NCBI GenBank assembly: GCA_021292105.1
Contig: CM037874.1
Location: forward strand, 19,713,534-19,777,533
Origin: Anadara kagoshimensis
Lineage: Eukaryota > Mollusca > Bivalvia > Arcoida > Arcidae
Length of the DNA: 64,000 nt
Direction: 5' to 3'
The notes under the pieces were generated by a model. It made no database searches and was not told the origin of the DNA. It saw only the letters and a list, made by a program, of their open reading frames with translations. Shown piece after piece: positions 1-64,000 of this stretch (position 1 is its first letter; every line of letters begins with the position of its first letter). Both the position numbers and the translations under genes were made by a program.

Positions 1-95
1 TTCCTGCATGGACTCATTCAGCCTCCATACGGATCGGTGCAGAATTGCCCGCATCTCCGGGCATCTTGTTTTTTAGGCAGTTTACTTATTGCTAC

Positions 96-395
96 CTATA
101 TCTCTGCAGATGTTTGGCTTTTATTCCACAACAAAGCTTCGACTCTTTTTTCGTTATATATATCAATCAGTGTGACTTTTGAAAGGTTTGTGTAGTATAT
201 TTCTGCAGATTTTTACTCTCATTCCACAGCAGAGATTCCACTCTTTTTTCGTTAGCTCGGTGTTCGACAGGTCTGTTTTATATCTGCATATTCCACGGCA
301 GAGCTTTTGCTTATTTGCGTTAGCCCAGTTTTAAACTTTTGACAGGTCTGCACTGTATATCTCTGCACATTTTGGCTACCATTCCTCAGCAGACC
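96..395. repeat. Diverged tandem repeat, ~80-100 bp units
   Basis: About four diverged units each carry a TATNTCTGCA start, a CATTCCNCAGCAGA block, a CTTTTTTCGTTA block and a GACAGGTCTG block. A partial unit with the same GACAGGTCTG block resumes at about 769-802, so the SINE at 402-740 interrupts the array. Function unknown; unit boundaries are approximate. Confidence 0.55.
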
Positions 396-401
396 AGTAG
401 T

Positions 402-740
402 GCGGTAGCTCAGTTGGTAGAGTGCTCGCTCCGTAAGTGGGAGGTCGTGGGTTCGATCCCCGGCCGGGTCTGACCCAACTTGAAAGTGGGTAGTGACTGT
501 TTTTCCGCCAAGCTTTCGGCATTACGAAATGAAAGTCACGGTTCTTTCGGATGGGAACTCAAAATAAAAACGAGGTTCCGTGTCATTGTGGGCTTGGCAC
601 GATAAAGAACCCTGCTGCATAATGCCATCAGCGCAACGCAAAGGCAAAATTTCTTACCTTCCCCTTCAGCTGGCAACGTCTCGATATAAGTGAAATATTC
701 TTGACTGGGACGTTAAACACCATAACTCAACTCAACTGAA
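402..740 (+). mobile_element. tRNA-derived SINE, V-SINE/RUDI-like, near full length
   Basis: The head has a perfect pol III A box (TAGCTCAGTTGG, 406-417) and B box (GGTTCGATCCC, 450-460). A central region (GGCTTGGCACGATAAAGAAC) and a tail (CGTCTCGATATAAGTGAAAT, then GGGACGTTAAACACC and a CAACTCAACT end) follow. The same layout recurs at 23961, 24505, 30044 and, reversed, at 17565, which defines a family. The organisation fits molluscan tRNA-SINEs such as RUDI of the V-SINE group; that name is from memory. The tRNA-like part lacks a clean anticodon stem and continues into SINE body, so this is not a tRNA gene. Confidence 0.8.
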
Positions 741-802
741 CTCTCTTTCTCTCTCTTTTTATTGTTTGTTCAGTGTTAAACTTTCGACAGGTCTGTACTG
801 TA

Positions 803-965
803 TACGTGTATAGCTAGCTAAACAGGAGGTGCTAATCCTTCCGGAGCACCTGGCCTCATTTCTATGAAGGAACTCCACGTGTGTTACCTAACTTGTCAGT
901 CCCTAAGTTTTTACTTTGCTTCTGGATTGTTATTCGGAAATGGATAAGTATGTTTGTTTTTGATA
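803..965 (+). mobile_element. 3'-end fragment of the Penelope-like family
   Basis: This is a dispersed repeat beginning near GCTAGCTAAACAGGAGGTGC, with the GGTGCT...AGCACC hairpin and an ACTTTGCTTCTGGATTG tail. Copies at 46060, 51487, 56985 and 59060 (plus) and 46865, 57890, 59820 and 60735 (minus) share it. At 51487 and 57890 it lies directly downstream of RT C-terminal coding sequence, which identifies it as the element's 3' UTR. Confidence 0.65.
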
Positions 966-2015
966 CAAATGGTAATTTTTCCTATCTTTTAAGAGGGCTA
1001 CGGTCGCCGAGTAGAAAACCTATTATGGGTTTCACCGCTGTGTGTTTGAACTCTGGTTAGAAAGCTTTTTCTACTGGTTAGATATAATGGACTGATTTAT
1101 CTACTACATTGCGGACAAGTGGTCTGACAATATAAAGATCGCCATAAGTGCGCATTAGAACAAAGCAGATCTGAAAACATTTGGAATACGAGTTCTGTCG
1201 ATCCCGTTAGAGTATATAAATACATGGCTTTAATGAGACATACCCCAGCGAGTAGGGTTCAACGCTATGCCACGTGATACCCCCTAACGTAACTATGTGA
1301 TTAACACATATTTCCACTGGATATGAAATCGCACGAAAACATTTTCCCATAAAAACGACGTTATTCCGGGAAATTTGCGACGTTGACGTTTTATGAGGTA
1401 ACAATCCTGCAAATTATTGCCCCTTAGAAAAAGTTTTTTGAATATAATATTAAGATACCAAAATCTGAAAAAAAATATTTGAATTTTAAATTCCATGAAT
1501 GGGCGATAAACACTAGTTAGCACTATCAAATCGATACAACTATCAAATCGATACAAATATGGTATTGTTAAACTTAGTTACAAGTACATGTACTCTTAAA
1601 AGTTCTTCTGAGTGGCATACTTTTAGATGATGGATACAATTATTCTTTGTGCTATAGTGTACTACTCTACAGAGGTACTTATAGGCTCAATTAAGTATAA
1701 CCTAAAACTTGGCACGGATTTCTCAAATATAACAAGGACATCTTTATTTTGCTAGTATCTTAAATTTTACTTTGCTTTTGGGATTGTAATTTGAACAAAC
1801 AGGACACAGCGTCTTTGTAGTTTTTTTCAACCTTCCAAGTTGACACAGATAACCGTTGGTCGATTAAATGGTTTTTCCCAGTCAAAAATATTTCAGTGGC
1901 AGAAATTTCTACTTTTTTGAAGGTCTCTTCCGAAGGACATCGTGACTTTTATCTCTAAATGACGAGTGCTTGGCGAAAGAAGTAATGGCCTATTTTGAGG
2001 TCTTGGTCGAATACA
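966..2015. other. AT-rich intergenic DNA, nothing recognised
   Basis: The open frames near 1207-1556 are short, lack recognisable motifs and do not look coding. A short stretch near 1760 resembles the tail of the Penelope 3'-end repeat but is too degenerate to assign. Confidence 0.4.
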
Positions 2016-2019
2016 GGCC

Positions 2020-2095
2020 GATGTTCGAAGCCACTACCTCCCGCATGCACATGTACAAAGCGAGCACTCTCCCAACTTACCTACTGTAGTGGCAA
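2020..2095 (-). mobile_element. SINE head fragment
   Basis: On the minus strand a decayed tRNA-like head reads GGTAAGTTGGGAGAGTGCTC (A-box side) followed by a degenerate B box (GGCTTCGAACATC). It resembles the head of the 402-740 SINE. No matching body follows. Confidence 0.5.
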
Positions 2096-2689
2096 CACAC
2101 ATAACAGATTCTTGTAGACGTTGTAACATTGACCAAGGGGGTGCCAATGTTTTTGTTGTCATTCCATCAAATCATCTCCATATAAACATGATAAACTTAA
2201 CTTTTCAGAAAGAGTCATCTATAGACATTTAATCAAGGTGCTAAGACTTTATAATCTTAGGTTTGAACTTTGAAGATGCCCTCTCATTGATGACACGGGG
2301 ATCTAAAGCATCAACTTAGATCACAGCACTACAGCAACTCCTAATAAAACAACGGACTGATTATTTACGCTTGAGGCTGTGCGTTTACTACCTGCATTAT
2401 ACGGCCTTATCTGGGTCAAAGTTACAATGCGTAACGAAGTCCAGGCTTCATTGTCATTGACAATATCTACCCCTAATAAAGTTTAAAGACTGAGCATCTA
2501 CATAAGGAGTCTCCAAGTTATTACAAAATAAAATTATTCTCAAAATTGAATGACTGTATTTGACTTCTCGTCTGGAGCCTCAATTTGTGTACTTCATTAA
2601 GCATCAGAATTGTTAATGCATAATGAAATCTGGACTTCATTAGGAGTTGGACTTCCTTAGGAGTTGCTAAATATCACTTCACTCTAGCC

Positions 2690-2905
2690 AGGTTTGAATC
2701 TTACTTGTGCAGATGTAAGTGTGCTTCCTCCTAAAGGTTGGTGGTCTTGACTCTGGTTTTCCTTACCAACCCGTAATTGACCACCTTGATATAAGTGATA
2801 GAAACTTGACTGTGACATAAAATATCATTACTTAACTCCATTTCCAACTTGATGCCAGTGAAATATTCTTGACTGTGACTTTAAACACCATTACTAAACT
2901 CCACT
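2690..2905 (+). mobile_element. Two degenerate SINE tail copies
   Basis: Two successive copies of the SINE 3' tail are present: one around 2788-2842 (TTGATATAAGTGATAGAAAC) and one around 2849-2905 (CAGTGAAATATTCTTGACTG then TTTAAACACCATTACTAAAC). Both derive from the RUDI-like tail; heads are missing or unrecognisable. Confidence 0.5.
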
Positions 2906-3129
2906 CCCTTCCAATCCACATCACAAAATTGAACACATAAAAATGTAAACAACTTTTAATATACATGTATATGGTCTTGGACTCTCATTGATGACCTTAT
3001 ATCATAATTAAATCATGGCACTAAAACTAGCACTTCTAATTGTGATTAGTTCATAATTATATACAAATACATATATGTAAAACACAAAAATGATGGGTAA
3101 AACACCAAATTTGATCCTAATTTAACATA

Positions 3130-3590
3130 CAGAGATGTGTAAAGTATCCGGACTCTTTGAAATCTCTTATTTTATATAAAACCATATATTTGTAAAATAT
3201 TCTTTCAAGTTCATTTCTTTAGCAATTTTTATAAAATTTTGATAAATAAATCCAAAATTAGGTGTAGTTTCTTTCAATAATCTTCAAAATATTGTTCGTC
3301 TTAAAACATTCAAGAAAACATAAGATGAACAGCATGGTAAATGTTTAACTGCTATGTGAAACACGATTTATAGATAAGTAAATTTCAATTTAAAAAAAAA
3401 ATCTGTTGTTTTTAAAATGCTTTATATTATTTTTAAGAAAAAATTCAAACAAATTTTACATTTAACAGTAAAAAATCCATGGAAATAAGACCAAGACATA
3501 ATATTTTGAGCATTTAAAAAAAAAAAAGTGGTTTTACATGAATGAAAGAAGGATCTTACTAAGAGTCCGAATAGATTTTGCACATCTCTG
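3130..3590. mobile_element. MITE with ~28 bp inverted repeats and TA duplication
   Basis: The left end CAGAGATGTGTAAAG...CCGGACTCT (3130-3156) is matched in inverted form by AGAGTCCGAATAG...CACATCTCTG at the right end (to 3590). TA flanks both sides, as expected for Tc1/mariner-type insertion. The interior is AT-rich and non-coding. Confidence 0.7.
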
Positions 3591-3923
3591 TAGTATTTGA
3601 TTTCTCAAAGGGAGATAATATTATGTATCACCGTACTTTGGTTTCCAAGATATACCAATGTAACAAAAAATATTGACTGTCAAATTTTTAAGCATGATTA
3701 TGAATTGTTTCTTGATTGAATATAAAAGAAATAAAATATCTGAAGATCATTTGAAAAAGTAAAATAAAATACCATTGAAAAAAACAAAGTCCATCTGTCT
3801 GTCTTTACCAGATCAAAATGATGAAACCTTATATTTTTGTTATTGTATACATTATATTTTCTGTGTTTTATTTCAAAATGGTATATAAAATGCACATTAA
3901 TATATAAATTATTGTTATATATC

Positions 3924-3951
3924 AAAAAAAAAAAAAAAAAAAAAAAAAAAA
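3924..3951. repeat. Poly(A) tract, 28 bp
   Basis: An uninterrupted A run. The open frames crossing it on both strands are low-complexity artefacts. Confidence 0.9.
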
Positions 3952-5074
3952 GAATGAATATCATAATATTCACACAAACACTCACGACTATAGAAGTCTC
4001 AATTTCCAAGAAAAAATATTCATCAATTTTGCCATAAATGAAATTTTATAGTTAAGTCTAAATGTGTTTTTATTAGTTTTACAAGTCATTTATTCAAAAG
4101 ATTGTCAACAACAATAAGTTAAATATAAAGAACATGTCATCAGAGATATTCTGTTGTCCAAACACTTTTTCTTTCAAGATAAGAAGAACCATCATTGGTG
4201 CCCATATGCATGAATGTCATATTATTTTGCTTTTAAATATTTGTTCAGATAAAAAGGATTTCTGTAACACACGATATTAGCACAAAGTCACAACATCAAC
4301 AAGCTTCATTCATTCTGAAAACAATTTGGATTGCATCTTTGTAATTTTCAATCAATGGAAAGCCTGCAAATAGAAACAGAAAACATGAATTTATGTTTCA
4401 GTTTCCTCTTTAATAGATGCATGTGTTTGAAAACCAAATAAAAATTTAAATTATTAAACAAAAACACATTTGAATTTATAATGGAAATAATACTATAAAA
4501 GACAATATATTGTATCTTACCTATAAATAGGAGCAGGACAATATACGCCCTTCTTGCATTTTCTACATTATGTCCTTTTTTTGGTAACTCATGTAAAAAT
4601 TTCATGTATCATGTTCATTTTACAACATCATGCCAAATTTGAAAGCAATCGATGAAGTACTATGGGATTTGTTTAACCCACAAGCTGAACAGACAGACAA
4701 ACGGACAACATCATACCTCCCTTTGACAGGCGTATAAATATAGACAGGCAAAGCACATGGTGAGTAATTTGTGGTGCACTCCATTGGAATACCATGTCAC
4801 ACCTGTAGTACAAATGGATTGTCTATCAATGACTAAATGTGATGATTCAGGACATGGAAACTGTGTTAAATGTCAATTTTGATAATGTACTGAATATATT
4901 TTAAATACCACATACTAGTATTGCCCATAAATCTAGGTTTTTTATTTCCATATTAGTGTTTGGCAACATCATATGAAAGAACATTCTTAAGTTCAAAATT
5001 ACAAGATATTAAAATTCTAAATCAGACAAAAGGTTAAAACACTTACCCAAGATATAAGTACAATGGACACAGAA
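3952..5074. other. 3' flank / possible 3' UTR of MGST3
   Basis: No coding sequence was recognised. A splice-donor-like GGTAAGT on the minus strand at about 5042-5048, just past the MGST3 stop, could allow a spliced 3' UTR. Around 4620-4740 there is a common mollusc repeat piece with ACAGACAGACAAACGGACAA. Confidence 0.35.
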
Positions 5075-8000
5075 TTACTCGAATGGTAACCATTTCAGTT
5101 GTCTCACAGCCAGACCTAATACGGCACCCAACATTCCTATCTCTGCCAAATGTCCAAAGGCACCCCAACGTCTGTTATCAGGCTCTGTGTAAATAAAAAT
5201 ATATAATTTAACCTAGTTTTGTCTCAATTATGGCAAACGGTTGATTGTTGGTTGTTGTCAGAGCAGCGACATCGATCCCAATACTAACAAGCAAATTCAG
5301 TGAAATTCAGCAGGTTCTTTGTGATTTGCACTTCATGCTTATGTGAGTGATGTCCCTAACATTTGTGCTAACTATTATCCCTTTTCATATACATTGATAA
5401 ACAAAATTTGATAGCTTCTTGTGAAAAAAGAGGAGTCTCTTTAAAGACAAATACTGTTGCCAACATTGCTTAGAGTACCAAATCTAAAATTTGACTTTGT
5501 GAAGTTTGATCTACACACTAAACTTTAGTATGCAGCACAATGTCATATGTTGGTATATAGTTGATCTCTGATTGATTGAATTCCATCAACAGACATTTGT
5601 CTTATTTGAAAAAATTTAAAGGGTCTCAACTCCTAAAAAATCAATGTACTGGAACAGGAAAATAATATGCACAACTAAACATTCCAATTATTATTCCTGT
5701 TAATTTTTTTTACTACTATCTGATGGACAGTTTGGAGACCTTGTGAGAACAAAGAGTGACTGACATGGGTATGGATAGACAGAATGCATTATTATATAAT
5801 TTCTCACTGGAGATAAAAATATAAAACCCAAAATATTAAATATACATGTACTTTAAAATTTAAGAAAATGATCAGATTATCTTATAATACATGTAATTTT
5901 ATACCTCCTGTGTAATATCCCTTAGCATATGCAATTCTACTGATGATGTAAACCAGACCAAATCCAGCACAGGCTTTCTGAAATGAACACAATAGTCTGT
6001 TTTACTGTTGTAACATCAATATTAGAGCCATTTTCTTTAAAAATAAACCAAATTGAATATTAGTTTTATATAATGTATTCATCCAAGATTTTGATGTTAC
6101 CAGTTCCACAATCAGGGATCTACCGTAAATTAAATGTTTAGTATGATTTCAGATACCAGTCAGATTGTCTGTTCGGGATGCAGTTTCTCATACCCTGCAT
6201 TTGTTTAACATAATTTGAGATACCAATTAAATTGTCTGTTTGAGATGTGGTGTCTCATACCTTGCAGAAGTTCTGCCTATTTTCAGACACTGATCGAATT
6301 ATCTATCAAGATTGGGTTTGACATAACCGGTTGATGTACATTATGATTTCTATATGACTTGTATCACGATTACACTTACAGGATATTGTAGGCCTCCAAC
6401 CAACAGCAACATAAGGAAAGTAGGATGTGATTCAAGGCTAAAATAGAATATAACATGTATAATAAACATACAGTGGTACCTCTCATAATAGAGGTAAATA
6501 ATTGATTATTTCAATCTAGGCCAGATGATGGTTCTATTTATATGTATATTTGTTGCCCTAATTATTTAGGTATTTACCGACATGATTTAACACTTTATAG
6601 CATATGAAGAAAAAAATTACTGTTTTATAAAAATCAAGAAAAAAAAAGTCAAACACAAACCAAGTACATGTATAAACATTTTGACATAATTGATTTCTTT
6701 GTTTTGAAATTACTTTTTAGTTTCAATGGTAATTTTTAGCTCGCACTTAATTAAATTGATAATACATTAATGAATACAACACTTAAATGACAATTAAGAG
6801 ATACTTGGTGTAATTTATGTTTTTTGCCAATTATTTTAATTACTTACGTGTTCTGGTGAGCTCTCTGAATGCAGTTAAACATTTTGTTGTCTGGACTATA
6901 CATAGTGGGATACTAGATAAAACATAAAACAAACAAAACATTTTTATAAATATACTTAAAACAAGAAGCCCATGGGCCTTAACGCTCACCTGAGGCTGAG
7001 TACATATCTCATGCAGAGGTTTAATGGTCAATGACATTAATAAAAGAGAATATCAAAATTTTTAGCAGCAAGGGCCAATAATATGCAAGTATTTTTTCTG
7101 CAAATTAATTATAATAATTATTATATAAGTATGCTATATATCACATATCTAAAGTCTAGCTACAATATATTATTTATAAACAGTTAAAACATCTATATGT
7201 TTAAATTTCACTAGGTCAATACCTACAATACTCTAATATACATGCCTATACAAAAAGTTTATAGTTTTTGAGATAATTAACCATTTACGTATTCATTCAT
7301 GTCTTTGACCTTGACCTTTGAACCTATGACCTTCATTGGTATATCAAAATATCGTTAGGCCAATACCTACAATAATCCAATATACATGTCTATACAAAAA
7401 GTTTAGTTTTTGAGATAATTAACCATTTCAGTATTCATTTGCATCTATGACCTTGAACTTTGAACCTATGACTTTTATTCATATATCAAAATGATTGTTG
7501 TGCAAATGCCTACAATATTCTAATATACATGCCTATACAAAAAGTTTATAGTTTTTGAGACAATTAACCATTTCAGTATTCGTTTGCATCTATGACCTTG
7601 ACCTTTTAACCTATGACCTTCATTCATATTAAGCCAATACCTAAAATATTCTTATATACATGCCTATACAAAAAGTTTATAGTTTTTGAGATAATTTACC
7701 ATTTCAGTAATTGTTTGCATCTATGACCTTGACCTTTGAACCTATGACCTTTATTCATATATCAAAATGATTGTTGTGCAAATGCCTTCAATATTCTAAT
7801 ATACATGCCAATACAAAAAGTTTATAGTTTTTGAAATAATTAACGATTTCAGCATTTGTACGTGTCTATAACCTTGACCTTTGAACCTATGACCTTCATT
7901 CGTATATCAAAAAGATTGTTAGGCCAATACCTACTATATTCCAATATACATGCCCATACAAAGTTTATAGTTTTTGAGATAATTAACTGTTTAAGTATTT

Positions 8001-11000
8001 GTTTACATCTATGACCTTGACCTTTTAAACTATGACCTTCATTCATATATCAAAATGATCCTTAGGCTAATACCTACAATATTCCAATATACATGTCTAT
8101 ACAAAAAGTTTATAGTTTTTGAGATAATTAACCATTTCAGTATTCGTTTGCATCTATGACCTTGACCTTTGAACCTATGACCTTCATTCATATAACAAAA
8201 TGATTGTTAGGCAGTACCTACAATATTCCAATATACATGCCTATACAAAAAGTTTATAGTTTTCAAGATATATTGACAAATACATTAATTTTAGCGATTT
8301 CCCTCTTAAGTACCTTGCCATTTCCCCATTTTGGCCTCAACATTTATGATTTGTGCAAATCTGAAACTAGGTGCCCTAAGTATGTTTCATATGAAATATC
8401 TAAGCTATATCTCTTGTAAGTTCAGAGGAGATGATTTTTAAAGATTTTCACAATTTTCCCCTTTATAGGGCCCCCAGGGGACATAATCCTTTCATTTTTG
8501 TGCAAATCTGAAAGCCCCTCAACCAGACTTCATTACTGCTAAATATCATCCAATTTGGCTTTGCACTTTTAGACGAGTTCATTAAAATGTGAAAAGTTTA
8601 CACACGACACAGGACGGACGACGGACGAAGATAGATAGCAATAGCTCATCTGAGCTAAAAAAATTAGGAACCGATGTAAAATTTGTAATGAAAATCAATA
8701 ATTGAAGAAAATATAAAATTCATCAGTATTTTGTTCCATGTTTTCTTGTTTCAAATGATGAAATAAAGTAAATTTTTGTGCATGGAATTAAATCTCATTA
8801 ATGAAAAATTTTATTTTGTTCCATGTTTTCTTGTTTCAAATGATGAAATAAAGTAAATTTTTGTGCATGGAATTAAATCTCATTAATGAAAAATTTTACA
8901 AGAAGTGTACCCCATAAGGTTTTTAATTGTGAATGGGGCTCATTATCAGCCCTAAACATGAAACAAGAGGCCCAGGGGCCACATCGCTCACCTGAGCAAC
9001 TTGCTAGGTAGAAGCCGAAATGAGTTCAGTATTGAAGTGAGTGCAGGGGAGGGAGGTTTTGTACAAACTGAAATCTATACTTCCTACCGATGCTTTTCAC
9101 TAAACAATTTGTAAGTATTTCTATGTACCATAAAAGGTTGATGTTTCGACAAGCCTCGGCTTATTCCGTTACCTTTTTCTTACAGCATTTCAACCAATGA
9201 AATAATTTTAAAAAAAATTTTCATCATGCAATCTACCAATCTCAAAAGAGAGAAAATGCATATGCCGAATACTGTAATCGGGAAATGGCAAATAGAAATT
9301 ATAGAATACAGCAGGATTTACATTAAAAATTAGCTTTTAAATACAAGTACAATTAATATATTTCTCATGAACAATATATTTAACTTTATATCAAAATACT
9401 TATATAAAAGAATACAGCATGGAAAATACACTATTATTTAACCATGATTTGAACAAACTTGAATCTACACTACCTGAGGATGCTTCCATTTTAATTTGAG
9501 CTTTCCTGGCCTAATAGTTTTTGAGGAGAAGATTTTTAAAGATTCTCTCTATATATTCCTGTGTAAAACTTGACCCCCCTCTTGTGGCCCCACCCTACCC
9601 CCAGGGACTATGATTTGAACAAACTTGAATCTACACTACCTGAGGATGCTTCCATTTTAATTTGAGCTTTTCTGGCCTAATAGTTTTTGAGAAAAAGATT
9701 TTAAAAAATTTTCTTTATATTTCCTATGTAAAACTTGATCCCCCTCTTGTGACCCCTCCCTACCCCCGGGGACCATGATTTGAACAAACTTGAATCTACA
9801 CTACCTGAGGATGCTTCCATTTTAATTTGAGCTTTTCAGGCCTAATAGTTTTTGAGAAGAAGATTTTTAAAGATTTTCTCTATATACTCCTATGTAAAAC
9901 TTGATCCCCCTCTTGTGGCCCCTCCCTACCCCCGGGGACCATGATTTGAACAAACTTGAATCTACACTACCTGAGGATGCTTCCATTTTAATTTGAGCTT
10001 TCCTGGCCTAATAGTTTTTGAGGAGAAGATTTTTAAAGATTCTCTCTATATATTCCTGTGTAAAACTTGACCCCCCTCTTGTGGCCCCACCCTACCCCCA
10101 GGGACTATGATTTGAACAAACTTGAATCTACACTACCTGAGGATGCTTCCATTTTAATTTGAGCTTTTCTGGCCTAATAGTTTTTGAGAAAAAGATTTTT
10201 AAAAATTTTCTTTATATATCCTATGTAAAACTTGATCCCCCTCTTGTGACCCCTCCCTACCCCCGGGGACCATGATTTGAACAAACTTGAATCTACACTA
10301 CCTGAGGATGCTTCCATTTTAATTTGAGCTTTTCAGGCCTAATAGTTTTTGAGAAGAAGATTTTTAAAGATTTTCTCTATATACTCCTATGTAAAACTTG
10401 ATCCCCCTCTTGTGGCCCCTCCCTACCCCGGGGACCATGATTTGAACAAACTTGAATCTACACTACCTGAGGATGCTTCCATTTTAATTTGAGCTTTCCT
10501 GGCCTAATAGTTTTTGAGGAGAAGATTTTTAAAGATTCTCTCTATATATTCCTGTGTAAAACTTGACCCCCCTCTTGTGGCCCCACCCTACCCCCAGGGA
10601 CTATGATTTGAACAAACTTGAATCTACACTACCTGAGGATGCTTCCATTTTAATTTGAGCTTTTCTGGCCTAATAGTTTTTGAGAAAAAGATTTTTAAAA
10701 ATTTTCTTTATATATTCCTATGTAAAACTTGATCCCCCTCTTGTGACCCCTCCCTACCCCCGGGGACCATGATTTGAACAAACTTGAATCTACACTACCT
10801 GAGGATGCTTCCATTTTAATTTGAGCTTTTCAGGCCTAATAGTTTTTGAGAAGAAGATTTTTAAAGATTTTCTCTATATACTCCTATGTAAAACTTGATC
10901 CCCCTCTTGTGGCCCCTCCCTACCCCCGGGGACCATGATTTGAACAAACTTGAATCTACACTTCCTAAGGATGCCTCCACAAAAGTTTAAGCTTTACAGG

Positions 11001-11082
11001 CCGAATAGTTTTTGAGAAGAAGATTTTTGAAAAATACCAACAAAGTTTCAATAATTCTCAATTATCTCCCCTTTAAAGAGGG

Positions 11083-11121
<39 letters not shown>

Positions 11122-11169
11122 TAGTGGTGCTTTGTGCCAAATTTGGTTGAAATCTGCCCAGTGGTTCGT

Positions 11170-11220
<51 letters not shown>

Positions 11221-11237
11221 GACGACAGACAACGGAC

Positions 11238-11269
<32 letters not shown>

Positions 11270-11851
11270 TGGCTCAGGTGAGCTAAAAACGAAAGCCCTG
11301 AAAGGACAATGCCTTATATTTGAGATGTCACATTTCTTAAAATGGGTGCATAAAAATTCTGCAGCCAATCTGGTACTTAAACCCTGGATCTTCAATTTAC
11401 TGGTTTACAGACTGAGCCACTGGACCACCTATTGAGTAAATCTAAATCCCCGCTGCCATAATTTACAAGTTAATTGAAATTAAAACATACCGGGACTTCA
11501 TACTTCTTTCTGGCCATACCAACATTGATACCCATCCACATATTTAGAAAGGTACTACCAGCTCCAACAAGTACAACATATCCATAATGTTCAGGTAAAT
11601 CTTCTACAATCTTTGATAGTCCCATTGTTAATACTCTACAAAAATGAGTAAATTATTATATTATATTTATAAAGGACAGTTAAAATCAATAATGACATTC
11701 TCTTCCCTGCTTACAGTAAAACTTAAAATGCTGGTTATACACAGAGTGACACCAGATAAAAGATAAAGTTACTTCCATGTTAAATCATCAGGTTTACAAC
11801 TTTGCATGATACTTTGTCCGTCACATGCATTACTTACTGCCCTCCAGCCAT
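5075..11851 (-). CDS. MGST3: Microsomal glutathione S-transferase 3-like, six coding exons
   Basis: A complete 154 aa MAPEG-family protein is encoded by six minus-strand exons with GT..AG junctions and continuous phase: 11838-11851, 11491-11635, 6848-6912, 6380-6437, 5905-5977 and 5075-5184 (stop at 5075-5077). Human MGST3 is 152 aa. It should be an integral membrane protein with four helices (ER or outer mitochondrial membrane) that conjugates glutathione and reduces lipid hydroperoxides. Visible landmarks are a first helix around residues 23-42 followed by ARKKYEVP, the family signature FNCIQRAHQNTLE at 65-77 (glutathione-binding RxxQN and E), helix 2 (81-91), SRIAYAKGYYTGEP (107-120) and a final helix (132-146). 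The first coding exon is only 14 nt (MAGG plus part of Q); its frame joins exon 2 exactly, and an alternative internal ATG lies at 11623-11625. Intron 2 (6913-11490) is filled by two tandem-array elements. 5' UTR exons are not resolved. Confidence 0.93.
6958..8658 (+). mobile_element. DINE/pearl-like (Helentron-type) element 1 in MGST3 intron 2
   Basis: The 5' end is ACAAGAAGCCCATGGGCCTT followed by CGCTCACCTGAG. The body is a tandem array (7200-8270). The 3' end has GGACGGACGACGGACGA and a terminal AGCTCATCTGAGCTAAAA, i.e. a short palindrome running into CTAA. A conserved 5' block, internal minisatellite and 3' stem-loop is the layout of DINE-1/HINE elements and of bivalve pearl elements. 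No coding capacity. Class assignment is by architecture only. Confidence 0.6.
7200..8270 (+). repeat. Tandem array, eight ~144 bp units
   Basis: The anchor CAAAAAGTTTATAG (or CAAAGTTT) occurs at 7251, 7395, 7538, 7669, 7814, 7959, 8102 and 8246, spacing 131-145 bp. Most units carry TGACCTTGACCTTTGAACCT followed by ATGACCTT, i.e. several TGACCT half-sites. Homologous units occur reversed in the lectin gene intron (25560-26110). Confidence 0.9.
8728..8897. repeat. 85 bp tandem duplication
   Basis: Two essentially identical 85 bp copies start at 8728 and 8813 (ATTTTGTTCCATGTTTTCTT...). They lie between the two DINE-like elements inside MGST3 intron 2. Confidence 0.9.
9444..10934 (+). repeat. 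Higher-order tandem array: 3-mer of ~166 bp units repeated three times
   Basis: The unit start ATGATTTGAACAAACTTGAA falls at 9444, 9610, 9775, 9941, 10107, 10272, 10437, 10603 and 10769, with a diverged tenth unit at 10935. Three subtypes alternate strictly and differ at CTTTCCTGG/CTTTTCTGG/CTTTTCAGG and GAGGAGAAG/GAGAAAAAG/GAGAAGAAG. The true period is therefore about 497 bp, with three near-identical periods. Confidence 0.92.
11256..11286 (+). other. Terminal hairpin followed by CTAA (Helitron-like 3' end)
   Basis: CTCACTTGAGCC, loop TTT and GGCTCAGGTGAG form a 12 bp stem with one T-G wobble, immediately followed by CTAA. A hairpin next to a CTRR end is the classical Helitron/Helentron 3' terminus. 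Confidence 0.6.
11295..11445 (-). mobile_element. tRNA-derived SINE fragment, second family
   Basis: The minus strand reads GTGGCTCAGTCTGTAAACC (A-box-like) and GATCCAGGGTTTAAG (degenerate B box), then CCAGATTGGCTGCAGAATTT. The body differs from the RUDI-like family. Confidence 0.5.
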
Positions 11852-11991
11852 ATCAAATGTATAGAGCTAAAAGGATTTGCAGGAATATTACAATGATATT
11901 GTTACATTTCTTAAACATAGCACTGTCGTGCTGCTGTACAGCGTAGTTGGGAAAATTGTGTTGTGGCAAGACAGAATATAACCGAAAATTC

Positions 11992-12004
11992 GGGGGGGGG
12001 GGGG
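11992..12004. repeat. Poly(G) tract, 13 bp
   Basis: Uninterrupted G run upstream of the first MGST3 coding exon; a possible quadruplex-former or assembly-error hotspot. Confidence 0.9.
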
Positions 12005-12248
12005 TGTCGTTGATCTATGCATATAGTCCGACGGATGGGTTTTTTTTGGAAAAAGAAACAAATTTTTATGTACCAAACCATGTATTGCTGAATTAAATGG
12101 TAGAAAAAATTAATTTCATAAATATATGAAAAAGACAATAGGTAATTAAAATTTAAAAAAGTTGTACCCGATCGTTTTGTCATTTCGGATAGAGAGAAAG
12201 TAGAGTTTTGCAGATCCTACCGTCGCTATGAGGGGGTACATTCTAGCG

Positions 12249-12640
12249 GTTGTATGCATAACTGGATCATTTAGTTGTTTTACCAGTTCCGAATTTTTAC
12301 TACCGAATAATCTAAAATTTCAATCCCGTTCAATTAAAGGAATCGCAAAATAACTTTCTCAATTTGCTGTTTCTTCAACCGCTTCCTAAATGTACGACAG
12401 ATTGTTGGTGACCTAGTTAACGATGTAAACAAATCGTGATCACGGAAATGCTTTTTTCAAGAAAACATACTACCACGTGTTTTTGAGGACAGGTGTCGAT
12501 ATTTTGGAATCAGTAAACATTTGTATTATAACACCACATAAATTTTATTTCCTCTGCTTGTGGATGACGTCTTCAGCAGCGCTTATATGAAACCCTGTTC
12601 GGAACTGGTAAAACGACTGTATATAAAATTTGCATACAAC
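12249..12640. mobile_element. Foldback/MITE upstream of MGST3
   Basis: GTTGTATGCA (12249-12258) and GTTTTACCAGTTCCGAA (about 12276-12292) recur inverted as TTCGGAACTGGTAAAAC (about 12599-12615) and TGCATACAAC (12631-12640). The intervening DNA is non-coding. It occupies the space between MGST3 and the hypothetical gene at 12866, so it could overlap promoter sequence. Confidence 0.65.
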
Positions 12641-12865
12641 ACTGTACGAATTATCTCCCTTTCACGAAAGTAAAATCTAATCGATAAACATTTTAAAATA
12701 TGACACAATTGCCTCAACATTAAAATACGTTATCATAACCTTCAAAATAAATTTAAATTTCCGTAGATTTCACGAAGAATTAATTAAACAACCTGCCGTT
12801 GCTGTTCATTTCTTAAAAAGTTATGATTTTACATCGTAGGACGCAAACTTCTCGAACTACTTTTT

Positions 12866-13289
12866 ATTGTAAACATGAGATCAGTTCGCCAAATTGCAGA
12901 AATTATTAGATGCATCCCGTCGCAATATTTTACTAGATTCTGAAATGTATTCCGAAAATTTATTCCAAATGTGCATATGTAACCAAATGCATTACCCGTC
13001 TCAGAATACATATCTCACGATAAAACAGATATACTTCTTTCACGCTCATTTATCAGGCGCACTATTTCCAGGTGTACTCATATCTTATAACTTCATAGCA
13101 AAGAAGCTCGATATCTTGGAAGAAAGCGATGACAAAGTACAGGTTCACTTTGTTCACGCTGTACAAAAACTGCCTCCTGCCTTTAAGATTGGGAAAATTG
13201 AAATTCTGAGATCTAGCAAACTGCATTATGATATGCTGACAATAGCTAGTATCTTCATTGCAAAGGCACTATATTGTGGTTCTATCTGA
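12866..13289 (+). CDS. Hypothetical protein, weakly supported
   Basis: An ATG at 12866 opens a short basic peptide (MRSVRQIAEIIRCIP) that stops after 22 codons. An overlapping frame continues for about 130 codons to a stop at 13287-13289, with mixed composition including FFHAHLSGALFPGVLISYNF and HFVHAVQKLPPAFKIGKIE. The composition looks more protein-like than most frames here, and the basic N-terminus resembles a mitochondrial presequence, but joining the two needs a frameshift or missed intron. I do not recognise a family. It may be a real divergent neighbour of MGST3, a pseudogene or chance. Confidence 0.3.
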
Positions 13290-13320
13290 TATTTTCTGGA
13301 CAAGGACAACTACATATGTA

Positions 13321-13640
13321 CAGTCAGTGATTTATCAGGGTCTTTTGGGAAAAGGCCTTAAACTAAAAATTGGGAAAAACCATCAACTGTTTGCTCATTT
13401 TGGGAAAACTTTGACATTATTTTTGATGCCATTAATGATTAAATCTAATGCTTTTAGCGTACTGAGTTAATTGAAGATTGAGAAAAGCAGCCACATTTAT
13501 GGCCAGACTTCAGCTATGTATCTGGTACGATTTTCTAATTGGGAATTTTCTCTGCCCATTTTGGGAGAAAATCAATGTTTTTTAATTGGGAATAGGGCAG
13601 AATTTTGGCCATAAATAGGCCCTTGATAAATCCCTGACAG
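13321..13640. mobile_element. MITE, 320 bp, TA duplication
   Basis: The left end CAGTCAGTGATTTATCAGGG is mirrored by CCTTGATAAATCCCTGACAG at the right end. TA precedes the left end and follows the right end. The interior repeats TTGGGAAAA/ATTGGGAA motifs and has no coding content. Confidence 0.75.
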
Positions 13641-13943
13641 TAAATTTAATTTTTCAGTATATCACTGTTGTTTTGGGGGATTTTTGTGGACAAATTGCGA
13701 AATTTTTCCATAGGGAAACTACCTTCATTTGGTAGTAATTTTAAGCAAGCAAAAACACTATATTATAATTTCTAGTGTAAGTTTATGTAGAATGGAAAGC
13801 TTTGTTGTGTAAGAACATGAGGTAATGGATATGGTTCTATTCTAAACCCAGACCTTTCAGTAAATTTTCAATTACCGGTAGAAGACTTTTTTTGTTAAAG
13901 TAGGCAGCCAATATGTGCTGTGTCTAAATAGTAAATACTGGAC

Positions 13944-14304
13944 TATAGATAGTTCCCATGGACCTCTAGCAGACGAATTTTCAGTAGAGTGGTCGCCATT
14001 TTGTTAAGCAATCTATATAATTTATCTATCTATTTTAACCAAATTTGTTAATTTTTAAATTATTGTTTTTCAAAAAGTAATCGGTATATCAATAATGTTT
14101 TTAAATTTATGAAATTGTCAATGTTTTTACTTTGACTTGGTATATTTTATAGGATTTTTGTCCCCATAACAATGATGTGACAATAAATTTTATACACCCT
14201 ATTTTAGACAGAATTAATAAGACTCAATTTCTAATGCCTACCAAAAATGGCCGCTACTTTACCTGTAAAGTAGACGGTGTGACATCACATGGGAACTATC
14301 TATA
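13944..14304. mobile_element. MITE with 17 bp inverted repeats and direct CTGGAC flanks
   Basis: TATAGATAGTTCCCATG (13944-13960) is perfectly inverted as CATGGGAACTATCTATA (14288-14304). CTGGAC occurs directly outside both ends (13938-13943 and 14305-14310), extendable to 7-8 bp with slippage of the ends. A 6-8 bp duplication differs from the TA-type MITE next to it and suggests another superfamily, possibly hAT-like. Confidence 0.75.
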
Positions 14305-14310
14305 CTGGAC

Positions 14311-14889
14311 GATATCGATTTCTCATGAATTGTATGTTTTTTGTGTACATAGAAGCTTAAATTAATCAATGTATACATAATTTATCATAATGGATTGGTT
14401 TTGACGCAACAAATATAACTTTTATGCATAAATTTATGGCCTATATGAACGGACTTAACACAACAATAGGAAGTGTCAGGTTTCAATGAGCCATTGCGCA
14501 TGTGCAGGGAAATGTGGCGTCAGAAACTGTGAACTTTGTGTAAGTAGGCAACAAACTTAAACTTAAAAGTAACAAACAACTTTGTCCCCTTGCTTGTTTT
14601 AATGAAACTACTGTAAACCTGCTACAATATTTTTTCTATCTACTACAAAGGGAGATATATTTGTATATAATTAAACATTCTATAAAATTTCTATATTTTT
14701 ACAATTTATCCTTCAACTGTAGGTGCAATCACACAAATGTCCATCAAAACCTTTGCTAGAGCCTATCTAAATGTATACCAGTCTCAAATGCTGGTTGTAT
14801 TTTGTGCAGTTCACAAGCATAAGTTGCTTTGGAAGAATAGAATTTTATCATGTTAATTATTCATCCTGACATGTAGCTGGAGGAAGGAA
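14311..14889. other. Intergenic, nothing recognised
   Basis: AT-rich sequence without convincing frames, repeats or RNA signals. Confidence 0.4.
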
Positions 14890-15570
14890 GGGGCTTAGGG
14901 CCTATTGCTGTATTTCCATTGGGTGTCATGTAAGGTATGGTCCATCAATAAGGTGGTGTATGTCTCTGTAAAGCATGGCAATCTTTGCTTTGGCTCTCCG
15001 GGTACACACTTGACACTGTCATTACCTGTTACCTGTCTGTAGAAACCACTACAGGCTGTTCGCCTCTCTGGTCCATTTTAATGAAGTACTTTAAACTATT
15101 TTCTGTTCTATCCGGTTCCGGTTCGTAAATGGTCAGGTGGAATTTTAAAATTTACATTTGTCCAATGCTTGTTAATGGCACTTTTAAAGCTATTTAGAGA
15201 TGGTTTGTTGACGAGTTCCGCTGGTAGGGAATTTCATGTATTTGTCACACGTTGACTAAAAGTTGCTTTCCTCATATTAGTTCTACTGAATTCTTTATGG
15301 AGTTTGAAATTGTGCCCCCTGGTGTTACTTTTTGTGTAGAGTTATTGATGACAAACGGTCAAACTCCAGGATGACTTACTTTTACAGGTTGTGTAGTGTT
15401 TAAATTCTGTACACATGGGTTTATAGATTTCCTCACAGACATGTTCCAAATCTTTATTCAACCATGTAGAATTCAAACATTTAAGTGTATTTGTCGCATA
15501 TGACCTACATCTTAAAATTCTGGGAATTCCCAGTTCTTGACACGACGATTTTTCAAGGTTGTTTAATAAT
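14890..15570 (-). pseudogene. CR1/Jockey-like LINE reverse transcriptase C-terminus, decayed
   Basis: Minus-strand translation gives the C-terminal signature of CR1/Jockey-type ORF2: RGHNFKLHKEFSRTNMRKAT, then FSQRVTNT(stop)NSLPAEL (W of the usual WNSLP lost to a stop), then SLNSFKSAINKHW. Further upstream, LNNLEKSSCQELGIPRILRC resembles the preceding RT thumb region. A short 3' UTR follows. The copy is 5' truncated with in-frame stops. Confidence 0.7.
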
Positions 15571-16839
15571 TAATGTATAATTTTTAAATTCGGTCCATTT
15601 TATTGAGCTGTGCATACCAACTAAAGAACAGCAAATGTAACTCCATGAAAAATTCTACAAGTAGCCACAGTAGGTACCTCACTTTCAGAAACAAATTATA
15701 GAATTCATAAAAAATAATTCTGACTTTATCGACATGGAAGAAATGCTCGTCCCTTGCTTTCAGCGGGGAAGATGTCAAATATTGTTCTCCAATGTGTCGG
15801 AATGTTGCTAAAATATGCATGCATTGGTTGTCATAAGCAGAGATATGAATTAAAGTCATTTTCACGCAGTTCTTACCTCCTCAGCTCCTGTGGTACCTCA
15901 AGACAAAAGCGGCGTGCATACAAGGGTCACAGTACAATGTTAAAAAATAGCCGCGTTCTGCTCTATTATTCTAGGAGTCGTATCTCTGAACGGTAAAATT
16001 GAAACGGGTACCAGGCGTATTTCTTGTATTCAAAATCCTTCTTAATTTGGAGCACCATGCCTGATATGACGCAATTTATAGAGGCATGTTATCATCACAA
16101 TGTTGTGGTTGGAATCAAACTTAGATATCTTGCTTGATTTAACTTTAATAGACATGAAATTTCACATGTGTTATAAGAACTTTGTAATTATTTTCTTCTT
16201 TTTTCAAATCTTCGCTCGTTGAACTCTTAGAAATAAATTAAATTTTAAAAAAATCCCCGCAAGAATGCTGCTATAATTCTGGAATTCTGAGTTAAATAAC
16301 TATAGAGTTAAGTTAAGTGTACGTCGCTGGTTTAATAAACTATTTCGATAAAATCTTTGTTGAGATTCGATATAAACACTTTTCTTTTACAGTCTTGTTT
16401 TAAAAGCAACTCGGATTCAAAATACTATTTTCCCCTATCCGGCTCACTGATCAGCGAACTTTTAATATTCATCGTAGTTTTTTGTAATGTCCAATTTTTC
16501 CATAGTAGTTTTCGCATTTGTGGAATATATTGTGTTTATAGTTTGGTGCTTTTAGGGCGTGTGTTCCGAGACTTTTGGGGTTTACATAATTTGTAGTGCC
16601 ATTTCCTATATATAGATACATGTTGTATTGTTTTGAAAATTTAGAGAAAGTGAAAGGTACACCATACACGTATATCCAAATCCTTCGGGTTTATTTCCAT
16701 TTTTGTGAAATATAATTATATTTCCGACAAATTTATATTTATAACTATGTGTTATGATATGCGAGCTTGTTAAACATCGGAGGTGGAAATGGATTGGACA
16801 TATATTATATGTAATATATGTGATATAATTTATTAAGAC
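15571..16839. other. Intergenic, nothing recognised
   Basis: Short frames on both strands (e.g. 16357-16596, 16606-16971) have no motif; the latter partly oppose the LINE fragment that follows. A splice-donor-like GAGGTAAGAAC on the minus strand near 15876 has no supporting exon. Confidence 0.35.
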
Positions 16840-17075
16840 AGAAGCCAGATGAACATCCAAGGATTGCTCTGCAATGGACACCAGCAGAAGGAAAGAGAAG
16901 AAGAGGGCGGCCGAAGGAGACCTGGCGCAGGACTGTTGAAAAGGAAAGATCGGATTTTGGACTTGGGACATGGAGTGAAGCTGCTAAAATAGCTGCCAAT
17001 AGAGATTCTTGGAGGAGAAGATATCTGGCCCAATTCTCCACAAGGAGAGATGGACATAAGTCAAGTAAGTCAAGT
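16840..17075 (+). pseudogene. 3' end of an RTE-like LINE (ORF2 C-terminus plus tail)
   Basis: The plus strand encodes RPDEHPRIALQWTPAEGKRR, then RGRPKETWRRTVEKERS and WSEAAKIAANRDSWRRR, the C-terminal GRPK-TWRRT region common to RTE-type ORF2 proteins. It ends in the tail GGAGAGATGG-ACATAAGTCA followed by AGTAAGTCAAG. The minus-strand copy at 20966-22235 shares both protein and tail, so this is a severely 5'-truncated copy of the same family. Confidence 0.75.
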
Positions 17076-17564
17076 TATGATATGTGCTTAGTTCCTTGCT
17101 TTAAAGAGGATTGGTAGTTTGCAGTGACATGTTCAATATATATGGCATTGCAGAAAGGCAATTCGACTGAATGTGAGTACAGTAAAAGCTACAATATGTC
17201 TAAATCCTTGGTAACTTTCCGCATTTTGTTAACTGTGCTTTGTTATAATATATGGTTTGGTTGTTTCTTTTGCAGCGTTTGTTCACAAAAAGACACTTTG
17301 ATAAGTTGGACACTTTAATGATTTTTTGTCCAGGATTACCCTAAATATATGTGACATTTCATAGTTCCATGTTCTTTTTACTGTTTTCAATTTGGATTAT
17401 ACACACGCTTACCCTTCCAGAGCATCCGACCTTGCTCCCCTTGTATAAGTTCACGCGTGTTTAATTAAATTTATCAGTTTCAAAGTTTTTCCAGTTGGGT
17501 TGCTAAATCAAGATCATCAGAGGAAAGTCTTTCTGTTTGAATCCCGGTCCTAGGCTTGATTGAT
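17076..17564. other. Intergenic, nothing recognised
   Basis: No frame with recognisable motifs; the 64-codon frame at 17124-17318 is unsupported. Confidence 0.35.
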
Positions 17565-17850
17565 CATTAATTAATGGGGTTTAACTTCTAAGTCAATAAT
17601 ATTTCACTTATATCGAGATGTCACCAGCTATAGGTGTAGGTGCAGAAATATTTACTTGTGCTTTGCGGTGATGGCATTATGCAGTGAGGGTTCTTTATCG
17701 TGCCACGCCTACCTTGACAAGGGGCCTCGGTTTTTAAGGTTTGTCCGAACAGTCATTACACTTTTTCTATTCTTGGGTCAGACCTGACAAGAGACCAAAC
17801 CCTCGATCTCCTTGACTTACGGAGCAAGCACTCTACCAACTGACCTGCCT
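17565..17850 (-). mobile_element. RUDI-like SINE, minus strand
   Basis: Read on the minus strand, a head (CAGTTGGTAGAGTGCTTGCT) with a damaged B box (GATCGAGGGTTTGG) is followed by GGTCTGACCCAAGAATAG, the GGCACGATAAAGAACCC core and a TCGATATAAGTGAAATATT tail. Same family as 402-740. Confidence 0.75.
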
Positions 17851-18175
17851 GCTACATATACCGAAGGGGTAGGTCTCCTACTACCACCACCCCTTTTCCA
17901 CACTTGTTTAAAATGAACTGTATGACATCCATCTGAACTATTATATTATTAGTTTTAAAATGACTAGTTAGTCAGTTTCATCATTGTATAATGCGCATTA
18001 AAGGTGCAACCGAACACAAGAATATTCTCAGTAGAAAGAAACAGATTATTTTAGACAGATTTTTTCCGTGAAGCCGATAAACGGACAAAGTCAAATGAGA
18101 CAGACTTTTTTCCCATTAAAACCAATTAAAAAAAATGTACAAAAATTTGGACTTTTATATGGAAATAGAACATCG

Positions 18176-18475
18176 TGCTGTCATGCGCTACTTTTGAATG
18201 TTTATGAAATAATACATTCAAAAGTAGCACATGACAATTGTCATGTGCTACTTTTGAATGTATTATTTCATAAAAATTGTCATGTGCTACTTTTGAATGT
18301 ATTATTTCATAAAAATTCAAAAGTAGCACATGAATTTTTATGAAATAATACTTCAAAAGTAGCACATGACAATTGTCATGTGCTACTTTTGAATGTATTA
18401 TTTCATAAAAATTGTCATGTGCTACTTTTGAATGTATTATTTCATAAAAATTCAAAAGTAGCACATGACAGTGCT
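18176..18475. repeat. Nested inverted and direct repeats of a ~40 bp unit
   Basis: The unit CATGTGCTACTTTTGAATGT plus ATTATTTCATAAAAATT occurs about nine times, alternating between strands. It contains junction palindromes such as CACATGACAATTGTCATGTG at 18229 and 18363. A 130 bp block (forward, forward, reverse) is duplicated. The region can fold into several long hairpins. Its open frames on both strands (18068-18464) simply translate the repeat and are not genes. Confidence 0.85.
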
Positions 18476-18520
18476 ATAAAAATCATTCAAAAAAGATAAT
18501 CTTGTGTGCTAAAAATTAGT

Positions 18521-18539
18521 TCTCTCTCTCTCTCTCTCT
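18521..18539. repeat. (TC)n microsatellite
   Basis: Perfect TC dinucleotide run just after the palindromic array. Confidence 0.9.
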
Positions 18540-18866
18540 GCCATGTCCCTTGGTTTAATTAGATGAATTCACGTATCATTAATGGAATCACTCTTCATGG
18601 AAGTCTGTTAATTAGTATTACTAACTAATTGATACTACCTGGTTTCTTTTACGCCTCAGCGATCAGGTAAATAACATTATCACCTAAGACTGGTCAGTAC
18701 TACCTGGATTTTTTCATGCTTCAGCGAACTGGTAAATTAAATCATCACCTGATTGCACTTTCCTACCTGTGTACACGAATTATTTAATCAGTACCACTAA
18801 TTAACTGGTCATTACGCTGGTTGATTGACAATTAGCTGTGAGAAAGAGGGGAAAGTCGGGGCAACT

Positions 18867-18880
18867 GGGGGGGGGGGGGG
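18867..18880. repeat. Poly(G) tract, 14 bp
   Basis: G14 followed closely by CACGGGCCCCC; likely hard to sequence. Confidence 0.9.
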
Positions 18881-19752
18881 CACGGGCCCCCTGTGTCCCC
18901 CACTGGATCCGCCATTTACACCCGGCCAAACATGACCTACGAGACTCTACAAATTTTAATTTTTACCTGATTAAAAATATACATACATGTATATGATGAT
19001 GATCTAAAAAATAAGAACTCTAAGTTTAAGTTCTCTAAGATATAGGAGACTGGTTAATATTAGAGATATTCTCTAGTTCCAGAATCTTATTAATTAATTA
19101 TTTATAATGTTATATGTATTATATATGTATTTAATTTATCAAATAAATCCTGTTTAAACTAAATAAAACTATTATTATAACTTGGTATATGGTTAAATAA
19201 CGTTAGTCTAAAAGTGTCATCAAATTCACATTTTAAAATCACACGTATTTTATCTTCTATCACATTTATCAGAGACATATATGTCTCTGCATTTATATAT
19301 AAATATCATATATAAAAATTCTATATAAGAACCTATATTACGACCTAGATTAATTCACAAAATTATGCTCATAATCTTTCCATTAATTAACGAAGGCTCG
19401 TAAACGACCCTGGCTAAATACGGAGAACCATACCCTATATGATTAGCCTTACCATACCCTGTCAGTCTTCATTTATGCCAGTGAAACATCTGAAAGGTAA
19501 GTCGATATATAAAAGAGTTATTTTAATAATCGATTAAAATCCTATAAACTTGAGTTTTCCTGAAAATTTGGACAAATCGGTAAATGATATTAAGTTTTAT
19601 GTAGCAGTTGTGTAGTGGGATAGTTAAACTTAATACCTACTAATCATTCTATGATATGTTTCCCCTAATTCTTTTAATAATTTGCGATTTCAATATTATG
19701 TGGTAAAAATAACGCGCTCTGATTGGTCATGGATATACTGGGCAGATTTGCC

Positions 19753-19755
<3 letters not shown>
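18881..19755. other. Intergenic, nothing recognised
   Basis: AT-rich sequence with no supported gene or repeat. Confidence 0.35.
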
Positions 19756-19809
<54 letters not shown>

Positions 19810-19814
19810 TATTA
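19756..19814. repeat. (TA)n microsatellite
   Basis: Nearly perfect TA run with one phase slip near its right end. Confidence 0.9.
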
Positions 19815-20196
19815 TTAACAGCTTAATTATTATTACATGTACATATGATGTATTACCCATGGTGTACTAATATCCGCCATACATGTAAATATATGCAATG
19901 TTTGTACATATCTGCTTACAGCTAATTACGGTTAGAATATTGAATTGAATTGAAGTTTCCTGTGGAGTCCCTACTATTTGTTTATAACATTTTGTTCAGA
20001 ACATTGATTTAGATGCTAAATTAAAACCCCAGAACAGGTTTTGTTTTTTTAAAAGAAAGGTCCAAGTATTAAACTTGTGTATTTATATATTTAGCGATTG
20101 GGTTTGTTCTGCGCCTCTACAAAGTTATTTGAAAAAATGGTAAGAAGTATATAATTATCAAGCAATATCGTAGAACTAAGATAAAAGAACAAACGG

Positions 20197-20198
<2 letters not shown>

Positions 20199-20293
<95 letters not shown>
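20199..20293. repeat. Compound (TG)n(AG)n microsatellite
   Basis: About 34 bp of TG is followed directly by about 60 bp of AG. The Ser-Leu/Thr-His frame across it on the minus strand is an artefact. Confidence 0.95.
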
Positions 20294-20295
<2 letters not shown>

Positions 20296-20965
20296 TCATA
20301 ATATACGTTTAAAAATAATACATTACTTTAACAAAACTGGTATGCGACACTTACATGTATACATGCAATGATCGATTGCATTTCAATCGATCGATATATA
20401 TAGCATTAGAAATTATTGCAATAACGTGAAAGTAGAAGAAAGACTTTAAACTGCCAGAACATGTAAATGGCGATAAAATTCTAGTTAACAAAAGAAACAA
20501 AATGGAAATGAGAGAATTATTGGAATCTAATTGAAAATAAATAAAATAAAATAAATTAATTTGGTATGACGTGCAAATTAAAGTCCATTCCCAATCCTTT
20601 AGACTCTCGGTTTTTCGTAGATTTCTCTAAAACAAGGCTTTTTTTATTGTAAAAGTAAAATCGTACATGCATTATACAATTCATGCCGTAATTAATTTTT
20701 AATATTTCTATTCCACACTTTTCTCAGTTTTCTCCCATTCACATAAATTTTGGTCAATTTTGAACAATGGCTATTTTGTCGAAGTCACATTTTTCGGTCG
20801 AAACCATTTTGGACTGGGAAATACTGAGCTAATTTGCATAAGAAATACATATGAACAATGTTAATACGCAACATTACACATAATTGACAAGGACGAATAA
20901 TTTTGTTTTTGAAAATTACTCAAAATTGTTTAAATTATTGATTTACCTGAAGTCCATAAATTTAT
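20294..20965. other. Intergenic, nothing recognised
   Basis: No coding or structural signal beyond short AT-rich frames. Confidence 0.35.
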
Positions 20966-22235
20966 CAATAGTGACTTACTTGACTTATTTCCGTCTCTCC
21001 GTGAGGAGAATCGGGCCGTTTACAAGTTCTCTCCATTTTCCTCTATCAGTTGCTACTTTTGTTGCCTCAGTCCATGAATTGTATCCTAGTTCCTTTCGTT
21101 CTCTTTCAATAGTCCTTCTCCAAGTCTCTTTGGGTCGCCTATTTTTTATCTTCTCCTTTGGTGTCCAGGTAAGTGCTAGTTTTGCGTACCTGTTGTTTCT
21201 CATTCTCAAAACGTAGCCTAGCCATTTCCATCTTCTTTTGATTGTCGTGCTGATCTTTTCTGCCCCAGCTCTTGCTCTTGTTTCTTCATTGGATATTTCC
21301 TGTGGCCAGTAGATTTTTAAAATTCTTCTTAGACATTTATGAAGGAAGGTTTTGCGTCTTCGGTTTTTGTCATTTTCCATGTTTCGGTGCCATGCAGGAG
21401 GACTGGGAGTACATTTGAGTTTAGAAGGAGGAATTTTGTTCTTTTTGAGACCTGGCTGTTGTTCCAGATAGGAGTTAGTTTGCTGAATGTAAATCGGGCG
21501 AGGCATAGTCGTCTTCTGATATCTTCATCTGTCCCCCCTGTGTTAGTTAGTATTGCTCCTAGGTATGTAAAGGTTTTGACATCTTCAATTACTTTCTGGT
21601 CGTTGCTTGTGATCATTTGAGCGTTGTTCGCATTGTATCTCATCACCTTGGTCTTTGACGCGTTGATTTTGAAGCCGGTGGAGTGGACGTTGTTACTTAC
21701 GTCACTGAATTTTATATGAAGCTGATCTTTTGTACTTGAGATTAACGCAATGTCATCTGCATAATCTAGGTCATCCAGTTTGGTTGTAAAGTTCCATCTT
21801 ATTCCTGTGTAATTTGTGGCATTTAATTTTCTTATTACCCAGTCGAAAACCATGAGAAACAAGGAACATGTTGCAACCTTGCTTAACTCCTGATCTGATT
21901 TTAAACCAGTTTGATGCTCTACTTGATGTTATTAGTCGTTGTTGCTGTACATGCATTTTCCTGTTTTGAATATCTTGTCTGGGATGCCATATTGTTTCAT
22001 GATTTTTCATTGCGTGTCTTGGTGAACACTGTCGAATGTTTTTTGAAAGTCAATGAAACAGATGTTAAGGTTGGAGTTCCATTCTACAGTTTGCTCAATA
22101 ATGTTCCTGAATATAAAATTTGTTCCTTTGTGCCTCGTCATTCTCTGAATCCTGCCTGTTCTTCCCTAAGGTGTTTGTCCACTTGTTGTGTTATACGCTT
22201 GATGATGATTTTACCAAGGACTTTTTTCAATATAC
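20966..22235 (-). pseudogene. RTE-like LINE fragment: RT catalytic core to 3' end, frameshifted
   Basis: Overlapping minus-strand frames reconstruct an ORF2 piece: FIDFQKTFDSVH (about 22060-22025), the GVKQGC turn (about 21890), catalytic YADDIALISS (about 21740), GFKINASKTKVM and TYLGAILTNTGGTDEDI (about 21660-21530), and finally the GRPK/TWRRT-type C-terminus and WTEATKVATDRGKW (about 21150-21040). At least two frameshifts separate the pieces. The 3' tail GGAGAGACGGAAATAAGTCA matches the copy at 16840. The 5' part, including any endonuclease, is missing. RTE-like is my best placement; CR1-like is possible. Confidence 0.8.
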
Positions 22236-23078
22236 ATATGGTGTTATAATGCTGCACGCACGAGTATGTCATGTACTAAAATTTGTCTTGTTAACATCGA
22301 CATATTTTTGTACGAAATAGCAAAAGAAAGGAAGAATAAGTAAATAGTTTATTTCTGTGTCACATGTAATTTTAAAATAATATACAAATATCATAAAAAC
22401 ATATCATAAAATTTAAACTTCTAACAACCTTAGGAGACTTATGAGACACAATTAAAATCAGAAAATAACATTCTACGTCTATACATATCATATTAAAGTT
22501 TTGCTAAAATAGTTTGTACACAATCGTTTTCTAAAATATAACAAAATTTATCAATGTCATTTAAGACATTAAACACAGGATTAAAATATTCAATTTTTTG
22601 GGGGAAAAAAACCGATCACAAGTCATCATTAAAAATTCAGTCCATTAAAAATGTTTTTCGTCCTCAATGGCGGTCTTCAAGGCATTATTCTCAATTTTCA
22701 ATGACTAATCTTCTTTCTTTAAATCAGTTATTAAAATTTGATACATGTTATCCATCATTTTCTTCATTCCACCAATCATATCATCATACATAGAAGTTAG
22801 CATAGCTGTAGCAATTCTAGAAATGTTATAATTTGACATTGTGCAATATGTCATCATTCCTGGAGGGACTTGCATTGCATCTGGTAAAGTGCATAGATTG
22901 ATCGAATGGCATGTTTCTAGATGATTTGTCAAAACGCAATACCTTAAGTGAGATATAGGATATTATGGGATTTACACACGATATGTTAAAATTTGGTGAA
23001 ACAGATTCTCTGACGCTAAGCGTTCAGTACTGTCAGTGCTTTCAACATTATCATCAAGCAAATTACATATACGGTGTT
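22236..23078. other. Intergenic; one unsupported 75-codon frame
   Basis: The minus-strand frame at 22705-22932 (starting MTNHLETCHSINLCTLPD) has balanced composition and continues beyond its stop with KIENNALKTAIEDEKHF in frame. It could be a decayed exon of an unknown gene, but I recognise no family. Confidence 0.25.
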
Positions 23079-23341
23079 ATAGGTAAATAACTTTGACCTG
23101 CCAGTTTGACCTTTCATTTTAATTATTTTTATCACGAACCAAGTACAGGTACATGTATATGTATAGGAAACACATGATTGTGTTTATTTTGTTTACACCA
23201 TAAGACATACTCACCTCATAGGGTAAACCTGTGCACCGTGTATGTATGAACTTGGAACTACCTATGTACATAATGTGGGCCCTCCTATATTAATATACCT
23301 AATGAAAGGTCAAACGGACAGGTCAATGTTGTTTGCCTATA
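23079..23341. mobile_element. Inverted-repeat element, AGGCAAAC family, copy 1
   Basis: The left end GGTAAATAACTTTGACCTG + CCAGTTTGACCTTTCAT is the inverted counterpart of the right end AATGAAAGGTCAAACGGACA + GGTCAATGTTGTTTGCC. Related copies lie at 27017-27436, 29491-29906 and 34504-34734. TIRs are about 38 bp and the interiors differ. Confidence 0.7.
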
Positions 23342-23813
23342 CGCACGGGTAACCACATTCATAGTTTTAAGTTTTTTCCCGGTTCATTTATGTATTCTCA
23401 CCACAAATTTATAATCTGCTATCATTCTGCAATTTCTTGAACCATATAATTCTCGGTTAGATGTAAGTTGTGCTATTATACCATTTTCTCAGAGCTTACA
23501 CTGGTCGTGCTATCAAGTTCGACCATCTAAGGTCACTGTCACAGACTTTGATACAATATATGTACGGAATTCTCTGTAACTAAAAATACACAATCTGACT
23601 GTTCAATAAATAATGAATGAATGGATTAATGAATTATTTTATTAGAAAAATATAAAGATGGAGTAAATTAACGCTATATAGATAAAAACGATTAAATTTA
23701 TCTGGAATATAACGTAAGTAAGTAACCTGGAATATTTACTGATATAGTTTTTGCCTGATTTATTTTGTGCTTCTTATGAATATTTCAGCAGGAGTGACGG
23801 GTTTGGCGACAAA

Positions 23814-25377
23814 ATGTGTTCCATCAAAGTGTTTATCCTAACAGTTTTCCTGTCATGTGTATACCAGTGCGATTCCCAATTTTCGTCATGTAGATATGGT
23901 AATTCATTAACATTAATTAATATTCAACAAGTCATTTACTTCCTAATTAACAGGGGACATCACTACGTTAAGTCAGTTGGTAGAGTGATCGCTTCGTTTG
24001 TGGGTTCGAATCCCGGCCAGATCTGACCCAGAACTTTAAATTGGGTAGTAGCTGTTCTTTCGCCAAGCGATCGGCATTACGAAATGAAAGTCACGGTTCT
24101 TTCGGACGGGATCTTAAAATAAACGAGGTCCCCTGTCTTGGTAGACTTGGCACGATAAAGAACCTTGCTGTATAATGCCATCAGCGCATTGCACAGGCAA
24201 CGGTTCTCGCCTATAGCTGGCAGCGTCTCGATATAAGTGAAATATTTTTTCGACTGGGACGTAAAACACCATTACTCAACTCAACTCCTTAAGAGAAAAT
24301 CAAACACAAATATACTAATCAACACCCAGTTTAAATCACGACCCCCCCCAAAAAAAAAAAAAAAAAAAAAACAAGGTAAAAGGTAAAAACCATTGAATAA
24401 TTCGTTAACACGTGAACTTCCACCATGGATTGAGGTCGGATTATCCGGAAGGGTTGGTGGGAAAAGTGAAAGGACAATTACAAGAGGTCTTCGATACTCA
24501 ATAGTACCACTACCGTATCTCAGTTGGGAGAGTTATTCCTTCGTACGTGGGAGGTCTGGGTTCTAACTCTAGTCAGGGTACGACCAAAACTTAAAAATGG
24601 GACATTTCACAAAGAACTCGTCATTTAAAATGAAAGTCGCTGGGTCCTTCAGAAAAAACTTTAACAACAGATGCCCGTGTTTAGACAAACGTGTCACTTA
24701 AACGAAACATCCTGCACATTGCCTCTAGCGTACTGCAAAAGTATGTTTTAGCTTTTCCCCTAAAGCTGTTAGCGTCTCGATATAAGTGGAATATTCTTGA
24801 CCGTGACATAATACCCCATTGAATTAATGAATCAATTAAACAGTTAATTTAAATTATTTGTTAAACTTAATTAAGGATGTAAATATAATAATTTTATTTG
24901 TTTTTTTTCAACATGTTATCATCCTAAGTTGCAAACACGGATAATGTTGAAGAAAATACTTACAGTTTGAAAATTTATTGGGAAACAAATATGTCAAATT
25001 TATTTTTTATAGAAACGGCGCCAAATTTTTGTTATGAAGAAGTAGAGATTTTGTACACTTTATAAGTTAATTAATGCCATTTCTCATAATTCGATCATTT
25101 TTAACAAATTCAATGAGTGTGAAATTGACATCGCAATGAAGTAGGACTATTATGTTGTGCGTCTACATATAACGAAAAAAACTCAATTAAAATGTATCTA
25201 TAGAGAATTGAATTATATACTTTTATAATTTCTGTTTTTACAATTTCAGGTGAACGCCTTTTCCTCTCGGGTCTACTTACTCAGGTGACATGTAACACTG
25301 ATCTCTTTGGAAACTTGGGTGTGTATACTTGTTTGGTGTAATCTATTGCTAATGTACAAAGTGTTTATACGATGTTT

Positions 25378-25423
<46 letters not shown>

Positions 25424-28400
25424 TAGAACTTGAAATTTAACAACATGAACACTCATACTTTAGAACTTTAGAACATCAATATTTCTTTGCTTTTTTATAC
25501 TAAGCCATTTTGCATTTTGCACATCTCTTAACTCACGTATATACGTTTTGTTTAGACATGCATATTAGAACATTGTAGACATTGATAGGCGTTTGATATT
25601 TAGATAATGGTAATGAGTTTAAAGGTCAAGCTCACAATTTCGAAAAAAAACTAAAATTGTTAATTATCTGGAAAACTATCAACTTTTTGTAAAGAGCGTT
25701 GTATAGAGATATTATAGATAATTTTGATATATATATGCATGAAGGTAATAGGTTTTAAAGTTCAAGGTCACAGATACAAAAGAATACTGAAATGGTTAAT
25801 CTTTCTGAAAACACTTACTTTTTGTCTAAAAACTATAAAGGTTTTGTATATTAGAATATTATTGATATTGATGCAACACTCATTTTGACATATAGATAAA
25901 GGTCATGGATTCAAAGGTCAAAACCAAAAAATGGAAAAAATACTGACATGGTTAATTATCGGAAAATTATTTCTTTTTGTCAAGGCATTTACCATGATGT
26001 ATATTGGAATATTGTAGGTATTGATACAGCCATCAGTTTGATATATTGATGATGGTCATATGTTCAAAGGTCAAGGTCACAGGTTGGAAAGCATACTGCA
26101 CTGCAATGCTTCATTACCTAAAAAAGCTCTAAAGCTTGGTTATATGTAAAGAAAATTAGACATTCAGGTTACAGTTTTATGTTTTCTTAAATCAATTCAG
26201 CTAGCTATTATTTATCAGATGAGCGTATAAGGCCCATATGACCTCTTGTTAAAGTAGTAAGCCTTTCACCAGAAATTATGATATTTTTTTTTCTTAGGTG
26301 CTGGTTCGTGTCCTACTAACTGGGTAAAATTCAACGGAAATTGTTATTTCTTCAGTAATGATAGAGCTAAGTGGTCCGATGCTCGGGTAAGTGAGCAAAT
26401 ATCAGCAGTATATACTATACAGAATTCCTATTTTAAAATAGCTTTCTTGGTATTTATAGTTTTTTTTCATAAAATAGGTTCGAGAACTTTAAACAAGAAA
26501 TGATAACCCTTGTTGCCACTGACTGCAACCTCGATAATTTGTTGGCACTAACGACAGCTTCGATAATGACGGTTATGTTTTGTTTCAGCTATTTGTGACC
26601 AACCGATTTTTTATCAATCTCAATCTAAACTTACGTAGATTCGATGGGGGCGTTTGGTCAATTTTTGTCTTATCTACATTGGACTTGTGCGCACTTAAAC
26701 AGACTTTTAAGAATACATGTACTAGTCACAGACTCCTCAGTCTATTTCACTGGACCAAGCAAACCAGTAAAGACCCTGGCAAAGGACAAACCATTTCTCA
26801 ATTGTAGTCAATCAGTTCAGAGCCAAAAAGATGAGACACCGTAGGTTAAACGATTCACGCTTTTTACACACTGCCGTCACATGTACGTACATCCCCTTTT
26901 CAGATGAGACATAAATGAGCGCAATTGGTAGATTTGGTATATCTTTTCTTCTATACATTAGGACTAAAATGTACTTTATGTATTATAGTGATTATGTTAT
27001 CAAAGTAAACAGCATCATGTAGGCAAACGATATGAACCTGTCCGAATGACCTTTCATCAGGAATATTCATATACATGTAGCAGGAACCATCCAATGCATT
27101 GGCATGTTACAGTAATACAAAAGCAATACATGTTTCCCATGTAGAATTGAACCCCAATTGTTCTTTATTCATTTTATTTGAACCCCTCTGTAAAGGCCAC
27201 CCAAGGAGACCAGTAAAAGTGGTCTATATGGACAGGTGGCTTTTATATACAGGTTCAAATAATATGAATAAAGAACAATTGGGATACAATGCTACCGGCC
27301 TTTATAAGCAGTCGGTCCTTATGTAGAGGTGGCCTTTAGGGCAAGTTGGACTGTATATATGATATGATATGATCCATAACAAATATTGAAATTAAAGGTC
27401 AAGCGAACAGTTCAATGTTATTTGTCGGTACTATTGTATTTTATCCAGTACCAGTAATTGAAATTGAATTTAAGAATCTGTTCATTGTCTTATGAATAAT
27501 GATTTAAAACTTTTACAATCGTTGATATTTATAATTGTAATTGTTTCTAGCAAAAATGTCGGGATATGAATAGCGGTCTTGTTCAAATTGACTCCAAGAA
27601 AGAAAGTGATTGGATAACACAGCAATTGATTCCACGAAGTAAGTGATATATATATATATAAATAAATAAATACATAAAGGTTTCCGCGGAGTGACGTTCG
27701 ATACTACTGATTAACGCGTGGCAAATCTTTGTATTCTAAAACGGAATATTTACCGCTTTTAACTAATACTTTATCATACTAGTAAGTAGATTGAATATGA
27801 CTGCTAATTACTTTTTATGTTCTTTTTAATTAATTGTGATTCGGACACCGATTGGTATTGTCATATACCATTTTTTTAAATGTATTTTATGATTAAATTT
27901 AAAAAAAGCGTATTAGGGCCACGACAATTTTGATAAATCGACAAAGTAATCGTCAAAGTATCTCGATAAATCGATTTAGTTTCTCGATAAATCGACTTAG
28001 TTTCTCGATAAATCGACTTCCCATCAAGGTTAATGAGACTTCATTCAAAGTGTAATGATGGCAAGCAATCTAGTAGTTGAGTATTTTAAGTTAGGTTTGT
28101 CAAACAAGGAGATATTAGAGTGTTTGGCAGTCATACACGGGCAGGTCATTAGTATCAGGACACTAAAAAGGCTTATGAAAAAACTCGGCTGTTTTCGGAG
28201 ACAAAATCACAGTAACTTACTAGATGTTGCTTTATTTATTGTTTCTGAGTGCGCAAAGCCGGATCAAACTAAGTCGATTTATCGAATAGTTTGACGATTA
28301 CTTTGTCGATTTATCGAGACAGTTAAGTCGATTTATCGAGATACTTAGTCGATTTATCGAATTGCTATGTCGATTTATCGAAATACTAAGTCGATTTATC

Positions 28401-30680
28401 GATAATAAGTCAATTTATCGAATTGCTATGTCGATTTATCGAAATACTAAGTCGATTTATCGATAATAAGTCGACTTATCGACATAGTTAAGTCGATTTA
28501 TCGAGATAATAAGTCGATTTATCGACATAGTTAAGTCGATTTATCGAGAAACTAAGTCGACATATCAAATTAAAAAAAATTGTCGTGGCCCTAATACGCT
28601 TCCGTAGTATGACAGTATGGTTGTTATTGATTCATTACATTCTTATAAATATTCTTTTAAGACAAGTATAAGGAAACGACAAAAAAAAAAAAAAAAAGCA
28701 AATAGTTTTATATCTGAAATGTTTTAGTTATCACTGAATTAAGAGAACTAACTATCCTATCCCGCCTTCGGTACAGAACAATTTATCATACTGACTACGT
28801 TACGCATATTTTTTCAGGTTTTAGGTCACTTACGTATACCAATTACACCAATGCCTAAGGGTTCTGACATTTAGTGTTATATTGATCTAAATTCTCCATG
28901 ATCATTCATTTTGTGTATACGAATACACGAGCTTTTCTTAGAATAGACCCATACTTTACAAATCGCTTTAAAACATAGATTACGTGTTTGTACATGTATG
29001 TTATGCATATACCTTGACCAAAACACATCAAAATTTGTCTTTCTTTAGAAGCCATAAAGTCCACATTGTTGCAATTTTAAAAGCATCAAGGGTGGTATTA
29101 AAATTTCTGAATACTAAAAGAACCACACTTGCGTTAATTTGCAGATTAAAAAATAAGTAACAGAATATTTCACATGAATATACACTATTCGTTTATAAAA
29201 TGGTCGTCATGCTACTAAAATCGCCTTAATAAGATCAACAAGAGACTAGAAAACTATATACTAGTATGCCTTATCTATACATATAACATAACTTATATTA
29301 GTTATACTTTTCCTAAATGAGTATGCTATCATGTTTAACAAAGAAGCAAAGATACTAGGTTGTTTTTGGTTTTTTTTTGCTAATATTGTTTGTTTTGTTG
29401 CCATAATAAATATTAAAGTGGAACCAGATATTTGTATACCATATAAAACTTTTTTGTGAATGTGTCGTGGTGATAAACAGTTGTAAAACTTAGGCAAACA
29501 GCATTGACCTGTCCGCTTGACCTTTCATTGAGAAAATGCACATGCGAAGATCTACCTAATACAAGGGTCCTACAGGATTCGCCGTTAATACATAAACAAT
29601 TTACATTTTCTGTTATATTTCCACGTGGTCAGGATGTTATCTGTACATGAAGACGACACATCTGTTCGTGTTGGTAGACATTTTAATACTTAAACATTTA
29701 ACAACGTCAACGTGAAAATGCATACGTCAAAACCGTAATTGTTGTTTACATAAATATATTCATGAAGCTTCATGGTTACAAAGAGAGATAACTCTTAGTC
29801 TTGTTAGTCCATAATACAACATTTTTCATGATGTACACCATAAATAACTTGTCCATAATAAATCGTTTATTGAAGGTCAAGCGGACAGGTCAATGTTGTT
29901 TGCCTATACCTTGCGTGTAAACATAAACTTCTTAAGCATCATCTAGTAGCATTTTATGATCCAGACTACTTGACAGTACAAGTATACATATACATGTAGG
30001 GTATGGTGTATATGAACAGTATTTAGACTTAACTAATCATTCTTTGTCCCCGACCGGGACTGATCCAAGACTTAAAGGTGGGTATATGTAGTGACTGTTC
30101 TTTCGCCAAGCACTCGGCATTACGAAATGAAAATCAGGGTTCTTTCGGATGGGAACTTAAAATAAACGAGTTCCCGTGTCACGGTGGGCTTGGCACGATA
30201 AAGATTCCTGGTGTATAATTCCATCAGCGCAACCCACAGGCAAAATGTCTACAACTTCGCCTATAGCTGGCAACGTTTCGATAACAGTGAAATATTCTTG
30301 AATGAGACGTTAAACACCATTACGCAACTCTCCTCAACTTAACTCTAAAGTCTTCTCTTATGCAAATGCAGGTATTTGACTGCAAAGGTTTGTTTGTAAA
30401 TTCAGATACTGGAGTTGACTTCGATTGGTACATTGGAGCGAATAATGCCGCAGATATCAATAAATTTGTTTGGGAATATAGTCAGCAAACCGTTCCATTG
30501 CCAGGCAGTTCCCAAGGCTTTCAGTTTTGGGCACCAAATGAACCAGAAACGAATGTAAATGAAAGATGTGTAGAAATAGATCCAGAACTTAACTACAGGT
30601 GGGATAATGACGAGTGTTACGAACTGGAACACTACATCTGCGAAAAAAAGGTAGTAAACGATCGAAAAATACCGGAATAG
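23814..30680 (+). CDS. Secreted C-type lectin-domain protein, five coding exons
   Basis: Five exons with GT..AG junctions and consistent phase give a 201 aa protein: 23814-23898, 25250-25318, 26298-26386, 27551-27638 and 30406-30680. Residues 1-20 (MCSIKVFILTVFLSCVYQCD) are a signal peptide. After a short linker, a C-type lectin-like domain runs from C56 to C189. It has an extra N-terminal disulfide pair (C56/C67), the canonical C84-C189 and C165-C181 pairs, WYIGANN at 118-124 and FWAPNEP at 151-157. The sugar/calcium site is atypical: EPE (156-158) replaces EPN/QPD and WDND (176-179) replaces WND, so binding specificity cannot be inferred. No transmembrane segment. The likely role, from family knowledge only, is extracellular recognition such as mollusc innate immunity. 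The earlier AG at 30372-30373 would bring an immediate stop, so the acceptor at 30405 is used. Introns are repeat-filled. Confidence 0.9.
23961..24288 (+). mobile_element. RUDI-like SINE in lectin intron 1
   Basis: The head has AGTCAGTTGGTAGAGTGATC (A box slightly mutated) and a perfect B box GGTTCGAATCC (24003-24013). The GACTTGGCACGATAAAGAAC core and TCTCGATATAAGTGAAATAT tail follow, ending in ACTCAACTCAAC. Confidence 0.85.
24342..24371. repeat. Mixed C8/A21 homopolymer tract
   Basis: C8 runs directly into A21. Confidence 0.9.
24505..24820 (+). mobile_element. Diverged RUDI-like SINE in lectin intron 1
   Basis: The head CGTATCTCAGTTGGGAGAGT with B box GGTTCTAACTC is followed by a diverged body. 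The tail CGTCTCGATATAAGTGGAAT then GACCGTGACATAATACCCC is older than the neighbouring copy. Confidence 0.75.
25381..25421. repeat. (CA)n microsatellite in lectin intron 2
   Basis: Perfect CA run of about 20 repeats. Confidence 0.95.
25560..26252 (-). mobile_element. DINE/pearl-like element 3 in lectin intron 2
   Basis: The minus strand starts TAACAAGAGGTCATATGGGC then CTTATACGCTCATCTGA, homologous to the 5' ends of elements 1 and 2. About four diverged ~145 bp units follow, containing TATTGGAATATTGTAGGTAT and AAAGGTCAAGGTCA (plus-strand reading), homologous to the 7200-8270 array. The 3' hairpin was not found. Confidence 0.65.
27017..27436. mobile_element. Inverted-repeat element, AGGCAAAC family, copy 2 (lectin intron 3)
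   Basis: Left TAGGCAAACGATATGAACCT + GTCCGAATGACCTTTCAT; right AAAGGTCAAGCGAACAGTTC + AATGTTATTTGTC. Inside, a second inverted pair is built around GAACCCCAATTGTTCTTTAT and ATAAAGAACAATTGGGATAC (27153 and 27266), so the element is internally palindromic too. Confidence 0.7.
27906..28601 (+). mobile_element. Small DNA transposon with 26 bp TIRs and subterminal TCGATTTATCGA arrays
   Basis: Perfect TIRs read AAGCGTATTAGGGCCACGAC + AATTTT at 27906-27931, with the inverse ending at 28601. Subterminal DNA is filled with the near-palindrome TCGATAAATCGA: four copies on the left (27930-28020) and about fourteen on the right (28272-28565), including a ~62 bp tandem duplication. The centre keeps a truncated transposase reading frame (28055-28294). 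No clear target duplication. Lies in lectin intron 4. Confidence 0.85.
28055..28294 (+). pseudogene. N-terminal remnant of an integrase-type (IS3EU-like) transposase
   Basis: 79 codons: MMASNLVVEYFKLGLSNKEI begins a helix-turn-helix region, followed by ISIRTLKRLMKKLGCFRR and DVALFIVSEC. A LGLSNKEIL...ISIRTLKRxLKxLGLxRR pattern opens eukaryotic rve-integrase proteins that I associate with the IS3EU group. Here the frame runs directly into the right subterminal repeat (TKSIYRIV) and the integrase core is absent. The product, if made, would be a DNA-binding-only fragment. Confidence 0.6.
29491..29906. mobile_element. Inverted-repeat element, AGGCAAAC family, copy 3 (lectin intron 4)
   Basis: Left TAGGCAAACAGCATTGACCT + GTCCGCTTGACCTTTCATTG; right ATTGAAGGTCAAGCGGACAG + GTCAATGTTGTTTGCCTA. 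This is the best-preserved TIR pair of the family (~38 bp). Confidence 0.8.
30044..30345 (+). mobile_element. RUDI-like SINE lacking its tRNA head (lectin intron 4)
   Basis: It begins just after the B box position (CCCCGACCGGGACTGATCC) and continues through GGCTTGGCACGATAAAG to the GAGACGTTAAACACC tail and CAACTCTCCTCAACT end. It stops just upstream of the last lectin exon. Confidence 0.75.
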
Positions 30681-30867
30681 TTCAAATTACACGTAGATGC
30701 AGTAGTCAGGAAGCAGATCACCCAAAAAGACACCAAGACGAACATTTTAAGCTATGTTTCCTGCTTCTACCCAAAATGTTTAGCGAAACTGAAAAATAAG
30801 CACTTTTTGGGATCTGCTTCCTGACTACAGACATATTGTCAAAGTTAAGTTTAAATTCCTACCCATT

Positions 30868-31110
30868 GAGGCCGCGGTGGTGTAATGTATAAGACGTCAA
30901 GTCTACAAATATATTGGTCTCTCACCGAGTCCCGCCCAGACAACATGAGGGAGAGTGAATTTCCCTCGCCGTTGGCCTTTACTGGTTCATCTGGTATCAG
31001 TATATTGTGACTGGGGGAGTGGTACGCTTGTCTGCGGCGTACTGACTCTGTGAGCTAGCACCTTAAACTCGCCCTGCGTGCGCGCTAGTACAACACACTC
31101 GCAATTCGCA
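30868..31110 (+). mobile_element. tRNA-derived SINE, third family
   Basis: The head GGCCGCGGTGGTGTAATGTA then AAGACGTC is A-box-like and CACCGAGTCCCGCC marks a degraded B box. The body has AGGGAGAGTGAATTTCCCTC and GTACGCTTGTCTGCGGCGTA. It lies downstream of the lectin stop and could fall in its 3' UTR. Confidence 0.55.
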
Positions 31111-31534
31111 TGCATTCAGAAACTTTTTTTTATAGATTAATCCATAGAGATTAATAAAATAGTTTTCGTCGCAAATAGCTGAAAAATTGACGTTAAGCGA
31201 AATTCAAGCAAGCAACCAACCAAACCATTAATTCTATATACATTTTAAAAGTAAAATTTTACAGAATTGTGCAATATGGCGCGATTCCGTCCTTTCGAAC
31301 TTTATTTTTAGGGTGTAAAATGGAAGTCTTTCTGTCGTATGTTCACTTTGAATATTGAATGAAGTTTGCAAATTATACCAACATGATCCTGTAGAATAAG
31401 GGTCAACTTACTAAATATCGCTGTTATTGCTCCGAGGTTTAGGGGAATTGAAGAAAGGATAACGGCCGATTTATCAATATTAATTGAATTATGCTTTTGT
31501 AGCTACTACTAACCATCGTAAAATATCTAGTATA

Positions 31535-31762
31535 CTGTAGATTACTTATTTTTCGCGAGTAGAAAATTTCGCGTCAATACCATCTTGACCTTATTCGCGA
31601 ATATTTAAATTCGCGTTTGGAATCTTATTGAATACTACATATGTATGTCAACATAGAAATAATTGAGTGCTGGAAATAGTCGCGTGATATTTGAATTCGC
31701 GAATGGGATGACTCGCGAATTTACGCGAAAATAAATCTCTCGCGAAATAAAGTGATCTACAG
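31535..31762. mobile_element. MITE with CTGTAGATCAC ends and TCGCGA motifs
   Basis: The left end CTGTAGATTACTTATTTTTC + GCGAG is inverted at the right as CTCGCGAAATAAAGTGATCT + ACAG. TA flanks both sides. The interior carries multiple TTCGCG/TCGCGAA palindromes. 228 bp, non-coding. Confidence 0.8.
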
Positions 31763-32654
31763 TATACAGTTATTTTTCCATTGGCTATTGCAGGTACACA
31801 TTTCAATATTCAATGGCTACTTGTATTAATCGACTTTTTGATACCACAATAAGAATTTTTTTCTTTTTCAGGCTTGTACCACAGCGGACATTTTAATTAT
31901 TTTTTTACTCTCTTTTCAAATATTATCCTTGTGACATTCAATTAGCACCTTAATATGATATAATCCTTATTTATACATGGTTTTTGTCTTCAATATTATA
32001 TAATAAGGGTCTACCCAGCTTTTCAAAAATCAGCCAATCAAATCGCTTTAAATTAATCTTTTCTGGGTAGACGGATTAAGCTTTCAATTAAGAGAAATCC
32101 TGACTTCTCGGATAGCCGATGTACCGTGCGCATGGTGCAGCTGTATCGGAATTTACCGATCAATCGGTATTTGATCATGTTTCTTTTAGCGGAATCACGT
32201 ATGGCTATTGTTTTATAGATTGGATATTGTAAATTAACTTTGGATTTTGCCATATTGTTAAACATATTTAAAACAAAAACAGACATACAGTCATAGTTGA
32301 GACTCGTTATAGTTATTTTTAAGTTATAAGTGACTCTACCCGAGCCATATAGAGACGAAATTCCGCACGGCGCCCGTTGTTGCAGTCATATACATGTATA
32401 TCCCAGTGTTAAAGGTATTGAATCTTTCAATAAGTATCATACTGGTGAAATATGTGTATTTATATTTGTATATATATATGCATTGTAATGTGGACCTATG
32501 GTCTAAAATACTTAGTTGAATAAATGAATGAATGGATCTTTCAATTAAATACCCGTAGATAGTTTTTTACACGGAAACTCTGTGATTAATCCATTGTTTC
32601 AAGTAAACGAGAATTTCAACTTAAAGTTGTTTGTGTGTTTTTTATATTTTAATT
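31763..32654. other. Intergenic between lectin gene and L1 element
   Basis: No gene supported. GGTCTACCCAGC... (32009) and TCTGGGTAGACGGAT (32061) form a loose inverted pair. Confidence 0.3.
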
Positions 32655-32666
32655 AATATATTGAGG
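32655..32666. repeat. Left target-site duplication of the L1-like element
   Basis: AATATATTGAGG here recurs identically at 39788-39799 directly after the 3' poly(A). A perfect 12 bp direct repeat at both ends indicates a single target-primed insertion spanning everything between. Confidence 0.85.
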
Positions 32667-32806
32667 GGGTCACGTGACAGGGCAGGGCAATGGACGTGTT
32701 TTTGTCGGCTCTGTAGATTTCGAAAAAAAACTTGGTCAAAATGTAATATATAATACCTAAAGTTAACTAATTTGATATCGAAACTGTCGGAGATACCAAG
32801 GAGCAT

Positions 32807-34081
32807 ATGTATAATATGAACGAGAGAGAGAATAAGAGGAAACGAATGAATAGCGCAACACAGACAGAACCAGAAAATACAGTGAGTACAGAAAATATGG
32901 CGACGCAAAATGTAAACAAAGTAGATGAATGCACAAATGTAAATGACACCAATACAGCACAAATATTAAAAGCAATAGCTGGAATACAAGACACTGTAAA
33001 CAACATTAACAGTAAGATTGACAATAACACAACAAGGTTGGATAAATTACACAATGACATTCACGATCCTCTCGGGGGTATCGAACACAGGTTACAATCC
33101 TTAACGGACGAAAAAAACTACTCTGGCGAAGTTATTGCACAGTTACAAAATCAAAACAAGGTCATAATTAATGAAATGAATATCATGAAAGGGTATATAG
33201 TGAAATTGGAACAGAAAGTTATATCTCAGCAGAATCAGATCACTGATATGGTAGGGCGTGGCATGCGTGAGAACCTGATAATTAATGGCTTTAAGGAGGA
33301 GGAGGGAGAGAATTTGAAAGAGAGGTTCAGTCAATTTATCAAGTCAAAGCTAGAAATAACAGGGGAAAAGATTAAAATAGATAGAATTCATAGATTTGGT
33401 CAGAAAAATAAACACCACCCACGTCCCATTGTTGCCAAATTCCATGATTATACACAAAAAGAATTAGTTCTAGAAAAAGCAAAAAGTATGAAGTCAGACA
33501 TTGAGCCAGTTAGGATATCACCACATTTCCCGGATGAAGTCCGAGAAAAGAAAAAACAACTATTTGAACTGAAAAAACAATATGAAAAAGAAAATGTAGC
33601 AACAAAAATTAAAGGTGATAAGTTAGTATTCCCTGCCAGTGGCAATGTCCATAGAGAAAAGGTTCCAATTCCAAAAGCAAGCGAAGTGCTCGATTCAAGT
33701 GAGAGTAAATTTGAATTTGAATGCTATTCCGAAAGTACAACAATCAGTGATAGAGGAAATGAATTCATTGGCCGTGCCACTAAAGTAACAACATACAATG
33801 AAACCCGAGAAGCTGTTCGACAGATACTGCGAAAACCAGAAACAATTTGCTCAACACATAACACTTACGCTTACAGGTTTACGGATATTCACGGAAAACA
33901 ACATAACGGATTTGATGACGACGGAGAATACGGAGCAGGAAATAAACTTTTAAAACATCTAAAAGATAATAACTTTGATAACGTTCTGGTGGTTGTATCA
34001 AGGCATGCAGGTGAAAAACTTGGACCACAAAGGTTCATACATATGATTAATGCTGGAAATGCAGCTGTTACTAGTATGTAA
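32807..34081 (+). CDS. L1-type ORF1 protein fused to a C-terminal IMPACT/UPF0029 domain
   Basis: Intact 424-codon frame. A polar N-terminus (1-48) precedes a predicted coiled coil (about 50-150), then an RRM-like region (about 153-225: RENLIINGFKEEEGENLKER and IDRIHRFGQ) and a C-terminal nucleic-acid-binding domain (about 230-285: ISPHFPDEVREKKKQL), as in L1 ORF1p (Transposase_22). Residues ~303-424 add something foreign. FIGRATKVT (320-328), ICSTHNTYAYRF (347-358), FDDDGEYGAGNKLL (369-382), VLVVVSR (393-399) and KLGPQRFIHMINA (404-416) follow the order and spacing of the IMPACT/Yih1/YigZ family. The usual YGG of VVVSRxYGG is HAGE here, so one glycine-rich turn is altered. Expected role of ORF1p is RNA binding in a retrotransposition particle; IMPACT proteins in eukaryotes bind GCN1 and inhibit GCN2. 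Any transfer of that activity is inference. A second ATG at codon 4 is an alternative start. Confidence 0.9.
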   Translation: MYNMNERENKRKRMNSATQTEPENTVSTENMATQNVNKVDECTNVNDTNTAQILKAIAGIQDTVNNINSKIDNNTTRLDKLHNDIHDPLGGIEHRLQSLTDEKNYSGEVIAQLQNQNKVIINEMNIMKGYIVKLEQKVISQQNQITDMVGRGMRENLIINGFKEEEGENLKERFSQFIKSKLEITGEKIKIDRIHRFGQKNKHHPRPIVAKFHDYTQKELVLEKAKSMKSDIEPVRISPHFPDEVREKKKQLFELKKQYEKENVATKIKGDKLVFPASGNVHREKVPIPKASEVLDSSESKFEFECYSESTTISDRGNEFIGRATKVTTYNETREAVRQILRKPETICSTHNTYAYRFTDIHGKQHNGFDDDGEYGAGNKLLKHLKDNNFDNVLVVVSRHAGEKLGPQRFIHMINAGNAAVTSM

Positions 34082-35518
34082 CAAAGCTTATGTGTTCAAA
34101 CTCATAAACTTAATTTGTTTAATTATCATTACTTGCTGTAAATAAGTTAACTGGTTGAACATTTTAGTAATCGTTTCCTCCTTATTTTGATGCTCCTATG
34201 CGTACCTAGATGTACCCTACATTATGGACGCAACACCCTGTATTATAAACACAAACAAAGCTAAGAAACTGCAGCATCCGTTTCTTAAAATAAATTAGTT
34301 ACGGTAAAATTCAGACTATTGTCGTATAACTACATGTATAATATTTATAACAATATTACAATACAACTGAATATAGGTTGGTGCAGTTCCATAGCTCAGT
34401 TTGTAGATATCATTAAACCTTTTACAACTAAATTTCGGATAGAAAAATATAACCACGTGCTTGTGTTTACAAAACATCTACTGTAGGTCATTGTTATTAT
34501 TGCAGGCAACAGTGACCTCTCTGTTTGACCTTTAATTTAAATACACTTCGTATACCATAGAATATGCCACATATGCACAAAGATAACTAAATGTTTATTC
34601 CGCCCATATATAGGGAACAGTAAACACGTGTGTATTAACCGCGAATCCAAACTCAAGGGATAGATAATCCATCAGAATAATTCCTAAGGAAGGGTCAAGC
34701 AGATAGGTCAATGTTGTTTGCCTATATGTGAAAAGTCGGGTCCTGAACTGTATTATCAATAATTATAGTGGTCACTATTGTATACCCGATACACAGTCAA
34801 TACGAGACAGGTAAAAACAGTAGCTTTTGTACGCTACAGGTAAAAATCTTGACTGCGCATGTCTGTTTGTGTTACATAATGTTTATGGATAGATAGAAGA
34901 TAGAGAGATGCAAAACCAGGACGAAGAGGTGTTTTATTATTAGTATTTTGGAAAATTACGATAAAAACATATATTTAAACAAAAGACTCGCTATTATAGA
35001 AATTTTAAGATCAAACAATGGACTTTAAAAAAATTAATTATCGTAAAAACTAAATCGATAAAATACATGTAGTACGTAATATGAACCGCCTCTCTGTCTG
35101 ACTCATGCATGTCTAATGATGTGACTGGCAACATAAGTGTAATCAAGATAAAAACATGTAAAGTTCAAAGTCAATATATTTTACACCTAAAGCTTTATAA
35201 GTTGAATATCATAAATACTTACATATTTTGTTTTTTATGCTGCTATATTCCATGACTAATTTTTACACACGAGTAATCTAGAATCATCCATTATCCTAAC
35301 ATACGGGTGTTACTTATCTATAGGAAGTACATTCACGGGTGAAACTGCGGTCAATAAATTAACCGAGGTCAAACTCTGTCAATATTATATTAATAAATTT
35401 CATTGATCAAATTTAAGGACCAAATATATAAATTTTGATTTATTCTATAGAAATTTAACTAAGACAGAGAATATGTAGCTGACAGTTTCTAGAGACTTTT
35501 TATAATAGTATATTATAC
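34082..35518. other. Unusually long inter-ORF region of the L1-like element
   Basis: L1 inter-ORF spacers are usually tens of bases; here ORF1 stop to ORF2 start is 1,678 bp. It contains the AGGCAAAC-family element at 34504-34734 and a tRNA-like stretch (TTCCATAGCTCAGTTTGTAG, about 34387-34406). The remainder is AT-rich and unrecognised; it may be native to the element or further nested insertions. Confidence 0.5.
34504..34734. mobile_element. Inverted-repeat element, AGGCAAAC family, copy 4 (inside the L1-like element)
   Basis: Left AGGCAACAGTGACCTCTCTG + TTTGACCTTTAAT; right AAGGGTCAAGCAGATAGGTC + AATGTTGTTTGCCTA. The TIRs are more diverged than copy 3. Its position inside the L1 target duplication means it either post-dates that insertion or was carried by the source copy. 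Confidence 0.65.
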
Positions 35519-35767
35519 ATGCCTTGTAACTTGGTTAAAATTATGTTGACCAAACATCGAAAAAGTTGCGTGACTTTAATGACGATTGTCTTTTTGTTTG
35601 TTTTTTGTTTTTGTAATGTTTGTCTTTGGTATGGGTGGCGTGTGTATGAAGTATTTATAGGTATATATTGTTCAACATTATTACTGTCTTACTGCATCAA
35701 TCTTGTATTATCTAAATGCGAATTTTCTGGTGACCTAAAACAAATATATTTACCACACAATGGCTGA
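35519..35767 (+). CDS. Small hydrophobic ORF overlapping the ORF2 start
   Basis: 82 codons starting MPCNLVKIMLTKHRK, with two hydrophobic stretches (TLMTIVFLFVFCFCNVCLWY and FIGIYCSTLLLSYCINLVL). The TGA stop (35765-35767) lies inside the second and third ORF2 codons, so the frames overlap by 8 nt. That arrangement could permit re-initiation at ORF2. No family recognised; in AT-rich DNA a frame of this size can arise by chance. Confidence 0.3.
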   Translation: MPCNLVKIMLTKHRKSCVTLMTIVFLFVFCFCNVCLWYGWRVYEVFIGIYCSTLLLSYCINLVLSKCEFSGDLKQIYLPHNG

Positions 35768-38700
35768 TATAAAAGTTCTTTCAATCAATTGCAGGGGTCT
35801 AGGGGAACAAAACAATAAAAGGCGGGATGTTCTTAACTTTTTAAAAGCAAAGAAGTTTAGTATTTATTGCTTACAAGATACTCATTTCGTTGAAAAAGAG
35901 ATGAATAAAATTAGAACTATATGGGGATTTGAGGTCTATATGTCTTGTGGGAAAAGTAATTCCAGGGGAGTGGCAATACTTTTTAATAATAATTTTGAGT
36001 TTAAAGTTACAAATGAAATTACAGATAAAATTGGAAATTTACTTATTTTAGAACTTTTGATAGAAAATAAACACACAGTTACTCTGATTAACTTATACGG
36101 CCCAAATACAGATGAAGCAAAATTTTATACTTATATAAAGTCTACTATACAAGAATTGAATAATGATTTTGTGATTATCACGGGGACTTTAACCTGGTCC
36201 AGGATTCTAATTTAGATTATTTGCACTATAAGAAAATTAATAACCCTAAGGCAAGACGGGAAGTCCTATCAATGAAGGAATTTTTAAAACTTGTTGATCC
36301 CTGGAGAGTAAATAATGAGAACAAAAAATGTATACTTGGTTCTGTTCATCCCCCAAAAAGAGTGCCCGTTTGGATTTTTTTCTAATCTCCGAGGAACTGA
36401 TGTCTCTGGTCAATAGAACCGATATCAAACCTGGTTACAGAACCGATCATTCCCTTGTAGAAATTGAATTTCGTTTTTCAAATTTTCAAAAAGGAAAAGG
36501 ATTCTGGAAATTTAATAATAATCTTCTTAAAGATATAGATTATGTTAATAAAGTAAAAAAATTAATTTCAGAAGTAAAAGCAGAATACATGGTGAATACA
36601 CACCAGGAAAACGATAAGGAAGAATACACATTAATTATTAACGACAACTTATTTTTAGATTTATTATTACTGAAAATTCGAGGTCTTACAATTGAATATA
36701 GTTCTAGGAAAAATAAAGAGGGGAAAAATAAGAAAAGACAATTAGAAAAAAAGTTAGGCGATCTTCGAGAATTAAATACACAATTTCCCGATGTAATTTT
36801 CTATAAAACAGAATTTGAAAATGTTAATAAAGAACTTGAAAAAATACGTGAAAACTATATGAAGGGGGTTTGTATCAGGGCTAAAGCAAAATGGATAGAA
36901 GAGGGGGAAAAACCAACCAAATACTTCTGTAGTTTAGAAAAAAGAAATTATATTAATAAAACCGTAACTTCATTAATAAACGATAAAGGTGACCTTATAA
37001 CTAACCAAAAAGAAATTTTGTCGGAAATCGAAATGTTTTATAAAAAATTATACAAAAATAAAGATGAATCCCTTGAAGATGTTGACTTAAATCAAATTCT
37101 TGATTTTGAAGATATTCCAAAATTAAACGATATACAACGAAGTGCTATTGAAGATAAAATTACATATAAAGAACTTTTGAAGGCTCTAAAAAACATGAAA
37201 AATGAAAAGTCCCCGGGACCAGACGGATTCACAGCTGAATTTTTCAAATTTTTTTGGAACAATATATCTCCCTTTTTGATCAGATCTTTTAACTATAGTT
37301 TTGAACAAGGAGAATTATCTTTAACTCAAAAACAGGGGATAATTTCAATATTACCTAAAGGAGATAAGTGTAGAAATTATTTGAAAAACTGGAGACCAAT
37401 TTCATTGTTAAATGTGACATATAAATTACTCTCGAGTTGTATAGCTAATAGAATTAAATCAGTCTTAGACTTTCTGATCCACGAAAATCAAAGAGGTTTT
37501 ATATCTGGCAGATTTATTGGGGAAAATACAAGAATTATATATGATGTTCTACAGTTAAGTAAGGAAAATAATATTCCTGGAACCCTGCTATTAGTTGATT
37601 TCGAAAAGGCTTTTGATTCTGTATCGTGGAGATTTATAAATAAAACCATGCATTTTTTCAATTTTGGACAAAATATTGTAAAATGGACAGAGATTTTATA
37701 TAAAAATGCTCAATTATGCGTGATCCAAAATGGAATTTTTTCTCAATTTTTCAAAATATCTAGAGGCTGTAGACAAGGGGACCCAATCTCACCATATTTG
37801 TTTATACTCTGTGCCGAAATAATGGCAAATATGTTTCGTCATAACAGTAATATAAAAGGAATTAAAATAGGGAAAGTTCAAATTTGTCTTTTACAATACG
37901 CCGACGACACATGTATATTCTTAGATGGCTCGGAAAAAAGTTTAAAAAGTTCGATGGACCTTCTTTTCCAATTTTCAAAATATTCAGGTCTTAAACCTAA
38001 TATTGAAAAAACTAAAGCATTATGGATAGGATCAAATATAAATAGAGAGGATGCCCTGTGCCCAGATATAAAATTAGAATGGACTAAAGAAAATTTCACA
38101 GTGCTAGGTATCAACTTCTCAACAAATCTAGAAATAATCGGAGAGATTAACTATAAAAGTAAATTAAATGAAATCGAACGCGATATTAATGCTTGGTCAA
38201 AAAGATTACTCACACCATTTGGAAAAATAACAGTTATTAAAACTTTACTATTACCTAAATTAATACACATTCTGTCAGTCCTTCCAAAACCAGACGATAA
38301 AATATTGAAAGATCTGGAGACACAATTTTATCAATATATATGGAACGGTAAATGTGAAAGAGTTAATAGAAAAAACATGATTCAAGATTACAAATTAGGA
38401 GGATGTAGGATGATACATATAGACAGTTTTATAAAGTCAATAAAATTAACATGGTTAAGGCGATTATATGAAAAAAACAATCTATGCTTAAATAATATAT
38501 TCACGGAAATTACGAAAAGTGATCTTACAAATTTTATACTTTTAGGAGATGAATATTGCCGGGAAAAATCAAAGGCCCTAAAAAATTACTTCTGGAAAGA
38601 TGTTTTAAAAAACCTAGCAGAATTTAAATTAAATCTTCCGATACTCTCTGAAGATCATTCTGTTTTAAATTCTTGTTTATGGCACAACTCCAAAATAAAA

Positions 38701-39554
38701 ATTGACGGAAAAACTATTTTTTACAAAACGTTTTTCGATAAGGGGATTACAAAAATAAGAGATTTAATTAATGAAAAAAACGAGTTCATAACAGCCCAAG
38801 AATTGCAATTAAAATTGAATAAAACAATACCGTTCACTATATTTGAAGGATTAAAGCGAGCTATTCTACATAACCATAAACTTGCCGAAGTAAGTAATAG
38901 TAATAACAGTTTAAATTCAGAAATAGAGTATATTTGCAAACATTCAAAAGGTTCTAGACACATATATAATATTTTTGTAAAATCTTTATATATAACACCA
39001 AAAACTGAATTGAAATGGGAACAAGAACTTAATATGCCCCATGATTTCCACGGGGATAAAGTTTATCTCAACATGCTCCAAAATATTAGAGATACAAAAC
39101 TAAAGTGGTTAAATTTTAGGATATTACACCGCATTTTCGGCACAAATAAATTTCTCAAGAAAATAATATAAGTCAAACTCCATATTGCTTCTTCTGCAAA
39201 ATCATTGAAGAAGATATATGTCATCTCTTTTACGACTGTCAACAAGTGCGAGAACTTTGGGAAAATCTTGAAAATTGGCTAACTGAAAAAACAACAATTA
39301 CTCATTCGATAACTCTTAAAGATGTGATTTTTGGAATTTCTGGACAAAACCAATATATTTTTAATCATATAATTACATTGAGTAAACAGTTTATTAGTTT
39401 AAGACGCTTTTATAAAAAAACACTTACATTTTCTGAATTAGAGAAACACATTTTTCAACATTATAGAATTGAAAAAACCCAATACGAACTATCTGGGAAA
39501 TCGGATGCTTTTACTCTAAAATGGAAAAACTATGCAACACTTTTTGAATACTAA
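35760..39554 (+). pseudogene. L1-type ORF2: endonuclease-reverse transcriptase, three frameshifts
   Basis: About 1,265 codons. The APE-type endonuclease starts MADIKVLSINCRGLGE with LQDTHF, and its GDFN catalytic motif spans the first frameshift (G run 36182-36185 reads GTLT; one extra G restores GDFNLVQDSN). A second single-base loss occurs at the A6 run near 36323-36330, after which SARLDFFLIS and TDHSLVEIEF complete the endonuclease. RT follows: SPGPDGFTAEFFKFFW, WRPISLLN, LLVDFEKAFDSVSW, GCRQGDPISPYLF and the catalytic YADD of LLQYADDTCIF (37893-37925). A third single-base change near 39158-39165 introduces a stop before the C-terminal zinc knuckle (CFFCK...H...C, about 39188-39240) and final 102 codons. 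Everything else is open, so the copy is young or the breaks are assembly errors at homopolymers. Confidence 0.92.
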
Positions 39555-39787
39555 ATAAATTAAAATCTTCAAGGATCACCAGATTATTTGTTATTTACTT
39601 GACTGTTTATTTACATGAAATTTTATGCTTCATTGATGCCATTCTATTTATGTTTCTGTACTTAATCTGCAGACATTTGTACAAAGTTTTCATGTATGAA
39701 AGGTGAATGTAAGTGTGCATGAATGTTGTCTTTGTCTATCTCATATTTTTGTAAAAATGTTAAAAAATCTAAATAAAAAAAAAAAAA

Positions 39788-39799
39788 AATATATTGAGG
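39788..39799. repeat. Right target-site duplication of the L1-like element
   Basis: AATATATTGAGG directly after the poly(A) tail, identical to 32655-32666. Confidence 0.85.
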
Positions 39800-40155
39800 A
39801 CTTTATACATGTACTATCTAATATTGCTCAAGTGGCAGAGTAGTACTCTAGGCTTACACCAATTCAACTCTGATTAAATTTCACACGTCATACCGGTATT
39901 TGATATAGATCTACGTTGGTTTTCAGTACTATAGATGTCGGGTTCTCCTGACGAAACTTGGACGAACGCTAGGATATTGAAACTTGTAATTATTTTTATT
40001 ACATTATGATAAATTATGCTTTTACTCCGAGATCTTTGTTTTAATTGGTTAAACTACTTGCACGCGCAACACCGTTTTTCATCATATTGCACCCTGGAAC
40101 ATGATAAAACACCATATTGCTCTAAGCCAATCAAATCTATTGTTGGAAACTTGAA

Positions 40156-40200
<45 letters not shown>

Positions 40201-40264
40201 AAAACTCGGCCTGCATTGTGCCATTTATTGACGCCACTGACACTTGTACGTCATAAGTTGCCGT
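39800..40264. other. Intergenic with a possible SINE head and (CA)n
   Basis: GCTCAAGTGGCAGAGTAGTA at about 39828 is weakly A-box-like. A perfect (CA)n run occupies 40157-40198. No gene. Confidence 0.4.
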
Positions 40265-40745
40265 AACGCTGCTCGGGTGCGGTGTTCGGACGTTTGAGCG
40301 AAATCATAGGACAAAAGAGCGAAACAATACGGACGTTTGAGCGACAGAATTTCAACCTATTTGAGCGAAATGCTAAATATGTTGTAGAAATTTGAGCAAC
40401 ACTTTTTCTTATTAAAACATAAGAGTTCTTACCTGATATCACCATTGAGTGTTGCAGATTTCCTCTTGCTCGATTAATCGTGATGGCGGAAAATTCAGAA
40501 ATCGGACTAAGTATCGTATTTAATGTAAAAATACAGAGTCTGAAGTAGAAAAGTGACTCTGTTTTAACCAATTCTTTATCCATTTTGTTATACTAACCAG
40601 GTGATTATTCACGGATGAGTAGATTTAAACTGTCGCTCAAATGTCCATCATAATTTAAGGGTAATATTTAAATGTCCACTAAAGTCGTCGCTCAAATGTC
40701 CACTAGAAGTTTTAGCATTTTCGCTCAAATGTCCTACGCCCATCG
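40265..40745. mobile_element. Foldback element with GGACATTTGAGCGA motifs in both ends
   Basis: The motif GGAC(A/G)TTTGAGCGA or its core TTTGAGCGA occurs forward at about 40287, 40332 and 40359. It occurs inverted (TCGCTCAAATGTCC) at about 40632, 40689 and 40719, where GTCCTACGCCC ends the element. The middle has no credible coding sequence. The arrangement suggests a DNA element with subterminal binding-site repeats. Confidence 0.6.
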
Positions 40746-41779
40746 TGATGGCGGCCAGTGTCGGAACACAAAAGGCTAAAGAATTATTAGCAATATATAA
40801 CACATGTCTTCTAATTTTCAAATAATTTTTATGTACTAAAATTATAGCATTTCAGCGAGTGCGATGTGATGTTTAATCGGCAAAGGAAAGTAATATTGAC
40901 CTCTGCCTTCTTTTTCAGTTGTTTGCTACATGATATACATTGTAGCCTTAACAATCTTTCATACTTGTTATTATGGCTAAGTCTTGTCTAACGATGCTGT
41001 CTTGCTCAAAAAGTGACATTTCATCATTAGGAGCCGATGTATCGAACGGCGACTTGGTGATTTGACTAAATTTGAACTCATTCGAATCATTCTTTTACAC
41101 ACAAGAGTAGTTCCCCTTTAAACATGATTGTCTTGACTAATGCTCAATTGCTGGAGTTAAATGGAGACGTTTTGACATCTTCTTTGGTGATAATAATAGA
41201 AGAAAACAAAAACATATATTTAATCAGTCAGATAAAAAAATGTTGATTAAGGTTGTATTTGTTTAACTTCGTAAAAATTAAGCTTAAGGCGTTAGAATGG
41301 ACTTTTATATCCAATAACTTCGATACTACGCCTTTAAAGAACAGTTATACTTTTACTCGAGGTGACATTTCTATTATAAATATTTTTATAATTGTATTTG
41401 TATAAAATGAATTATTATTTTTGCACAATCTATAGCACTGATCAAACAGACAGAAGCTTGAATGTTAGCGTTTCCGTGAATATGTAACGAATTTTAAACT
41501 TTAAACAAAAAGGAAAATATGAGATATTTCCATATGTTGTATAAGAAGGTAAACAATGTTTACCGATAAAGATAAACATTTTTGTATTTTAAACGTTTAC
41601 TTGACTTTTATTGGTCTTATGTCAATATATTGTCTGTAGTGAGCACAGCATAGTTGTAAAATATATCCCATATTGATGTTCAATCAAAAAGGTCTTGCTA
41701 AATCCAATATGCTCGAAATTAATTTATATTTATATTTTCATATTATGTTGTGAGTTAAGTTTTATAACCGAAAAAAATA
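40746..41779. other. Intergenic, nothing recognised
   Basis: AT-rich, no frames with motifs. Confidence 0.35.
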
Positions 41780-42640
41780 AAACACAGTGCAACAAAGCAC
41801 ACAAACATACTGGCGCATGTTTAAATCAAAACCGCAAGAAAAAAACATTGAAACTGGTAAATGAAGTTGAACATGTGGATATCAACCAGGTAAGTGAAAC
41901 TGGGTGTTCCGGAAAGATAATAACCTCCTGTCTATAAAGCTGCACTAGTCATGTAGAAAATCATAACTTTAAGTGAAAGGGTTATGGAACAATAAGGTGC
42001 CCAATATATTCAGAATAATTTTGGATACAGATACCTTATAATTATTAGGACCTGTATAAGCCTAGATTTTCAAACTCCCTGCTTCAACAATGTAAACAGC
42101 TTGCTTCGTTGGGTAAATATCACATAGTGGAAATAAACTATACCAAAGCAATTTATAGCGAAACAAAAAAGAAGGCACATTTATATTGCTGCAATGAAAT
42201 TGGAAATTGACAATTGAAAAATTGAAGTCATTGTATTTGTCATATACGAGCGTAGCTTTAAATATTGCCTTTCATCAGTGTCATGTGTTGGTAGAAATAT
42301 GATGCAGAACGTAAGAAAACAATTGTATCTTTAATTTCAAGCTCATCAAGATATATGCTTCTCACTCATTCTCGAGCTCGAAAATTTAAGATCATAAATT
42401 AATAGAGCGTCAAATATATATCACTTTGTAGAGTTAAAAGATATGGCGACAGACGTCTGTCCAGATTTAACAAAGTTTTCGTAAAGTCTGCTTGATATGA
42501 ATAAAGAAACTCATCAGACAGCAGCATTGCACAGTACTAATGTTTATCTATTGGTATACCGTTTGTTTGTTATGACATTGTATTGCCAAACACAACATAT
42601 TGTCTATCATGCTATCTGAAATGTTGTTGATATCTGTAGT
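41780..42640 (-). pseudogene. Decayed Penelope-like element: RT and 3' UTR
   Basis: On the minus strand this stretch aligns by eye with the better copy at 57890-58700. It contains counterparts of the GIPMGTNCAP region (around 42550-42580), the acidic DDV region, the RT C-terminus near 42010-42060 and the 3' UTR hairpin GGTGCT-type sequence near 41900-41930. No frame stays open. Two hammerhead ribozymes lie just upstream on the same strand, as expected for the pseudo-LTR of a Penelope-like element. Confidence 0.7.
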
Positions 42641-42748
42641 ATGAATAGAATAAGATCTGAAGTATTTCTAGAACTGATTTTAAAGCTTCTTATTTGGGTT
42701 AGACAGAAAATATGGTATATTACATATTATACCAGTTTTAATTTTACA

Positions 42749-42792
42749 GCACTAGACGGCCGTTTCGGAAAACAATTCCTCATCAGTAGTGC
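42749..42792 (-). ncRNA. Hammerhead ribozyme, type I
   Basis: Minus strand, 44 nt. Stem I GCACTA/TAGTGC (6 bp, both ends of the motif), core CTGATGA, stem II GGAA/TTCC with loop TTGTT, core GAAA, a minimal stem III inside self-complementary ACGGCCGT, and GTC before the cleavage site (between 42755 and 42754). All canonical core bases are present. The very short stem III matches the type I hammerheads known from Penelope-like elements, which tend to act as dimers. Confidence 0.9.
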
Positions 42793-43086
42793 TTGGACCA
42801 AAATTATGAAACCAAAACTATTTTGAAATGTTGAAAAGCTACCCAAAGGACCAAAATATATTTTACCAAATTAAGCTAAGGAAATACTTTGCATGAGGGA
42901 GTATACCTTAGTTTTTGAGAAATTTCAAATTTTAACTTGCAGGAAATTTAGACAATTATAGTATATTTCTGACAATAATACGAAATTATTGCCTACTGAG
43001 TTGGTGATATCCTCGGGGCACCAGCCACCAGCAGAGATATCGGCTCAGGGGTTTACATTACATATTATACCAGTTTAAATTTTACA

Positions 43087-43130
43087 GCACTAGACGGCCG
43101 TTTCGGAATACAATTCCTCATCAGTAGTGC
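43087..43130 (-). ncRNA. Hammerhead ribozyme, second direct copy
   Basis: Same 44 nt architecture; only the stem II loop differs (TTGTA). Predicted cleavage between 43093 and 43092, exactly 338 nt from the site in the 42749 copy. Flanks are also duplicated (ACATATTATACCAGTTT upstream side; TTTTGAAATGTTGAAAAGCT downstream side), so these are two copies of a pseudo-LTR unit. Confidence 0.9.
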
Positions 43131-43827
43131 TTGGACCAAAATTATGAAACCAAAACTATTTTGAAATGTTGAAAAGCTACCCATATATCATATATATTAT
43201 ATGATGTTAGGGGAATTAACAGTCCCAATTAATTTGTACAACATTTGAGCTACAGATGGACATTTCTATATGTTACTTATAAATTGTGTATATATTTGTT
43301 GATTTATGGAAATTCCTGTATATTGTAAATTGTATAATCCTACTTCCTAAACCTTTCTTCTTAGCTAGATCTGGTGTGTTGATAAGACTTTTAAATCTAG
43401 GATTATAGCGATATTAATTAATTTAATATTTTAATTGTTGTTAAACGTTCGTAAATGATAACATATGATGTTCTTTTCATCTGACAACTAACTGCATACA
43501 GAGTAAAGTATACATTCGAACTACATAATGGCAGTATTATTAAGTACACAAATGATTTTAACGCATGAAATAGTTAGGGTCTTTCTTAATCATCGTTACA
43601 ACTGCAACATGCTAATCGGTCATTACCTTAACAAACAGGACAAATAGAACATTGACCTAAATGTATCTGTAAATTGCAAAATACATTGACCTTGTGTACA
43701 TAGAAGATAACATCAGGTTTGCTGGCAATTTTAAAAATTAAGTTTTTTTAATACTGTCAGAACAAATTAGTAAAGATATAACTATTTCTTCATAAACACA
43801 ACTTCTAAAACATTTGCTTTTAATATA

Positions 43828-43884
<57 letters not shown>

Positions 43885-46059
43885 CACATGAACTAAGCGA
43901 ACTTAACACTCTTTAGTTACAAGAGTTAACTTAGTCTAGACCAATAATTATCTCTCATAACTATAGCAGTATTTTAAAAAAAGTTGCAATCAAAAACCAA
44001 TCAATCTATTCAAAGCAAAAAGTTAATTATTTTACCAAAATGCCTATAAAAAGTTACACTAAATATGATTCTCAACGATAATGCATTAATGTGATAGTTA
44101 CAGATAGTTGTGAACTTTTTTTATTTTTTAAGTATATTGCAGGGTTTTAACACCTATATCTCAATAATGAATATTGTTTGTTTTGGGTCAGACAAAGTTC
44201 AAATTTATTCTCCATGTTGTTTGTATAAATAGTTTTGTTTATATACAAGTCGGTTTTTTATGTTTAACAAAATAATCGACGATAATTTTTTTTTGCAATT
44301 CAATTTTATAAATATATCAAAGAAAAATCCGAGAAAGAGAAATTATAAATGTAATTTCATCAGATGGCACCAGTGTTTCCTATGAGTTTTATAAATATTG
44401 AAAAAGCCACAACAAAGATGAGGATATCAAACTTAGTCATTTAACACAGTTAATAACATAATTGATTACAAACTCGATTTTAGAATTAACTCAATATAAT
44501 TTTGCTATTTTTAATAAAATATAATTAAACTAAATATTCAATTGCAATGAGCTAAAGACAAAGTATAGACTAAAACTAAATAATAAAGTAAATGAAAGAA
44601 GATAAGTAATAATAAGATAAGTTTGAAAAACCGATGAACACTTTATTTAGAGTTGTCTCCCGTCTTATATCGCAGTAGCCATGTATTGGTCAGTCAAAGT
44701 TAATTACGCTTAGGTATATTTGATTTCTTAAGATGTAGATATAATTTTTAAAATGAAAACGATGAATAGTTTGAGCATGACGTATTTTTAAACAGTTACT
44801 CTTAACTCAATTAGCACAAAATAACGATAAATGTGACTCATGTACTTTTGGAGGACTATTATTTTTCAATATTTGTTTTCTTAAATATCCAATATAAATG
44901 TTTTTCTAAAAGTTTAAACTCACAATGTGCACGAGTCATCATATATAGTAATCCTAATATTGATAGAACTATAATTTGTAAATGCATATGGAATAGAGAC
45001 ATAACACAGGATCCATTTAGACTACATGTATCCATACATATATACTCTAGTCATTAACATAATATTTATATCTTTATCTGGACGTATCCGAATATCAACG
45101 TATTGACTCTGTGATTGCTGTTGACCCATCATTGCAACGGACAAGCATGTATTAATAGTTTTATGTTTTAGTCATCAGTATTTCCTTCTATAATTCTCAC
45201 ACCAATCTCCTATATATGACAATATTTGAAACTATCATTAAATGTAATGCAATTTTCCTTATGGTGCTTTGTTACAGAAAGATAAGAAGAAACACAATCA
45301 TGACAAATACCATTTTATGTGTTACATGAGAAATAACTTTTACGAGACATAGCTTATACTGGAAATTTGTTGACTTAAGGAAATTATTACTGAATATACA
45401 TTTGTTGACTTAAGGAAATTATTACTGAAGAGGGATATAAAGAGATCACACGTTATGCCCCATCAAAATTCTGTAGAAACCTGAATATTTGCAAATAAGA
45501 CTAATAAAGACAGAGGTACTTTTGCGGTTCATATTAAGTGCGGTGCGAAAATATCCAGATGTAAAGTTTCATTATTTACAGCTTTTACAGAGACATTCAG
45601 CAGCAATACTCCAAAATTATGTAATAAATTCATCGAATATTTTATATCATAAAATGAAAGCATTCCTAGTATATTTACAAAGATGAGTAATTAGGTTACA
45701 CATGTCAACATTTCATTTGGCAGATATAATCTTTGTTCTTATAATTTTTATAACATTTTAGTAATAACAAACGTTCCTACCTGCCAGAATAAATATATAA
45801 AATATGACATTAATAAATGATAATAAACAATAATTCGAACACTAAAAGAAGTTTGAGTTTTGGAATGTTTATTCATTGACTAGAAGCAAAAACTACCGAA
45901 AACTGGTTGAATATGTTTTCAATTACTTTGTGAAATATCTCTGTCTGTCAAATTTCTCAAATGTCTGTAACAGTTGTCTTAATTGCTATGGGGTTTTCCT
46001 CAGTGAAATTTAGAGACTTTTTATTAGCAAATGTTCTTCTATTTTTTTTCACACAATTT
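43131..46059. other. Penelope-related and unassigned AT-rich DNA; (TA)n at 43825-43880
   Basis: Blocks such as TTGTTTTGGGTCAGACAAAG (44176) recur at 48390-48430 (TTGCTTTGGGTCAGATAGAG), so the DNA flanking both hammerhead regions is homologous. A 39 bp tandem duplication (TTTGTTGACTTAAGGAAATT...) lies at about 45365-45428. No gene supported. Confidence 0.45.
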
Positions 46060-46235
46060 TGATTACAAACGTGACGGGTGTAGCTAGCTAAACAGGAGGT
46101 GCTTACCCTTCCGGAGCACCCGGCCTCACTTCCCTGGTGGAAGTTCACGTGTCTAACCTAACTTGTCAGTTCCAAAGTTTTTACTTTGCTTCTGGATTAT
46201 GATTCGGACATGGATTAGTATGTTTGTTTTTGATT
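46060..46235 (+). mobile_element. Penelope-like 3'-end fragment
   Basis: GTGTAGCTAGCTAAACAGGA, the GGTGCT/AGCACC hairpin, ACTTCC-CTGGT-GGAAGT hairpin and the ACTTTGCTTCTGGATTATG tail. One of the best-preserved copies. Confidence 0.75.
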
Positions 46236-46647
46236 ACATCCCTCAAATGGTATTGTCACGACTGTCTTAATTTATATTTCATTTATATAATCGTACATGT
46301 ATTTAAGTTTTAAAAACGAGAAGTTAATAGATTTGATAGTTACCTTGAACTCGTCTTAGTCATTTCAATATAGACGTTCGTAGCCGCAATATAAGAGAAC
46401 AACATACATCTCAAGTGTGACTATATATAACTTTCCAATTGCCTATAATACAATGAAACAGAGAAAAAAAGAGATGTTAGAGAAAGTCCAAGATACGTAG
46501 ATAAAAAGCAACCCATGTTAAAATCACAATCCCAAAGCAAAGACTTTAAATACTGGTTATTTTAATTAACGTTTAACGAAGATTGGCTTCAACAATGTTT
46601 ATTTCTATAGTAACATCAAGGCCCTAGTCACCTCACAACTTATTTTA

Positions 46648-46648
<1 letters not shown>

Positions 46649-46682
<34 letters not shown>
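46649..46682. repeat. Poly(A) tract, 34 bp
   Basis: Uninterrupted A run. Confidence 0.9.
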
Positions 46683-46684
<2 letters not shown>

Positions 46685-46864
46685 GCAAAAGTAGAAGCAA
46701 CCAAGAACACAAATCAACTAGGTTTAAAATGATATAGATAGAATAGATATATGGCTAACTAATTCTGTGGTGTTATAATTTGACCAGGCTCTACATTAGT
46801 TTGAAATTGAATACAGTTAACTTTCCTACTTTCTTACTACTGAAATAATTGTATTAAAACAAAC

Positions 46865-47090
46865 ATACTAATCCATGTCGAAACAAAGTAAAGACTTTGG
46901 AACTGACACGTGAACCTCCACCAGGGAAGTTAGGCCGGGTGCTCCGGAAGGGTAAGCACCCTCTGTTCAGCTAGCTACACCCACAACTTGCGTAATCAAA
47001 ATTGCGTGACAGGAAAATGGAACTATGGGACGTCATATATATCCAGGGCAATCCTGGACACATATACATCAAACTTATGCAACCACTTGT
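46865..47090 (-). mobile_element. Penelope-like 3'-end fragment
   Basis: Minus-strand copy with the last RT codons (GTCCAGGATTGCCCTGGATA region, about 47040-47065), then CTGTAGCTAGCT-type sequence, both hairpins and the tail. It faces the plus-strand copy at 46060 tail to tail. Confidence 0.75.
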
Positions 47091-47285
47091 CATCTTCCTA
47101 TTTAAAAAATCGATAGAGAAAATTAAAAAAATAAAAAGTTTTCTCGACAAAACGTTCTATCAATTTAATCGACATTGACATTGCAAAATTAGTTTTTTCT
47201 TTTGTCTTCTGTTGACACTGAGCAAGTATTGTCAATGTCACATAAGGTAGAAGTGTAATCAATTGCTGTCTGAATCACGTCTCAA

Positions 47286-47287
<2 letters not shown>

Positions 47288-47362
<75 letters not shown>
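47288..47362. repeat. (TA)n microsatellite
   Basis: Perfect TA run of about 37 repeats; the Tyr-Ile frame across it is an artefact. Confidence 0.95.
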
Positions 47363-47363
<1 letters not shown>

Positions 47364-47824
47364 TTGTAGAAACACTTTATAGGAATACATTTAAGAATTC
47401 CGTATTTAATTAATGATAAATCACATGGACATTTAACAATAAGACTGAAGTAATTCATTGTTGGCATTTGTAGCTCAAATATATTTTGTCATAGGCACCA
47501 TAAGAACCATACAACATCATCTAGAGTACCTCACTGATCGATAATGCTTATCTAACTCACTTTTGTAAAGGGTACGCTATTGCTTCTTATCTTCGTGAGG
47601 ATAATACTGGGCGAAAGTTTCAGTAGCAATGAAAACAGGTTGTTTTAATGTCACATGAGCAATGCATACATTCATATACTGTAATCCTTTCTGCTGCGAT
47701 ACTGTTAAAATAAGCAATCTAAACCAAATCTTACACATACCAGTTTTCATCAGCACTTGATCCAAAATTAAGTTGATAACGGTATTGTTTTGTATTTTGT
47801 AATATTTTATACGACTGTTAAAAT

Positions 47825-47935
47825 AACATATTATACCAGTTTCAACCCCACAACACCAGACAACCGCCGCCCCCGAAACACAACCCCCACCAGCAGCTCC
47901 CGGACCAAATTGTGAAATTAAGAATTACGTTTTTT
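47825..47935 (-). mobile_element. Degenerate hammerhead/pseudo-LTR copy with clustered transitions
   Basis: Flanks (ACATATTATACCAGTTT and GGACCAAAT-GTGAAATTA) match the intact copies at 42716 and 43055. Between about 47842 and 47903 almost every T of the reference is C, with a few G to A changes (for example AATTTTAC is AACCCCAC, CATCAGTAGT is CACCAGCAGC). The ribozyme core is destroyed. Confidence 0.7.
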
Positions 47936-50900
47936 TGGAAGGTTTATTCGGTAAAAATATTTTAATTTCCCAATGAAATAGAAACTTCTCAAATGCATTG
48001 CTAACAATATCGATATCATTTTAATGCTATCATATATAATGGCAAAAACAATTCTTGTGTTTAACATTATAATTTGAAGTTTGTAAACATATTACATGCA
48101 TGTTATTTATATTTAGTCGTGACAAAGAATTGCACAAGTTTAGTCGCATAAACACTATTTTCGTACAACCAATCTACAAAGTCTAGACTAACAATAATCT
48201 CTTTAACTCTAATAATATACTTCCAATTAAATGCTACGAAGACAACAACAAGTCTGTAACAGAACTGATTAATTTACCATCACACTTCTTCAATAAAAGT
48301 CATATACATGACTTAACCATGAAATGTTATAATTAAGAATGTCAATTTATTATATAAAACATATCGCAGTAATATATTTTTAAACTCAATGATGAAGATT
48401 GTTTGCTTTGGGTCAGATAGAGTTCAAATTCATTACCTCACATTCCTTTTATTTCACTTATTTCTGTTATGGTTGGAAGTTTGTGGTTTTTTTGCTCATT
48501 ATACTTCAAATATCTGTTTTTATTTATGTTGTTTATATGCTTGTGTATTTACTTAGATTGTTTTGTTTTTATACATAGCCAGTTCTTGTATGTTATCTGA
48601 ATAAACAATGATGATATGATGTACATAGACACCTTCAAGAATAGCAAAGTAACACGATTTTCCGACTAAAAGGAAATTAACACTATAGACAGGATCCTAC
48701 TTTGACAACCCATTAACGACTTACTTACAAACATTTTAGTGACCATAAGTGGCCTATATTTTTCTACATCACATAGCTGTTCTTAGTGAAACAGAAACGA
48801 AATCTAGGATCTTAGTCATGTCCGAGAACGTGTTTTTCGTGTCTTCTTAGGATATATATGTACGCCATAAACATGCATTTTGTTTTCTTCGTTACCTTGG
48901 ATGTTTTCAGGTTCTTTTGCTGGTTTAAATTCTTATAGCTTAGTTTTTCACAATGTAAACATGATATGGAAATAGAATCGGAATCAAAATATCAATAGTA
49001 TTTTTAAACTTTGGTTACATGCCATTGGTCTGTACCAATCAATAACCAATTCAAGTATTATTGGCAATTCTACGAAAGCATTAAAAATATTCATCAAATA
49101 ATATATACATTACGGTTTAAACGTTTTTTTTTAAAGTTTTAACCCATTATTTGAGATATCGAGTTATATTTCTGTTTAGGTCGTTTAAATTTTTTCCACT
49201 GATGTAACTTTATCTAAAAGTATGTGTATTTACACAGAAACTAAATACTTGAATTTTCTCAACTCAATCAATTATAGAAACAGGCAAAACGGTCACAAAT
49301 CCGGAGAAAGAGGTAATTAGAGGAATCATATTTGCATGATAACATCATATTCATTCCAATATAATCAATTTTGCCATAATAAAGTTTATTTTGTGAATTA
49401 GTTTATAGGTGGTTGTCTCGTAACTCTTGTAAATCTTTAATGATTATGACATAGTCACAATATCGTAACGTCATTTAGAGTGTTTTTGGACGTCAAATGT
49501 TTTCTTATAAAAATACATTTGATAATATAATTATCCTCCCTACAGAGTACCATTTTGAAATCGTTGAAATGAACATATTTTCCGTATTCAATATCATATT
49601 TAAATATGGATAAGTCTTAGACAACGGTTTGTTCAATTTAACATAAACAATCCAAGGTCATGAATTGAGGGTGTTATAACTATCACAAAATGTACTAAAA
49701 ACTTGTTATTGAGATACAATACAACACAACAACTAAAGACACTCAGCACAAAAACAATTTAGTACGTTAAGTAGAAATAAATTGTAAAAGAGAAACCGCT
49801 GTTAATGCTTTTGAGATTGTTTACTTTAGGAACAATTGCTGGTATAAAATGTAGATAGCTTACTCTATGTATTATAAACATATAATCAGAATTCAGAAGA
49901 CATATCTTGGAATTTGTCAGTAAAAGAAAGATTATAATAAGAGAATATGATGTTAAATACTACAAAAAAATTAAAACACATCTGTCTGACGTTTTCCTTG
50001 TAACCTTACTGCTGTGCTGTTGCCAATTGAACCTATATTTTTGGCAATTTGAGTTTATATACAAATCATATTTACAACTTTTCACAAAGGGGATAATTAT
50101 GTTAGTTTACTCATTCTTGAGGAACATAGCATATAAAACATAATGTCGTATTTTCACGGAAGGGGAAATTTTCGTGATTTTTTCATTCGCAAATCATGTT
50201 CACAATTTCCACCATTCAAAAATTACAAATTAATTACCACGTTTGCATGTAAAAGTCTATTTTTGCAATAAAGCACCAGGAATTTATTTTTCATAATTCT
50301 CAGCCATTTATATATAGAGCTTAGGCATATCAATGTTAAGTATATGGAAACAAACGAACAGTTTTATATGTCAGCATATTCCCTTTGCTTATAGGAGTTA
50401 ATATTTAATCTTGTTACATTTGTATTTTAGTGTGTAGTGTTGCTTATTAGTCTTGCCATACCATAACCGTACATCCCAAACCGTATTATTGGTCACTTTG
50501 TCATTAGACGTTTATTCCATATAACACTTATAAAATGTAATTATGTATATTATTAAAAAACGATTATATGTTGTTTTTGGCTAAATTCATGCTTGATCTA
50601 TACTCTCTTTACGGATACACAGCCAAGTATGTTTAGAAGGTTAGATCGGAGTGTAAAGCACTTAAAGGAATCACTTTTATACACATAAATCCATCGCAAT
50701 GACGCCATTAAGCGTTTAATATTCATTGTTTAATCGACTGTTTGGATATTTTAAGTGAATTACTTTGGATAAAAAGGAATAATATTAATACTTTTATTCG
50801 TTTCTGAAAACGTAAAACTGCAAGATTAAATCTTTTCATTCGTTCATTCGAAGGAAAATTATATAACGTTTCTATTTGCAATATATTGGAAAGAAATGTA

Positions 50901-51486
50901 CCAAGGTACTTGAACAATGGTACTATACTTTTCGTATTTTGAATGGCATTTTGAAATTTTCGTTTAGTTTTCAACATTTACATCAAAGCATGATAACATA
51001 AGAAAAATGGACCAACCTTAATAGAGCTTACCAATACATACCTGTGAAATTAAGGCAACAATGAAAAACAACAATAAAGCATCACAAAACGTGATGATAC
51101 ATACCAAATTTGACGTAATGACGTAATGATAGAATCATTAAAGTACAAATTGAACGAATCGTAACATAATTTCATGTAATAGATAGCATATTTAGCATTG
51201 ACACTAGTCTAGTTTTATTTACATAACGATCGACATGATATAAGTATTTAATGCGCAATGAAAGATGCTAACGTTGCTTAACTTTTAATTAAATATTTAT
51301 TTATCAACATACTGTACTTAACTATCAGTATATACAACAACTAAAGGAGTCTTCACGATTGTATGTTGCTCAATATTAACGCATTTATGTGTTAAACTTA
51401 TTTGACATATAATTTAAAAACAATATAGAGAAATCTTTTTTTGTAATTAATATCAGGTTATCTATAAGCAGGCTGCTTGCATAGAC
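47936..51486. other. AT-rich DNA, no gene recognised
   Basis: About 47936-48620 is diffusely homologous to 43190-44260 (shared TTTGGGTCAGA block). The frames at 49907-50143 and 50723-50977 have no motif. Near 50150-50300 weak TTCGTGATTTTTTCATTCGC sequence recalls the 31535 MITE. Confidence 0.35.
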
Positions 51487-51785
51487 TTATTAAGGCCCTC
51501 AAAAAGTGTTATGGCCGTCATCACGGTATTATTGATAAGTATGATGTCTCTGTGTCCAGGAATGTCTTGGATATATTTGACGTCCCATACTTCCATGTTC
51601 CTTTCACGCAACTTTGATTACACACGTGGCGAGTGTAGCTAGCTAAAGAGGGGGTGTTTACTCTTCCGGATCACCGGGCCTCACTTCCCTGGTGGAAGTT
51701 CAAATGTTTAACCTTAGTTGTCAGTTTTAAAGTTTTTACTTTGATTCCGGATTTTGATTTTGATTTGGTTTAGTATGTTTGTTTT
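51487..51785 (+). mobile_element. Penelope-like 3'-end fragment with RT C-terminus
   Basis: It starts in coding sequence (HHGIIDKYDVSVSRNVLDIF, about 51519-51578), homologous to the C-terminus of the RT at 57890-59045. It continues into the 3' UTR with CGAGTGTAGCTAGCTAAAGA, the two hairpins and the ACTTTGATTCCGGATTTTG tail. This copy links the dispersed non-coding repeat to the RT. Confidence 0.8.
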
Positions 51786-54700
51786 GATTTGATGTGTATG
51801 TTCAATTCAAATTCAAATATGTTCTCAGAAAACGTTTTAATGTCTAATAACATTCATGCAAAATGACATTTGAATTACATCAAGGTAATTACATCTATTA
51901 AACAAAAAAGAAAGAAATTCTATAAAAGAAATTATCTTAGTAGCATGAATAATGAAAACAATTAATTGGTAATGTTTATCTAAACGTTGTTGATGGAATC
52001 TTCAATATGACACAAAGATAATGTAAACTGATCTGATATTGAAGAATATTTTTATTTTGCTAAAGACAAACAGTATTTTCAAATATTTAACATCTGCTTG
52101 ATGTTTTACATGTCTATGTTTAGAATTGATATAAATTTAACACAACTATAAACCAACACAATTAAAGTCAAGTAATTACCGTAAACTAAATTTATTCGAG
52201 TATGATTAACGTTTGCGTGTTTTGCGAGAATAAAATAATCGCAAAAGTTAAATCGCCGATAAGTTGTATCTAAAAATGGTAATATATTGAACTATAATCT
52301 ATATTGAGAAAGTTAATAGTTGCGTTATGGTCTTAGCAAAATCGTCACGAATCTTAATAGTCATTAATAATAGTTGCTTTAAAGCAATGCATTCTTAATT
52401 CAATTATGACCACATACTATTATTTCTAATGTCGAATCAATCGTCCCTATTATTGATCCCTAGGTTAATTCTGGTCAGATTTCGTAAGGATTGAATGCCA
52501 AGATCTACTTTAACAGCCATATATCGTTTTTAAGATAGAGCTGAAATTGCTAATATATTGACGAAGACTTAGAATAATAAGCTGACGCAATATGACAAAC
52601 TTGATAGCTTTAATTGTTCTATTGTCAATATCTCCTATCTAATATCCAAAATACACTTGCTTCACTTGCTTATGGTGTTTTTTTTAAAAATCATACTTAA
52701 TACGCTAAAGTAGAGCTTGTTATCACTACAACGACGCAAGCTGCTTACAAATAAACGTTTGGCTCAGGGATTTTAATCATATATTTAATATTTAATTCAT
52801 TTGATGTAAAATTACGATCACACGTTTCTAAAAATATTACATATAGAATAATACATGGTAAAATCCATATCATATGCCATATCGAACCGCTTTAGTCCGA
52901 GGTTTGATATTGGTCGAGGTCTGATATGGCATATGATATTAATTTCACCGTTTTATTCTGTTTATCATAAACTTAAAATTTTCATCATTTAAAACAAATA
53001 CATGCATTAAATACAGGCATTTATCAAGTGTCGGCAATTAGACTATTTAGAATATTTTAAATGCATTCCTCCAAATTATTCCATTCGCATAATATTCCTT
53101 CTCGGACGACCTTTATAAGGCGTAAGGATGACATCGGAGAATTTTCTAATTGATATAGTGATTAGGTCTATTTGTTCTGAGTAGCCGGTCTGATATCGAT
53201 ATCATTGTTTAACCCCTTCAACACGTTAATATCTCTGTTAAAAACTTGTAGTTGCATTGCTTGGAACCATATAGACATGTTGTTACGTAACTTTATCTAG
53301 TATATGATCTTTATACGACTTTATATTCGGCTTTATCCTCTATCAAATTACATATAAATGTTCCTGTACTGACAAAACCTACACTTATAAGTATGCAAGA
53401 GGTTTTTGGTTTCTAGATAATTTTGCTGAAGCTTTAGATAAACTAATTCTTGTTATAGCTGCTATTAATTTAAGGTTGTATGTTTTTAACATCTTTTTAA
53501 CACTATCTAATTTAAAATTACCGATACACTTATATTGTGTTCCGAAAAATATTTATCGAAGTCTCCAGGTTAATGGACTGATGCATCCTTTTCCAAAAAA
53601 GGTTTTTCTATTATGAATAATTTAAATCTTTGATTTTTGTGTTATTGATAATATATTTGTCGAGTTCGATAACAAAATATACAGACAAATAATTAATATT
53701 CCTGACGAAGCAGTGAAAGACACCATGAAAGGTAAATCATACAGCTACAGAGTCTTCAGAAACTTAAGCCAATAGCTACTTACAGCCCCACCCCCCCCTC
53801 CCCCGAAAACGTAATGCCGCTTTTCCCATTTCCGATTTTGTCTTTAGATAATCAATCACTGGAACACTCGTAAAGATAATAATGTGTGAATGTTTTGAAT
53901 ATTTAGAACAGCATATAACTTCTTGATACATTCTCTATCACTGAAATATATTCTAAAGATTTTAAATAAACCAAAGCAGATTATTCAGATATCAATGTTC
54001 CTTTGTCTGTTTGATAAAACATTTTCCCAATCATTAAAAGGATAAAAAATAGCATTTACGATCAAGGGGATGACACGCGTTTTCAGTCGAATATTTTTTT
54101 TATTGGTTTGTTTTTTGTTCCTAGATTTCCCTGATATAGCATCTACATTTCACATTACAATGTAAAAACTTTCTCTAGTACGGTTCAATGTTGGCGTTTC
54201 ATTCTAAAATTATTCACAATTAATTTCTAAATGTTATCTGCTGGACACAGTAAACAATAATTTGTAATCCTGTATAGAAATATTGGAAATACGCATATAC
54301 AAGTTCCGTGTCCATGCAAGAAACTCACAAAAGGACTTTCATATATAAGTATAAAATTTAAACTAAAATAAAAGCTGAAGAAAACAGATGACTTTTTCAC
54401 AGAAATTCTAGAAAGTTGATTTGGGATTGTGATTTGGATATTGATTGGTTTGGCTTTTTTAAATTTAAGTATATGGCGGTTATTTATACCAATTAACATC
54501 AATTAGCATCAATATGTCAATATGATAATAAATTCCGTTCAATAATAACATATTATTGTTTAACGTTAATACATATAACTTAAGATATGATACAGAAATA
54601 ACTTACTTCTGCAACTGTTGACGTACAAAAATAATTGCTGAAGTGAGGGGTTAAAATCTTATATGTTCTGTCCTATTAGCATATTAAAAGCAATAAGTAA

Positions 54701-55909
54701 AACTGTTTGATAAAATGTTAATATAGACCCTATAAAATGGGAAACTGTTGATACACATTCATTAAGGAGAATGCTCAATTTGGGTATGTTTATAACTTTA
54801 GGATTATATATCCATGCATGTATATAGCTAATAGATCCAAAGTATGTAATTGTCATTTTATATATCAATCAATATTGACATTTAGAATGGCGGGACTGTT
54901 TTCCACCGAAATCTTATAATTCTAAAATGACAGTACCATTATCAGGCTCTTGTCATTAAGGAGGGTCAAAGTAGAAATCGAAAGAGGAAAAAATGCCGTT
55001 ATATTTTCATATATAAAACCGTGTTTTAATTTCAGTGTCACTAGATACAGTATGTTACTTAATGATAGAAAAACACAACATTTTAATCGTTATGAAAAGT
55101 CTTTGACATTTTGTATTTTAATAACCATCATTAGTTCCTCCTCAGTAAAATATTTTGTGTTGTGAAAGCTGAACAAAATTTGAAATATAGCATACTAATC
55201 AATGAGGGAAACGTCATTTTAGTGCATGAGTGCAAGACTTTGTTAAAGAAATATTAGTTTTTTTTCTCATAATTTGGCAATTCATGGTTAAGGTCTTCTA
55301 CGATTTATTTGCCGTCTTAAATGCATGTTGAATGCATGCGTGACAATGTAATCATCTAATATACAGCAAGGGATACAAAAGAACATAGTCACACGATGCC
55401 GTTCTATAGAAATAAAAATAAATATATATTTTTACTATTAACAATGTTGAACAATATACAAGTGGTTATGATTTAAATATAGTTAAAGGATACATAAATA
55501 ATCTATACTTGGATCGATGGCAGACCTTAAAATAAGAAGTAGCACATATGGTTCATGCAATTTATGGGGGTAAATTATATATACAACCTCGGTCATAAAT
55601 TTTCAAATAATATTAAAACCTTAAATATGTATAAAATCTAAACCCCCATGCACTAGAATAATATTTACCCCTATGATTATTAAATTGTTTATAAGCTTTT
55701 GTTCTGTCCTCACAACAAAACCTGTTTTGCCACAGAGGACCTAATAAGATTTTTAAAATGCATATTCAAATGTTTTTTTCAAACAAAATAACAGAGTTGT
55801 GTTTTTCTTTCATTAAGTAACATATCTAGTGACACTTAAATAAAACAAAGTTTCATAGATGAAAATACCACGGTATTGCCTCTTCTGATGATGCCTACTA
55901 AAATCCCCT
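51786..55909. other. AT-rich DNA, no gene recognised; includes a 17 bp-arm palindrome
   Basis: ATATCATATGCCATATC (52867-52883) and its perfect inverse (52923-52939) are separated by 39 bp. About 52180-52260 has TTTGCGAGAATAAAATAATC, a weak relative of the 31535 MITE. The other frames (54227-54502, 54659-54868, 54950-55165) are unsupported. Confidence 0.4.
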
Positions 55910-56400
55910 TCATGTCAAAATCGCCCCACTTCTTGCAAATTCGCCCCCAATTTTTGAGAAATTGTCTTCTTTTATTGAGATTTTAAAAGTAACATAAACT
56001 GTATATTTACGACCTCGTATATGCCCAATTAACTGCACACAAATTATCGGTAAATATGTATTGTTTTTATTGCAATGTATTGTCGTGCATTCATAATGCA
56101 AAATGCATTAACATTGGCAACGTTTAATAATACAATTAGATATAAAGTGAATATATAAGTTAAATCTATTTTGAAATAAATGCACTAATATACGTTTCAT
56201 TTCTAAAGTAGCATTATTTTTAATTTAATTTTTAATAAAAAAAAAATATTTGGTATATGGTCATTGGGAAAATGAGGGCGATTTTTACAGTGGGCGAATT
56301 TGCAAGAATTGAGAGCGATTTTGAAAAGAGGCAATTTTGACAAGGGGCGAATTTGTTGAAAGTGGGGGCGAATTTAACGGGGGCGAATTTATCGTGAGCC
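55910..56400. mobile_element. Foldback element with AAATTCGCCC motifs
   Basis: CAAAATCGCCCC and CAAATTCGCCCCC near the left end (55917-55950) are mirrored by a dense series of GGGCGAATTTG/GGGCGATTTT motifs on the right (56275-56392). The interior is AT-rich. Frames with repeated GGEF here are translation of the motif, not a GGDEF domain. Confidence 0.6.
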
Positions 56401-56984
56401 AAATTGGCTTGAATTCGTTTATTGCAATGGATAAAACTTTCCAAATATTATCGTTACATTTCATTCGACAATGGGAACAATATATTTGTAATACTTCATG
56501 CTATGCTAGCAACGACTGAAACTAAGAATAAGATATTATTAATTGTGTTTCATTTTCAATCAATTCATTTCATAGAGATTATTATTTGCAACTATTTTAT
56601 ACCACATATTACCGTCTAATGATCAAATGAAACCAGACTAGTTGTTGGAGAAACGATGGTATATACTTTAAATTTTAATATACTCATAGTAAAAAAAAGA
56701 TTGTCTCCCAGGCTGCGTTAACAGTGCATGTCAGAAGTTAAAGAAAACGGAAATCCGCAAATGACATCAGACAGTTTAACTGAATGTTGAATGACATCCA
56801 AAAGACAACATGAAAAACTTGATCAATTCTATATTTCTATTGTACATTTTTCTTTACTATACAACATTGTATCCCCTCCTTCTGCTAATGACATAAATGT
56901 TTCACTATCAATACGTTTTGGGAAAGTCTATCCCTACTACATGAACTTTATACAAGAATACAAGCAAACTGCTTAGAAATACAT

Positions 56985-57310
56985 TGTTGATTCATCGATA
57001 TTACAAACTAAGGCTCATCAAAGCGCTTAAATGTTTTGGAAGTCATCACAATATTGTTAAAAAGAATAATTACTAAATTCAGGGTTGTCTTGGATATATT
57101 GTGTACGTCCCATAATTTCATGTTCGATTTAGATTTTACATGGACATTACAGGAGCTCGACAGCAGGTGTTTAAACTTTCTGAGCACCCGGTCACAGTAT
57201 CCTGGTTGAAACTTACGTGTCTTACTTTATTTGCCAGTTATAAAACATTGCCCATTGTTTTCGGTTAGGAAATGAAACTGAGAAGTTTGTTATTGATTTT
57301 GTAACGCATT
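56985..57310 (+). mobile_element. Penelope-like 3'-end fragment
   Basis: It runs from AATTCATCGATATTACAAAC through degenerate RT C-terminus (CAGGGTTGTCTTGGATATAT) to the 3' UTR (GAGCTCGACAGCAGGTGTTT, TCCTGGTTGAAACTTACGTG). Near-identical to 59060-59400; both belong to a ~2.1 kb duplicated block. Confidence 0.7.
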
Positions 57311-57889
57311 AAATTATAATCTAAGCAAATAATTGCGTATTTTTACATTAGTTACTTCACAATATATTGTTAACAGAGCCCAACATTCATTTTTGAAATG
57401 CTACGTTAACACTATCTTTTATAAGATAGATCTCTAAACTAGCGAATATTAAGCTTAATATACACATTAGAATTCCTTTAACATTGTTTACATAATATAT
57501 CTTCTTTGCAACATCAGTTTTCTGAGAAACCTTAGTTACGTATACACCACTGTCATACATCAACACATTATCTAATAAATGTACCTTATCATCTGATATT
57601 GATCATATTATATAATTGCATTTGTATCTGCGTTTTAGATGAAAATTAAGTTTTTTGCATTAATTTGGCATAAACAATATGAAACACATTATTCGGTGAC
57701 TTGCAATAACATATGTTTCTATCTTTCTCACAAAAGATAAAATTTGACATTTATTAATCACACTATTGATATTATATGAACTTTAAATCATAAGAATACA
57801 TGTTTAGCGAGGAAAGAATGACAAAACATTATTAGAGTTACAAAGAAACCTACTCATTTCTAAACCGCAATGCCAAACAAATTTAGAAC

Positions 57890-59045
57890 ATGAAAACTGG
57901 CGAATTTAGCTAACCATTTAATCTTCCACCAGGGAGAACGCCAGATGCTCCGTAAGTAGAACCACCCCTAGCAAAATCCACCATAAGCGCAATAGTAATT
58001 TAAATTAGGAATGAAAGAAACGTGGTATTATGAGAAGTCAAATATATTCAGGGTAATTCTGGACACAGAGACATCAAACTTATTAACAATACTGTGATGA
58101 CGGCAATAAAACGTTTTGAAGGCCTTGATAAGCTTAGGCTTGCAATATTCCTGAGTCAACAATTTATTTACAAGCAGCCTACCCCCCGTAGTGGAAACAA
58201 GTTCTACCATAGCGTATTAATTGGGAAACAAATACACCATAAGAAGGAGCAGCAGGTATATTGCTGCATAAAAAAGGAAAATTGACAATAGAAAAAATTA
58301 AAGTCATCACGTTTGTCATAAAGTTTCAAATGTAGCCTTTCGTGTGCGTCATAATTCAGGTATAAATCTAAATATGAAGCAGATCTTGAGGAATCAGTCG
58401 TGTTTATTTCAAGCTCACTAAGATAGATGACATTTACATAGTCTCCAAATTTAGGATTGTTAAGAGACAGAACGTCATCTATATATATGTATGTTGAGTT
58501 GAATGATTTGGCGACAGTCTTCTCCCCAGATTTAACGAGGTTCTGCATAAATTCTGTTTCATAAGAATGAAGAAACAAATCAGCAAGCAATGGTGCACAG
58601 TTTGTACCCATTGGTATACCGATTGTTTGTTGAAAAACTATATTACCAAACAAACAAATATGTTATCTATCAAAAACTCAAAAATTTTGTTGATGGTATC
58701 TTCAGTACATTTTTTTTGGAATCCGTATGATGCTTGACAAAATAACCAGATATCCCGTTCAGCACCAGATATTTGTATCTTGGCTTACCGTTTTTGTAAA
58801 AGAAAGACAAGTGAATAATTTCTTTAAGACATTCTTTCAATTTAGAATGAGTGATAGTGGTGTATAGTGTAGAAAAATCAAATGTTTTTATACTTTCAAA
58901 TAAGATAAAGTATTAGAAGGAAGATGTTCAAGTAATTCTTTAGAATTTTTGAGAATCCACATTTGATTGATTCCAGATGTAGAATATACTTTTTCTGAAT
59001 AAGACTGAAGACCATCTCTGACGATGGTCAAAATTTGTGTTAGAG
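57890..59045 (-). pseudogene. Penelope-like reverse transcriptase fragment plus 3' UTR
   Basis: Minus-strand frames read, in order: TSGINQMWILKNSKELLEHL (about 58980-58920), catalytic FDFSTLYTTITHSKLKECL (about 58885-58830), LSFFYKNGKPRYKYLVLNGI (about 58815-58755), NIVFQQTIGIPMGTNCAPLL (about 58648-58585), YIYIDDVLSLNNPKFGDYV (about 58495-58435), YLDLYLNYDAHERLHLKLYD and a C-terminus KAFKTFYCRHHSIVNKFDV...SRITLNIFD (58130-58035). At least two frameshifts break it and the N-terminus is missing. A downstream hairpin-bearing 3' UTR extends to about 57890. I assign it to the Penelope-like group because decayed copies lie next to hammerhead pseudo-LTRs; the RT sequence alone leaves some doubt. 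Confidence 0.8.
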
Positions 59046-59059
59046 TTACCAGTAACAAA

Positions 59060-59400
59060 TTGTTAATTCATCGATATTACAAACTAAGGCTTATCAAAAC
59101 GCTCAAATGTTTTGGCAGTCATTAAAATATTGTTAAAAAGTTTGATTACTCAATTCAAGGTTGTCATGGATATATTGTTTATGTCCCATAGTTTCATGTT
59201 CAAGTTTGATTTTACATGGACATTATATGAGCTCGACAGCAAGTGTTCACACTTTTTGAGTACCCGGTCACACTTCCCTGGTGGAAATTTACGTGTCTTA
59301 CTTTATTTGCCAGTTACAAAAATGTTCATTGTTTTTCGGTTCGGTAATGAAACTGAGAAGTTTGTTATTGATTTGTTAACGCATTAAGTTATAATCTAAG
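59060..59400 (+). mobile_element. Penelope-like 3'-end fragment
   Basis: Paralogue of 56985-57310, in plus orientation directly abutting the 5' limit of the minus-strand RT fragment. The frame at 59112-59387 is not coding. Confidence 0.7.
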
Positions 59401-59819
59401 CAAATAATTGCGTGTTTTTTTTTTACATAATTTACTTCAAGATATATTATTAACAGAGCCCAGCATCCATTTTTGAAATACTACATTAACACTATCTTTT
59501 ATAAGATCGATCTCTAAACTAGCGAATATTAAGATACATATACATATTAGAATTTGTTTAAAATTGTTTACATAATACATCTTCTTTGCAACAAGTTTTT
59601 TGCATTAATTTGGCATAAACAATATGAAACACATTATTCGGTGACTTGCAATAACATATGTTTCTATCTTTCTCACAAAAGATAAAATTTGACATTTATT
59701 AATCACACTATCGATATTATATGAACTTTAAATCATAAGAATACATGATTAGCGAGCAAAGAATGGCAAAACATTATTAGAGTTACAAAGAAACCTACTC
59801 ATTTCTAAACCACAATGCC

Positions 59820-60085
59820 AAAGCAAAGTTAGATTATGAGACTGGCGAATGTAGTTAAACATTTGACCTTCCACCATGGAAGGAAGCAAGATGCTCCGTA
59901 AGTACAAGCGCCCCTAATAAAATCCACCATAAGCACAAACGTAATTTTAAATGAGAATGAAAGAAACATGGAACTATGGGACATCAAATATATTCAGGGT
60001 AATTTTGGATACAGAGACATCATACTTATCAACAATATTGTGATAATGGCCATCAAACTTTTTAGTGTCTTGATTATCTTTGCTT
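59820..60085 (-). mobile_element. Penelope-like 3'-end fragment
   Basis: Minus-strand copy equivalent to 57890-58100, with the RT C-terminal remnant at 59990-60080 and hairpin region around 59870-59910. The block 59664-59930 is ~95% like 57721-57990 by eye. Confidence 0.7.
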
Positions 60086-60464
60086 GCAATAACTTGTCAA
60101 CACTTAATTTGTTACAAGTTAGAGCATGATAGTAAATCCATTGTCGTGTGTTTCAATAAAACAATCTCATTATGACATTTTGATTTTAATGATTTGAAAT
60201 TAATTTTCAAGTAAACATAACTCTGACCACTAAGTGAGGTTAGAGTTAAAGATATGTTTCCGATAATCACTTCATAAGATCTTTATTCGTCATACTAAAT
60301 ATCGATCACTACGGTGGGGGCGATCTTTTTTTAACAATGTCAAATTTATTAATTTTATTTATTTTCGTAAAGCGTTAAACTTGAATAGATTTTATGTTTA
60401 AAGATAGTTGCTAACATTATATATCTTTGCCGTGCTTTTAGCATAAAGGAAGCACAAGCCTACT

Positions 60465-60605
60465 AATCCATTTCCAAATCAAAACCCAAAAGCAAAGTAA
60501 AAGCTTTGAAACTGACAAAATAAATTTAAACACTTGAACTTACATAAGAAAAATGAGACCGAGTGCTTCAGAAAGGTAAATGTCTTTTGTTTACAAGTAT
60601 ACTTA
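60465..60605 (-). mobile_element. Degenerate Penelope-like 3'-UTR fragment
   Basis: The minus strand carries CTTTTGGGTTTTGATTTGG and a mutated hairpin region (GAGACCGAGTGCTTCAGAAA on plus). No RT coding part. Confidence 0.55.
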
Positions 60606-60734
60606 ACTTTCAGAAATATCATGTGTAGAACATTATCATGTTAATTAAAATATTTATATGACCTCTTATTCTAGTATAATAAAATGTGTCGTGAGATATG
60701 TAAATAGTGTTTATTCTAGAAAAAGCACACTATT

Positions 60735-61010
60735 CCATGCCCAAATCACAATCCAAAAGCAAAGTAGAACTTTATAACTAACAAGTTAGGTTAGACACGT
60801 GAACTTCCACCGGGGAAGTGAGGCCGGGTGCTCCAGAAGGGTAAGCACCTCTTGGTTTTCTAGCTGCATCCGACACGTGTATAATTAAAAAGGTTTGAAA
60901 GAAAAATTGAACTATGGAACGTCAAATACATTCAGGGCAATCCTGGACGCAGATACATCAAACTTATCACAAATACGGTGATGACGTCCATACAACTTTT
61001 TTGAGGCTTT
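60735..61010 (-). mobile_element. Penelope-like 3'-end fragment
   Basis: Well-preserved minus copy: plus-strand CACGTGAACTTCCACCGGGG, AAGTGAGGCCGGGTGCTCCA, then TAGCTGCATCC and RT C-terminal remnant (TTCAGGGCAATCCTGGACGC at about 60931-60950). Confidence 0.75.
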
Positions 61011-62639
61011 AAGTATTAGTGTAAGTTTTTTTATTTCAAAACAACGATAAGATCAAATATTCAATTTTACAATTTTCCTTTTATACATGAACATTTGATA
61101 GACAATAGATTGTTCATTATATTTTTAACACATAATATATTTAAAAAATGTCAACATAATACAAGCTTCAATATACTATTGTTGAACTTTTCATCGTATA
61201 ATCAAGTACTTGAACCTGAGATGCACTAGGTTATGAAAGTACTTTGTATATGCTTCAACATTTGGTGTCTAATGTTATTGGGTTTATTTATTTTATGCAA
61301 ATATTTAGGTTTTATAAATTAGAAATATTTAGACTAGAAGCACCTGTATAATATACACTACAGAATATTATGATTAATCGGAATGTTATTGCTGTTCCTT
61401 AAACATCTGTTTGGTTATATTTTAATCTCAAACGTACTTTTAATGAGAGGTCGAGCAGTTTGCTTTAATTAGATATTATTTTCATTTAATTCTACAATTA
61501 CTGTATATATGTGTCTTCAACATTTGGCCATTTAACTTATTGTAAGTCAATGTTGTGTATGATGTTTAAAAATGAAACATAGCACGAACCAGTTTATAGT
61601 CAAAGGTCAATTCTAGTTGTCTGACTGTCTAAAGCAACTAAAATACATATTTTCAATACACAAAACAAATGAAATAAAAGCAAGGCACAATACAAATGTA
61701 TGAAGACTTTGTATAAAATCAATTGGAAGCCAAAAAACCAGAAACACTTTCTATTGACATAGATTTCTTTTTAATGTGGCTATTCAAATAAAAAATAGTA
61801 TTCATTAAAACACCATGTATTTTGCTCAATCGAAAAAGCATTGGCAATTTATAATTCCGTTTATGTTATAATTTAAAATATAATAACTGGATTATTCCTA
61901 GTTAATTAAAGCTAAAAGAATTTTAAATTCAGATAATTATATCGTAAGCTGCTTGTAATCCTCTTATCTTCCTGATATTTTGTTAATTGTAGTTTTAAAG
62001 ACGATTATATTGCTTCATTATATCTGTAAAATTATTATTAGATTGAAGTCAATTAACATTATAAATACATGTACTATAAAATTTTTCTGAATACTATATC
62101 TTTTAAATATGGTATAATTGCCCTTGCTTCCTTTTATCTTCCGATAATTATTGTTCGATTCAACCGATTAATACCAGTTAGTATTATAAAAAAGATTCAA
62201 TAAAATCAGCTATTGAATATGGGTACGTTTATTTTTCTATAAACACAAAACCAACTGTATGTGAGTAAAACATGCTTTATGACGAAACACAAAAAACTGG
62301 TATATAAGTCAATTGGATTAACTTTTTAGAGGGCATTTCTTATAAGTATTTAATGATATTTATTGTATCATCTAAATATTTAGGGTTTAGAAATGAGAAG
62401 TTTTTGAACTACGAGCAGCACCTGTGTAACAATGTTATACAATGTATACATGTCTTGTAAGAAATGCATTAAAGCATTTTATAATTATATATACCATTTG
62501 TTTATTGTTTATAATAGAGAGGTCAAAAGGTTCGTTTAGGTCAACTTTCTAGTACGTTTCTTGCCATGGTTACCTAGGTAGTATGGATGTACAGTGTATA
62601 GTCAGATATTTGAATCATAGGATAGGTACTATTAGAATT
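61011..62639. other. AT-rich DNA with a weak internal duplication
   Basis: TTATTTTATGCAAATATTTAGG...TTTAGACTAGAAGCACCTGT (61290-61350) has a diverged counterpart at 62370-62425 (AAATATTTAGGGTTTAGAAA...GAGCAGCACCTGT), and 61910-61990 resembles 62090-62160. No gene supported. Confidence 0.35.
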
Positions 62640-62850
62640 TCTCAAAAACTCAGGTATACTCCCTTATGCAAAGTATTTCCTTAGCTTAATTTGGTAAAAT
62701 ATATTTTGGTCCTTTGGCTAGCTTTTCAACATCTTAAAAATAATTTTGGTTTCATAATTTTGGTCCAAGCACTACTGATGAGGAATTGCATTCCGAAACG
62801 ACCGTCTAGTGCTGTAAAGAAAATAAAACTGGTATAATATGTATATAACC
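62640..62850 (+). mobile_element. Penelope-like pseudo-LTR fragment carrying a hammerhead
   Basis: Reverse-orientation counterpart of the units at 42716 and 43055: AAACTCAGGTATACTCCCTT, TTAGCTTAATTTGGTAAAAT and GGTTTCATAATTTTGGTCC, then the hammerhead (62769-62812) and AACTGGTATAATATG. Confidence 0.8.
62769..62812 (+). ncRNA. Hammerhead ribozyme, type I
   Basis: Stem I GCACTA (62769-62774) with TAGTGC (62807-62812), CTGATGA core (62775-62781), stem II GGAA/TTCC around loop TTGCA, GAAA core (62795-62798), CGACCGTC, cleavage expected between 62806 and 62807. The stem III palindrome is reduced by one substitution (ACGACCGT instead of ACGGCCGT), which leaves the outer A-T and C-G pairs. Confidence 0.88.
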
Positions 62851-63604
62851 AAAACATGACTGCCATATAAGATATCCGAGACAATTCAATCACAGTGATT
62901 TCGGATGAAGGACTTGGTACTGGTTATATTTCGAATTTTATTTATTTAAATATCGATACATAAATATAACAAGATTACAACTCTCATTTATTCAGTTCCA
63001 ATCAAAATGAAAAATTTTCTTCTATGTCATTTTAAAAATTGTTAAATTGTTAGTAGATATAACAAACATAACCATAACAACTTTCAGATTTATGGAAAGA
63101 AAATGTGTTGTGTAAAAATTGTAAATGCAAGCTTTAAATCAAATTGTATTTCTGTTATTTTTGTGAATTTCATATCGTTATTTCACGCAAAAACTTGGTT
63201 TTATATGAATATAATTTGTTGTATTATGATATATGGTTGACACACCTGAAAATGTGTGAATGCAAGTTGTTATTGTCATTATTATATATTCTATGTCTAA
63301 ATTAAAAAAAATATAAAAAAGAATTAAAAAAACAAAAATTGTATTTCTGATTTCAACAAATTCACAAGTACACCTTTTATTCGCCATTTGGTAATGACAG
63401 AAAACCTAATACATTTGTATATTGAAGTATTGAATATATCTTTACATATTATGAACATGATATGCGGTTTATCTACCTTGTCATTGTATGAGAGAACTAG
63501 TTATATTGTTACTTTCTTTAGTATATTAAGGTTCACGCGCCATAATTTATTCATCTAAAAACCTAGTATTATATGTAAAAATATTGAATAATACACAAAA
63601 TAAA
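62851..63604. other. AT-rich intergenic, nothing recognised
   Basis: No supported coding or repeat feature; the 69-codon minus frame at 63178-63387 is low complexity. Confidence 0.35.
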
Positions 63605-63690
63605 ACTGGCAAAGTTGGTTGAATTCAAGACGTAAGACTTTGCTCCGGGAACGTAAGCAACACAGTCTGATTAGCTAGCTTCACCTGACA
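63605..63690 (-). mobile_element. Short degenerate Penelope-like 3'-UTR fragment
   Basis: Plus-strand TTTGCTCCGGGAACGTAAGC and CTGATTAGCTAGCTTCACCT correspond to the hairpin and GTAGCTAGCT segments of the minus-strand repeat. Confidence 0.5.
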
Positions 63691-64000
63691 CATGTGTACA
63701 ACATACGACTACTTTGGTAAAAAAAACCTCGTGTAAATTACGTGTTTCAATCTGAATTGTGTGCTATACAATCAATTGCCTATCACAGTATATTTAATAC
63801 GATATATCATAGTAACAATTCTGAATCAGTATTAATAGTATTATTCTCTTGAATACTATCAGATAGTAAGTTGTAATAGAAAATTACTATAAAATCTCGT
63901 TGATGTATACTCGATCGATATGTCTCTTAGAAATCAAGGAAATAGCCATTACTGTCAAAATAATCCAGCAAAATACGTTTAATTATCCTTAATCCTCCCC
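63691..64000. other. AT-rich end of window, nothing recognised
   Basis: No gene, RNA or repeat signal seen. Confidence 0.35.

Follow-up and report, generated by a model that had tools for sequence, protein, structure and literature searches.

An L1-type LINE lineage in the bivalve Anadara kagoshimensis with an IMPACT domain at the C-terminus of its ORF1 protein

Why would the ORF1 protein (ORF1p) of a retrotransposon run on into a domain of a translation-regulator family? The question is raised by one open reading frame in a 64,000-nucleotide stretch of the Anadara kagoshimensis genome (contig CM037874.1; hereafter the window), which an earlier note had read as an IMPACT/UPF0029 domain fused to the ORF1p of an L1-like element. 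The frame (32807..34081, + strand, as are all parts of the element) is intact, encodes 424 amino acids, and contains all four motifs reported for it (THNTYAYRF, DDDGEYGAG, VVVSR, and LGPQRF). It lies within a 12-bp target-site duplication, AATATATTGAGG, with the left copy at 32655..32666 and an exact second copy at 39788..39799; when the 900 nt upstream of ORF1 were shuffled 300 times, no match as long arose. From the left duplication, a 5' UTR of 140 bp (32667..32806) leads to the ORF1 start, and ORF1 is followed by a long inter-ORF spacer of 1,678 bp (34082..35759), the remains of ORF2, and a poly(A) tail of 15 A (39775..39789), the last two of which overlap the right duplication. As noted earlier, ORF2 is broken. 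Its frame shifts between 36215 and 36328 and again near 39171, leaving an endonuclease part (35760..36215) that matches the corresponding part of the uninterrupted ORF2 of another copy (L013), a reverse transcriptase (RT) fragment of 947 aa (36328..39171; RVT_1, E 1e-37), and, in another frame, a probable C-terminal fragment (39246..39554), which is a reading of the sequence with no family match above the cut-off. Among the solved structures compared, the RT fragment best matches human L1 ORF2p (E 5e-88, vs. E 1e-25 for R2). Because both ORFs and the poly(A) tail lie inside the target-site duplication, the IMPACT domain belongs to the element, as had been claimed. The element is a full-length member of a large L1-type LINE lineage, although by now it is broken in part.

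Profile searches and structure models place the coiled coil, RRM, and CTD of this ORF1p in the order of type II ORF1 proteins. The coiled coil (residues 49-152, 32951..33262; helices H49-86 and H92-152) matches the L1 ORF1p coiled coil 6fia in a profile search and is followed by the RRM (approximately residues 153-242) and the CTD (approximately 243-300; together 33263..33706). The IMPACT/UPF0029 (ancient) domain occupies residues 305-424 (33719..34078), a structure-based span close to the 33713-34081 originally noted. Both parts of the fusion are identified independently of the motifs: PF01205 matches residues 318-416 (E 1.2e-20, 74 bits vs. a cut-off of 27), and a profile of 16 sequences (alignment A2, the window among them) finds human L1 ORF1p 2ykp (E 2.1e-7) as well as Yih1 6bqi (E 1.2e-21). 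A fold search agrees, with an L1-type ORF1p part and a domain fold corresponding to the YigZ N-terminal domain and the Yih1 ancient domain. Bacterial UPF0029 proteins (YigZ/TT1547) have an additional C-terminal domain. All 16 members of A2 match PF01205 (to E 0.01); P0005, a relative outside A2, has no such match. An RWD domain (PF05773) is listed neither in the window ORF1p (to E 1) nor in the 16 members (to E 0.01), and the protein upstream of the domain models as coiled coil, RRM, and CTD, not as part of a two-domain IMPACT/Yih1 protein.

Relatives are present in several named bivalves, and a scan of viral contigs with alignment A1 found no relative. Two Tegillarca granosa gene models (P0002 and P0007, 'Impact N-terminal domain-containi...') match these ORF1 proteins; they probably represent elements rather than host genes. 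A homologue search with ORF1p residues 1-300 returned one protein only and was too insensitive to serve as a control.

A single fusion could be a one-off read-through or a chance event without a role, in which case other copies would be expected to end ORF1 near residue 290; beyond this caution, raised in the earlier note, nothing speaks for it. The genome was searched with ORF1 residues 148-303 only, independently of the domain, and the best 150 of 765 candidates were scored, representing 142 distinct loci. At 115 loci, at least part of the domain lies directly downstream (by PF01205 coordinates, or in fetched sequence at a profile score >15 bits), with 71 of the 85 measured gaps between the ORF1 and domain matches being 40-80 nt. 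The domain was also found at 13 of 18 loci that were still unchecked at that point (score >12 bits; the weakest, L091, has 22 bits and E 7e-7 over 33 residues) and at L092, which was fetched again. In total, the domain is present, at least in part, at 129 of the 142 loci among the best 150 of 765 matches, some of them being decayed copies with stops or a partial domain. Thus, a one-off read-through is rejected, and the relatives in several bivalves and the retention of the domain over saturated divergence (see below) also stand against it; we regard this explanation as almost certainly wrong.

The 13 loci without the domain fall into two groups. The ORF1s at six loci (L041, L042, L043, L051, L052, and L075) belong to a different LINE type, with matches that stop at query residue 127-140 of 156 and frames that finish beyond the CTD in other tails. 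In the sequence examined for these six, nothing matches the endonuclease part of the window element at E 1e-3, and the best match to its RT part is 29% identical over 157 residues, vs. 40-63% in L009, L013, and L026. The other seven (L063 (C1:9285666), L065, L068, L078, L080, L088, and L089) are partial, stop-ridden, or interrupted; in at least L068, L078, L088, and L089 the first domain residues are still visible before the break, and in L063 a PF01205 match follows after 1.8 kb. With 129 of 142 loci positive and the exceptions either of another type or damaged, the domain is therefore, as judged from sequence, a trait of this L1-type lineage. The same genome does contain type II ORF1s without it, and those that look intact are assigned to another LINE type. 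In this second type (L069-L073), whose type II ORF1 lacks IMPACT, the more distant RT of L072 matches human L1 ORF2p at E 1e-11 only and the ORF1 of L071 has a Gly/Arg-rich repeat tail.

In the host assembly (1,115 Mb, 36 contigs), 275 PF01205 candidates were found, and all 150 that were scored lie above the cut-off. From these, 19 copies (L009-L027, about 10 kb each) were picked for long open frames around the PF01205 match. In every one, a single frame covers the ORF1 RRM-CTD and the domain, with endonuclease/RT sequence downstream. ORF1 (409 aa) and ORF2 (1,204 aa) are both uninterrupted in L013, whose ORF2 aligns with residues 8-880 of human L1 ORF2p, again the best solved match (E 3e-100), and with the L1 endonuclease 2v0r (E 1e-23), identifying an N-terminal APE-type endonuclease. 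Target duplications of 12-16 nt, counted where at most 1 of 300 shuffles gave a repeat as long and the 5' copy lies within 330 nt of ORF1, flank 8 of 20 copies (the window, L011, L012, L013, L015, L019, L023, and L026). The other 12 comprise four with 11-nt repeats (as long in 3-5 of 300 shuffles), six without any repeat, L009 with a 9-nt repeat, and L014 with an ill-placed one, the last two not being counted as target duplications.

A host IMPACT gene was not found by the six-frame exon search, which an intron-containing gene could escape. The best PF01205 match of the genome, the only scored one on contig C22, was considered as a candidate for this gene and rejected, the sequence being bacterial-type. 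This 728-kb contig encodes a bacterial-type YigZ (L028:4914-5243, +; PF01205, 118.9 bits) with the motif DDGEPSGTAGKP, together with a tRNA-Trp and a PCC-domain gene in the same 10 kb, and probably entered the assembly from a bacterial symbiont or contaminant. The GTAG form of the motif in the C22 match is absent from the element alignments.

The domain has also been kept during the divergence of the lineage. We compared 21 ORF1s from the genome, with L004 and L009 representing one locus; pairs less than 75% identical in the RRM-CTD region are saturated at synonymous sites. Mean dN was 0.618 in the domain vs. 0.588 in the RRM and CTD (193 pairs each) and 0.80 in the N-terminus and coiled coil (173 pairs), these being overlapping, non-independent pairs and the comparison one of means without a test. 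An unconstrained tail would not match the pace of the RNA-binding core, which argues for constraint on the domain. Of the dN/dS comparison that had been suggested, the similar dN means stand, but saturation bars a dN/dS value. Close pairs show too few changes, and in opposite directions, with five synonymous and two non-synonymous changes in the domain between L020 and L021, and none and four, respectively, between the near-identical copies L017/L018 and L019/L020. The lineage has thus retained the domain while its subfamilies diverged past synonymous saturation, and we consider the anatomy and the family-wide retention of the domain together to be nearly certain.

In a tree of the domain, 22 element domains and P0033 lie on one side of a branch (support 99/99), and 68 cellular and bacterial domains on the other; eight further element sequences (P0005, P0007, P0008, P0012, P0013, P0015, P0016, and P0030) were left out of this tree for long branches or redundancy. 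A first set with all 20 element domains gave the same grouping, with P0033 again inside (100/99). P0033, a low-quality T. granosa gene model that starts with the IMPACT domain, is thus placed in the element clade and is probably a piece of this LINE absorbed into a gene model. A clade of the 22 element domains alone was not rejected in an AU test (p 0.13). The simplest reading is that the domain was captured once.

The inter-ORF spacer spans 511-1,678 bp in the 12 copies measured, window included. A nested insertion specific to this copy was rejected as the source of its 1.7-kb spacer, as L022, of the nearest subfamily, has a spacer of 1,669 bp and ten others have spacers of 511-1,594 bp. A small conserved protein in the spacer was likewise rejected, because the mismatches between L011 and L019 are spread evenly over the three codon positions (30, 29, and 30), so that the frame looks non-coding. 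Within the window spacer, a sequence of about 50 bp (34671-34728) recurs, 70-92% alike, near 23100, 23300, 27050, 29500, and 29880, suggesting a dispersed short repeat.

The two sides of the spacer appear to have different histories. In trees of 14 copies, ORF1N and the domain have their deepest split in common (bootstrap 100 each), and the RT tree instead groups L013 with the window and L026. Likewise, L009, L011, L015, and L019 share 86-94% nucleotide identity over ORF2 and part of the 3' UTR, starting roughly 15-300 nt upstream of ORF2, whereas their ORF1-domain regions are 59-60% identical (four pairs) or without a blastn match (two pairs). The best explanation for this change of identity inside the spacer is that related ORF2s received different ORF1-domain modules through recombination or template switching; horizontal exchange of ORF1 between LINE lineages has been proposed previously in a survey of ORF1 proteins (PMC4120745). 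Every ORF1 module seen has the domain, in copies that were themselves selected by the domain. A search with the start of the L009-type ORF2 scored 40 of 314 candidates (97-100% identity), of which 12 are preceded within 3.3 kb by a listed PF01205 match, two by one at 5.7-7.5 kb, and 26 by none among the 150 PF01205 matches listed. A domain-less element type was considered for these 26 and rejected, because all five that were read are 5'-truncated inside the spacer.

How does this lineage compare with known systems? It resembles L1-clade LINEs such as human LINE-1 in its two ORFs, the APE-type endonuclease and RT in ORF2, the type II ORF1p fold, the poly(A) tail, and its target duplications of 12-16 nt. 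In contrast to human LINE-1, its ORF1p runs on into the IMPACT domain, and its measured spacers are 511-1,678 bp long. With IMPACT and Yih1 it shares the PF01205 ancient domain, the DDGE and R(W)-G-LG--RF motifs, and the fold of 6bqi, but it differs from them by the fusion to ORF1p, by the lack of a detected RWD, and by grouping apart from the cellular domains. Modular ORF1 proteins with added domains have precedents in LINE ORF1 types I-V with PHD, zinc knuckle, or esterase domains (PMC4120745), and IMPACT is not named among the types or accessory domains in the available part of that survey. TRAS LINEs have likewise captured and kept a foreign domain, a helicase, but that domain sits in ORF2 and is of viral origin (PMC5563155); the searchable text of a bivalve LINE study mentions ORF1 once (PMC10294476). 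No earlier description of an ORF1-IMPACT fusion was found among the papers listed by searches of an open-access library, in keeping with the earlier note, which knew of none. In the sources searched, no L1-type LINE with this accessory ORF1 domain had thus been seen before.

What might the domain do for the element? In cellular IMPACT and Yih1, the ancient domain is paired with an RWD domain. Both proteins are found associated with ribosomes and act to restrain GCN2, and no function is known for the ancient domain itself (PMC7140605). ORF1p would trimerise through its coiled coil and coat the element RNA with its RRM and CTD, so that each trimer would display three IMPACT domains. Most economically, the domain would serve for docking at the translation machinery, where its conserved surface (H-N, Y-R, DDGE, R, and LG--RF) would bind the forming ribonucleoprotein to the ribosome or a ribosome-bound factor, favouring the loading of ORF1p on its own encoding RNA (cis preference) and continued translation. 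Conservation by position is correlated between element and cellular domains (Spearman 0.47); as the same positions are conserved as in cells, the native ligand of the domain may still be bound. Against docking, the Yih1 regions sufficient for binding Gcn1, actin, and the ribosome overlap a determinant that includes the RWD-ancient linker (PMC4503747), while no RWD was found in the element. This particular mechanism is tentative; for the best explanation as a whole, anatomy, retention, and docking together, we estimate a probability of roughly 0.45. Residues D371, D372, R399, and G406, near-invariant in element and cellular domains alike, would fit an enzyme or small-ligand binder conserved from bacteria to animals, and the reviews' verdict of unknown function (PMC7140605) leaves room for one. 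Yet in Mytilus versions parts of the GE and LG--RF motifs are altered, so the presumed surface is not kept in every lineage, and the change of GE to RD is unlikely for a catalytic motif, which makes such a role improbable.

Alternatively, the domain may be an extra nucleic-acid or assembly module beside the CTD, serving RNA or cDNA binding, chaperone activity, or trimer-trimer contacts without a host target. The nearly fixed spacing after the RNA-binding CTD fits this explanation, as do the agreement of the ORF1N and domain trees on their main split, which indicates that the two evolve as one unit, and the accessory domains of other LINE ORF1s. However, the domain is only weakly basic and near neutral (median net charge +1 in elements vs. 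-1 in cellular domains), a point that weighs against docking as well, and the motifs kept are those of cellular IMPACT domains, arguing for the same ligand instead of a new one; we find such a module conceivable but doubtful. A further explanation is antagonism of the stress response, whereby the domain would let ORF1p bind GCN1 or another regulator, or displace it, and so damp GCN2-driven eIF2alpha phosphorylation, so that element proteins are still made under stress. It draws on the cellular role of IMPACT and Yih1 and on a precedent, as mouse L1 ORF1p is reported to interact with PRKRA, which, its authors suggest, keeps PKR from being activated and eIF2alpha from being phosphorylated (PMC10289378); eIF2alpha might thus be affected by another route. 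In Yih1, however, it is the RWD that inhibits growth under amino acid starvation when overexpressed alone (PMC7140605 and PMC4503747), substitutions in RWD helix H3 lower Gcn1 binding (PMC4503747), and the ancient domain is the half without known function. Since the element has the ancient domain without an RWD, direct copying of GCN1 competition is unlikely, and the restraint of GCN2 via GCN1 proposed in the earlier note is unsupported as stated; antagonism in general we also deem unlikely. A broader version, in which ORF1p trimers would mimic IMPACT by acting on host ribosome-associated stress sensing (GCN1/GCN2 or an adjacent factor), sustaining element translation and cis-loading under stress, and ORF1-IMPACT modules would circulate between ORF2 lineages for that ability, seems to us no more probable.

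Few accessory ORF1 domains have been named (PHD, zinc knuckle, and esterase, in the available part of PMC4120745), and each hints at what retroelements need from the host. A stably kept domain from a translation-regulator family would point to a need for access to translation or the ribosome. The element is also a case in nature of the ancient half of IMPACT working without its RWD partner, and the function of this very widely conserved domain thereby becomes testable.

Other features of the window include a C-type lectin exon-like frame about 2 kb upstream of the element (30360-30680, +; PF00059, E 6.8e-6) and a fragment of another retroelement (20985-21862, -), with RVT_1 at E 2.1e-8 in the frame 21329-21862. 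Finally, two large tandem arrays are found at 7212-8270 (145-bp unit, 7.4 copies) and 9441-11028 (166-bp unit, 9.6 copies).
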